From: Lobosporangium transversale
Lineage: Eukaryota; Mortierellomycota; Mortierellomycetes; Mortierellales; Mortierellaceae
Reading direction: 5' to 3'
Assembly (NCBI RefSeq): GCF_002105155.1
Contig: NW_019028980.1
Span: 868,001-932,000, forward strand
Length of the DNA: 64,000 nt
In this document: positions 1 to 64,000 of the stretch, in pieces
Position numbering within the stretch: the first letter of the stretch is position 1
Layout: the number at the start of each line of letters is the position of its first letter
Position numbers and translations under genes: made by a program
Notes under the pieces: model-generated
What the model saw: the letters and a program-made list of their open reading frames with translations, nothing else
Told to the model about the DNA's origin: nothing
The model's database searches: none

Positions 1-564
1 AGGTGATAGGCATCGTGGTGATGTTCTGTCGCTTCCCATTGTGATTTCAAAAACAAGGGCGTAAATGGACGGAGGACAGAAAATAGGGAAAGGTTGATAA
101 AAATGTTAAAGGATGATAGTTCAGTAGCAGGATGGTTCAAAATTGTCTAGAGATGAAGTTGAGGGAGGAAAAGAAAAAAAGAAAAAAAGAAAAAAAAAAA
201 GGAAAGGAAAGGAAAGGAAAGGCAATGAATGAAGGCTTGGAATAAATAAAAGAGCAAAATTGATGGGAGCAAAACTGGGGGGAAATAAGAAAAAGTGAAA
301 AGAGGATAAAGGAAGAAAAGGAAGAGGAGAGTGCAAAAATGAAGTGAAGCAAGTTAAAGAAAGGAGCGACAATTGATAAATCTGTTCCTTTATTTCAAGG
401 TTGGGCTATGCTGTGTGTGTGAGAAAAATTTTTTTCTTGTTGCACAAGACGCCATGCGATTAAAGATTGAATTGGCCCCCAAGTGTGACGTAACATGTAT
501 TATTTAAATACACAAACACTATTCGTCTCTTTAACTCTCTTGTTTTCACCACACAATCGAAAGT
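1..564. other. Low-complexity AT/purine-rich DNA, no gene seen
   Basis: The stretch is purine-rich on the + strand, with GAAAA/AAAGG runs around 165-225 and 295-365. The minus-strand open frames here are Phe/Ser/Leu-rich translations of that composition and carry no domain. A TATTTAAATA-like AT box near 499-510 followed by a CT-rich stretch could be a promoter for the small open frame that begins near 601. Confidence 0.5.
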
Positions 565-600
565 GTGCACATCCACTCTTCACCTTACATTCATCCCACT

Positions 601-1095
601 ATGAACATGTCTAATACCTCATTCCAAGAACAAGAAGCTGTTACTGATGCTCCTATCAATGATGTTCTCGCCATCAATCAAATTGAAAAGATATTGATCG
701 GTGGATTTGAAGATATTCTAAGTGTTCAAACACGAATAATATATATATAATAATAATTTTCTGTATCAATGCTTTCCTTGATGATATCAAAGCAATAATT
801 ATGCTTTAGAGAAAAGCCCTTGACGCGTCAAACTCTGGGAAGGATAGAGAGGATGACAGTGAAGAAAGAGAAGGATAATGATCAAGTAGATATCCTGGCT
901 GGCCATGAATTTGAATTCGAGGTAAGTGTTGCATTTATATTATAAAGTCTAGTTCATTGCTTGAGAGCATATAATAAAGAAAAAGCTGGACATTTGTACG
1001 TTAACTCTAGTCTTTGAAGACGCGCGTATTGAGAATGGACTTAATAATATTGTTGTTGTTCAAGCCGCAAAGCACTATAAAGTTGATCCTGAATC
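601..1095 (+). pseudogene. Possible small multi-exon gene, interrupted at the transposon edge
   Basis: An ATG at 601 follows a promoter-like leader and opens a hydrophilic frame of about 49 codons ending at 750. Downstream are candidate exons with good splice signals: a segment from about 812 to 921 followed by GTAAGT, and one from about 990 to the transposon border at 1096. The last segment could encode a helical sequence ending in AAKHYKVDPES. I do not recognise the product, and the joins between pieces are not unambiguous. The coding-like sequence stops exactly where the left terminal repeat starts, and no continuation is visible to the right of 6608, so this may be a disrupted gene. It could also be chance open frame. 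Confidence 0.25.
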
Positions 1096-1160
1096 CAGAG
1101 ATCTGAGCCTGAAGAGAAAGGGCGTGATGTTTTGGTTTCCAGCACGTGCTGGAAGAAAAC

Positions 1161-1250
1161 GAGCACAAACCTATTGCCCATACAGCACAAGCTGATTGCC
1201 CATACAGCACAAGCTGATTGCCCATACAGCACAAGCTGATTGCCCAAACA
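1161..1250 (+). repeat. 22-bp subterminal tandem repeat, left arm (four units)
   Basis: Four head-to-tail units of the type CACAAGCTGATTGCCCATAC followed by AG. The first is a variant (ACAAACCTATTG) and the last ends CCCAAACAG. The right arm has three units. Arrays like this near transposon ends are often transposase-binding sites; that role is inferred here. Confidence 0.75.
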
Positions 1251-1372
1251 GCGCGAACCTGTTCTGAAACAGCATGAACCTGTTCTGAAACAGCACAAAC
1301 CTTTTCTAAAACAGCGCGAACCTGTTCTGAAAACAGCACAAACCTATTGCACAAACAGCGCTAACCTGAAGA
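1251..1372 (+). repeat. 21-bp degenerate subterminal repeat, left arm
   Basis: About five units resembling CGCGAACCTGTTCTGAAACAG (variants with CATGAACC, CACAAACC, CTAACC) follow the 22-bp array directly. The same array occurs in reverse orientation at about 6357-6480. Confidence 0.65.
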
Positions 1373-1439
1373 AAAAGCATACAGGCTTAAAAAAATCCAC
1401 AATCATTTGCATGCATAACAGGCTTCTTCTCTTTTCGCA

Positions 1440-1512
1440 CTACCATTACCATTGCCATTACCATTACCATTGCCATTACCATTACCATTGCCATTGTCAT
1501 TCTCATTCTCAT
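1440..1512 (+). repeat. Hexanucleotide array (ATTACC/ATTGCC) inside the left arm
   Basis: Alternating CATTACC and CATTGCC hexamers drift into TCATTC repeats. The mirror copy is at about 6215-6288 in the right arm, so the array was part of the repeat arm when the arms became identical. Confidence 0.75.
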
Positions 1513-2065
1513 TCAATTCTCAGAGAACCTTCTGCATCATCCCTATAAACACGCTTAATACCACGAACAGTTGACAGATTAACTTTATTTGTCTGATCTT
1601 GTCTCACAAAGCGGCCATGTACTTTAATAATTCAGTAAATGCTCGGCATCTCTGCCTCTGCTTTCTCTTTATTACTAATGTTGACTATATATAGTCAAAG
1701 CCAACTTCTACTTCCATAGCTAGGCTTCTATATCTCTATATCTCAAAGATCTTAAAGACCAATAATCATCGTCTGTGACGCCAAGTAACACTGATACAAT
1801 TGTACTAGATTCTTCTCTTGCAACAGCCTTCGCAAAGAGACAAAGGGAACAACTTTAAATATGTTGAGCCCATTTACTCAATCCACATAAAACAGTTTGT
1901 TCCCCTCGTGGAGGAGAGAACCCTCGATATACGATAAAACTTTTTTTGTCCATATTCCTGTTTTGTTTAATAAAGTTTTTTCTGTTCTCATGCTCCCACT
2001 TTCCATTCCTCTTCCTGAATCAGTCTGCCTGACCTTGAAACGCAATTCCTTTTTTTTATTCAACG

Positions 2066-5000
2066 ATGAATGATAAGAGTGAGAATTTCTTGTTTGACAA
2101 AGAGCATGGCGAAGAGTATGGCGAAGAGTATGACGAAGAGTATGACGAAGAGTATGGCGAAGAAAATAACGACGACTTTGATGAATATCACTCATTCAAC
2201 CAGGAAGTCAGAAAATCTAGACGAAGACCCTACTTTCAACGAGAGTAGGTGCGAATTCGAGACTGACGATGATTACAGCGGGTTTTCTGGAAGGCGATCG
2301 CCTGTAAGTCTATACCTTTGACTCTTAGTTGCTAGTTAATACTTGATATCCCTTGCTTCGAGCCTTTTTACTGACTTCTTCCGTACGCGTCAATGCTTCT
2401 GTAGTCAGAGAGCCTCATCGACCGACGCGCCCAGCGGCAAGCGCAGGCGAAGTGTGATATATGGCGTCGTGGTCAGGACAGACACGAACAAGAGCAAGTT
2501 GATGTTTACCAAAGCAACGATATTGACCATTCTGGCGGAGAATACAATGTCTTGGGCGTGAAGACGCGCGAAGGGCGTTCAAGGTCTATGTTCGAGGAAG
2601 TGCAAACACGCCAGTTGCCCCAAGTGACTTCAAGAAGCGAAGCCAGCGTCGCCGCCAGTAGCATCAGGTCTGCCCAAGCCAAACGAGGATATCCTAAGAC
2701 TCCTTCTCCTCCAACAAATCAGGGACTGCCTATTCAACCTGCCAGACCTAGGTCATTCCTACGTTCAATCTCAGCATCCCATGTTCTTGGCTCACCCTCT
2801 ACATCCACATTATGCGCTCCGCGACAATCCCCACTACCACCGCTACAAAGGGCCGAGAGCTTTCATTATTATCGCAGTCCACAGCCTAGGTCTTATCTCC
2901 TCAGTTACTTCATCGTACTCTGGACGGCATAGAGATATGCATGGCGTTCAGCCCAAGTCGCCCATCTCCCTGCACCAGACCTCTCGGGCATCTTCATCGT
3001 CCTCCTCTTTTCGTGGACTTCCTCAGATCTCACGAGATTTAGCCTATCCTTTATCTTTTGACAACCCATAAGCAACCCTGCTTGCAGCTGAAGCTGAAGC
3101 TTTGGAGCAGCGTCGACCTAACCTACGTACCAGTCATGGAGCATCGGAGACATGGTACACGCTATATGAATCGCTTGAACTTGGCGTTTTACCTTCGCCC
3201 GAACGGTGCGACGACGCGCCCGCCTCACAAAAGCCTTTGGCACAAGTCCCAATACATAAGTCCATACGCAAGTCTAGTATCCTTGGACATTTCTATAATA
3301 CAGATGCATCTGGCTTCTTCGAATGCCAGGTTAAGAACAGTCTCGGGGTAAAGTGTGGCATAAAGTACAAGAAGTTAGGGGCGGCAGATCACGAAAAAAC
3401 CATCTCCTCAAAAACCACTCCACAATATATGAAGCTGTGCAGGAATTTCGCCTCTATCAAGGCATGGTCCAGAATGTCAAGTCGTCGAAAGATCAAGATG
3501 ATGATGATGATGAGCCCCCTAGACCACAGGGGAACTTCGAAGTGGCTAGAGAGGGATTTGTTCTTACGACTATGAAGAGGCCACTTCCGTATGAACAACA
3601 GTTCTTCGAGAAATTACTTTTAAGGCTTATCGCCGACAACGGAGCGACCTTCAAAATAATTGGCTCGGATTCTTTCAAGGCAATATGTTTGCAACTTAAT
3701 GCATTATACGTAATTCCAAGCACAGACGCTATCCAATCAAACATGGATTTAAGTGTAATGCATATGTGGAGGCAAATCGAGATACATCACTGATCGTAAA
3801 ATTCAAGGCGCAATCACAGCGGATAGTTGGACAAGCGGTGATCAAAGGAAGTTCTTTGGAGTAACATTTCACTTTCTAACACATGACTTTCAGCCGGCTT
3901 CAGTTGTGATTGGCATGGAACGAGTCCAAGGCCCTCAATCGGCAGAAGTCCTATTGGAAAAGCTTGGTAAGAATATCATAGCTTTAGCTCTGTCGGTTTA
4001 CTGCCTGTTTGAGACCTATGTAAATAACACTTTTAATCCTGGAATTTGTTCTATAGAACGTGTAGTCGCAAGATGGAATTTGGAAGGGCATTTGATCTGT
4101 GCAACAACGGATCAAGGGTCGAACATAAAAAGAGCCATACAGCTTTATAATCTAAAGAAGAGTATTACCTGGCTTCCCTGTTTTTCCCATGTAATACAGC
4201 TGTGTATCAATAAGGCATTGGAACGAAGTTCTGGAGCTAAGGCGGTGATGGAAAAATGCCAAAAGATCTCAACCTTCTTCAGAAGCTCCAGTCTTGCTAT
4301 GGATCTGCTTAACAATCAGCGTAGCAAAACTGCTTACAACGAATGTCACGCGATGGAACTCAAAATTCAACATGGCAGCAAGGGTGCTTGAAGTTTCAGA
4401 AGCAATTACAGCGGTCTATCAATTAATGAGGGCAGGATCCAAAGACGAAAAGCTCAAGGCTGCGGAGCTCGGGCGGCACCTCCTTGTCGAGGGAGAGATC
4501 GAGACCCTGCAGGAGATTATCACGCTCTTGGAGCCGGCTGCCAAGCTTACACACTGGGCAGGCGCACATGATAACCCGACCATTTCGCAAATCTATTTGA
4601 GGGTCTACACCATGCTCCCGGCGCTTACAACATTCCGAACGGAAGAGACGAGAGAGTTATGGCAAAGCCTGGACGAACAGATCAAAAAATCGTGGCCTCT
4701 CCAGGACATTCCAGATACCGTGCTCATTTCTATATTCCTGAACCCTGCTTGCGCAGCACTCGATATCTTAAAGGATACGATGCATGCTAGTGGGGAAAGT
4801 CTGTTTATAAAAGCAAAAAAACTCTGCAGCGAAGCCTTTAAGATATTCAAAGAGAATAATACAGTGACAAAAAATCCATTGCAAACGAGTGATTATCAGA
4901 TACTCTACTTCTCTTCGAATTTTGCGGTAGAGCTCTACACTTCATCGGTACGCTTGCCGGACTACAATCACGATCGCTTTAAAGATAAGCCTCAGGACTA

Positions 5001-5226
5001 TTGGAGGCCATATGGCATCGATGAAAATATCTCAGTTGAGGAACTTGCCCACTTCGCGCGCTCGTACCTCTGTATCCAGTCCACATCAACTGAGTCTGAG
5101 CGTTTGTTCAGTAAGGCAGGGCTAGTCCTCTCTCCACTTAGGACCAACCTCAGTGATCGAAATGTGCGCAACATCATTTTTAGTCACAGCTTTGAGAAGA
5201 TTCGGACTTTGTTAGACTTACAATGA
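2066..5226 (+). pseudogene. Decayed hAT transposase with an acidic and Ser/Pro-rich N-terminal extension
   Basis: The reading frame is recovered only by changing frame several times. From 2066 an acidic Glu/Asp/Tyr repeat changes frame near 2210, then an apparent phase-0 intron lies at 2304-2404. A disordered Ser/Pro-rich segment breaks again near 2880 and 3070. A Cys/His-containing region near 3330-3420 may be a zinc-finger remnant. Another break near 3780 precedes the RNase-H-like start ITADSWTS (about 3813). An in-frame 90-nt intron sits at about 3966-4055, followed by TTDQGSN. After a frame change near 4340 comes TRWNSKF and then an open frame to 5226 holding the hATC region (STSTESERLFSKAG). 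At least five frame disruptions make it inactive unless sequencing errors are involved. Identification as hAT is firm from the core and C-terminal motifs. Confidence 0.85.
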
Positions 5227-5904
5227 AATAAATTAAGCGTTTTTATCTACACTGCGCGTCAACAGTGTTGTATTTTGTCCACTACTTGTGAAAGTAGTAT
5301 AAAGTGATTGGCAATATTAAGTTTTAGCTTTATTCTGAAAGATGCGTCTATATTTTGGACTCCATCAATGAAACTCGCTATATTTTAATGCTCAGACGGA
5401 GGCCCAGGCCGTTGTGATGACATAAGGACATCTTCCTTTGACTTTGCAGCTTTTTTTCTGATTACTCATCGTAATGTGGTAATTCTTCATCTATTAATTC
5501 TCGAAGCTAATATCTAGAGGATTTACAAACCACTCATCAATTTCAAAGAATGTATTGATCAAGCAGATGTCGGGCGCGTTTCACCCCTTTCTTTATGAGA
5601 GCGTTCTTGAGAGAAGACAAGTCAACTAATAGGACATTGGATAGGCCAGAGAGCAACTTTAACATGGCATTATGTTTAAATTTTACTTTGATATCCCGAT
5701 GAGAATATGCTGTATCGCCATGCCGGTTGAAGAAATAAATGATAAAAAGCTTTTTCTCATACCATTTTTAATGACTTACACTTAACATCTGCCTCAAGAA
5801 TAAAGTATATATTCCACGGAGTGACAACCATGGTGCCTGAGGGATAGGGACTTCAGCATTGCTAAGCCAGGGCAAGACTTCTTTTACTAAGCCCAAAAAG
5901 AGTG
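5227..5904. other. Internal transposon DNA without recognisable coding
   Basis: AT-rich DNA between the transposase stop and the right arm. I see no open frame with a domain and no repeat beyond short AT runs. Confidence 0.5.
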
Positions 5905-6608
5905 GCAAGAGAAGAATCTAGTACAATCGTATCAGTGTTACTTGGCGTCACAGACGATGATTATTGGTCTTTAAGATCTTTGAGATATAGAGATATAGAA
6001 GCCTAGCTATGGAAGTAGAAGTTGGCTTTGACTATATATAGTCAACATTAGTAATAAAGAGAAAGCAGAGGCAGAGATGCCGAGCATTTACTGAATTATT
6101 AAAGTACATGGCCGCTTTGTGAGACAAGATCAGACAAATAAAGTTAATCTGTCAACTGTTCGTGGTATTAAGCGTGTTTATAGGGATGATGCAGAAGGTT
6201 CTCTGAGAATTGAATGAGAATGAGAATGACAATGGCAATGGTAATGGTAATGGCAATGGTAATGGTAATGGCAATGGTAATGGTAGTGCGAAAAGAGAAG
6301 AAGCCTGTTATGCATGCAAATGATTGTGGATTTTTTTAAGCCTGTATGCTTTTTCTTCAGGTTAGCGCTGTTTGTGCAATAGGTTTGTGCTGTTTTCAGA
6401 ACAGGTTCGCGCTGTTTTAGAAAAGGTTTGTGCTGTTTCAGAACAGGTTCATGCTGTTTCAGAACAGGTTCGCGCTGTTTGGGCAATCAGCTTGTGCTGT
6501 ATGGGCAATCAGCTTGTGCTGTATGGGCAATCAGCTTGTGCTCGTTTTCTTCCAGCACGTGCTGGAAACCAAAACATCACGCCCTTTCTCTTCAGGCTCA
6601 GATCTCTG
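5905..6608 (-). repeat. Right long terminal inverted repeat of the hAT-like element
   Basis: Inverted copy of 1096-1821, 22 bp shorter because it has three rather than four 22-bp units. It carries the same palindromes at 6028-6045 and 6550-6567. The 102-codon open frame in each arm (1240-1548 plus, 6178-6486 minus) translates identically, showing how similar the arms are. The outer end at 6608 is followed by AGTGCAGG, which does not repeat the left flank. Confidence 0.9.
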
Positions 6609-6616
6609 AGTGCAGG

Positions 6617-6900
6617 CCCCCCTGAAAGAAAAGTAAGAAAAGTAAAAGAATGAGTAAAAGAAAAGTAAATAATAAGTATATTTCCAGTAAATATCAGTAA
6701 AACAAAAGTATATTTCCAGTATATTTCTAGTAAATATCAGTAAAACAAAAGTATATTTTCAGTAAATATCAGCAAAACAAAAGTAAGTAAAAAGTATATT
6801 TTCAGTAAGTACTTACTGATTTTTACTCGAAATATACTTTTTTTTTACCAATGTTTAAGTAAAAATTTACTGAAAAAAACTTCAAGTACGAATGTTCAGT
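6617..6900. repeat. AGTAAA-rich imperfect tandem and inverted repeat next to the transposon
   Basis: Several copies of an approximately 31-bp unit built from AAGTATATTTCCAGTAAATA and TCAGTAAAACAA occur between about 6670 and 6800. They are followed by a perfect 16-bp palindrome CAGTAAGTACTTACTG at 6803-6818 and then reverse-complement versions (ACTGATTTTTACT, TATACTTTTT). The fold-back layout suggests a small, degraded second element or MITE end. It is not part of the hAT arms and has no counterpart left of 1096. Confidence 0.6.
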
Positions 6901-8660
6901 ACATCAGTACAGGTCACTGGTTTAAACCCATCATGGCGGCAGCGAGAACTATGAGGAGTTTCCGCGTTAGCCCCTCGAAGCGCTCGAGAAAGCAATTATT
7001 GGGGAGATCGACTCTCCCTTCACACCTTCATAAGTTTGTAAGTGAAAGTGTCTTAGTTTTCATATGCTCGAGCAATACCATGCCCATGAAAATTTGGACT
7101 AATTTCGACTTGTACATGTAACAAATCAAAGGTATGCCAAAATATTATATTGAGGCTGGGTGTGTTCTCTATGTGACTGCTGGGTATGCTTATAACTTAC
7201 GCACACACCTAAAATCACTGGCCTCCTTAGCAATGTGAATGGGAAGCTCTTCGTGCCATTATCATCACATGATTACCTAGCTAGCTAGTTCACCTGTCTT
7301 CACACACAGACTCTTTTTGAGCTCGCATGCAAATAAAACTGACGCTGACCTGCAAATGAAAAGGTCCGTCTTTCCAAAAAACAGGCTGGCCAAACTCGCT
7401 GTCACCCTCGCCAATATTTAGCTTTAGCATGTACTGAACCAAAGATTGGATTCTCACCTATTGCAAAGGATTTGTACTCGGGTCGTCATCGAAAATACAA
7501 TACGGATCAGTAAACCAACCAGGTTATAAATTCGAGCACACCTGTTTCACCTTCCGTTACTTGTAGGATCCTTGTTACTTTCTTTTCCTCCGTTTATTGG
7601 TATGCTAAAGTTCAGTAGGCACCAGTCTTACTTGATCGAGATCGGGTATTGTGAATACCTTTCACATATTGTTGTATCAGTCGAAAGCTTTTTCGAGTCG
7701 ATCTTTATTATTCGCTGTAACAAAAAGTAACAATTTTTTCCGTGGGATGCAGTCGGGTCTCGAGTACAGAACATTTTTAAACAGCTAAAAAAAAAGCAGG
7801 GCGGTGCACGGCTGAGTTGCTTAATTATTGTGCTGCGACCAATGACATTTTGTATTTATTGGATCCAAATTTTTGGAGAAGGGGGAAGGTACTTTGACTG
7901 AAAAGCGCTGGAGTTTCTGGCTTCCTTCTGTCCATAGCCAAACGCTCATCTGGATATAGGAAGTGGGCTGTAAATAGAGCAACATAGATAAAAATGACTA
8001 TTGTCTATGCTTACAGTAAAGCGGCTTGGTACACCACAAACCCTGTGTTCTGTTTATGAGCTGATAAATAGAGGATTTCATACACTTGAATGAAGAGTGA
8101 GGTAAGGATAAGAGAGAAGAAGACAGTGAAGATGGTGTAAGCATTGGAAACTTGAGATGATATCGGCTAAATGGTTCTCATAATTGTAACCTACAGCTAG
8201 ATCTTGAATAGGATACGCTGTATTTTTGTGATGTATATATTAATAAATATTATATATAACATGTGTACGCCATGATAAAATAAATTGATCTTTGATCGTC
8301 CAAATCAAGACTATGCGTCATTAACTATTGAATTGTATCAGTTGTGAACATGTTGACAAGCTGTCCTAATCGAACAGTCCTTATTTTGATAGGCCATACA
8401 GAATAGATAGTGGCCCCCACAATGGACGCGCCAAACTCTTTTTTATTTTTTGTAAAGAGATAAGAGATAAGATTGCTGGGCAAATGCTTCAACTCTTCAA
8501 TATTACGCGCGGCCATTACAGTTACAAAAAAAAACACGTCACTTAAACAAAGTTTTACCCATGAATTCATTTTTGTGTGAATCTTCTCTCAGCTTCTTCT
8601 TTCTTCTTTCTTTTTTTCTTCAACCTTAACAACTCATTCATTCGAATTTCATTTTCAACA
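6901..8660. other. Intergenic region upstream of enolase
   Basis: No recognised gene. A possible short first exon (ATG at 6933, about 34 codons, then GTAAGT at 7037) encodes a basic peptide of unknown nature; no downstream exon could be joined. The last 85 bases before the enolase ATG are pyrimidine-rich (CT-rich, 8576-8650), typical of a highly expressed fungal leader. The minus-strand frame at 8325-8570 has no recognisable domain. Confidence 0.4.
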
Positions 8661-10882
<2,222 letters not shown>

Positions 10883-11358
10883 ATAGTTGAGGTCTCCTTC
10901 CCTTTCACTTTCAAACATCTACTTTTTTGTTTCAAATCAGTGCCCACTTTTTATGGGATATAATAAAAAAAAGAAAAAAGCCTTCGTTTTGTAAAATATT
11001 AGGTGCATGAAATAATTCTGTTTTATTTGAGAGAATCCCAAATGTTTAATTAATTATTGTGTTTGAATACATTGAAATGCACGTTCTTGAGTGTTTTGAT
11101 TGTTCTTTGGCCTCAATTTGTTTATACCTTTACTAAAATGTTATGCTATTTTTTTTTTTTTTTTTTTTTTAATAGTATCCACTTGAAGCTGATTCCATAA
11201 ACTAACAAGCCCTTTCTTGATCGATGAGAATGAAAGAGAAAAAAAAAAAAAGATTGAGAGAAAGAAATTGAAATGTGGTAGCGAAGACAGGAGAAGATCA
11301 TGACTAACAATCCCTTTTCTAAGGTCTTGTTGTTTTTTCCTTATTGTTTAATCTCCTT
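10883..11358. other. Convergent 3' regions of enolase and the Ras-type gene
   Basis: AT-rich, with an AATAAAA-like motif near 10960 and a poly(T) run at about 11150-11170. It holds the 3' untranslated ends of the two convergent genes and nothing else recognisable. Confidence 0.5.
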
Positions 11359-12207
11359 TTATAGAATCGTGCACTTTGACTTCTTCTTGGTGGGCTTCTT
11401 CTGAGGTACACCGCCATCACGCGCTTGACGGATCATCCTGACCACATTGTAGAATGAGCGTTCAACGTTCACACAGGTCTTGGCTGAAGTCTCCGTAAAA
11501 TCACATCGAAGTGCCTTAGACATCTGATAGCCCTCGTCGCGTGAAACCTCGCGCTCTGTCAATTTGTCACATTTGTTGCCCACGAGCATCAAAGGAACGT
11601 TCTCTGTATCTTTGACACGAGTGATTTGGTCCCGGAAACGTTTTATCCTCTCAAATGTTGAACGGGCTGCAATTGAGTAAACCAGCAGGAATCCCTCTCC
11701 GTCACTATTTTTTTTAAAAAAAACATAAATAAATAATACATTAAAAAAAGGTTAAAACTCATTTGAGCTACTCAGGATGCACTACAGTTCAATCAGCCAG
11801 CTTTCTCCTGTGCTCAACTAGCTACTCAAATGCATGAGAGCATCATACAGCTAAAGACAACATTTGTAGTTAAAAAGAAAAGAGCAAACTAAAGAGCATT
11901 TCCCTCGAACTTGGGCCAATCTCTCGCCAGAAACAAGAAAAGGTAACCTACCGAATCCATTGGTCTCTCAATGCAGTATATTCTTCCTGTCCAGCAGTAT
12001 CCAAAACTTCCAGAACGCATGTTTGGTCGTCAATTACAACTTGCTTTCTGTAAGAATCTTCAATAGTGGGATCATATGTCTAATAAAGAGTCAAATGTAG
12101 GACAATGGCTTATTAGTTGATGCCAAGCTCACGTTGATAACCTAAAGGTTGGTTACTCACATCATTTTTATGATGTCGCTCACCCATCAATAACAAACAC
12201 GCATGCG

Positions 12208-12238
<31 letters not shown>

Positions 12239-13907
12239 TCACCAAAAAATAGATATAGCCATGTGTCGATGTACGATGTCAACGGACAGATTGAGAAAGG
12301 AAGAGGATAATAACGCAAGCATCTGCTCTCATATTCCATTTAACATAGAGAGTAGCCGTGAAACAATGTAAATGCAATTAACTATGAATAATGAAGGTGA
12401 GACGAGAAAAAAAAAAAAAAAAAAAAAAAAAAGAAGACCTTCCTAGATCTGAAATCGCTCATGCTTCCCACATGTCTGCAATATCTTATCCAAATATGAA
12501 TTCCAAGGCCACACAAATCAAATAAACAATACATGATAAATAAGAGATCTTCCGAAGATAGGCTTACCTCTGTTATATGGAATGACACATATATCCATGT
12601 CAATAATTAGCCGTACATCAAGAAGCATTTCATTCGATATCAAACAGTCGAGATGATTAATTTGAAATGCGAGAGATTCATCATTGTTGTTGATATCAGG
12701 AGAGGAAGAAGAAATAAAATAAAATAAAATAAAAGAATAATGAGCTGACATTATTCAATTATTCAGGCATAATCAAATGGGTCCACTACAATAACTAAGA
12801 GACAAACAATGGCTTACCCACAAAATGATTTAAGCATAGCTGATAGTAATAAAAACAAAATAGAAAGTCAATGGAGAAAATAGGGAACGTTAGCTCAAGA
12901 CTATTTTGCATTGCATAGAGAATGGAGATGTGATTGATCTTCCTGAAACGCGTCCTTTTATCCTTTTGATTAAAGTCAAGTCATCGAGCACACTAAAGAA
13001 CCGAAGCTTCTTTTGCATGTCTGACGTACAAGACTTTAAGAATTGCATAGAATAGTGATCCAAGGGGCCCGTTCAGCACACCTACCTGAATAGTCAAAGC
13101 AGTCTATAATGTTCGAGAAGTGGAAGGACAGTAGAACGTATAGTTAGAATCAGCATGCGCGGTTAGCTCCGTTCAGACAACAAATGGTATCGAGTGTTTC
13201 CTTCACATTTGTATGGCCAAATAATGTAACACTAAAGTCCAACTGTTCCTCCTCCTCTTAAAATGCCTTGCAGGCAGGGTATTTTCAGTTCTTCATGTCA
13301 TTTACAATGAAGCAGCTGATTAACATCCCTTCCCCATGTTCCTCATGCCATGTGTCAAAAAAAAAGAAGGTTTATCTTTTTTCTTCAGATTCACTTTTGC
13401 ATTGAAACTCAGAGACTAAACAGGCAGATGCGTGAATGTTTGTGCGTGTGAGGAAAGGTGCATGTGCAGGGTTGGAAGGGGTCCTTATTCCTACTATGGA
13501 TCTAAAAAAAACAGAAGGATCTGTTTATCCAATCGCTTTCCAAACACCTAAAGAGGGGTGGCAAGGTGGCGGCGAAGATGAAGAGGAATAGGAAATCGAA
13601 AGGGTTGATGGATGCGGAATTGTAGTTGAATAGGATAAAATAATCCTTAGTTCTTTTCACACAGACACACAAATGAACGCCATGGAATAGAACGGGAGGA
13701 ACAAACAGGAGTGGCTGATATCCATCATAGTTGCCTCGAATGTCATACCTTGCCAACACCTCCGTCCTATAGACGTTAAAAAAGAAAGTATCCAGCGATA
13801 CATAACAATGTTAGGATTGTTTACCAAAAGACCATTTCATTCATTACAATGCGTCAAACGAATTGACAATGACTTACTCCGAGAACGACAAGCTTGTAGA
13901 GCATCAT
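11359..13907 (-). CDS. ras2: Ras2/RasB-type small GTPase, gene with microexons
   Basis: A membrane-attached GTP/GDP switch. Exons, in transcript order: 13907-13878, 13766-13749, 13103-13086, 12839-12818, 12569-12568, 12079-11952, 11704-11359; sum 564 nt, 187 residues. The N-terminus [10 protein letters not shown], then DGGVGK, then TALTIQ and LCLNHFV come from separate small exons. They rebuild the P-loop GDGGVGKTAL and lead into [12 protein letters not shown] (switch I), DTAGQEEY (switch II), NKCD and ETSAK. Switch I and the run [20 protein letters not shown] match the filamentous-fungal RasB/Ras2 class rather than Ras1. The tail has a polybasic patch (KKPTKKKSK) and a CTIL CAAX box; terminal Leu suggests geranylgeranylation (inference). 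The 2-nt exon is deduced from frame and conservation. Identity is firm; the microexon structure awaits transcript evidence. Confidence 0.92.
12568..12569 (-). other. Predicted 2-nt microexon (AG) of the Ras-type gene
   Basis: On the minus strand the sequence reads ATATAACAG, then AG, then GTAAGCC. Exon 4 ends GTG-G with donor GTAAGCC, and exon 6 begins ACA-TAT-GAT after TTATTAG. Joining exons 4 and 6 directly gives GTG GAC ATA TGA, a stop. Inserting AG gives GTG GAG ACA TAT, the V-E-T-Y expected before [10 protein letters not shown] in RasB proteins. No other donor or acceptor I could find restores the frame with the conserved residues. Confidence 0.65.
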
Positions 13908-15810
13908 CCTGATTATTTATTTATTATTTTTTATTTTTTTTTTCCCTGATTTCTGTAAAAGAAATGGCGTCGAGATTACTATTTTAAATTTTTACTTTTG
14001 TTCGATACAGGAAGGTAGAGAGAGAAGGTGTATTTGCAACTTGAAAAAGAAAAAAATATGCGAAGGAAACAAAGGGGGAGGAGGAAGGACTTGATGAAGC
14101 TAGATGCAGTGAATAAGTTGTTGGTTGCTTAATATTATAATTTGCACGATGCGAGTAATACACAGGAAGAGAATAAAGGATGGAAGTAAAAAAAAAAAAG
14201 AAAGAAAAGAAAAAAGGAAAGAAGAAGGAAAGAAAGAAACAGAAAAAGAGGAAAAAAGAAGCTTTCCACCCTTGCCAGCAAAGCCTTGATGTCGCTGTTG
14301 TCACTGCTGTTGTTAGACTGAAGCCAAACCTTAACCTTCCAAACTTGTCTTTCACTCTCTCCTTGAGAAGCAAAGCAGAAAAAAAAAAAATGCAAGCTCT
14401 TTTTATTCATAGCAATGGTGTAGGGATATATTCAGTCATGTAGAAATATAGATTTTGAATGTAGGCTATCTTAAAAAAAAATACTTGAGCATTGGACTGC
14501 ATTGCAGGTCTTTTTTACCTGAAATAATACTTATAGCTTCAGCGGCATGGTGTATTTAAATAAAAAAAAAAAAAGAAAGAGAGAAAAAGAATCTATTGTA
14601 CTCAATAAAGGATTGAATAAAATGTCCTAGAACCATCTTAGTAACATTTTGAGCCTCAAATGGGAATTTGTAGATTGAACGAGCTGTTCCGCCTGGGCCA
14701 GTCAGCCCTTCAGTCCTTCAGCCTTTTTATGTCCTTGTTTACGTTTACAAAAGGACTATGTTTCCGCTTTTGTGAGTCTAAAATCCTGTTGGTCCTTGGT
14801 CCGCATGCTCCCCTCACTAAACTTGAGTCTTTTCCCGCGTCACTCCGATGGTTCTTTCAAAAACACGACATCACATTAGAAATGCTGTGCTACTCAAAAA
14901 AAAAAAAAAAAAAAAAAAAAGGGCATAGAGTAAGATAGTGTGAGAAACACACTTCTCTTGCACAAGATAAAAACCCCGCAACAAGACCCAGAAGCAATGA
15001 CTGACACTGAAGGAAAAGGGAAGGACGAGGCTGATTCCCACATGAACTGTGCAAAGGATGCAAAGGATGCACACGCTTTTGGTGGTATCATTCCCCTTTG
15101 TTCTTTTATCTCTGCTTTTTTTGAGTTTGTGCAACTGTTTAATGCAAAACCCTTTTTTTTCTTTTTTTTATGCTTCCCTTCCTTCTCTGTTATGCAGCTT
15201 GAGCTTTGTGCTTTGGGCACATTTGTAACGAAGCAAAGTATAGGAAGGAAGTACGAAAGGCTCGACAAAAGGAACGACATCGGATGTTACCTTTTTTGTT
15301 GAAGTTGTTTTTGTCCGCTTCCTACTTCACATTCTGTAGATTCACGGATGAGCAAAAGGCTTGGCGCACCTCCCTAGTTTATCTCTATGCATATTTTTTC
15401 TACTTTTCTCTAAAAAAAAGAAAAAAGTATAAAAGGTAATGACAATAACGCTCACCATTACTTAATATCACTAAAGAGTGGCATGGTAAACCGAGCGGGA
15501 ACAATAAAAGTACATCACGCAGCACTCAACAAACAAACATATCACAAAAAACGTGTTCCATTTCTTACAATATACCGCAACTATCAGGTAGATACCAAAA
15601 GAAAAAAAAAAAAAACAAGCGAAACGAACATGGTCCTTGCACATCCAACTTTTGCATGACTCCCAAGAAAAAGCGGGAGAATAGAAAACAGATGGGATCA
15701 CCAAGGCGGGAAGGAGAAAAAAAAATCTGGTGCCAAAACACGAATAACGATGCGTGTTGCTTACATGCTATCACCTATCCATGCAAGCCTGCATGATGTT
15801 TGCTTATGTG
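13908..15810. other. Intergenic region upstream of the Ras-type gene
   Basis: No supported gene. It begins with the Ras leader, then holds AT-rich DNA with Lys- or Phe-rich translations of A/T runs (14186-14260, 14564-14590, 14897-14920). A short open frame with ATG at 14997 (hydrophilic, then Phe-rich) ends at 15302 and cannot be supported as a gene. Confidence 0.4.
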
Positions 15811-15890
15811 GACGAAAACATGCGACATGCACAGGACGAAAACATGCGACATGCACAGGACGAAAACATGCGACATGCACAGGACAAAAA
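15811..15890 (+). repeat. 24-bp tandem repeat, three units
   Basis: Three exact copies of a 24-bp unit (GACGAAAACATGCGACATGC followed by ACAG) at 15811-15834, 15835-15858 and 15859-15882, then a partial fourth (GACAAAAA). The unit contains two ACATGC words. The open frame through it has no start context or domain. Confidence 0.9.
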
Positions 15891-16222
15891 TAGGCTTTCG
15901 TATTCTCATGGTCGATCGCAAAACCTGTCTAGCCATTCTTATGAAGCCTTATGAAGCTAGTATGCTTCGGGAGGATAACAATATCTTTTCGTACAACAAC
16001 AAGCAGTAACTATCAAGACGAGGACCGTCTAGTGCTCAGACTCTTATGTTTTTTTTTTTTTTTTTTTTTTTTTTTTTGTTGTTGCAAGTGGCCAATCCAC
16101 AGCAAGAGAAGGGATCGGCAATGTGATACACACCCAGATACACCAAGGCTAAGTCGTCTCACTTGACAACTCCATTGTTTAACGGGGCACAGCATGCAGT
16201 CGATCCTTTTGTTTTGGTTTGA

Positions 16223-16228
<6 letters not shown>

Positions 16229-16254
<26 letters not shown>
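16229..16254. repeat. (TA)n microsatellite
   Basis: Thirteen TA dinucleotides in a row. The surrounding 15891-16757 is otherwise intergenic, with T-runs at about 16050-16077 and 16377-16400 and no supported gene. Confidence 0.9.
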
Positions 16255-16757
16255 AACATATCCAGCTTTACTTTTTAAGTAAACACTTTTTTCACAAAAG
16301 AAAATAAGCTTGGGCAAAAGCAGACGTATAAGGGTTCTGTATTGGCATCTCTCGACCATGGACCTTGCTACCGCATTTTTTTTTTTTTTTTTTTTTTTTT
16401 ACATCCTTCATCTTTGATTCATTATGCATATCACCGCAATGCGTTGAATGCCTTTATACTTCATAACCCTTTTGCCAAAGTAAAGAAAAGCGAAATGGAG
16501 GGGTCATGTCTGAAATTAGTGACCCATGTATTTTTTTTACGCGATTTCTCGTCTCCCCTTTCTCTCAACCCCTTGGTTCGGGGACATGTTATTTTGACTT
16601 AATTTGAACATTTTCGTCAAATCGAACATTGCTTTCATACATTTTTCTGCAACAACATTAATGGCATATCACGAATATAAAGACCCTTGGGCTTTATTTC
16701 ATGGTACATTTATTACAACGCTTCACAGTACTTGAATACATCTGAGTTTTTCCTTTC

Positions 16758-18729
16758 TTACAAGCTTGATAAAAGACCTTTAGGAACCTTGACCTTGTAA
16801 CTAAGAAGCATCTGACCATATGACTTGCCTTGACGATCCAAGTTCAGTGAACTCAAGCCTCCTCCTCCCAAGCTACGCGTCAAGACAAAATTCAAAGCAT
16901 GGATACCCGGGAGCTCATAACGTGCTACTTTGCCTTGTGCAAGGTGTGCCATGTACTCCTTGACAGACTCGGCTGTCAATTGTTGATTGATATATGGGAA
17001 GAACTTGGGGTCACGAGCAATGACACCAATATTGGCAGTATCACCCTTATCACCACTTCGTGCATAAGCAATACGGATAAGCGGGACAATTACGGTTTCC
17101 TCGCTTGAATTCGTTGGTGGCAAAGGCGCAACAGGGAGAGCGGGAGGGTACTCGTTCTTGGCATTCGTAGGCGCAGTAAATTTGACTGTCTTTGTGATCT
17201 GCTTGTCACCGCTGCCGATAGTCAACAGTGCTGGAACAGCTTCTTTGGGAGCCAAGACCGAATAGTGGGTCATGTTGGGGCTTGGATGAGGACGACCGGC
17301 TCCACCACCTGTTATACCAGGAGCATTACCAGTTGCGCTTGGTGCGAGTTCAACTGCAAGGAGGAGTAATCCGTGCTTTTCAGGGTGGACGGCTGTGATT
17401 CTGCAGCATACCTCGCGAGCATCTTGTGCAGTCGAGTGGGGTCTAGAACCCAGGAAGAGGTCTATTTTAGTACACACAGTCCTGAACAGAAGCTGCATAT
17501 GAAAACACAAACATATTGAACTCCTGCTATTTACCCATAAGTTGACTCTGCACCAAGAGCCTCAACGCGTACCGCAGTAAAGTCCTCAATACCAAATCGC
17601 TCAAGATTCTTTTTGCCACGCTTCACGACAGCATCTCCTACAGCGAGCGCCTAAGAATATATATCCAGTAGTGAGTGGATTGGTTAAGTTCTTTATGCTT
17701 TCATACCCTGCGCAGTGCGTGATAGTGATGTGGTGTTGGATAACTCACCTTGCGTCTTGCATCAATACCACCAATCCAAAGATCTGCTGTGATCTTGTAG
17801 CCATCAACATAGACTCCAGAGCACTTAAGATAGGGAGTCGGGGGCCTACCCTTAGCTCCAGTGACCAAGACACGGTCCTTACCGACTTGGCTGAGCTTGA
17901 CGTCCCGGAGGTCGAGAATGACGTCGGGAAGGATGTATGATCCAGGATCCAAAACCTCATAGACCAATTGCTCCGCCACTGTGGCCACGGTTACCAGTCC
18001 TCCTGTCTCAGCTGGCTTCGTGATCACAAAGTCGCCATTAGCATGACACTCAGCGATAGGGAATCCCATGTTAGCCCATCCTCCATGAGGAGAATTGGCG
18101 CTGAGCTCCCAGTCCGTAAAGTTACCACCAGTGGTATGGCATCCGCACTCGATGATATGTCCAGCCAAAGAGGCAGCCGCCATTTGGTCCCAGTCCTTGA
18201 GCGGATCCCATTTGAACTCGTGAAGTAAGGGCCCCAGTACCAGTGCACTGTCGACAACGCGTCCCGTGACCACGATCGATGCACCAGCGTCGAGCGCCTC
18301 CGCAATAGGTATAGCGCCCAAATAAGCATTCAACGACAATTTCTTCTTGTCGGATCCTGGATATCGATCCACTTCATCCTTATTACCAGTGATATAGTTG
18401 AATGGTAAAAGCTCTCCCTTTGCGCTCATTTCTTCGGATCGCTCGTGAAGATCATCTCCAGTGACAGCTGCAACAACCAGGCCCTCAATACCGTTTTCCT
18501 TGGCAATAGTCTCAATCGCTTCCTTGAGTGCTAGTGGGGCAAGTCCACCAGCATTGGTGATGACCTTAGTACCATTCGCGACGATGTCTTCAACTAATCT
18601 CTTCCAAACAAACGTGATAAAATCTCCAACATATCCTCCTGGGCCAGCACGGCTCTCCTTCTTGGACTTGCCACCCGAGCTGCGGTGGCGCGCGAGCAAG
18701 CCCATAGTTACCTCTTTTTTTAGCCGATG

Positions 18730-18761
<32 letters not shown>

Positions 18762-18957
18762 ATATTATTTTAAGAATGCACACATGGGATCTGAAAAGAA
18801 AAGCGCTATCATATCCGCTCTCCTTACCAGCCAAATAATCTGCAACGAGATAATCAAGATTTTTGCCCTCCAGTTCAACCAACTGAGCGGCACTGCTAAC
18901 CGAGTCACCCCAGAATGCTGACCAAGAACCCAATCTTACAACCTTCTCTGGCGCCAT
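16758..18957 (-). CDS. AtuA-family (DUF1446, acyclic terpene utilisation-like) protein
   Basis: Exons in transcript order: 18957-18828, 18713-17749, 17650-17535, 17481-16758; 1935 nt, 644 residues. The start ATG gives MAPEKVVRLGSWSAFWGDS. Residues about 5-460 form the AtuA domain, with the landmarks GDFITFVWKRL, NAGGLAPLAL, VVTGRVVDSALVLGPL and ECGCHTTGGNFTDW. The C-terminal part (about 485-640) has IAYARSGDKGDTANIGV, typical of the AtuA C-terminal domain. Bacterial AtuA is required for acyclic terpene (citronellol/geraniol) breakdown, but the reaction is not established and fungal homologues are uncharacterised; a role in isoprenoid or branched-acid catabolism is inference. No signal peptide is seen. 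Intron 1 is 114 nt and readable in frame. The acceptor of the last intron (17482) was chosen because the nearer one at 17461-17464 breaks the frame. Confidence 0.88.
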
Positions 18958-19938
18958 TATGATGCTATATTGAATGAGAAAAAGAAATGGAATGAAATGA
19001 AAAAGAAATAGAGAATTAAGAAGAGATGTTTTGCAATATAGAAAGTGTGGAGAAAAGGCATGAAATTTATATACTTGCCAAATTTCCATGGGGTCACAAG
19101 AAAATCTGTTCACTTTAGCTGAATACTTCATCTGCTACTAAGGGCCCGTGAGCATGCCTGTTTAATGGTATTGAGCCGAGAAACCTGTCTTTCCATGGCT
19201 GGTATAAGCTACGAGGCTCTTTCTTCAGCGATACCAGCCGATTTTTGCTTCTGGCGCTTCACAGTGAAAAGATGGATTGTTTTTTTGATCTGTGCGACTT
19301 TTCCGATCCTCCACATCATCATAATTATCATAACACAAGGGTTTTTTTTGACATTAGAAAGAATTCTTCACCACTCTGCAGTCTCTTCCTCATTTACAGT
19401 GTAGTCATCCTTTTGCTCCTTTTCTTTTATTTCTCTAGTTGGCAATGGAATCAAAAGTTCTTTCTGTTTGTTTGCTTCACTATTTTTGAGAAGACAGTGT
19501 GCCAGTAGATGACTATTTCAACATGGAAAATTTAAGGAATCTTAAACACACTACGGATGTAACACAGCACTAGCTTTTGTGCTTTGGGGGTTAGATCCAA
19601 GGGAGAAAGAACCGACTTTGGAGCATCATTTGAATCATTGAATGACTTTGACCAAAGAAGTATTTGGTGCTGAGAAATGGTAATATGAGTGAGCATAGAC
19701 GCGTTTTTTTTATGTTTCCAAGTGCGTGGATTGAGTCATGCTTCGACAAAGACGCGCGATTTCTTTACTGGCATCTGCGATATTGTCAATAATATAGGCT
19801 CCATCTCACATAAATAAGTTATTCTACATCCAGCTGCCTTTCATGTCAAAACTTTCTTTCTTTAGGATGGATTTAGCTACCCCATGATAATTACTCATTC
19901 ATCCTTAATGTTCATGAGCTGTTTAGAGTCAAGCTTTC

Positions 19939-19969
<31 letters not shown>

Positions 19970-20146
19970 AAAAACGTTGAATCCAGAGCAAGTATGGTTG
20001 AATGAGCACGTGGTCTCACTTTGGCAGTTAAGAGCAGAGCATCCAAAGCAAATTAGGACTATCCGCTCTGGTTCTCCTTTCTCGATTATTCAGTCTCTCA
20101 ACATTGACAATCATCGACCTTTTAGCGATCTTTACATATACATAAA
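18958..20146. other. Divergent intergenic region between the AtuA-like and bZIP genes
   Basis: No supported gene. A poly(A) tract with scattered G lies at 19939-19974. A CACGTG E-box lies at 20008-20013, next to a 3-codon open frame (ATG 19994, stop 20003-20005), about 140 bp before the bZIP start. The leader at 20060-20130 is pyrimidine-rich. Confidence 0.45.
20008..20013. promoter_or_regulatory. CACGTG E-box upstream of the sulfur-type bZIP gene
   Basis: GCACGTGG sits 134 bp before the ATG. In yeast CACGTG is the core bound by Cbf1 with Met4, the protein family to which the downstream gene belongs, so autoregulation is conceivable. The motif alone is short and could be chance. Confidence 0.3.
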
Positions 20147-20794
20147 ATGTCTGATAATCCTTTTCTTGCTCTTATCGAGGGCCTCAATACTGATGACTCA
20201 ACAGTTGCCACTACTACACCTGAAGACTATGCTGCGGAATTATCGCTCTGGACCAATGCAGAATTCACATTTGACATCCCACCTGGGTTAGGTGTCTTCG
20301 AGACTGATTCTGGTTTTGAAGATCCCGCTGTAATCAATACTGTCTCTTATTTTGGTGGCCAGGACCAGTTACTACTCCAACATCAACAATCACAGCAGCA
20401 GCAGCAACAGCATGATCCTATGCTAGGACACATGCATAATGACCAATCTCGACAGATCCAGACTACATCGCCATCAACTTTAGACATTTTCAATCTCACA
20501 ACATCGCAAGGTAAATTTAGTTGAAAAAAGGCTGGAAAAACAAAGAGGTTGCGAGATGGATGCAGAATGATTCAAAGCGAACATTGAACAGACATCTGAT
20601 AATACACTTTCTTTTTTCCTGGTCATGGTTATGGAATATGAATGTCTATAGAGTTTAGACCACTATCACTCTTGGAGCGTAGTCGTCAACGTAATCCAGT
20701 AAATGGGGATAGGTCTGATTGCCAGCAGCAGCAGAAGGAAGGAGAAGAAAAGCAGGCATCAGAACCAGGGGCAAGGCAATTGGCGATTAAAGAT

Positions 20795-20837
<43 letters not shown>

Positions 20838-21232
20838 TTAGTATCACAGAAACAACAGACCAAAAACCATTGCGGAGTGATAACACTTCCTCTGTTTCAA
20901 CCTCAGTCTTAGACACTTCTGTCCAAGAAATATCAAAGGATGAAGCCCTCTCAAACATGTCCAAACTGACACCAGAAGAGGATAAAAGACGACGTAACAC
21001 AGTCGCATCCGCACGCTTCCGACTAAAAAAGAAGCTTCGTGAACAAGTTTTGGAACAAACAGCGCTTGAACAGACAACTCGTGCAGAGAAGCTGGAAGCT
21101 CATGTTCGGGAGTTGGAAATGGAGGTGCGTTGGTTGCGTGGCTTAATTGTAGAGAAGGATTCGAGGCTTCATGAGGCCACAGTTAGTTTGTACGATACCA
21201 ACAAGCGGGTGCGGCTAGATGAATCGGATTAA
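20147..21232 (+). CDS. bZIP transcription factor, CYS3/MetR/Met4-like
   Basis: Two exons, 20147-20510 and 20652-21232, joined G|AG to give 314 residues. The N-terminal 120 residues are acidic and Gln-rich (activation-type), the middle is low complexity with an Asn-Ser repeat encoded by an AGCAAC array (about 20795-20838), and the C-terminal 90 residues hold the bZIP. The basic region KRRRNTVASARFRLKKKLRE has the Asn-x7-Arg spacing and closely matches the sulfur-regulator class (CYS3 of Neurospora, MetR of Aspergillus). It is followed by a short leucine zipper with VRWLRGLIVEKD. The expected role is nuclear activation of sulfur-amino-acid genes; this is inferred from the class, and binding specificity could differ. 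No homeodomain or other extra domain is seen. Confidence 0.88.
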
Positions 21233-21907
21233 CAATGAACAAATTCGCACATGCACAGTGCACATAGGGCATGTCAAGTCGCTATTGTCGTTGTTATAAT
21301 AGCAAACGATTGTAATGAAAAAGGTTTATGTAAGACATGCAATCGTTATTGTAAATAGCTGTTTAAAATATATACACACACACATATAATTATCTCATAT
21401 TTTATTTCTGGAGAAACGTCCTAATGATATTGTGACATTGTCCACGAGACTAAAACTAATGTGTTTGTTTGCACACGCCGGATCTAGAATCTCAAAGCGA
21501 CGAATGCAATTGTGCATTTGCATGGACTCATTTTAATGATCATGTCTGTCTATGGCTTCGGATGCTCGGGCCAGGTTAACAATCCAGGAAAGAATATTTT
21601 TCCGGTGAGAGGGGAAGGAAATTACGACTGGTAATTAGTCACTCATTACAAATACAGGTAAAAAACTCCGCTCTCAAGGTTTAGCTGCATTTGTCCTTTT
21701 AATTGCGTAGAGGTTGTTTATGGAGGATGGATGGTTGTGGGTGCGGTAAATGTATACCTGTTTTATGGGGATAAACATTTTGTTCTACTTGTTCTTTTCT
21801 TCTTTTCTTCATTCTCATTCTATCATTTTTCCCTTGCTCGCACGCCATTTGCTGCTTTTGCGCACAGTCTTTAATTCACCACCCTTCTTGACACACTACT
21901 ACATACT
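21233..21907. other. Intergenic region between the bZIP and PX-like genes
   Basis: Contains a short CA/TA run (21369-21390) and, near 21780-21900, a CT-rich leader before the next ATG. No gene seen. Confidence 0.5.
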
Positions 21908-23725
21908 ATGGCTTCTACACAAACTACCACCACAGTGACGAGTCATGCTTCACCCATTTTGCCTCTTAACCATATGCATCTGCAAGAGCACCCACAGCAC
22001 GAGTCAATATCACCTATGTTTGTTGAAGATGGCAATTTTACAATGGAACCAACAGATGTTACTATCAAGACTAATATTGACCCCCACAAAGAAACCACGA
22101 CCACCATAACTATCGTCCATCTTCCGTTCCAAGTTTCTCGCCAATGTCAACCGCCTAAAGTTATCTCATGGATGAAATCCGACAAGCCAAAGCGGCCAAC
22201 ACCTGTTTCAACACATCAGTCTGGTCGCCATCGCAGCCAGAGTAGTCCTGCAAAGTTACAACATATCTTTCCATTCCTAAGTAAACGTAGACGTAAGACG
22301 GATGCTGCTATCAAGAAGGGAGATCGGGCAGTGACATTGTTTTCGATCCAAGTGACAGTTCTGGGGAAAGTAGTTGTATCTCCAACATCACCTACTACGT
22401 CCTCCTCTCCAGCAGAGTCAAAAATGGAGAATGATATAGAGCCCACAAAGACCGTGCCTGCTTGCTTAAATAAAGCCGAGACGACATCTTATGTGATCCA
22501 CAGAACATTCGAGGACTTTGAACGATTATCAGAGACAGTACTCCGTTTGGAACACAAGTTGCAAACTCATCACCATTACCATCATCTTCATTCCCATCAT
22601 CAAAAAGATGAGGTGTCTGAAAGCGAGAATGCAGGACTCATAGAGGCTGCTCCATCCTTGACAGCACTTCATGTCCATCACCCTCATCCAGGGCTCTATC
22701 AGATGTTATTGAAGCAAATTTCAAATGTGAAAGCCAATCAACGCGCATTTGATGCTTCTTCTACAACACATGGCTTTGATGAAGAGGGAGCATTCGAAAG
22801 GATCTTGGAATTGAATGAATACCTTGAAAAGGTATGGTATTGGCTCTTGCCGGAGAATACTCCCCCGCAACTCGATCTTTCGATAGAGCAACAGGAAATT
22901 ATGCAGTGGCTCAAGCCTTTACCCCAGAGCGTTCATCAAGATGGACGTCAGATGAGGGAACGATCAGAGCAAGAGAAGAAGAAGGAACAACCACAAATCC
23001 TACTACCGCAAGGATCGATGTCATCGATGCGTAAGAAAAAGAGTCAGGAGCAGGAACTAAGCAAAAAGAGAGAGGCAAAGCAATCACAGCTATCAGTAAT
23101 ATCAGACGATCTTAGACATGTAGAATCGAGTTCTGAACGGCCGTCGTCAATATCGTCAAGATCATCCCGCTCCTCGACCTCTTCATCCTCTTCCGCTTCG
23201 TCTGCTACTTCTGCGTCTATATCGCCGGCCATACTTAAGATCGATCAGGGAAGTACTCACGACCTTGATCTTCATGACTCTACGTTCACATCTTCACCCA
23301 CCGCACTCAGTCCATCTGGTTCCGAGTCTGATTCAAATAAAGGGAAAATGGCTTCTGACTATGGGTCTATTAAAGTTGCCGAGGGCGAAGAACCGAGTCT
23401 AGAGGAACACTCTGCTCCTGCTACAATGGCAAAACGAGGAAATCTTTATCAGCGGCGACGAGATAACTCTGATCCTTTGTCATCTATCAAATTAAATAGA
23501 CGTATTTCCCTCAGCAATGTTGTTCGATCACTGACGTCTCCATTGAATCACCGCCATCAATCTTCTCGTCAGCCCATGTTTGAATTAACACGGTCGTACA
23601 AGAATGGAAGGTTTTCACCGTCGGCCTCTGCATCTGAACCCACGAGTCCCACACGGAAAAGTTCATTTAAGGACGAAATCATTATTTGGAATATGGTAAC
23701 AACCAAAAATCATCCAACACATTAG
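21908..23725 (+). CDS. PX-domain-like protein with disordered Ser-rich tail
   Basis: A single open frame of 605 residues, ATG in ACTATGGC. A PX-like fold is suggested around residues 137-290: a strand-like segment VTLFSIQVTVLGKVVV, a Ser/Thr/Pro insertion, then YVIHRTFEDFERLSETVLRL (the arginine and F-x-x-L pattern of the PX phosphoinositide-binding helix). A His-rich loop and a helical segment GLYQMLLKQISNVKANQRAF, LNEYLEKVWYWLLPE follow. Residues about 340-590 are disordered, Gln/Lys-rich then Ser-rich. Such proteins usually bind phosphatidylinositol 3-phosphate on endosomes; that is an inference, and the PX call is moderate because the domain is interrupted by low-complexity inserts. No membrane span or signal peptide. 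Confidence 0.7.
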   Translation: MASTQTTTTVTSHASPILPLNHMHLQEHPQHESISPMFVEDGNFTMEPTDVTIKTNIDPHKETTTTITIVHLPFQVSRQCQPPKVISWMKSDKPKRPTPVSTHQSGRHRSQSSPAKLQHIFPFLSKRRRKTDAAIKKGDRAVTLFSIQVTVLGKVVVSPTSPTTSSSPAESKMENDIEPTKTVPACLNKAETTSYVIHRTFEDFERLSETVLRLEHKLQTHHHYHHLHSHHQKDEVSESENAGLIEAAPSLTALHVHHPHPGLYQMLLKQISNVKANQRAFDASSTTHGFDEEGAFERILELNEYLEKVWYWLLPENTPPQLDLSIEQQEIMQWLKPLPQSVHQDGRQMRERSEQEKKKEQPQILLPQGSMSSMRKKKSQEQELSKKREAKQSQLSVISDDLRHVESSSERPSSISSRSSRSSTSSSSSASSATSASISPAILKIDQGSTHDLDLHDSTFTSSPTALSPSGSESDSNKGKMASDYGSIKVAEGEEPSLEEHSAPATMAKRGNLYQRRRDNSDPLSSIKLNRRISLSNVVRSLTSPLNHRHQSSRQPMFELTRSYKNGRFSPSASASEPTSPTRKSSFKDEIIIWNMVTTKNHPTH

Positions 23726-24030
23726 AGCGACAAATACATTAAATACAATACAGAAATAAAAAATAAAAAATAGATGTCCCTGAAATTGTTAAACATTCAG
23801 TGAGTATAACATTTTGTTTATCTCGCCCATATTCCCTGTGCGCCAGACAATACAGTAAGTTTATTAATTCAAAAAAAAAAAAAAAAAAAAAAAGCATTTG
23901 GATCTTTCGTTCTCATAGACGTACAATACATAGTTTAAAGTAAAAGAATGGGGGAGAGAAGTTAAGGAACGCGATGTGCTGAATGGTGGTGCGTATATTT
24001 CTTTTTTCTAATGCCATTTTTTTTTGTCTC
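23726..24030. other. Convergent 3' region with poly(A) tract
   Basis: Short tail-to-tail spacer with a poly(A) run at 23870-23893. Nothing else seen. Confidence 0.5.
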
Positions 24031-25386
24031 CTATTCCTCATCTTCCTCCTCGTTCTCGTCCTCATCTTCACCGTTTTCATCATCCTCGTCCTCTTCTTCT
24101 TCATCTTGATCCATGCTCACTGACTTTGGCTTTTTCTGGACAGTGATTCTAGTGGTACCATCGTTAGGAAGAGAATTGAAGATAGGCAAGGCAATTGAGC
24201 TACTCGTCTTCAAATTAATAGCCTGAATATTTTTCCATTGGCGGGGAATCTTTGCAACAATATGGGGGATCGCAGTCTCGATATTGGCAGTGATCTCAGC
24301 AGGAGTTTGACTCGTCAATCCGATCCTGACAGCACTAAAGTAAGACATGGAAACGGTTTGTTTTTAGAACGACATAAATAGCCCGTCCGCCATATGTTTC
24401 CAAGATATAAAAATAAAAATAAAATAACAACATAAAAATAAAGTAAAATAAAATAAAATAAAATAAAATAAAAATAGCGCTTATGAATAAGAGGAATGAG
24501 CAATACAGAGCAAATCAAAAATGTTAAAGGTAAGTTTGCATATGGTGGGTGAAAGAAAACTTACGTGCAAGTTCCAGAGGTAAGATGCATATATGTTGAT
24601 CCAATAGCGCGCGATATTTCTTTCTTGAGATCGGTTTTGGTCATATCGACAGGAACGGGTTGTTTCTTTTTGAGGTAAAACGTTTTGCCGAGTAATTTGG
24701 GTAAGACAGCCACCACGCGAGCATCCGCCAAAAACATACCATAGGATGCACACAATTGACGCTTTGCTTCATAGGGTTTATATTTGGCACGCAATTTTGA
24801 CACTCCAATGACTTTGTTGATCGATTTGACATTCTTATCTTCCAACAATTTTTTATAATCTTTCTGAGGATCCTTGACAAACAAACAGACCTCTGCATCT
24901 GATGGAGTGATCGGGTACTTTAGAGGACTAGCCAATAGAGAAGGAAAAGATGGTTAGGAGAAGGATGCTTTGCTAGGGCTGATGATCATTTATATCCGCA
25001 ACTTGTCAATCTCCTCGAACTACATATTAATTAAGCATTAAAAAAAAAAAAATAAAAATAAAAATAAAAAAAAAATCAAATAAAAAGAATCCGACTTCCC
25101 AGGCCCAAAAAAAAAAAAAAAAAAAAAAAAAAAGACGTACATGCGCTGAGGCTTTGCTTTGTTGACATCTGAGAACTTCTTTGTAGCAATGATTAGCCAA
25201 ACAAACTGATCCTCCTCCATGAGCTGATTCTTGCTTTGTCCAACCTTTTCAATGTGTCCGAGAAGAGCCTTGACAGCCTTATCAGCCTAGAAAAAACCCA
25301 CATGTTTGTAGCAACAAAGTCAGAGATAGAGAAGAGTATTTTGATTAATAAACACTTAATAAGTGGCTGTCACTTTTTTTTTTCCT

Positions 25387-25426
<40 letters not shown>

Positions 25427-25683
25427 GGTTAAGCAAGAAGCCATAGTTGTGATGGGGACATGGGTGTTATCTTTGGATTTCTAATAAAAATACTGAATAA
25501 ATAGCTCAATAGGATATAGTTATGCCGGTTTCCACTTGTTGAATAGGTGGGAACTGTTGTGCTATTGTGTTTTTTACTAAACCCAAATAAAAAATACACT
25601 TGTACAAGGCACACTAGCTGTGCTAACTTTTTATACGGAGTCGCGAGATGCAATGCTGTTTGTACCTGCTTAATGTCCAACAT
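24031..25683 (-). CDS. utp30: Ribosomal-L1-domain ribosome biogenesis protein (Utp30/RSL1D1-like)
   Basis: Four exons in transcript order: 25683-25666, 25286-25141, 24927-24565, 24334-24031; 831 nt, 276 residues, close to yeast Utp30 (274). The first exon is only 18 nt (MLDIKQ). The ribosomal L1 fold spans most of the protein: ADKAVKALLGHIEK at the N-terminus, IPLKYPITPSDAEVCLFVKD, KYKPYEAKRQLCASYGMFLADARVV in the middle, VRIGLTSQTPAEITANIETA near the end. The tail is Asp/Glu-rich, as in nucleolar members. These proteins act in small-subunit pre-rRNA processing in the nucleolus; cellular role is inferred from the family. Human RSL1D1 and yeast Cic1 are the alternative relatives, both longer. 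Confidence 0.9.
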
Positions 25684-27739
25684 GGTGTAGTTATAGTAAG
25701 GACCGTATGGGTTCGGAGTAACTGAAGTTGATGAGGAGCAGGGCGATCAATGAAGCACTATGGGGGCCTGGCAGAAGACAACTTGCTTTAGAAGGCATTT
25801 TTTTTTCTGTTTTTGTTTTGCTTTTCTCCACCTTTTTTTTTCTTTTTTTTCCTGGGCAGTCACGGCTACCGTAAATTCACGTGATATATTCAACCAAAAA
25901 GCCCTCGACTTCGATCTCTTGATCCTGCAGCAGGGACGACTGCGAATATTTTATACCTTCAAGGCAAGGAACAAACAGATTATCAGGAACAGTCTAGCCA
26001 TAGTGGGTCTGGAATCAATGCAAAATCTACGAGCAAGGTAAGTCTCTTTGCTCATCAACGCCAGCTACCAACTTCACTTAAAGATTGCCATTCGCGTGTC
26101 ATCAGACTATCTCTTATATGCATTCTGTCATAAAAGTAAAGTTTCCTCTCTTATCTCTATTGAATGTGTTCCTATAGACTAGTAAGCTTGTTTAGAATAT
26201 TAAAATTAAACAGACTGTAACCAAGCATTATCACATCTTACTCTAGTTTAGAGCTTTAATAAGTTAGATTTTAGCAGCAACAGTATTGAGTTAATCGTCT
26301 TTCAGATTTTTTTTTGTCGCATGTGTTTGTAATGGAATGAATAAGAGCATCATTTTTGATTTCCAAGTAGGTGCCCTGGATCTTTTTATTCATAACTCCT
26401 AGCATCGAGTGCGTAAGATACTTTTGCTCGTCCTTCCCGATGATTCTAAAGTGCATGAATAGATTATGTGATACTACAGATGCCATTTTAGACTTTTAAA
26501 GTTGTGGTCTGTGCTCTTATTTCTCGAAGGGTTTATTAGCTATTCTCGAAGTAATTGGCCCATTTCGGCAGCCTGACACAGCTAACCTAGCTCGCTCTAT
26601 TGGAAGTAGTGTCAGGTTTGGACTAGCTCCACTTATTTGAAAAACTCATCCTCCGATGTCGTATTTCTGATCCTATATCCAGTCTTGATCAAATTGAGCC
26701 ACTTGATAAAGAGGCGACTGTTAGTTCGTTAGGGAAATCCGTTTTACACAGCGCTGACTGTGCAAAGTTTTTCCATATATAGTTCATCCTTGAATGCCTA
26801 AAGGCAGAGCCGTATATCATGTAGCAAATATAACAGTCCATTTGAATGTAGTGACCCTGGGAAAATAAGGGGAAAAAAAGTAAAAGTATATCTTTAGTAA
26901 GAGCTATTGAGTAGAATATGTACACTATCAGACAAGTAGCAAATGCGAACAGTACAAAACTATCTGAATGAATTTGAACGAAATGGAAAGTCATCTCAAG
27001 GCGTTTCGACACAACGATATTGATCCTTGAAACTATACGGAACGCGAATATATACTTCGAAAGCCTATCCAATCGTGTGGTTTCCACCCACAACTACTAA
27101 CATTCAAGCATAAGTGATTAAGTCGGGAAAAATTTTCTTCGAGGATCTTCACCGCTGGCAACGTCCAGGGCGTCTGCTCTTCTACCGCTGTAGTCAGCGT
27201 CAACACCCGAGAGTCGGTTAGTAAACATGCGACCAAGCTAAAAGATCTAAGGGGATTAGGGACTATCTCTCAACAAGGCTACATCCTCAAAGGCCCTTGA
27301 CATCTTTTTTATTTATTACGGTGTTTCAAATCTTCAGCTGATAAGGGAGCCATCCTAAGTGATGCCGACATTCCGGTGAACGCTAGCATGTGTACTAAGG
27401 ATCATAGTATACACCTTGTTTTGATGATTCTGTTGTCAAAGAGATGCATATTTTATGGAAAACGTCTCGAAATCCAGTCCGTCCTTTAAAGATCGACATG
27501 ATATCTACAAGATTATTCATAAGCCTGCTTCATTTTCAGACAGGACAATATCCAACAAGAAGAGTCTGGATTTAAAGAAAGATTACGTCACTAGTGTCGT
27601 AATTTTAGCGGATTTTGTCCATCCTGTTTTCGGATCCGAAGCAAAAATCGGTTTTTTCCCCTATCGGCATCAATCTCATCACGTCGAATCAATTTTCCCA
27701 TCGCTCCTCCTCTCCACTCCTCTCTCACATACTTACACC
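25684..27739. other. Divergent intergenic region, with unrecognised coding-like fragments on the minus strand
   Basis: No firm gene. Minus-strand open frames at 26271-26486, 26689-27093 and 27033-27236 have non-repetitive composition (for example ILEENFSRLNHLCLN) and could be exons of one unrecognised or degraded gene, but I could not join them convincingly. The final 300 bases are the complex I subunit's leader. Confidence 0.35.
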
Positions 27740-29138
27740 ATGCTCCGCAACGTTATTAGAGCTACTGCTGTGCCAAGGGGTAAGGCCATGTCTACTTATT
27801 AGCTCCATTCTTTCTGCATCGGGAAATACACGACTTTCACTCACTACCCGAAGGTCATGGATCTGCTCGGATCCGAAGGGAACATCAACACACAACATTA
27901 ATGCCATCAGCAAATGTAATGTTTCATCAACTGGATATTGGAATATACACGAAATCATAGTGAGCACACCCCAATTTATTGTTACAGTTTATCTTGGCTA
28001 TACATACATTTGTGCTTCAATTCGGAATACCGAACTTAGTAGTCAACCTGTCTTTTGCCTTATTTATCGCAAACGTAGTGAGAATGGTGCTATGAAAACC
28101 ATACTGACAATTTGTTATGGATTTGTTTTATCTTATCATTATTTACCTTATTAGTACAAACACGTATCGCCCTTCCTGCCTTGGCCCGCTCAATCCATAT
28201 CTCTTCTAGTACTCTTGGTAAGAATACAAACGATTACCGTGCTAATCGCGAGAAGTTCCCAGAGGATGAGGATTCGACTCGCTTCATCCCTGGACAGGGC
28301 CCTACGATCTTGGACAAGGCATCCAAGTCCCTGCTTTTGACTGAGTTAGTTCGTGGCATGTGGGTTGTTCTCGAGTCCATGTTCAGACCCCCCTATACGC
28401 TTATGTATCCCTATGAGAAGGGTGCTCTTTCACCCCGTTTCCGAGGAGAGCACGCTCTTCGACGCTATCCATCAGGTAAGCTATCTATTTACGGCAATCG
28501 TTTCTAGAGTGAGGGTGTCATGAATATAGACAGTAGGGCAAACTAGGCATGCCTGCCAACAAAAAAAAAAAAAAGGATTTTGGAAAGGGCTTGCTAGAGC
28601 ATTTTAGTCGGCAAGGATATAATAATAAGGGACATCGGAATATCAACTCAGCATAAACGGAGGTGACTTCAAGACTTTAGTTGACGACGCTGGATGGACC
28701 ATCACCAAGCAGTCCAATGACCACCAAAATTAAAACCAGCATAATGATCTGAGTAATACGAAACTAGCTAAGACAATCAGCTGACTTGAAATCTTTTCTT
28801 TCCTTTCCACGCTCTGTCTTACAGGAGAGGAGCGTTGCATTGCTTGTAAACTTTGTGAGGCTATCTGTCCCGCACAGGCCATTACTATTGAGGCAGAGCC
28901 TCGCGAGGATGGATCGCGTCGCACGACTCGCTACGATATTGACATGACCAAATGTATTTATTGCGGATTCTGTCAGGAAGCTTGTCCTGTCGATGCTATT
29001 GTTGAGGGACCCAACTATGAGTACGCTACTGAAACGCACGAGGAACTTTTGTATAACAAGGAGAAGCTATTGGCCAATGGTGATAAATGGGAGGTTGAGT
29101 TGGCACGTAACATCGAGGCTGATCATCTTTATCGCTAA
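27740..29138 (+). CDS. NDUFS8: NADH:ubiquinone oxidoreductase 23-kDa Fe-S subunit (NDUFS8/TYKY, NuoI family)
   Basis: Carries the two [4Fe-4S] clusters (N6a, N6b) of the peripheral arm of mitochondrial complex I. Exons: 27740-27779, 28155-28475, 28825-29138; 675 nt, 224 residues, normal for the family. The N-terminus [13 protein letters not shown] is basic and amphipathic, as a mitochondrial presequence. Both ferredoxin motifs are complete in exon 3: [12 protein letters not shown] and [12 protein letters not shown]. The conserved [12 protein letters not shown] and [20 protein letters not shown] precede them. Intron 1 is 375 nt. It sits head to head with the Utp30 gene, 2 kb away. Identification is certain. 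Confidence 0.97.
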
Positions 29139-29667
29139 AAAGAAAAGGAAGAAAAAAGACTACAATATAATCTTGTTGACAATTACAACACCCAAAGTAC
29201 AATCACTTTATCACACATATGCAAAACATGAACACCGTTACAATCATGATCCTAGAGAAGCGAATTTTTTATTACTGTAATAAAAAAAATAAAAAACAAA
29301 AGAAATGTTGATTTTAGGGCAGTGATATTGTAGACTGACGCGAGACACCACGGAGAAGTCACTTCAAGATAGGAATATCCAAAAAGCTTTGTTCCAAAGG
29401 CGAACCATTCAGGGTTAAACTATGAACCATAGAATGAGTAGCCGAGTTCTGCATCCATTATTCAGAGGACTTGAGGAAATACGATTTTCAGGTTTGGTCA
29501 AATGACTTCGCAGAAAAAAATTAAAAAAGAGCCACAGAAGCTAGAAAAGTCTATGACAAAATTATGTCCTTGTGATGCATAAACCTAAAATTATCAATTG
29601 CACCATTTTTGTAAAAAATATCCTTACGTTGCTATGAGGACGAACAAAGATGTTTATTCTGGAAAGC
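29139..29667. other. 3' region after the complex I subunit
   Basis: AT-rich, with several AATAAA-like and poly(A) stretches near 29270-29300. No gene seen. Confidence 0.45.
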
Positions 29668-29901
29668 TCAAAGGGACTTTATTGTTTCTTTTTTACAATT
29701 TGTTAAGTACAAGTAAGAGTGGGGAGATTTGAAAAGCGTCATAAATATCGTTACTATAACACACTCATAATAATTCTTTTTTTTTTTGTGACATTGACGT
29801 AAGCGAGCCCAGTCAGTGAGCACGCCGAGCACCAAGCTCGAAATGACAAAAGAGACAAGGAACAGTGTGGTTGTAACTGCTAGCTCTTGAAGCATTTGCA
29901 T
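29668..29901 (-). CDS. Short ORF with one membrane span, just downstream of another small ORF
   Basis: ATG at 29901 opens a 77-codon frame starting MQMLQELAV, with one hydrophobic segment (TTTLFLVSFVISSLVLGVL) followed by a basic patch (WARLRQCHKKKK). It begins 17 nt after the stop of the 75-residue ORF upstream on the same strand. It could be a second cistron, the last exon of a spliced gene, or chance. I do not recognise it. Confidence 0.35.
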   Translation of the reverse strand: MQMLQELAVTTTLFLVSFVISSLVLGVLTDWARLRQCHKKKKNYYECVIVTIFMTLFKSPHSYLYLTNCKKETIKSL

Positions 29902-29917
29902 TAAAAAAAATAGGCTT

Positions 29918-30145
29918 TTACATAGCGCGTGGACGGACTTCGGGAATGACGGGCTTGGCGATAGCAGGTGCAAGTGGGTTAGACTTGCCGATGATTGCCA
30001 TAATTTTAGCCATAGCATTCTCCTGTGCATTGGGACGGACGACAGGAACCCTGTGGCGATGGTTAGCCGTGGGGATGTTGTAGTTGTTGCGTGTGCTTCT
30101 TGGGAAGAAGGTACGGTAATAGGTCAAACGAGGCTTTTGGAACAT
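29918..30145 (-). CDS. Small basic hypothetical protein (75 aa)
   Basis: MFQKPRLTYYRTFFPRSTRN begins a basic, Arg/Tyr-rich N-terminus that resembles a mitochondrial presequence, followed by an Ala/Met helix (AQENAMAKIMAIIGKS) and a Pro/Ile-rich end. The frame is clean and free of homopolymer translation, and the ATG is preceded by about 130 bp of plausible leader, so a real small gene is likely. No family recognised. It is divergent from the EST1-like gene 660 bp away. Confidence 0.5.
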   Translation of the reverse strand: MFQKPRLTYYRTFFPRSTRNNYNIPTANHRHRVPVVRPNAQENAMAKIMAIIGKSNPLAPAIAKPVIPEVRPRAM

Positions 30146-30807
30146 GATGGTCTTGTTTTATGTGTATGTGATGGCGGTTTTCTGATGTGGTAATGCTTGT
30201 GGTAAAGAGTTGTGGTTGCGAAGTTGAGAGAAAAGTTCGTTTTGTGAAGAATTAAAATTAGAAGAATTGTCAAAGTGGGGTTTTTATATCGAATAAATCA
30301 CGTTACCTTGGACCGCAGCACATGCAAGGCTCTCAAAAAAAAAAAAAAAAATCAGTCAAAAAATAAACAAAACAACTCTGTTGTAGCTAGCGATCATCGC
30401 TCGTCCCATTTTCTTCCTTGCTACTCTCCTCCTGTTCTTTACCCTCTCTTGCTCTCGCCATCAGCACGAGAGAGAGAGAGACAGGTTCGGTGCAAAAAGC
30501 CTCAGAGGATCCAAGAAAGAGGCATCTCTACTTTCTTCTTTTTTACACTTTTCCCCTACTACACACCCTTCTGGCAACTTTTCTTGCTTCACTCTTCCTC
30601 TTCTCATACATTCTCTAATCATCCATACGCCCACTCCATCGCAAACACACAAACACACTGTCAGCAGCCAGTAAGGCTTTCTCTCTTATTTCATTTCATC
30701 ATTAAGAAGGCGCTGAAATTACCTTCATAACATACAAATTATTGACACAGAAATCCCAAATAGAAGACAGGAAAGACAGTGCATTTGCATTCAGGAACGA
30801 CGCCAAG
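30146..30807. other. Divergent promoter region
   Basis: Holds a GA microsatellite (GAGAGAGAGAGA, 30468-30481), a poly(A) run at about 30334-30350 and a long pyrimidine-rich leader (30400-30620) before the EST1-like gene. No gene seen. Confidence 0.45.
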
Positions 30808-33800
30808 ATGACGGAAGATCCTCAAACTATCTGGCTTGAATGTTACAAGTATGTTTACGCTCGGACGCCTTGGGAATGAATTAATCCAGGTGGTTGTATC
30901 TTATGAATTTGCTCATGTTACGATCACTGATCGTCTTTCTGAATATAACTTGTCTCTAGGTCAACGCAGGAGCAGGAACGAAACTTGAAGGAGCTGCTGC
31001 ACCAGAAGGGTGCCACCGGGGTCACCCTTGCTAGGGATAGGTAAAGATCTCACTTCTCTATACTGTCATTGTTATCTCATCCAGCTTCCAATTTATGCCG
31101 ATGGTGGGAGAGGACGCAGAAATGAATGCCCACCTGTACTCATTTACAATGTAAATCGGTTTATTTGATGATATCTTTTAGATTGCGTGAAGAATATGAG
31201 CGACTGATCCTGAGCAACGTTGTTCTGGCGCAATCCAAAGAAATTGAGTCTGCATTGTGGAAAAATGTCTTTTACATTGTGATCGATGGTTATCGACGTA
31301 AGCTTGCCACCCTTGGACGCCCTGAAATCAATAGCAATGAACAGCAGGGAAGTAAGGTGGATAATCGCAGGAACAGAGATAGCGGGAGATCACGTCCACA
31401 TGGAACCAAGGGCAATAAGACACCTGTACCTTCTATTGAATACAGAAAGGTTTCGACGAAGTTCAGAGCCTTCCTTCAGGAGGCAACAGGATTCTACCAT
31501 CGGCTTATTCAGAATTTGGCATCTTGCTACGATCTGAACGAATCTGGTTCAAGTACCCAGTCATTCCCAATTAGTGGTAAGTACACAACTATACAGAAGT
31601 AGTTGACGTGGGAGACATTTGGGTCTCAAACTTATTTTGTTCGTTTTTCTTTTTGAATCTAAAATAGATAAGCGTCCTTTGTTGGAAGTCACGGATACAG
31701 CCCGTCAGTGTGCTATTAGTAGCTGCCACAAATGTTATATTTTTTTGGGCGATCTTGGTAAGTACCAGAAATTGCTTAGAAATATATAAAAAAGCGATAT
31801 TCCTTGTTTCTAGGCTGTCTCCGCAGCCGTACTCATTGGACTTATTGGACTTTTCCTTTTTTACTCATTTTAGCTCGATATCGACAAACGTATAGCGAGT
31901 CTCCTAAGAAGAACTGGTCTGCTGCTCGTGATTACTACAATGAAGCTAGAAATATGCTTCCTTCCAGTGGTAATCCATACAATCAACTAGCTGTCATTGC
32001 TACTTTTGCGCCAAATAATTTCCTGGCGCTCTATTTTTACTACCGCAGTCTGGCTGTTCGTCTTCCTTTCAACACTGCTCGCAACAACATCAAAGTGCTG
32101 ATCCAGAAGATGACAATGGATCCTGATAACGGCAGGAAGTTTGTCAGAGAGGAGAAGCCCAATGACCGCCAGGCAGCTAATACCAAGGATTCGAGCCAGC
32201 TGGACGATTTTCTTTCAAAGTTTATTCTTTTGCATGGAGCCTTGTTCATGAATTCCTTAGATAAATTCGACAGTGGACTAATGGGCGACACTCTTGAGCA
32301 ATTAATCCTCGATCGACACATCGACCCTGACCTAATGCTCAAGATTCAAATCATTAATATGTCGAGCCTATACACTAAGTGCTATATTCCTGATGAGAGT
32401 CAAACAGCGACCCCTCAGCAGCAGATTGAGTCTGAGAGACAGGCACTTGAGCTCATTCTTGGAATGTTTGCGACAATCCTTCGATACTCGGTTAAGGAAT
32501 TAGGGCATCATAGGAACGGTGATCAAAAGAACATTGGACGTCCAGCCGATTTTTTGCCATCAAATGTCCATCGCTCTATGCCTACACTGAGGCTCACTCT
32601 CAAGTGGATGCAAGTCAACATTCATCATGTCAAGCGTTTATCGGATGGTAATTCGGACGAGAATAAGAGGCGTTTTCAACTTGACATCATCTTGAATCAT
32701 TTGGCAAGATTTTTGACTCTGCTCGGTCAAGTCCATCCTTATACCGAGGACACTATTTTCTGTCGAGATGTGCTCAAAGAGGATGCAGAACTTCAAGGAT
32801 TCGCAGCCCTCAAGAGAGCAATCGACGAACGACCTCTTTCGATCATTCCTCCAAGCAGAATAAGTCCCAAAGCGGAGATGCAGATACGCATCGCCGATAT
32901 GTTTCAGGATGCTCTTTCGCTTTCCAAAATTGATTGGCTTGGTTTTTATGCCAGACTTACTGAAATGGAGGGCGGAAAGCAAGGCCTACGTTTCTCATCT
33001 GAGTGTGAAGAGGATGTCGACTCGTCTGTGAGCGCAATGTACTTGGCACAGGAGGAGGGATCGTTGAAGTCAGTATCACAGTCGCAATCGCTTGAGGAGC
33101 AAGATGATGGTGATGTCACAGACTATGAGCGTAACGCAGAGGATGAGGATCTGAATCCTTTTCATGTTAGTAAAGTAAAGCGCAATGATCATATTTCAAC
33201 TCCTCCTGTATCAACTAACGTAGTCAAGCAAGATATCCATCGTGACCAATATGCTAGTCAGAGACAAACCGTCGCCGCTTTGCTCTCTGATGACGACAAT
33301 GATCTTTCATTAATTGTTGGCAATGACGACGATGATGACGACGATGATGACGACGAAGAAGAAGAGGTTGTACTGTTCAAAGGTCGTAGTAACGCTGCAA
33401 TTGGGAAACCAACGCCCAGACCAGCACATTTGAAGACTGCAACTGGTGTCATTGGTGCGGGACGACGGGGGTCAATTTCCCCTACGCGATCAAATCAGTC
33501 TTCGCCTGGTATGGATGTGAATGGGCCATCCAAGTTCTCCTCAGTCCGCCCGTCACCTACTATCGATAGTCCGTTTGGCGGATTTGAATTTGACATGGCT
33601 GATGACTGGCGACACTCTATTAGCTCACTCCGTTCATCTCCCACCAGCAATATGAGTAGCAGTACTTGGGGTGGTCTATCAATCAATTCATTGGGCAATG
33701 GCATGATCTCTCCTACTGTTTATGAACCCAAAGACGCGAATATTATTACAGGCTTCACCTCCATTCCCTCGAGAGGGCCTCCTGGTGTTGCGTCGTTCCC

Positions 33801-34008
33801 GACATGTCCGCCCTCAATCAACCCATCTGGCTTTTTTGATGAGGAATCGTTCTACCAACATCAGCAGCAGTACTTCAGACCAGGACCATATGCTCGACCA
33901 AGAAATCAATATCAGACCCATGCTTTACCCCAACATCAGCAGGATAGATCGTTTATCCGCGGAGAACACGGCACCACTCAAAACATGAGGGGCAGCGACT
34001 GGCGATGA
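30808..34008 (+). CDS. EST1: EST1/SMG7-like protein (telomerase-associated / nonsense-mediated decay)
   Basis: Exons: 30808-30848, 30960-31040, 31182-31576, 31668-31757, 31874-34008; 2742 nt, 913 residues. The N-terminal part (residues 1-200) has the EST1 14-3-3-like TPR region with LREEYERLILSN and FYHRLIQNLA, then CHKCYIFLGDLARYRQTY, the most conserved EST1/SMG5-7 block. It is followed by the EST1 DNA/RNA-binding region (YYNEARNMLPSSGNPYNQLA, FLALYFYYRSLAV). The C-terminal third is acidic (an Asp/Glu run near residue 670) and Ser/Pro/Gln-rich, disordered, with no PIN domain, which favours SMG7/Est1 over SMG6 or SMG5. The family acts in telomerase recruitment or NMD; which applies here cannot be told from sequence. 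Confidence 0.9.
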
Positions 34009-35925
34009 GAAATTATAGTCGAGTTAAAGCCACAAATTCGCCATTTTTTTATCATTACAATCTCTTCGCTTCGCACAACGACATATCGTAGCGACCAATG
34101 CGAGTATTATTTCTTTTTTTCTTTTTTTTTTTCTTTCACTCTGAACAAGCAGGCAAGGTGATTAAATTGACACCTCAGCTGATGCATCTATTTGAGATTG
34201 GAATAAGTCAATGAGGCAGGATGTATAGACAAGCGCTTTGAAGCCTATTGGATTACGGCGATGCGAATCTTTTCTCCGCAATACTCTCCGTCGCTTGAAG
34301 ATCAGACAAATCACTATAACAAAGTAACAAAGGAAGGAAAACGAACGAAAGCGAGTACATTATCTAACAAACGGATTTGGACATTAGATATCGAATATTC
34401 AGGACACTCAAAAACACTGACATCTTGTCTAGTATCCATTGACACTTTCATATGTCCTTTATTTTACACAATCAACGCTCTCTTTCTTTCTTTTTTTTTT
34501 TTTTTTTTTTTTTTAAAACTTCGTTCTTTCCTGGAGATTTCCTTTTGTAGTATTTGCAAAATATTGTCATTGATTTGATTTGTTTTTTTTAAGTAAAAAT
34601 AAAATAAAAAGGGCGAAGGCTCAATCATGAAGTGTGAATAAAATGATGCATATCATACGAGGGGTTCAAACAAAAAATTAATAGCACATTCAATTATGGA
34701 AATGCGAAAGAAATCGGGAGTAATTGGGCTTGGGTCTCCCCAGGATATTTGGATCCACTTTTTTCTTCGGATCTGTGAGACATGACACTCCGACTGTTCA
34801 AGCTTCGGCTTTGTCAGCTGATCCCTTTCGGCTCATTCCTTTAAATATGCATTGTTATTCTTGTGTCAGGTGGAAAGGAGAAGGCGAGACATTACATGGC
34901 TAAAAATGACCTGATTACACATCTTTATTGTTGCTCGTAATGAAACATAGGAACATTACACGTTGACAGAGACAAGTTGAATGACAATGACTATACCTTG
35001 TCTTTTATCTTTACGAATCGAAATGCACCATCTGCAAAGAAATATATACAAAAGTATGTACTAGATTAGGACGGATAGAATGCACGCGCCAATATTTTTA
35101 TTTTTCTAACAAGGAATGCAATCTCCGAGATTTCTCCTTTAACCGATATTATATATTTTACGCACAGTCTCCTTTGCAAAAATGAGAGCAGCACTGTTCG
35201 AAATGCTGTAATTCAAGTGAATTGAACAGTCCGGTTGGCCCTCATTGGGAGGTGGTTGTGATAATAAAAAAGTTGGCTGTAAGAGAGAAGGCATTGGCTG
35301 AGCCGGAATACCAAAAAGTGCATATCATTTTTTGCTCAGGGACACACAAACGCCGTTGGCGTGGCACTGAGGGTGATTACTGAGGAGATGCTATTTTTAG
35401 AGATGAAGGCGTATAAAAAGCGGACCAAACGACAAATTATCAATTACAAATCATTTGTTCAAATACATAAAATTTCGCCTTTTTATTAGTTCAACAGAGT
35501 CCTTCACATTCTTTGTTTTTTCATTTTCTTTTTAATAAAACCTTTCATCCATTTCCCAGCTTTCCCTCTCTTTTCTTTATCACCATTCCATCCCTTCAGT
35601 CTCTTCCTTCCCTCGCGCTGTCGAATCCATCTTCTGCGCGTTTGACGATCATCTCGCTCCTACAGCAACCTGCCGTCTTTCCTCTCCCACCACCGCTCTC
35701 TCGTCCTGCTTATCCGCGTTTCCTTCTTCCTTCCACTATTTTATTAGCTGATAGTTTGCCTCACTTTTTTCTCCCACGTCTGCTTCCCTTCTTCATTTCA
35801 CCAACGCACAGCCCCCAATTTTTTGCTCTTCACACACTTTCTCTCTTGAGCAAACACCCCGAAACTATTGTTCCCGCACCCTACAACCCTTTTCCGGATT
35901 ACTCTATCACCCCTGATCCTTCACA
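34009..35925. other. Intergenic region with the oxidase promoter
   Basis: No gene. A T-run lies at 34489-34514. A TATA box is at 35412-35418, and the leader from 35510 to 35925 is strikingly pyrimidine-rich. An open frame through the leader overlaps the oxidase start but lacks an ATG start and looks compositional. Confidence 0.5.
35412..35418 (+). promoter_or_regulatory. TATA box of the copper radical oxidase gene
   Basis: GTATAAAAAGCGG, about 510 bp before the ATG. If used, the transcript would have a leader of roughly 480 nt that is nearly all C/T. Confidence 0.5.
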
Positions 35926-36714
35926 ATGGCGCTTGTCCGCAAGCTGGGTTTCCTGTTTGCTGCAACCTCAATCCTCTCTCTAAGTCTTGTAGCTCAATCC
36001 TCTGATGCTGCAGCCTGTCGATATAATAATGGCCGCCCTTGTCCACAACAAACACCATGTTGTAGTCAGGTAAACACCGCTGCCTACTGTTATTACCTCG
36101 ACTATATCAGCTGTATCAAAGGATTATTTGCACTGTTGTTCTCGCTAGTATATTCCAGCATCCCTGATACTCATAGCTTTCAACAGCAGCAGTAGCAGCA
36201 AATGCATAGTAGATTACTCTTTCCTCTTGGCAAAAGCTGACAGAAATTTCATTTGTTTACCTTTAATCTTTAGCACGGTCACTGTAGCAATTCACCATTA
36301 GCATGTGGTTCTGGTTGTAATCCGAGTGCAAGCTTCAACGGTCGCTGTGTACGCTACATGGCTGCAGGAGCGCTCACTACAGACAATGGCAAACCCAAAC
36401 CTATACCAAGTCAACCTAAAGGTTCATTCAAGGTTGTGGGTGAAACCGGTGTTGCAGCACAACACATCGCTCTGGTTACGCCCACAAAGATGCTGATTAT
36501 CGACAAGGCAGAAGCTAATCCTGCCAAGTTACCCAGTGGTACTTCAGCATACAATGTCGAATATGATCTTGTCAAGAATCAATATCGTGTACTTGAAGTA
36601 AAGACCAATACCTTCTGCTCCGGCGGTGGCTTCTTGCCGAATGGCACCATGATCAGTGCTGGCGGTGCAGAGTTACGTGTAAGTACTTTTGAATATGTCC
36701 TGTCATCTTTCTCC

Positions 36715-36753
<39 letters not shown>

Positions 36754-38070
36754 AACCAGTTATCTTGAATACTTTCTTTATAGCGATCTCGAGCTTTCGC
36801 AACTGAATCTGGCTTCCAGTCCCTTCGCATGTGGAACCCTTGTAATGATGGATCGTGCGGCTGGATTGAGAATCCTGCTGATCCTGCTTGGACCATGACA
36901 GGGAACCGCTGGTATGTCTCTATTACCACACTGCCATCAGGTGAACTGTTTGTTCTTGGTGGCAGTAACGAATCCCTAGCGATCAATCGGATGGCCACCA
37001 ACAATCCAACATGGGAGATTTACCCCAAGCCCGCTGGAGTTAAGGCCGCGGATTATAAGCCTACATTTATGCAATTCATGGTCGATGCTCTCCCCAACAA
37101 CCTATACCCGAACGTCTATTCCCTCCCTGATGGCAATATCTACATTTTTGCGAACCAAAAATCCATCATCTTTAACGTGGAGCGCAATGAAGTAATCAAA
37201 CGTTTACCTGACATTCCTGGTGGTCCTCGTTCGTACCCACTCACTGGATCGCATGTTCTGTTGCCGTTGGACCCAGCTAAGAATTATGCTCATGAGATCT
37301 TGGTCTGCGGCGGATCTGAGGCTCAACTGCAGCGTGCCAAGGCCCTTCAAAGTTGTGGTCGTATCAACCTCAACGACCCTGATCCTCAATGGGAAATGGA
37401 AGAGATGCCCACCCCTCGGCTTATGGGCGATGCAGTCATCCTTGCAGACGGCAAGATCATGCTGTTGAATGGATGCATGACCGGTTATGCTGGATTCCGT
37501 CACGGTAACGACCCTGTTTTTACGCCTGTAGTCTATGATCCCGCTGCACCATTAGGATCCAGATTTACAGAGTGGGAGCCAAGCAACATCGCAAGGATGT
37601 ACCATTCGGTTGCATTGTTGCTACCGGATGGTACTGTTTTCGTCGCTGGATCCAACGAGAACTCTGAAGTGCGTTTGAAGGATGTACCATTCCCTACTGA
37701 GTATCGCGTTGAGTCATTTACGCCTCCCTATTTGACCACTGATCTAGCGAGACCCGAAATATTAAGCAAGATCCCAGAAAAGGTTACCTACGCTCAAAAG
37801 ATTCAAGTGATTATTGATGTGAAGGATAAGAGCAAGTATGAGCCTGATGTGACCTTTATGCTGGGCAAGAAAGGATTCGTGACACATAGTACACACATGT
37901 CACAGAGAATGATCAAGCTCGTGTCGACCCAGACCCGTGTTGAGGGCACTAAGATAACTTATGAAGTGGCTATGCCGCCCAACGCCAACCTGATGCCTCC
38001 AGGTCCTCATTACATCCATGTCTTGAACAATGGAGTCCCTTCATTAGCTTTCCATTTGCTCCTTAACTAG
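35926..38070 (+). CDS. Secreted copper radical oxidase (glyoxal/galactose oxidase family) with chitin-binding module
   Basis: Exons: 35926-36069, 36274-36678, 36784-38070; 1836 nt, 611 residues. A signal peptide (LGFLFAATSILSLSLVAQSS) is followed by a Cys-rich module of about 45 residues (CRYNNGRPC, TPCCSQHGHC, ACGSGCNPS, GRC) that resembles a chitin-binding type-1 (hevein) domain. Then come the seven-bladed propeller of the glyoxal oxidase N-terminal domain and a C-terminal DUF1929 domain. All active-site positions of the family appear: TFCSGGGF (Cys of the Cys-Tyr cofactor), NRWYVS (its Tyr), RMYHSVALL (axial Tyr and His ligand) and THSTHMSQRM (second His). It should oxidise aldehydes or alcohols to give hydrogen peroxide outside the cell, possibly at chitin-containing walls. 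Substrate cannot be predicted. Confidence 0.93.
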
Positions 38071-38690
38071 AAGGAAAAGAGAAACAAAACTCCCTGTCAT
38101 ATTATTGTACAAAAGACCTCACGAAAATGAAAATAAAATATCTAATAATTAATACGCCTCTGATGGAACTGTGTTGTGTGTTGGTGCTGTGCAATAGTTC
38201 AAGGTTTATACTTTACTTGAATAAAGAAAAGGATCGAATTAGCATGTGTCTCAGTTGCACAGCAGTGAAATGCTAATGCAAACCCGAGAAATGCTTTTTG
38301 CCCATCATAAGCATAACCTGGAAACAGCCTCTTGATGGATAAGCTTTATTGATATTGAGTGACCCCACGCCAAGACCATGTAAATAAGAGCTAACCATGA
38401 TTTGATATGATATTAATCACGATGAAATTATTCATTGAGCCCACATGTTTCCTACAACCTTCTTTTTGTTTTTTTCTCACCATCGATGGATTGATGGAGT
38501 TGCATCAATTTGTGGCCCGTGTAACGCAGCCAAATGCCTCTTCACACTCCAACTCTTTTCTTTTTTGAAAACTGCTCAGCATTAATGTTATAAATATAAA
38601 GGCGCTCCGTTTCCTAAACATAAAGCTCTTCATTCCCCTTTTCCTTTCAAAACTTCTTACATAGATCCAAAAAATAAAAAAAAAAAAAAG
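38071..38690. other. Intergenic region before the monooxygenase
   Basis: A TATA-like TATAAATA is at 38589-38596, about 95 bp before the ATG, and a poly(A) stretch directly precedes the start codon. No gene seen. Confidence 0.5.
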
Positions 38691-40918
38691 ATGGCTACTG
38701 ATATCCATGTCTTGATTGTTGGTGCAGGTGTTGGAGGATTGGCATTGGCCCTGATGCTCGAGCGTGCATCAATTTCTTACGAAGTAAGCGTGCCAATCGA
38801 CAAGCAGCGGAAAGAGTTATATAAGGGGAATGATGGAAAGGAAGAGAAAAGTTCTGATAGCTTTGCTCGTCGCTTTCTTTTTTTTTTTTCCTCTCTCAAT
38901 AGCTCCTTGAAAAGTCAACAGAAGTTAGGCAGCTCGGTACTGCTATCACATTGAGCTGCATCATGCAAATCTTTGAGCAATTGGACATGTATGAGGAGCT
39001 CTTTTCACTCTCAAGGCCTTTTGGTGCTCTTCATGTCCGCGATGAGGATTTGAGCTATAAGGGCACTTTCTGGTCCCGCCCTCCAGGGGACGATATCGAA
39101 GGCCTGTAAGGTGAACACATCATAAACTGTACATGCAGAAGGACAATTATGTATATGCCACCCCATCTGATATGATAATAATTGCCTTTAAATTCTTGGC
39201 TCCGTCTTTTTTCTCTCTCTCTTATGCTTGTTTTCATCATTGTTACTGCTAAAAAAAATAGCTATGGCGACTATCCCCGCGTTATTGGACGTCCTGATCT
39301 TATTAAATTGCTAATGTCACGTATTCCTGCTAATCGTATCCATTTTGGGAAACGTGTTCTCTCAACAACTCAGGATGAACATCAAGTGATTGTGAAATGT
39401 GCAGATGAAACCACATTTACAGGAAGTGTGCTTGTTGGCGCGGATGGTGCCTATAGTAGTGTTCGTCAGAACATGTACCGAGAGCTTGAAAAAACCGGCC
39501 TGTTACCTAAAACGGACGCTTCGCCTATGGGTTGTAGCTTTGAATGCGTGGTGGGCATCTCGAACCCTGTCAGTCCAGATGATTACCCAGTTCTAAAACA
39601 AGACTTTAGTGAATTTGAGATTATCCTCGGAAAAGAAGCTCCGTACACTGTACTTCATTTCTTTTTCTTTTTCTTTTTTTTTTTTTTGTGGATTTTTTTA
39701 GTTGTGTGTGGATAATAATATTCTGATTGCCAATTCTTTTTTTTTTTTTTTTTTTTTTTTTACCGATCAAAAAGGTATGGTACCTACCAATGCAAAATAA
39801 CAGAATTGGGTTTCTTATCACTCATGATGTGCGTAGTCAAGGTACACATGAACAGAGGACCCAAAGGTGTTCTGAATGGGGATATGATGCTGCTAACAAT
39901 GTACTTAATGATGTACGCCGCTTCCGCTGCCCTTACGGAGGTACGCTTGCCGATATTATTGACAACACTCCTAAGGAATTGATCTCGAAGGTCAATCTTG
40001 AGGATAAGGTATTCATTTATTATTTTTTCCACTTTTTAAAATGGAGGCAAAAATGAGAAAGAGAGAAGCAAAGCTAATTTACCTCATCATCTATGTCATT
40101 CGTAGTTCTTCAACACTTGGTACTCTGGCAGAACAGTCATACTTGGAGATGGTAAAAGCTGATACATATTTACAACCTTATGAAATAACCCTGCTACAGG
40201 AAGTACACAGATTGAAATAATCTTTGTCGTGACCTTTTACCATGCACTATTTTTTATTTAAACTGCTAATCTCCAACCTCTAGCTTGCCACAAGGTACAT
40301 TCAAATTATGTGCAGTAAAAGCATCAAACTCTCAGTGGCAGACAATGCTTCCAATTGAACTCATCATAAACTCTGTCCTGATATTTTTTTTTTTGTTGCA
40401 AGATGTTGCCATTTGCAGGACAAGGCGCCAATATGGCGATTCTGTCAGCACTAGAATTGACCAACCTTTTATATGACATGAAATCAGATACACAAACTGA
40501 AATTACACGTATTTTTAAGGTGTATTACAAAAACCGCCACTCGCTCGCTAAGTGGTGTGTTAGCAGTGCGAACCAGCACGGGGCCATGCTTCATAAGAAG
40601 GCTAGTGATCTTCTCTCTCTTGTTTTATTATATTTTGAGTTCTTGGTGTTTTATTCCTTAATACTAAAACCATAACATGAAAATTATTGTTGTGATGTGT
40701 GCTTTCTTTAGGGCGTGATTGGAGATTTGTGGCGGTACCTATTCCTCAACTGGATGCCACGATGGGTGATCAAGAGGGTTACAGACAGCTTCCACGTATA
40801 CCGTCCTCAACTTGTCTTCTTGCCTTTCGTCAAAATCAGAGGCTCACTTACCACTTACACCAATAAGCCTTCGACAAGACAAACACCGATAGTATCCACT
40901 AGTCCAAGGACGGTCTGA
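38691..40918 (+). CDS. FAD-dependent monooxygenase (aromatic hydroxylase type)
   Basis: Exons: 38691-38783, 38903-39105, 39262-39649, 39775-40008, 40106-40151, 40284-40294, 40403-40600, 40712-40918; 1380 nt, 459 residues. The N-terminal Rossmann motif is VLIVGAGVGGLALALMLE. The middle carries VLVGADGAYSSVR (DG motif), and the C-terminal FAD/ribityl motif GDACHKMLPFAGQGANMA is assembled from three exons, one of 11 nt. Family members hydroxylate aromatic or polyketide-like substrates with NAD(P)H and oxygen, often in secondary metabolism; substrate unknown and no biosynthetic cluster is visible here. The intron after exon 7 starts GC rather than GT. No signal peptide; a C-terminal helix is possible. 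Confidence 0.9.
40284..40294 (+). other. Predicted 11-nt microexon of the monooxygenase gene
   Basis: CTAG, then CTTGCCACAAG, then GTACAT. It supplies the end of Ala and Cys-His-Lys in the conserved GD(A)CHKMLPFAGQG motif. Without it exon 5 to exon 7 would be out of frame and lose the motif. Confidence 0.75.
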
Positions 40919-43327
40919 GGCATGCAAAGCTCACAATGTTGATCTTCTTTTCGCTCTTTTGAATCCTAGTGCTTGACAACAAATATCTGGCTTAATTTAA
41001 TGCCGAGTGCTATATTTAATGCGGTTTGAGAGGCTATCCATTTGCAATAACAAGTTGTATATTTGCCTTGCTGATTAAAAAAGAAAGCAGAGGTGTTGAT
41101 TCTAAATCTTTCGAATGAATATACTAGAATGCCAATAGTTTTTTTTTTTTTTTTTTTTTTTGACCAGGCATATATTGGTAAGGATGGGATTGTTAGAGTT
41201 AAGAGGTCGGACTTGTTTAGCGAATTGACTAAATGGCTTGTGTTTCCTACTTCCACACATGTAGTCATAGTGAAGAAGATACAGGAAGCTTGGGGCACTA
41301 GAGCTGAATAGAATAGAAAAAATGAATATGTTTCTTGGCATGCATGTTGATGTTCGAGCAATCACAGATTCAACTCAGAGACAATAAACAAAGAAGTACT
41401 AAGATGAGCAGTATGACAGATAAAACACCCCAATTGGGAGATCATAACAGGATCTCATATTTAGTGCACGGAAAGAGTGTCATATCAAAGAGAAGCAAAT
41501 GTACCATGCGTCAAGAGAGAGAATCTTCAGTATCTAGCATCCAAATGCGTCGCGTCCACAATCAGATCAATCAAGAGAAAGCCATTGAAGGACTCGAACT
41601 ATACGCGCCCGCAGATGCACAGCAAAAGGCCTTCATATAAAAAGTTTTTTTAGCTGTATCGTTATTGGATTTTGGTTGCATTCTCTGGATCTGCCAGTCT
41701 AGCTATGTGGGACGGATCACGAAATTCCATTTTGACGATGTTGTGAAGACGTACAAAAAATAAAAATAAAAAAATCAGTTCAAGTTCAAGTTCAAGAGAG
41801 TTTAGACGGCCTGCTCAAAGGCTAATATCGTAATTTTTTTCGTAAACAGTAAATAGAAAAATATCAAAGCGTACACTTATGCAATACATCCACAGCTGAT
41901 GATACAACGCATGTGAATATCCTTTTCTTTTTTTTTTTTTTCTGTTATTACAAGTACTCACTATGGAGAAAGTAAGTAAGCATCAAGTAAATGGGTAAAT
42001 GTCCATCCGGACATATACTCAATTGAGGTGACATGGATTCCACAGAAACCGAACTCTTACGACATGTCCTAGCCAGAGCAGGAAGGAGAATGGGAATGTG
42101 GTAAAAGTCAAAGCCCATTTTAGGGTGCAATTGTTTCCCTTTTTGAGGGCACAACGAACAAATGGGCTCTGACTTCCCACTCTCACGCTCAAGGGGAATT
42201 TTTTGAGATTTTGACAACGAGCCCGAGAATGGAAGCCATTGTGTTCACCCCCTTGAAAATAATAAACATGCACAAAACATCAAATCATCAAATCAGCTTC
42301 ATGGACCATTTTGTAACTAACAAATTGGGGTTTGCCAAGAAACTTGCTGATCTCTTAATCCTTTTGATGCAAAAAGTATCAAAAAAGGAATGAAAACAAA
42401 AAAAAAAAAAAAAACTTTAATCTGTAGAATATAAATATTTTACCCTTGTTTGTCAGACAGAAGCAAATATCGATAATAAAAGAATAAATGGAAAAGCCTG
42501 TTCCTGTGTCTGTATCAAACCATGATGTACAGGAACAAGGAAGTAGGCAATAGATCTTTCACAAAAATGGGCACATTAAAGGATTGGAAAGGATACCTTA
42601 TTTGTTTTGAATCCTTGCTCTTTTTTTTTCCTTCCCGCAGCTTCTTCATCTTCAGAAAATAAAACCATAGATATTTGCAAAAGAAAAAGATCTACGAATG
42701 AGAAGAAAGTCAAGGACAAGTCCATGACATGGAATGAATATAAAACATCTATCAAGAGTTGAAAAGCATCATTCCTCGACAGTTCTAATAAAGATTAGGG
42801 GAGGATAGTAAAAGTTGATTATAGTTTAGTGCAGGGTGGCCTTCCTGTGAGGCCAAGCGCAAGGTCCGATTCGTGTTACCCAGCCCGCAGTTTCTTTGAT
42901 CAGTTGGGTGTTGCGATCCAAAAATGGAGTTCATTCTCTACTCTGTGTAGCTCTGACATCTTATACTTTTTATATAAACAATGCTCCACTTCAACTCAAG
43001 CATTTCTCCTTTCTCTCTTTCTTCTCCCTTTGCTACTCCTCTGCCCGCGCTTTATCCTTCAGTCCCTCGCTCCTACTCTTGTTCCTCTCCGCCTGTCCTT
43101 TAGTCAGTCGGGCAACAATCGTTGTATAGATCCCTCTCTTGATTGATTTTTTAATTCATTTTGTTTTATTTTAATTATTTATTTATTTTACCTACCTTAT
43201 ATCCACTGTGAAAGGAGTTAGCATTCATTACCACGCGCGTCCATAACCTGACACTGTATTTTCTGCACCCAATCATTTATCATACTCAGTTATTCTCCCT
43301 TCCTCTTTTGTGGACCCCACAGTAACC
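40919..43327. other. Intergenic region between the monooxygenase and the ABC transporter
   Basis: Mostly AT-rich, with T/A runs (41140-41161, 41929-41941, 42399-42414) and a GTTCAA hexamer triplet near 41780-41797. One open frame, ATG 41404 to 41640 (78 aa, hydrophilic, Gln/Arg/Ser-rich), is unlike the homopolymer frames, but it shows no recognised domain. The last 350 bases form a CT-rich leader. Confidence 0.4.
41404..41640 (+). CDS. Possible small hydrophilic ORF (78 aa), unrecognised
   Basis: MSSMTDKTPQLGDHNRISYL opens a frame of mixed composition ending ADAQQKAFI. No domain, no signal peptide. It could be the end of an unrecognised spliced gene or chance; support is limited to its non-repetitive composition. 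Confidence 0.25.
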   Translation: MSSMTDKTPQLGDHNRISYLVHGKSVISKRSKCTMRQERESSVSSIQMRRVHNQINQEKAIEGLELYAPADAQQKAFI

Positions 43328-46300
43328 ATGGATATTAATGCGTTCTGCAACGATATCGAGGGCTGGGTAAGCATAAACATATGCTTGGCTTCCCATGCAA
43401 ACATGCACGGGAATGTTGGGTGATCATTCTTAATTCACCTATTTCGTCACATTATCTCACATACTGTCCATTATCTGTTTTATCTACTCATAGGGCCCAA
43501 CTAGTGATACCCGTCCTGATCTCACGCTTTGTTTCGAGAACACCATCCTTGTGACACTTCCTGCACTTATTGCAATACTAGGCTTTGTTTACCAATCATA
43601 TTACATGTGGAGGTCAGGGAAGTCCCACAACCTGGGCCGTACCAACCTCATCTATTGGCCATCACAAGTGCTAATGTTTGCTAGCGCAATAGCCTTAATT
43701 GCTAGGGCGACCGTCCTAACAAGCAATACATATGCACCCGCAACCATGCTCAGTACAATATGCTTGACCATTGCATGGGTATGATATAAGAGAAGACCTT
43801 TTTTCTTTCTTTTTTTTTTTTTTTTTTTTTTTTTTTGTTCCTCATTCTAGTTGAGCTAATTAGCGTTATTCTTATGTTTAAAATGTTTGTAAATTTAGCT
43901 ATCAGCGATCATATTGAACCATTTCCAGCATGAACAGGAAATCCGTTCAAATGACCTCATTTTCTCGCTCTACTTTGTCTCCCTTATTGCATCAGCGATC
44001 AACATCCGCACAATGGTGCTACTTGAACAAACCAGTCAGCACCAGTTCATAGCTTTTGCTGCATACTTTGCCCTCAACACTCTTGGCTTCATTGTTGAAG
44101 CCTGGCCTCGAGGGCGGACTCAAGCTCAGCGCAAGAGCAACGTCAGTCGGTTCAGCAAGGCTAATTTGTGCAGTCGTGCCACGTTCCACTATCTACAGCC
44201 AATTGTTTCGTTGGGGTACAGGAACCCGCTCTCTATCAAGGACATTGCTGGGATGATGCCTGATCGTATTCAAACTGCAGCTAGCCACAGTCGTCTGAAC
44301 CGAACATGGGAGTATGAGCTGGAGAAACAGAGAACTCACGGAAGAAAACCAAGTTTATTTCGTGCTATTTTGAAGGCTTCTGGGCGGGATTGGATACCCG
44401 TCATGGTTTTTCGTCTCTTGGCCTCCACCTTTATTTATATTCTGCCTCAGCTCCTTAAAGAGTTGCTTGCATTCATCAACTCTTACCAGACCCCGAATCC
44501 ACAGCCGCTTCCGCTTGGTATCATTCTGTCCTTTGGAATGTTCTTTACCTCCATATTGAGCTCGTTCTTCATGGCTCAGTACTTCCAATGGGGCATCAAT
44601 GTCGGTATCCAGGCCAGAACTGGGCTTATTGCCATGGTCTATCGAAAGTCACTTAAACTTTCGAGCGCTGCCAAGCAAAAATCCACTGCGGGTGAAATCA
44701 CTAACCACATGTCGGTTGATGCAGAGAAATGGGCAGACGCAAGCGTCTTCTTACCTATGCTCCTCTCGTAAGTGTTTTTTTCTTTTTTTTTTTCTATCGT
44801 AGATCGGAACATACTATACATACTACTTTTTAGTTGACTAAACTAATGACTTTTTATATATGTCGTAGCACTCCCTTTGAGTTGGCAATAGCTATCTGGA
44901 TGCTTTACTTACAAATTTCATGGTCCGTATTTGTCGGTCTTGCAACGGTTCTCGCCTTAACCCCAATCCAAGGGATGATTGCCAAGTTCTATATGAAGGT
45001 AAAGTTTTTTTTTTTTTTTTTTTTTCTATATATATTTTTTGTTCATATACAACCGAAGAATATCAGAATAAGCTAAATATCGTCTTCTTTTGCTCCTCTC
45101 TGGAACCATACCATTTTAGGCCAAGGAACGCAAACTGGAGGCTATGGATGAGCGTGTCCGCCTTATGAACGAGTTGTTGACCTCTATCAAGGTGATCAAG
45201 TTGTACGGATGGAGCGACTCATTCCGAGAACGTGTTACCTATTATCGTAACCGTGAAGTAGCCACACTCCGAAAGATCGGTGTGGTTTTCTCTTTTATGT
45301 CCATCATGTTCCAGTCCGTCCCCCTTTTGGTGGCTCTTGTCTCGTTTGCAGTTTTTGCAACACATGGTGGCCCTGACTTTGGTCCCGGAGATATCAATCC
45401 ACAGCGTGTGTTTGTTTCCATTACCTTGTTTGGATTGTTGAACCGCCCAATTGGAATGCTCTCGCATGTCTTGGCCGAGGCCATTGGTGTAAGGGTTGCC
45501 GCTGCTCGTATCCAAAAGTTCTTGTTAGCGGAAGAAATTTCTGAAAGCACCGTGGAATCGATTAAGTCCTTGCCTGATGACCCCAGTGTACCACTGATCC
45601 AGGTCAAGGATGGTGTCTTTGCCTGGGATCTGGAAGGACCTGTGATCGAGACAGAGAAGGAACGTAAGGCTCGTGAAAAACTTGAGGCAAAGAAACAGAA
45701 GGAGCTTGAAAAAGAAGTCAAAAAGGCCGGAAAGCCTCTCCCTGAAAAGATCGCCCCCTTTGAAAAGAATTATGGACCCACACTCGTTGACATCAATTTG
45801 GAAATTTCTCGTGGTGATTTGACTGCTGTTGTTGGAAGAGTTGGTCAAGGAAAGAGCTCACTTCTGAATGCTATTATCGGCGATGTAAGTATTCCTTTGT
45901 GTTAAAAATATTGTGTGTACCGTTGTCTCCATATCAATCATAGGAGGGACTTTTTTTTTTCAGAATGTTGGCAACTGACTGCTCTCTTGTCTGTTAATCT
46001 CCTATGCCTTCAGATGTATAAACGCCAGGGATCTGTTAAGGTGTATGGACGACTGGCTTATGTACCTCAACAAGCTTGGATTGTGAATGCAACTTTAAAG
46101 GACAACATCCTTTTCGGAAACGAGTTCGATCAGGCTCGGTATGACCATGTTGTGATGTCCTGCGGCCTCTTGCCAGATATTGCAATGTTGCCAGGCGGTG
46201 ATCAGACTGAAATAGGAGAACGTGGTATTAACTTGTCTGGAGGTCAGAAGCAGCGTGTTTCTTTGGCTCGCGCTGCATATGAGAATGCAGATGTGTATCT

Positions 46301-48937
46301 ACTTGACGACCCTCTGAGCGCTGTTGACGCCCATGTCGATCAACACCTTTGGCAAAACCTCATTGGGCCTACAGGCCTGCTCAAGGACAAGACACGTATC
46401 CTTGTTACCCACGCCATTCACCATTTGGAGCATGTGGATAGAATTGTTGTGATGAGGGATGGAAGGATTGCAGAGACAGGCGAATACAGCACTCTAATGG
46501 ATGCCAAAGCGTCGTTGTATCAACTGATCACGGATTATTCAGTTAACCAGGCCAAGAAGCGAAATGAGAAAAAAGGGGGTGAGGATTCTGTAGCGCAAGA
46601 TGACGAAGACTGCTCAACACGCGATGGCAATGAAAAGGAAGACGAAGTCAATGTAAAGAAAGATGACAAGGCTGAACTTGTCTCAGAGGAGAAGATGGTC
46701 TTTGGAAGTGTCTCGTTCAACGTGTATAAGATTTATTGCAAAGCAGCGTCGTATAAATGGTCTTTGGCAGTCGTTACTATGTTTGTTCTTGGCCAAGCTT
46801 TTCAGGTACATTTGTCTTTTACCAGAGACCTTTTCATATTTTTTATACATATACTATATCAATAGCTTAAACGTATACTTACCTTGCATCCCATTTCCGA
46901 TATGTTGGGCTTTTTCATGTATAGATTGGCACCAACCTTTGGTTGAAGTATTGGTCCAGTGTTGCAGGTCAAGGAAACCATACCGTTGGCGAATTTCTCG
47001 GTGTTTATGCTGCTCTCATCTTCGCCTATATGATCGCTAATGTTGCCTCAGGCTATACCACTATGGTTTTGGCTGCTATCCGCGCATCGACTCGCCTACA
47101 TGATCGTCTTTTGACCAAGATGCTGCGTTTGCCCATGTCTTTCTTTGACACTACGCCTCTTGGCCGTGTAGTCAATCGATTCAGCGGTGATATCTTCTCA
47201 ATTGATGAGTTGACTCCATGGAACTTTATCAACGTCCTTCTTTGCGCCTGCTCTGTTCTTGCTACAATTATTGTTATCGCAACTACAACTCCCGTCTTCT
47301 TGGCTCTAGTCCCTCCTTTGGTCATTGTTTACATCCTCACGCAGAATTATTACCTCAGGACCAGTCGACAGGTAAACAACCTTGATCCTATTTATGATGT
47401 CCATTACACAAGATAATATCTGTTTCCTTTGCTCTCTTAATCTTACTAACAAAAAAAAAAAAAACTTTTCCTAATTCCTAATTTGATAAATAGCTCAAGA
47501 GAATTGACTCTGTTTCAAAGTCACCAATTTATCAACATTTCAGTGAGACCCTCTCTGGAGTGACAACAATCCGTGCCTTGCGCGCTAACGAGCGCTTCAT
47601 CAAGGAGAATGCCAGTAAAGCCGACCAGGCTGCTAATGCTTTTTTCTCTTGGGTGGTTGCCAATCGCTGGCTACAGATCCGTCTGGAGCTCTTGGGTGCA
47701 ACAATTGTGTTGGCTTCAGCTCTCTTTGCTTGCCTGAGCAGAAACACATTGGGTTCAGGAAGTGTGGGATTGGCTTTGTCATATGCCTTAGCTGTCACGC
47801 AGGATATTACTTGGCTTGTTCGCAGCTATTGCGATCTTCAAAAGTAAGAATTATTAATTTAGTCCTCAACGATATCCTTTTCTTTATTTCAAACTTACAA
47901 ATCTTTTTTGTCTCTTTTTTTTTATATTGTGATAAAAAAAAAACACTTATAGTCAACTTGTTGCTGTTGAACGTGTCGACGAGTACGCCAATAAGAACCC
48001 AGAGGCTCCAGATGAGACCGATGCTCCTCTGCCCGAGAATTGGCCACAACATGGCCGTGTTGAGTTCCGTAATTACTCTGCTCGTTACCGTGAAGGATTA
48101 GATCTGGTAATCAAGAACATTTCATTCACTGTGGAGCCTGCTGAAAAAGTGGGTATCTGTGGTCGCACAGGCGCAGGTAAATCATCTCTTACCTTGGCTT
48201 TATTCCGTATCATTGAAGCTGCTAATAGCCATTGGGCTAAGGCTAGCCACAATGGAGTCGATAAGGATTTAGACTCATCTAAGGGAAAAGAGAAGCAGAA
48301 GGAGAAAAGAGAACAAGAGGGGGAAAATGAGATCAAAGATCTCGAGAAGGTCGAAGTGGAGGAAGATGGTGGATCTATCTGGATTGATGGCGTGGATATT
48401 TCAACTGTAGGGCTTACATACTTGCGTCAACACCTGGCAATTATTCCTCAGGATCCCACTCTCTTCGTCGGAACTATTCGTGAAAACCTGGATCCTTTCG
48501 GAGAGCTTCAAGATGCTGACTTGTGGGAGGCTTTAGAGCGTGCTCACTTGAAGGATCATATTTCGTCTCTTGCTGGTGGATTGTCTTTCAAAGTTTCACA
48601 GAACGGGGATAATTTCTCGGTGGGTCAACGTTCATTGATCTGTCTTGCTCGTGCACTTTTGCGCAAGAGCAAGATCTTGATCCTTGATGAGGCTACTGCT
48701 GCGGTAGATGTAGAGACAGATGAATTGATCCAGAAGACTATTCGTAAAGAGTTCAAGGACCGCACCATCCTGACAATTGCGCATCGTATCAAAACTATTA
48801 TGGATTCCGACAAGATCTTGGTGCTCGAAAAGGGTCGTGTCGAGGAGTACGAGTCGCCAAGAACTTTGCTCCAGCGTCCCAGCTCTCTGTTCTATAAGCT
48901 TGCGCAACAGGCTGGCGAGATCAAAGATGCGGACTAA
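43328..48937 (+). CDS. MRP-type ABC transporter (ABCC family, full length with TMD0)
   Basis: Nine exons: 43328-43366, 43494-43778, 43899-44767, 44869-44998, 45120-45884, 46014-46805, 46925-47371, 47494-47843, 47953-48937; 4662 nt, 1553 residues. Order is TMD0 (starting [18 protein letters not shown], typical MRP1/YCF1), TMD1, NBD1, TMD2, NBD2. NBD1 has Walker [11 protein letters not shown], signature [14 protein letters not shown] and Walker [14 protein letters not shown]2 has [10 protein letters not shown], a divergent signature [15 protein letters not shown] and [10 protein letters not shown]. The Asp at the catalytic position of NBD1 and the Glu in NBD2 are the usual ABCC asymmetry. Both NBDs carry long Lys/Glu-rich insertions. 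It should export glutathione conjugates or other organic anions across the vacuolar or plasma membrane; location and substrate are inferred. Confidence 0.95.
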
Positions 48938-48947
48938 TAAGCAAGCT

Positions 48948-48980
<33 letters not shown>

Positions 48981-49071
48981 CTATCACAATCTCAAATCTT
49001 ATATCACTACAGCCAAAATTCCATCAAGCATAGAACACAATATATACCTTAATAAACACACAAAATTGACT

Positions 49072-49120
<49 letters not shown>

Positions 49121-49232
49121 ACTCCAGTTGTTTTGTCAAAAAAATAAAAAGACAAATGTTCAATGCGCCAATGAATACAAATATGAATTCTTGTTTATAT
49201 CGTAAATGTATTTTTCTCAATGCTCAAAAACT
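48938..49232. other. Convergent 3' region with a poly(T)-poly(A) fold-back
   Basis: T-run at 48950-48976, then T(21) at 49071-49091 directly followed by A(28) at 49092-49119, able to form a 21-bp hairpin. It lies between the stop codons of two convergent genes. Confidence 0.7.
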
Positions 49233-50560
49233 CTAATATACTTCCTGTGGTTGCTGCATTTGCTGCTGCTTCTCTTCCTCTTCCTCCTCCTCCTCCTCCT
49301 CGTGTTGATACTCTTTTTCCCCCTGTTGGTCCTGGGAAATAGATGACTGATACTCTAAAATAGCCTGTGGCGCTCCTGGTGTGACCTCGAGCATTGATCC
49401 AAACCCCTCTCCACCCTGTGGTGCACTTACAGGTCTCTTTGGCTTAAGTGGTCCTGGTAAAGGTAGCCCGGGGCTATAGTTGTTATTAAATCCTTGTGGG
49501 TAGGTCGGTGACGATGGGACTGCATTAAGGTAATCAGACCCTGAGGATATCATGGAGGCATGCTTCATACCATAAGAATCATGATATTGGTCTCCTTCTT
49601 CTCCATAACTGTTAGGCGAATAGTATCCTCTGAAATTAGTGATGGTCTGAGGGTCATTAGGACGGTGTTCAGAATCAACTATTATGTCCTTGGAGTATAC
49701 AGAGGGCTCTTCTTCTAATATCACCCCATGTTGCCGGGGTGGAGGAGGGTAATAGGGTACGGCAGATCCCGAAGTTGTATCGCTTAGATAGGATTGCCGA
49801 GCCAGGTTGTAGTAATCCCCATTAGTGCTGAATGATCCATCATGCCCGTTTCCTCCGTATTCTGAGCCCGTCATCAAGAATTGTAGACTTGTAGGCGTGG
49901 TGAGCTCTGGATTACCTGTGCTGCCAGCAGGGCTCCCATCAGTGCTTCGTCTATGGTTCAGCAGAGCCTCAGGGCTGTGCTTCATCGTATGAAGATTCGA
50001 AACGGATGGCGGTCCCCCTTGATTATTATAATGTCCATGCTCCACCATATCTCCACTAAAATGGCCAGTACCTGATACATCCCCCATATCTCCTGATGCA
50101 TTTTCATGCTTCTTCTTGTTCCTTCTGCGTCTTTTCATTTGTATAAAAGCCAACAACAATATCAATACAACACAACCAACAACGATTCCAACAATAGCTC
50201 CTGTCGATAACCCTGATTTTCTAGGCACATTAGTTCCTTCTTTTGAGGCTCCAGCGAGAGCATCCGAGGGTGTGTACTTCGATAGCCACGTCTTACTGGA
50301 GAGCGAAAATAATAATAGCGCCTCAGCCGCCGTAGGTACACCGTTGAGAGTATTGGGGTTCATGTAAAAACCTCCCCAAATGATGAGCGAGTCGTCGACA
50401 ATAGTGCAAGCTGTGTTACCTCGGCTGCGCCCTGAATACTGTGTGGCTGTCCATGCCCATGATTTGGTATCCAGCATATATACATTTGGATCGGCATCGC
50501 CATCCCCCGTGAAACCTCCAAAGACTGCTACCAATGACCCATTAGCATCTAGGAAGAAGG

Positions 50561-50594
<34 letters not shown>

Positions 50595-51524
50595 ATGACT
50601 TGTTTACTTCAACACTAGAATTATTTAAAGAAGAAGAGAAAAAAAAAAAAGCGCTTACTACTTGCAGCACAAGCGGAGAACAGGATGTAAGGAAATGACC
50701 CAGTAGTTGCCTGTTGATATGGTGGACAGAACCTCACCTTCAATGTTAGTAGTTTTCCATTGTTAAATATTAATCCTACTGTCAGCCAGCAATGAGCCCG
50801 TCCTTACCTGAAAAGCCCATACTTCTGTCTCCGGATGGTATAAATACACACCACGAACGATTGTCTTATTCAGGTTTGTTCCTCCAATAACCATCATGGC
50901 ATCCAATCCTGGAACCCACACTGCTGAATAGGTGGCAATATATTGTGGTCCAGATAATGGTGTCGTAGTCTCTTTCAACACTCTTGTCGAAGGGTCATAG
51001 ATATCAAAGTCATTTGAATAGGTTTCACCGCCCGGTCCAGCATCACCACCTAAAATATAGTTCTTGTTTGCTTTCGGGTTCGTTACGACCGAGAAATCAC
51101 GGCGAGAGTTATCTTTCAGTTCAGTAGGGTTAGACTTGAATGCCCATCTATTGGAAGCGATATCGAAAATGTAGATCCATGATGAAGGAACTGCATTTGA
51201 ATCTGCGCCAGTATCGCGCCCAAATGTGATAAAACTCTTGTTGTCAGCAGAATAACCTGCGGAATGGTATGCATTTGCATCCCCAATGGGAAGATTTGCC
51301 CAAGCTGGCTGACTGGTTGACCATGAAGTGGTTAGGTCTAGTGCCCAAAACTGCTGAAGTAAGTTATCGCCTGACGTGGCTCCGCCTTGAATGTAAAAGG
51401 TATTTCCAACCCTTGCAAAAGCAGCACCGCCACAAGGCTGTGGCTGGCCTTGAGCAAAAAATAAGAAGCAGCAAGCTGAGAAAATGGCGAAAAATGACTG
51501 TTTTAAACGCTGCATGACATGCAT
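49233..51524 (-). CDS. Kelch-repeat cell-surface protein with one membrane span
   Basis: Exons in transcript order: 51524-50808, 50737-50659, 50548-49233; 2112 nt, 703 residues. The chosen start (MHVMQRLKQS) leads straight into a signal peptide (FFAIFSACCFLFFAQG); a second ATG three codons later at 51515 would serve equally. The ectodomain (about 30-365) is a kelch-type propeller: GNTFYIQGGATSG, SFITFGRDTG, NYILGGDAGPGG, AMMVIGGTNLN, LVAVFGGFTGDG, SLIIWGGF. A span GAIVGIVVGCVVLILLLAFI ends in KRRRRNKKK, then a cytoplasmic tail of about 270 residues rich in Ser, Pro, Tyr and Gly that ends in Glu and Gln runs. This single-pass kelch architecture is common in Mortierella-type fungi, where its role is not known; a surface receptor or adhesion role is a guess. 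Confidence 0.88.
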
Positions 51525-53244
51525 GATGTGTGTTTTTGTGAAAAATATTAAAAAAAAAAAGGGAGAAAGAATTGTTGTTTGTTGTTGATGTCTGGATGGT
51601 AGTTTACAATATCCAAGCAATAATGTCCACGGGTTGCAACCAAAGTTTGTATCACTTGTCAGGATTTTTTTTTTTTTTTGTCTATAATAAAAGCACAATA
51701 TGAATTTTGTAGACGTGTAAAACAATTTGCTTGGATTAACGTAATGACAATGAAGTATATTAGCTTGGGTAGTGTCAAAGAAACCAAAGAACAACATTAA
51801 GGCGTGGAGCGAGGCATAAATGAAGAGCGAGGATATTCCAAATTCCAAAAGAGGAAAGAGAAAGATCACAAACAAAGAAGGACAATTTGAGAAGGATCTG
51901 CTCAAACAGAAAGAAGAAGAAAAGATGAGGAGATGAAGGAAGGGAGGGTAGCGGGAAAAGAAAAAAGGGAGAAGGGAGAGAAAGGAAGAGAAAGAGAGGA
52001 GAGAGTTATTCAAAAGAAGGATGTGTAGGCGGTGACAAACTGTCGAAAGGAGAGAAAAGACTTTCAAGAAAGAAAGGCAAAATCAACTGAAGAGGCGTCG
52101 AAGAGTGTTTAAAAATAAAAAGACCCTATCTGCTGGCTGGCGCGTAGTAATTATATAGTTATCCCTCACCTTTGCTTTGCTTTCTTGCTTACTTTTTGTA
52201 GGTCGACTAAGCTTGTTAATAACGGGCTCCTACTTTTAAATACATCCAACTACTGAAACGATGCTTGCGCAAGGGAAAAAAAAAAAAAAAAAAAAGAAAA
52301 ACTCTGACATCTTTTATTTTCCCATTGGCTTGCAGTGGATAATGAATGAAAGCGCACTAATCACAATATCAGCATTTCTGTTACGGTCTTGGTCTTGAGC
52401 CTGGGCTAGGGCTGATGATTCTCTTACTTGAGGAAAAAAAAAAGGCCATTGCTTCCTGGGCCTCTTAGAATTACTCCAGTGTTAGGCATGACAAGGTTCT
52501 ACACTTTTTTTTTCAATGCCAAATTGCTTGCTCATTCCGGATGCCTTTACCCTGCTGGTGTATCCTTTCCCGATCAGAGATGATTCCCCCTGCCTGCGCC
52601 TTTATCTTCCCCTGTCATGGTATTAGTCATGTTGACTTTATTAATAAAAAAGAAAAAGGTGAAATGAGCCTAAAAATAACTATGATATCCTTCCAAACTC
52701 GGCTTGTAGGACGCACTGCCTCAATGCTCGACTCAATATTGCGGTGAAGCGCTTCTTCTAGTGTCTATTACAGACAAGAAAAAAAGAAAATATTTATTGA
52801 CAGGAATTACAAGGTTACTAAGATACAGTTTTTTTTTAAATTTTCAACAATGTGTGAAATAGAGAGAAATGACGTGCCTGTACATGATGCTTATAGGTCA
52901 AAAAAAAATGCGTTGCCTGTGATTGGAGGAAAGAAAAACAGAGTTGAAATCGGTGGACTGTGCGTAGTCTTTTACTCGTGGGCAAATAAGCCGAACAAGG
53001 CTTTAAGAGGAGACAATGCAAAAAAGCCGCCAGCAGGTGATCATTTGGAATATGCTCTGTTAGGAAGAGTTGGAACGGGTCCCACAGCAGCCAGGCGAAA
53101 AATTTCTCGGACAAATTCACAAGCGATTTTTTTCCATCCTTTTCTTTTTCTTTCTTTTTTACACACCACACTTCTCTTTACAGTTTGCCTTTAAACTTTC
53201 CCAAGCACATTTGAGAACCTCTTCATCTCTTTTTATTAATAAAC
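51525..53244. other. Divergent intergenic region
   Basis: The kelch gene's leader is purine-rich on the plus strand (51900-52010, GA-rich). A/T runs are at 51666-51680 and 52276-52295. Open frames at 52541-52747 and 52850-53194 have no recognisable features. No gene supported. Confidence 0.45.
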
Positions 53245-54288
53245 ATGCACACGTTAGTATTCCCTCAACCGGTTTCGGTCCCTTTGATCCTCCCACGACG
53301 ATTTTCTCTTCCTAATCACTGCCGCAGTCAAAAGGATGGCTCTTGCCACTCGTACTGGCCAGCAGAAGAAAGGACGTGGACGCAAAAATATATCTATCTT
53401 GGTGGGGATGGGAATATTAAAAACCATAATAATGATAGTTACTTTTATTACACAACCAGCAATAACAGTAACCCCTCCCCAGCATCGCAATATCCAGGTA
53501 TGGTATCTGGATCACCATCACCCTCGTCAACGCCACCATTATCACCATCATCCTTTGGACCTTCACCATCACAGACTAGTCACCGTAATCGCTATCGTCG
53601 CCACTCACTTGGCTCGAGCTCCTCTTGGATGATTGCCCCACCCCGGCATGCATTACATATGCCGGTGATGAAAATCAAGCCCGAGATCTTACGGAATGAA
53701 AGGCATCAACGTGAGATCCGCCGACTTTTGCGTGATGGGCGCGAGGAAGCGGTGATGCGGAGGCGAAATATCCAAAATTTCATGGATACTAGTGAGGACG
53801 AGGATGAAGACACCATGGAGATGTCGGGCATCATGCCGACGATAGACTTTGGTGGCTTCAGAGCAAAAGAAAGGCGTGAGAAGGTATTTTCTTAATAAAA
53901 ATTGATGGCGCAGCACATCAAAATCGTGGCGGCCAAATTAAGTAATGATGATGTAATATTATTTTATTTTACTTCATTTCATTATTATATATATTATATT
54001 TTCATTAATTCTGAACTCTAGGAGCGTGAGCTCGAGGAGGTCCGACGGGAGTGGCTGGGCATGGTAAGGCGTTGTTCACAAGAGGAACAACAACAGCAAC
54101 AACAGCAACAACAGCAACAGCAGCCACAAAACCAAGTTGCAGGTGGGTCACTGCAAAATTCAGGCCTTGTAGGAGGCGCAGTAACTGCTGCCACTCCATC
54201 AAGTAGCTCTGGTCAGCGGCGGCGTCCATACCGCGGCTGTAAAGGTATCCCTTGGATAGTAAAACGGGCATCTATGATGTCCTTTTAG
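53245..54288 (+). CDS. Hypothetical charged protein with polyQ tract
   Basis: Two exons, 53245-53883 and 54022-54288, joined phase 0 to give 301 residues. The N-terminal half is Asn/Ser/Pro/His-rich and disordered. Residues about 140-240 are helical and highly charged (KPEILRNERHQREIRRLLRD, EEAVMRRRNIQNFMDTSEDE), followed by GFRAKERREKERELEEVRRE across the splice, a Gln run of about 11, and a basic end (GQRRRPYRG, IPWIVKRASMM). A nuclear or coiled-coil protein seems likely; I recognise no family. The start is the first in-frame ATG; an ATG at 53336 is in another frame. Confidence 0.6.
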
Positions 54289-55826
54289 AGAGTTCAGCTT
54301 CCTGGATACATGCCAAGGAAGTAAAAACCAATAGAAAATATAATAGAATTAATAAAAATAATAACAATAATAATCATAATCATATAACATATAAAATCAT
54401 TTATCGAGCTAAATCACCACGATGCACTACGCTCACCTTTCACTTGCCTCCACTCTATGCATCTACTTCTGCTCCCATCCCCTCCCTTCAGCCTATAGAT
54501 AAGCAAAAACACCAAGTGTCTACCTCTTTTATTTTCTACTTCCTTCCTAATTTCTTCTTTTTAATAGAGGCGTGTTGCTGAGTTTCCAAAGATAGTTGTT
54601 TAATCGAGATAAGCTTTTTTTTTTTTTTTTTTTTTTTTTTTCATCGACTACAGACCCAAGTTCTAGTCTCTAAGGACAACGGTATCATATTAAACCGCTA
54701 GGATATGAAGCTATTGGGCCCCACGAGTATCTCATTAGCGCACGTTGCCTCTGTGCCAACTGCACCAGTTTCTTGGAATCAGTCCTACCAAGGCCAAGAT
54801 AATGCTGTAGATGCGAGTCAGTGATCTTCGCCAGCGCGTTTTTTTTTTAGCAGTGTACCGAAGCTCAGATATTCCGTTTACCGGCAGACTTTACTGGTGC
54901 GATGCACTACTGGTCTACAACCAGCGGTATGATATATTCCAACACAAAAATACCCTGTTACACCTTTGGTAGACTATGGCAGCAATGAAGAGCTCGAGAC
55001 AACAATGACTGGATAATCGACCCTTCCTTCATAGATTCATAAGCGAAATAACCACAGTTATTCTGTTCTCGAGATATGGCGGTGCCCATTCTTCAACCTA
55101 CAGACATTTGACTTGTTACAAATCAAAAAATAGGATATAGTGAGTCTTAATGAACTCAGTCAAGCCTATCCATTATTAGTTGATAACTTTCCCAAACTGA
55201 CGTAGGAAAGTAAACCTAATAAAAAAACTCTGTTCTGTCATCGATACGATTGGGTCAGGTACGCTGTATCAGATGAGAGGAGTTTGACTGTGGAGACATT
55301 GCTGGATGATCTGCCATTGCTGGATAAACTTAGCGTGAACAGTCATTGCTGGGTTTGGTTATTCAGGAATAACCCGCTCATTCTATAAGAGCAATAGACA
55401 TTCATGTGTGTTACACTAAATGAATTAATACACATGTCAATGCGTAACCAAAGGACGGTTAAACATTCGCCTTTGGAATGATCGTGTGCAACGGATTAGT
55501 TCTCCACAAGTCTTTCCCTTCGCTTCTCTCCCTTCATTCTTTCCTTCCTTCCTTCCTTCATTCCTTCCTTCCTTCATTCCTTCCTTCCTTCATTCCTTCC
55601 TCTTCCGTTCTCCCGTCACTATCGGCTGTGTCATTGTTGGATCTTCACATATCCTCCATTCCTTACCTAGATCCTTATCCTCTCTTCCTTCTCTGTCTCG
55701 ATTATGTGTAACCCTTATTTCATTTAACGCATTTATATTTAACGTCCATTCCAATTCATTCCATTTCATTGCATTTCATTGTATTGCATTCCATTTCATT
55801 CCATTCTTTTTTCTTTTATTAAATAC
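54289..55826. other. Intergenic region upstream of the AIG1-like gene
   Basis: T-run at 54616-54641; a TTCC/CATTCC array at about 55538-55606; degenerate ATTCCATTTC repeats at 55745-55805. No open frame with a domain and no tRNA-like fold that I could see. Confidence 0.45.
55538..55606 (+). repeat. Tetranucleotide (TTCC)n array with CATTCC interruptions
   Basis: Runs of TTCCTTCCTTCC separated by CATTCC. It produces Phe/Leu/Pro/Ser reading frames that are not genes. Confidence 0.85.
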
Positions 55827-56384
55827 ATGGCAGGGGCCGTTGCAAGAGCCTTAAGGCTCGATCAATTCGAACCCGATAGGATTGTGACCTCTAACCTGGT
55901 CCGTCCATTGACTCTTGCTATCTTGCGAGGCATCTTTACGCTCTACAATTTGATCGTGATCATCACTGTTTGGGCTACATCCAAATCTGCGGTCAAATAC
56001 CTGATGTACTTCACTAACCTGTCCTATTTTGGACTCACAGCCTACCTAGTTGTAAGTTCTTCCCCTTTTCATTGTTTCAATTTTTGATCGCGTAATGTGT
56101 GCAGCACATACGCAAAGCTTCGATCATTATTTTTATTTTTATTATTATTGTTATTGTTATTATTATTATTTTGTATGCAGAAGAGCCATGAGTGGTTTTC
56201 CCATGCCTCGAATGTTCCTCGGAGCCCAATAATAAACCTTGAAAGGATTATTTTTTCTTGTTATTGCGAAGACATCACGCGAGCGGAATTGCAAATATCC
56301 GATTTAGCATCACTTCACTCAAACCCCGAAAAAAAAAAAGATTGATTACAAACGCATTATGTTATTATTCTAACATTCCCTGTC

Positions 56385-56420
<36 letters not shown>

Positions 56421-57038
56421 CCTTCATTTCATGTTCCGGATAAAAAGAGCACCACTTTATGGTCATTTGGATACTTGAGGCGACCAGTTCATGAGCGCGC
56501 GCAGTGGCTCAAGAGTGGATCACCATGGTGGGGCTGGACCCATTGGTTGTTATACGCCACTGTTGTCACTTTCCACATCATCGTCCCCATTGTCTTTTGG
56601 ACAATGCTCAACAAATCAAATGAAGACCTAGAAAACATGTCGACGCTTCATTCATGGACGAATGCTTCTGTTCACGCCGTTGATGGCGCCTCTGCGATCT
56701 TTGAACTTGTATTCAACCGTCATTTCCTGAAACCCATGCATTCGCTTTTCGTTGCAGGTATCATGATTCTTTACATGCTCTTGACGTTTGTTGTGCATGC
56801 GACAGAAGGAATATGGGTCTATCCATTCTTAGATTGGGACCAAGGCCCCATTGCTGCAGCATACTATCTGGGCGTTGCCGTAGCTCTATTTATCATCTAT
56901 TTCGTCCTGTTGGTCTTGCATAACTACCGGAACAAGTGCTTGGCAGGACGATGTGCCAAAGTCAATCATGATCAACCATTGGAGTCACTTCACAACCAAC
57001 AACATCAACAGCATGATGAGGAGAAGGGAGGGTCTTAA
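55827..57038 (+). CDS. FAR-17a/AIG1-like multipass membrane protein
   Basis: Exons 55827-56051 and 56448-57038, both phase 0, giving 271 residues. About six membrane segments are seen: LAILRGIFTLYNLIVIITVW, the YFTNLSYFGLTAYLV segment, WLLYATVVTFHIIVPIVFW, SVHAVDGASAIFELVF, SLFVAGIMILYMLLTFVVHA and YYLGVAVALFIIYFVLLVL. EGIWVYPFLDW is typical of the family. Human AIG1 and ADTRP are Thr/His hydrolases of branched fatty acid esters; the Thr in YFTNLSYFG and the His in ASVHAVDG are plausible equivalents (inference). The C-terminus is His/Gln-rich and cytosolic. The intron is long (396 nt) and holds a poly(T) tract; a small extra exon inside it cannot be excluded. Confidence 0.82.
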
Positions 57039-57261
57039 ATGGGGTTTCGATATGTTAAATGCATTAATGGATTAAACAAGTAAAAGATAAAAAAAAAATA
57101 AAAAATAAAAAAAAAAAAACTCCTATCTATGTAAACTACTATCATTATTATTATCATCGCTATTGCTATCATTATATATATTATTATATTTCTTATTCGA
57201 AAAATATACTGTAGAGCATAAATCAACTGCCCAACGCTTCACTCTTCTTTTCCGCCTTTTT

Positions 57262-57981
57262 TTAAGGGTGAAATGAGTGTGTGATCTGAATGCCATCTTG
57301 CCTCATGGCTGGTCGATGTCCCTCACCTGCTGGTTCGGATGAGCCTGTTTGCCTATTAGAGGAAGTCGGTCCGGTAGCATAACGTATATCACTGTTTCCA
57401 TGACCACTCTCGCTACTGTTATTATTATTATATGTTTGATGATTGCCTGGCTCATTACTATTACTATTGTGACTGTTGTTAAGACTTCTGGTATGATTAG
57501 AGCTGTTGCTATTATTGTTTTTGGTGTTGGCTGTGTTGTTATTGTCGTCAATTGCGTTATTGTTATTGTCTTGAGCAGCTCCTGATCCTTTTCCTGAACT
57601 ATTGGACTTTGTGTCTCGCCCTTCCAGAGCTGCGATCTCAGCGGCCGTCAAAAATCGTCCACCCGGTCCACGTGGGCGTCTCATTGCGTGCAAGTGGCGC
57701 GACTCGTGCATAAACTATAAAAATACAAAGTTAATATCTGTAAGAAAAAAAAAAGACAGAAAAGAAGGGAAGAAAACAGATGGACATGTCCCCAACCCAG
57801 AAAGCGGACTATGGATAGGGAGCAAGGTAAAAAAAAAGACAACGGAAAGGGGGCCGCTCACAAACACATGGAGAGCTGATGTCTTTTTTTTTTTTTTTTC
57901 TTTTTTTCCCATGCATGTTCATAACCCCAATCTCTCTCCCCGTCCTTTGCTTGTCTGGATCCCATTCTATTCAACGTTTTC

Positions 57982-58018
<37 letters not shown>

Positions 58019-58798
58019 TTACCTTGCGACCACGCTGCATTAAACGGTTCTGGGCCTCGAGGTTTGCACGAGCAGCTCTCCTTTTGAGGATTCGATGGTA
58101 CTGGTTATATGGGCATTATCATCATCGACATCATAAAAATATATATTTTTATAAAAAAAATAAAATAGAATAAAAGTTAGATTGAATTAGCTAGAGCCCC
58201 TGTTGGGCGTTTGCTCGCCAATGAATTTTTCTGTCGCAATGAATGTAGACCAATAATTTGGACTATTGGATTCGCGTTAATAAAGAAAGAGAAGGGAGCA
58301 CTCAAGCTATGCATACAATCAATCAGAAAAAAAAAGAGAGAGATCCGATTTACTAGTCTACTAGACTGTCCTTTTCGTTCATCATCATTTCCTTATCTCT
58401 TGCTCACCTGTTTAGCATTAACATATAAAGGTTCTTCGGGTTCTTCGATTCTTGGAGAAGCAACCTGTCCGATCATATACCCAGGTGGCATCATACTCTG
58501 AAATAGGCGAAATACAAAAGTACAAATAAAAAAAATAAAAAAAATAAAAAAAAAAGGTTATTAGTTTCAGTTGTTGAAATAGGTTTTTTAAAAAAAAAAA
58601 AAAAAAGTGCAGGTTGTAGCATACAGGGTCTACAACAATAACACTTGGGTATGGGCCAGGAATGGGTTCGAAGCGATGTCCCGATGGAGCTGATCTGGCC
58701 TCTGCATGATGTGTAGAAGAAGGTTGGGATGTGTGTGGTCGAGGGGAATGAGAGGAATGTTCTTGTGACGGAGAAGTCATCCTAGAGGCCTGTGTCAT
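57262..58798 (-). CDS. hap2: CCAAT-binding factor subunit Hap2 / NF-YA
   Basis: Exons in transcript order: 58798-58625, 58497-58408, 58100-58023, 57714-57262; 795 nt, 264 residues. The CBF-B/NF-YA core is split over three exons: EEPLYVNAKQ (subunit-association segment start), YHRILKRRAARANLEAQNRL and MQRGRK (association helix and linker), and FMHESRHLHAMRRPRGPGGR (DNA-binding segment). It binds CCAAT together with Hap3 and Hap5, and in fungi controls respiration, iron and nitrogen genes. The N-terminus is Ser/Pro/His-rich and short; the C-terminal 110 residues are an Asn/Ser-rich low-complexity tail. Start ATG 58798 is the first in frame after the CT-type leader. Identification is certain from the core. 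Confidence 0.95.
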
Positions 58799-60059
58799 TG
58801 TGCAGTAAATGTTCAAAAGAAGAAATTTTGAACCAGAAGGAGAGGGGGAAAGGGGGAAGGTTGGAAATGGAAGGAAGTCAAAGCTAAAAACTAAAAAAGT
58901 GATGGAACTAAATGAACAAAGAATTGATTCCAATGAAGGAGGAAAAAAAAAAAAAGGTTGAACGGTGAAGGAGGCAAAAAAAAAAAAAAAAAAGATTGGG
59001 TAAGTATGTCGCCAGAATATACGCCCAGCCAGGGGAAAAGGAAAGAAAAAAAAAAATGACACGTACAGCGAACATTTTTATTATTGACAATATATATATT
59101 AATGCCGTTCACACCCCTCATACACACATGACAAATCCTTCCGAGCAAAAGACAAAGGCAGCAAAGTATCCTTGAAGGCAAGCAAGAAAGTCTACAAGTC
59201 CTCTATTGAAGACGACTAGGATTTATTTTGAACGTTTTAAACATTGGAGTTAGATCAATGTTGTGCACATGTATTTGCATTAACATAAGCATTGATGCTC
59301 TTGGATCTTTATTCGAATGCACGTTGTCATAACAAAACAGCTGGAATGTCTGTGATCAATGGATCAATGATGCATTCAGTTACACACACAAAAGATGTTG
59401 TTATCTATGTTGAAATCTCTCGCACACTTACATTCACACTCACCCATACAATCCTTGTTTGTTGATTTCTTTGTTCTCCCGCCGTGCTTCCCGTCTTGCC
59501 ATACTACGATCTTGTACTGGATATATTATTGGCGAGATTGTTGTCATGGATTCAGCACGTGTGAAGGATATTACTCCCTTTCATGAATCTGGACATGCGG
59601 AAAGCTCTTTCTGAATCATCATTTCTTTAGATTTGTTGTATTCCTTTACTCTTGGCAAGTAAGGCTCGACTTGGCAGAAATTCAATAATATAAAACATGT
59701 TTATAAATCTAAGCAGCAATAGATAAAGCAGCAGTAACAGTAGCAGCAGTAACAGTCGCAACAGCAGCAAGTGAATATCCAGAAAAAAAATATTATCACG
59801 AGGATCGATTACAGAATCAGGCTCAAAAAAAAAAAAAAAAAAAAAAGAGACTTTTATAAACAGGACTGTTGTAAACATGTATTTAAAAGCTCTACATTGA
59901 GTTAAGAGGTGTTCTGCTTGCTTGTTCACAAACACCTCTCTCTGGTAGGGCTTTACTTTGCCCGAATCATATCGTGTTCTATAGACGAAAAGCTTTTGAA
60001 TGGTTTCTACGTAGAATGGTTGGCCTAGGCCGCTTAGAAGGATGCCGTTGTGAAATAAA

Positions 60060-60091
<32 letters not shown>

Positions 60092-62950
60092 CGGCATGAC
60101 GTTGCATGAGATCTAGAGATCTTATTTAGTCTAGGATGTCCATTGTTTACAAAAAGTTGTATTGATTGTTCCTATAAGGGGTTGGTGGACAAATCAGAGC
60201 TTAACGCCATATCTTCAGTCTATCATGTCTATACACCTCAATCGGAACAAAGCAAACAAAGCGCGAAAGCAAAAAGGGAATATGAATCATGGTCGCGTCT
60301 CACTTTCTAACTTTTCCTTTTTAAATACCTCAATACAACTATTGAACTAATGACTATAGATTGATTCTGGATCCTATTTTTGCATTGAGCTTATTCAAAG
60401 TTTACATCGCCAGAAACGCACTTTGCAAAGGCAGATCACATCGATGTTTTAGGAGCAGTCAACTGTCGTTATGACATGACATTTCTCAATCTAATTAGAG
60501 TCTATCAAAATTCACTCTACCTCACCTCCTATTCGAATCGTCGTTTTCAGATCTTTCTTTTACTCTATCTCAGTCTTCGGAGCATTTTATTTATTCATTT
60601 ATTTTATACTAAAGGATTAAGATCAGGACACGAGAAGAGTATACCAATTAGTGACTTTCCTCAGATATGATATCGCAGTTTTGCATACATATCCAAGCGA
60701 AAAGAGATGGAGAAGGCCCTTTTATCTATGTAGGTCAGATTAAGGATTATTGAAGATGGCTTTGTTTCATTCAATCAGAAAAGGATCACTGTGTAAAGCA
60801 ATTGAAAGGATAATTAATCTATTTTTTGAAAAAAGGTATCCTATCCACGATTGTGTGGAAGGAAAATATAGAACTGAAACCATTCAACATGCCTCAGTGT
60901 CTCTCCCAAGGTAGCACAGTTACAGATTGTTACTGGTACATGTATATATATATATATATACATATGTAACAGAGACTGGAAGGGGAAGGAAGGTTGCTTG
61001 CTGTCCTATCCTTCTCTTTGTCGTTTTTTTTCCTTCTACGTTTCTGCCTAGAACGCACCATCCCCTATAAAACCATGCCTGTGCATGGAGCAAGCTGGTC
61101 TCAGATAGAATAATCAACAAAGATGAACCAGGTTGTCTTGTTTGTCTGATTATCCATGAGGGCTTACATTCTGAGATTATGATTGGCTTAGAGTGCTTTT
61201 CAATTGAAATCTTTATACATGTGCTTTCTTGCAGTTCTCCGCCAACAACGTTCGTGTGCCGGTGAAGGGCACACTCTTTTGACATACTTGTCTAAAAGGA
61301 AAATTTTGCCGCCTATTCATTTGGCTCGTAAGCCACCGGGGAGATACTCATGCAACGGGACGTTTGGTCTTTGAGCGGTAACAGACAGAATGAAAAAACG
61401 CTTTTCATTTTGGACTTGGAATGAACAGTTAGCGCATCTTGCATGTATAAATAATGAAGTCCGTATCCTCTTCAATAAAATTCTCTTTTGAAGTATTGGT
61501 GGTATACGGGTCAAATAAAATAGGCCAAAACTCCCTTTAGCAATTATGTCAAAAGAGGGCATCCTTCGCGAACAGCGTACGTGTGTCAACGAGAGTGAGA
61601 GCTAATAGGCTACAGCTATTGAATAGAAACTACAATACTCCCTCACAACACATTGAACCGGCACGATACCGAGTGTAGAAAGTATGCTGTTTTTATTGCT
61701 TTGTTTGGATGACCGCAGCTTGTCCAACCACAAAAAGGGCTACTTGCTTTGTTGATTAGATAGAGACAGCTCCTTTGTCTTCTGTGTCGGATTTTGGATT
61801 GTTGGTGTCAGTTTGGTCGGTGTCACCTAGGACGGGCGAAGCGATCCCTGCGGGTCGTCGGTGAGTTTTTTATTATAGTTTATGGTTCCGTTCAGAATGC
61901 ACTGTATCATTCTGGATAAAGTCAATAGACAAATAAACACATGGAAGACATCAAGGTATGTTTGTGTATAGTTCAGATCCTTCTTCACTTTTACCCAACG
62001 TTATAGAACATGTCGGAGGGAAAAAAAGGAACAGATGAGACTTTTTAAGACAAAAATTTACGCTTTGGCCCCTGTCTGCAACACACACACACGCTTCGAC
62101 CACTCGGCGGGTTCTCACTGTACAGGAACAAGCCCTTAAAAAAATTTTTTTTCTGCACAGACACTCCCCTCTTTTGCTTTTTTGCTTTGGTACGACAACC
62201 AAAAAAAAGAGGGCTCTCAATTTCTTTTTTGCGCTCGCACCCTTTTTCTGTCTCTCATCGAAGACTTGATGTTTATATTACCTATCAGCTCAAATCAAAT
62301 AGTCTACTTGTGTTCCTTGTATTCAGTCTTCATGAACAGTCCAATCCGTTTGATGGTCATCGAATTTACTTTCCTCTTCCCCCCCGTGCGCACGCGTGTT
62401 TTTCTAAGACAGGTCTTTGTCTCACATCTCTATGCCCTGCGTCTGTGTGCTGCAACAAAGACATAAACAATGCACATCTTCGCACACTACCTGTCGCTTA
62501 CTTACTCCACGGTAGTGGTAAAACGATGACTGATAGTGAAATGAAGAATTCTTTTTAAACATATAAATACACCTTTGAACCTCCATCTTTCCTCCTGTTT
62601 CCTTGAAACGTCCATTCCTCTCCAAGCGCGGATATACCCCTCCTTTTGTTACCTCTTCCACTTGTTATTTGCACTCTGGGACAATCGCTTCACCTTATAT
62701 ACTTATACATAATAAACATACACTCTCCCTACAGAAAAAAGATATATTGTGTACTCTAATATCCGTTTCGTTTCGTCTATCCTCTTTTTTAGCAGCTTTC
62801 ACTCTTCGCTCATTCTTGGTTCATTCACTCTTTCAACAATTCTCATTCCAACTTTGAATCATCAACTACAACTTTTTGTTTTTTAAACCTTTTTTTTTTT
62901 TTTTTTTTTTTTTAACTACATACTCTTTGTAATATTGTGTTCTACTCAGC
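58799..62950. other. Long divergent intergenic region
   Basis: About 4.1 kb between Hap2 and the next gene without a recognised coding sequence. It has A/T runs (58941-58953, 58977-58993, 59824-59846, 60061-60091), a CAG/TAACAG-rich stretch (59713-59768), a TA microsatellite at 60941-60960 and a T-run at 62890-62912. The open frames are short and lack motifs. The 250 bases before 62951 are a CT-rich leader. Confidence 0.45.
60941..60960. repeat. (TA)n microsatellite
   Basis: Ten TA units in a row, flanked by CATG and CATATG. Confidence 0.9.
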
Positions 62951-64000
62951 ATGCCTCCAATGACAGTGTCTGACTATCCAAATATGATCACACCCAAATA
63001 TTTCCACCAAAATACGGTCATGCCTTTGTCTGAGGCGAACTTGTGCAAGCACACTATGCAGGTAAAGAACCCATTCTCCTTCTCTTTTACCATGATTCTT
63101 TCATTTATTCTTTTCTATGGATCTCGATGAACCAGACATAGAGATAAGGAAGACTTGGATTTAAGGCTCGTAATAAAATTTTCATTCCTTCATCGGATCG
63201 ACATTTGGTTATGAAATTCATCCAGAGAAGGAAACTATTAAACAAAAAAAATTGTCCATGTAACCCCTGTTCACTGCCTCTTTTTTTTCAATCAAAACTT
63301 TGTGTTTCCTTGGTCCCCCGTTCTACGCACCCCGAATTTTGTTACTATAGCATTCCTTCATGTGCCCTTTTTGGGTTGTCTTTTTTTTTTTTGGTCACTT
63401 GTTTTTTTATTTTTTTTATTTTTTTATTTTTTATTGTTTCGATGACTATTCATGCAACACTGTTGATCATTTGACTACTCTCTCCTGTACATCTTTAACA
63501 TTTTACCCTCTATATTAAACACAATCCTTTTTGTTGTTGTTGTTGTTTGCGCAACAGATGAGCCCTGTGTCGCGCCAAGCAAAACTGGTTCATATCATAG
63601 GCTATGTCGATCGGCAACGAGAGCTCGTCTCATCAGAAGAACCCGTTCATCAAGCGATGAAGGCTTCGGCGACCAAGAGTAGTCGTCTTGTTGCTGCTAG
63701 AGGCGCTGGCGCTTCTGCTCCTGCAACTGTCCGTGGGGGCGACGACGAGATGAACAGTGTCATCTATGATGATATCACTCCTTCGGGGACCATAACCCCC
63801 ATGCTTACGTCCACAAACATACATGCACAACTGCCCATTGCGATGCGCATGAGGTCCCAGCAAATCAAGCCCACAACTCACCAACACTCACAACAGTTGT
63901 CCATCAAGAAAACCCCTGAAAAGCGAATGTCAGAACCCATTGTATCGCCTATGGGGATCTTTGCATATCAGCAACAGCAGAATCAACTGCAACTGCGTAG
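62951..64000 (+). CDS. Unrecognised gene, 5' part only
   Basis: Exon 1 62951-63061 (MPPMTVSDYPNMITPKYFHQ and on to KHTMQ) and exon 2 from 63558 (MSPVSRQAKLVHIIGYVDRQ) joined in phase 0; the frame remains open to the window end, 184 complete codons seen. The first 65 residues are mixed in composition and could be the start of a folded domain; the rest is Ala/Ser, then Thr/Met, then Gln-rich and appears disordered. A CT-rich leader and good GTAAAG donor and CAACAG acceptor support a real gene. I do not recognise the family. Confidence 0.65.

Follow-up and report, generated by a model that had tools for sequence, protein, structure and literature searches.

The CYP621A P450 genes of Fusarium contain a single-nucleotide exon, called the first for a fungal gene by its authors, and the accessible part of the same article cites exons of 2–5 bases for Arabidopsis, Drosophila and humans (PMC12940212). 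Exons of 1 nt are likewise described, in the available sections of the respective articles, for APC11 of Arabidopsis (PMC4674806) and for VPS55 of plants (PMC8831610), and the Drosophila micro-exons presented in the available part of PMC8042270 are 3–7 nt long. Ultra-short exons are hence already known; what would be new in the gene described here is a 2-nt case in Ras that is replicated internally by a paralogue. Among the titles and opening lines of abstracts listed from the open-licence literature, none dealt with a 2-nt exon in Ras of a fungus. The preliminary description of the locus called exons of this size extremely rare, which is fair, yet exons of 1 nt have been published for plants and Fusarium.

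Gene structure and the gap between exons 4 and 6

The window, i.e., the whole stretch of 64 kb that was analysed, carries a Ras gene on its minus strand that can be read as seven exons. When joined, these encode a protein of 187 residues from the first ATG, or 186 from the second. The features are as follows (slashes in sequences mark exon–intron boundaries here and below).

13878..13907, minus strand: exon 1, coding part, 30 nt; begins ATGATG, two adjacent ATGs; donor GTAAGT
13749..13766, minus strand: exon 2, 18 nt; DGGVGK of the P-loop
13086..13103, minus strand: exon 3, 18 nt; TALTIQ
12818..12839, minus strand: exon 4, 22 nt; LCLNHFV and the first base of the Glu30 codon; donor GTAAGCC
12570..12817, minus strand: putative intron 4, 248 nt; 3' end ATATAACAG; branch-point-like word CTAAT some 38 nt upstream of this end
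12568..12569, minus strand: putative exon 5 (micro-exon AG), 2 nt; second and third base of GAG (Glu30)
12080..12567, minus strand: putative intron 5, 488 nt; GTAAGCC...TTATTAG; branch-point-like word CTAAT some 34 nt upstream of the 3' end
11952..12079, minus strand: exon 6, 128 nt; starts ACA TAT GAT (T-Y-D); remainder of switch I and the switch II region; Pfam Ras match
11359..11704, minus strand: exon 7, 346 nt including the stop; ends ...KKKSKCTIL; Pfam Ras match

The Pfam Ras match of the AG-containing protein is unbroken and covers positions 1–161 of 162 (188.4 bits), and the best solved chain for the protein is K-Ras (E 1.2e-62). With its complete Ras domain and a C-terminal end of the CaaX type (CTIL), the product has the features of a Ras-family small GTPase, and RasB is a possible subfamily label. 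Glu30, the residue that would be completed by the micro-exon, is presumably the first residue of switch I in the usual Ras numbering. Three other open reading frames in the window have Pfam matches of their own, to the dimerisation region of hAT-family transposases (4294–5226, plus strand, 37.5 bits), to a basic leucine-zipper domain (bZIP_2; 20642–21232, plus strand, 36.2 bits) and to the ribosomal protein L1 family (24561–24935, minus strand, 107.9 bits).

As assembled, the sequence around the end of exon 4 reads GTGGGTAAGCC (within 12810–12845, minus strand), and the phases of exon 4 (GTG G) and exon 6 (ACA TAT GAT) leave a gap of exactly two bases. Joined directly, through the junction GTGGACATAT, the two exons give ...NHFVDI followed by a stop. 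Inclusion of AG (GTGG-AG-ACATAT) restores the frame, with GAG for Glu30 in the sequence V-E-T-Y. Within the 738-nt interval between exons 4 and 6, AACAG/AG/GTAAGCC is the sole occurrence of AG/NN/GT, and here a canonical acceptor and a canonical donor directly flank the AG at 12569–12568 of the minus strand. The sequences and coordinates quoted for exon 4, exon 6 and AACAG-AG-GTAAGCC in the preliminary description were all confirmed on that strand. Its claim that a 2-nt exon, the AG at 12569–12568, is required to give V-E-T-Y also holds up, as the frame is lost without AG and the same exon is present in a paralogue on contig C65.

Splice sites were scored with donor and acceptor weight matrices built from a small set of 24 introns, which were taken from GTPase genes of this genome and placed by hand via the protein frame; 8 of the 24 come from the two Ras genes, with the micro-exon introns left out. 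On this scale, the micro-exon donor of the window gene reaches 8.8, the best of the interval (next best 2.9), and the acceptor 5.8, which ranks second among the AGs listed. The window Ras gene very probably contains a 2-nt exon that is needed for the reading frame. At the position of the micro-exon, four other Ras-type genes (L027, L041, L038 and L034) are intronless and keep the F-V-x-x-Y-D-P spacing, and alignments with K-Ras (3 of 345 matched PDB sequences) are ungapped.

The paralogue on contig C65

The genome (42.7 Mb in 127 contigs) has 15 chitin synthase matches, as against none in 14 control genomes, and is accordingly taken as fungal. Searching it for Ras led to a closely related gene on contig C65 (L010, L052). 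Its exon lengths of 30-18-18-22-2-128 are those of the window gene, and exon 7 measures 343 nt versus 346 nt. Base identity between the two genes amounts to 26 of 30 in exon 1, 17 of 18 in exon 2, 16 of 18 in exon 3, 18 of 22 in exon 4 and 107 of 128 in exon 6. In both paralogues, the 5' part of the coding sequence is divided into very short exons (30, 18, 18, 22 and 2 nt), and the introns around these measure 111–645 nt in the window gene and 99–598 nt in the paralogue. Intron 3 of the paralogue (L052/L010) is of the GC-AG type with the donor GCAAGT, as is the third intron of L023, a gene we take to be Ran-like; this genome thus seems to make use of GC donors. Together with L020, presumably also Ran-like, L023 was rejected as a Ras paralogue because both read like Ran, and the two were kept for control introns only. 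The Ran-like genes L020 and L023 also look paired, as do the Ras-type genes L027 and L041. Relatives were in addition sought in viral contigs, where none was found, and in contigs of prokaryote genomes, which gave two that are distant and uninformative.

The paralogue is likewise two bases short. GTT G at the end of its exon 4 is followed by GTATGT, its exon 6 opens with ACT TAT GAT, and within the 544-nt interval AACAG/AG/GTAAGTT is again the sole AG/NN/GT, with GTTG-AG-ACTTAT as the junction formed when AG is included. The micro-exon donor scores 11.3 and is the best of the interval (next best 3.2). With a score of 4.1, compared with 3.6–7.9 across the 24 control acceptors, the acceptor is weak, and seven other AGs listed in the interval score at least as high. 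The last 60 nt of intron 4 in the paralogue contain no branch-point-like word of the form YTRAY, a word that is also absent from 4 of the 24 control introns.

The site divides the interval differently in the two genes: intron 4 measures 248 nt and intron 5 488 nt in the window gene, against 443 nt and 99 nt in the paralogue. A T-run is the best that local alignment finds between the two exon 4–exon 6 intervals. If words built from just one or two letters are set aside, the only words of at least 12 bases common to both intervals are an A-run followed by GCTC, and AACAGAGGTAAG. The latter 12-mer, picked after both genes had been seen, occurs 6 times in the 42.7 Mb (both strands), 2 of these at the homologous micro-exon sites; its letters read backwards, which served as a control, occur 15 times in the genome. 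The two proteins have the same residue at 174 of 187 aligned positions, but 77 of these 174 codons differ, as do 42 of 76 fourfold sites, a divergence of about 1 substitution per site in a Jukes–Cantor hand estimate. An intact Ras protein in spite of such codon divergence indicates that selection acts on the frame in both paralogues. The two missing bases, the single site that fits them and the retention of this site in an old duplicate can be read directly from the DNA. A 2-nt exon conserved between old duplicates is the interpretation suggested by these observations, and the exon looks both real and old.

The paralogue also bears on three explanations that dispense with a micro-exon. If AG had been lost from the end of exon 4 by an assembly or sequencing error (true sequence GTGGAG/GTAAGCC), a single intron would suffice and the frame would be restored. 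Such an error is exceedingly unlikely, since the paralogue, which lies on another contig, misses the same two bases and has the same micro-exon next to a different exon 4 end (GTTG/GTATGT). Alternatively, a single intron could extend from exon 4 to exon 6 and use a non-AG acceptor (TATT/AGACATATG), in which case the two bases would come from the intron end. Both genes have TATTAG/AC at this point, and joining there would also yield GAG. The AG is, however, uninformative because canonical introns end in AG anyway, the resulting GT-TT intron would be abnormal, and the common AACAG/AG/GTAAG, with the best donor of both intervals, would be left unexplained. We therefore regard this arrangement as highly improbable.

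Drosophila has zero-nucleotide recursive splice sites, in which acceptor and donor adjoin directly and a long interval is removed in two steps. The juxtaposed acceptor and donor in the Ras genes have the form of such a site, and AACAGAG/GTAAG could in principle be a zero-nucleotide recursive splice point only, with a transcript that is non-coding or truncated. This is barely credible given that both paralogues keep an intact Ras protein, and that the frame of both appears to need the two bases.

Other candidates for the missing bases were rejected. Single internal exons ending at the strong micro-exon donor were enumerated as alternatives, and the longer ones that are in frame (two in the window gene and three in the paralogue) all contain stops. 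AG/NN/GC candidates, one per interval, have very poor donors and do not give Glu codons. In the window gene, the donors of exon 4 and of the micro-exon are both GTAAGCC, as if one were a copy of the other; in the paralogue the two differ (GTATGT versus GTAAGT).

At both loci, an enolase gene is located convergent to Ras (about 9366–10879 on the plus strand of the window, and about 246–743 in L010). The window copy has a Pfam match to enolase, and pieces are 88 and 94% identical between the loci. The pair of Ras and enolase looks like a duplicated segment or the remains of an older genome duplication. With enolase beside Ras at both loci, a duplicated segment is suggested, and the micro-exon would then predate the duplication.

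Chance and control tests

The frequency with which sites of this quality arise by chance was evaluated in simulated and in real sequence, the latter with a cut-off of 14.5 for AG/NN/GT sites, set from the score of the window site itself (14.53). Among 20,000 first-order Markov sequences for the window gene, a 2-nt exon of equal score that gives Glu was found in a fraction of 0.00025, and any 2-nt exon of equal score in 0.00095; for the paralogue, a Glu-giving site as good occurred in 0.00005 of 20,000. AG/NN/GT is present in 8 of the 24 control introns (13 sites), none of which reaches 14.5. Both strands of the 64-kb window contain two such sites scoring at least 14.5, and only the micro-exon site is of the Glu type. 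Twenty-eight other GTPase loci, i.e., the 30 GTPase loci minus the Ras pair L010 and L013, comprise 90,584 bases (both strands, partly overlapping) and have no AG/NN/GT site of at least 14.5. Because the paralogue repeats both the gap and the site, and because the 12-mer is common to the two genes despite their divergence, chance or assembly error behind the micro-exon is judged very unlikely.

Proposed splicing mechanism

The reading that we favour, with a probability of roughly nine in ten, is that of a functional Ras GTPase gene in which the fifth exon is AG, is included constitutively, and has its flanking introns removed one after another. Use of the exon in RNA, the order of the steps and constitutive inclusion are what we infer from the DNA sequence. 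Two bases are too few to carry the factors that mark an acceptor and those that mark a donor simultaneously. Since a 2-nt exon is too small for both sets of factors, the flanking introns would have to be spliced sequentially. In the first step, exon 4 would be joined to AACAG/AG, leaving GAG/GTAAGCC; in the second, this GAG/GTAAGCC, an intact donor, would be spliced to exon 6. The overall scheme would resemble recursive splicing, except that two bases stay behind. The exon letters AG fit the donor consensus, and because exon 4 and intron 4 both end in G, the donor context would be unchanged after joining of exon 4 and AG. Removal of intron 4 first is the most likely order, and removal of intron 5 first is also possible. 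As for precedents, the 1-nt exon in APC11 of Arabidopsis has been argued to be spliced sequentially, and the available part of the same article describes removal of the second intron first in potato invertase (PMC4674806).

The preliminary description went further and suggested that inclusion of the exon could act as an on/off control. As a regulated switch, inclusion would give Ras, and skipping, or use of the second AG in AACAGAG, would lead to an early stop and probably to mRNA decay, so that Ras output could be tuned. In line with this, skipping truncates the protein after V-D-I, and, the exon itself being AG, a zero-nucleotide choice is possible in both genes. Flank identity outside the 12-mer is also slightly raised, at 23/65 upstream and 21/55 downstream, a sum that 4.2% of 20,000 random placements match or exceed. 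A precedent for regulated inclusion is the 20-nt exon of Trichoderma Xlr2, which, according to the accessible part of the report, changes its inclusion with glucose (PMC11121469). However, no donor within the interval is stronger than that of the micro-exon in either gene, and the slightly raised identity of the flanks reveals no clear common element; the search for a common regulatory element in the flanks of both genes gave only this small excess outside the 12-mer. The suggested control is without direct support, and nothing that we found indicates regulated skipping. We consider a switch of this type unlikely.

The two AGs at the micro-exon stand two bases apart in both genes, so that the second may sometimes be used, which would shift the frame. 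A stronger version would make AACAG/AG/GT a two-way choice in both paralogues, where the first AG gives Ras and the second a transcript that is decayed, and where the balance sets the Ras level; this we find quite improbable. The strong donors kept in both copies are a mild argument for constitutive use of the micro-exon.

Comparison with known ultra-short exons

If the constitutive 2-nt exon is true, it would rank among the shortest known coding exons, located in a GTPase that is central to signalling and retained in both members of an old duplication. It suggests that the fungus can splice a 2-nt exon with enough reliability for an important gene to depend on it, and the two paralogues would offer a natural pair of substrates for studying what determines the order of splicing where exon definition cannot operate. 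It is also a warning that automatic annotation may break genes with such exons.

The layout of the Ras site is the same back-to-back arrangement of acceptor and donor as in the zero-nucleotide recursive sites of Drosophila, but here two coding bases must remain. The closest described case appears in the available part of the work on Fusarium CYP621A: as for the Ras exon, it is fungal, was found via a phase misfit, lies between AG and GT within a conserved motif, and is conserved among homologues (PMC12940212). Unlike the Ras exon, which has 2 nt and one paralogue and is read from the DNA, the CYP621A exon is 1 nt long, belongs to P450 genes, and is documented by 20–24 genes and by RNA reads (PMC12940212). 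The exons of APC11 and VPS55 are, in the accessible parts of their descriptions, similarly ultra-short, missed in annotations and needed for the frame, with sequential splicing proposed for APC11, but they are 1-nt exons of plants and were tested with constructs or RNA-seq (PMC4674806, PMC8831610). Trichoderma Xlr2, in the part of the report available, provides a micro-exon of a fungal regulatory gene whose inclusion is needed for a key domain, as would be the case for Ras, but that exon is ten times longer, at 20 nt, and its inclusion is glucose-dependent (PMC11121469).
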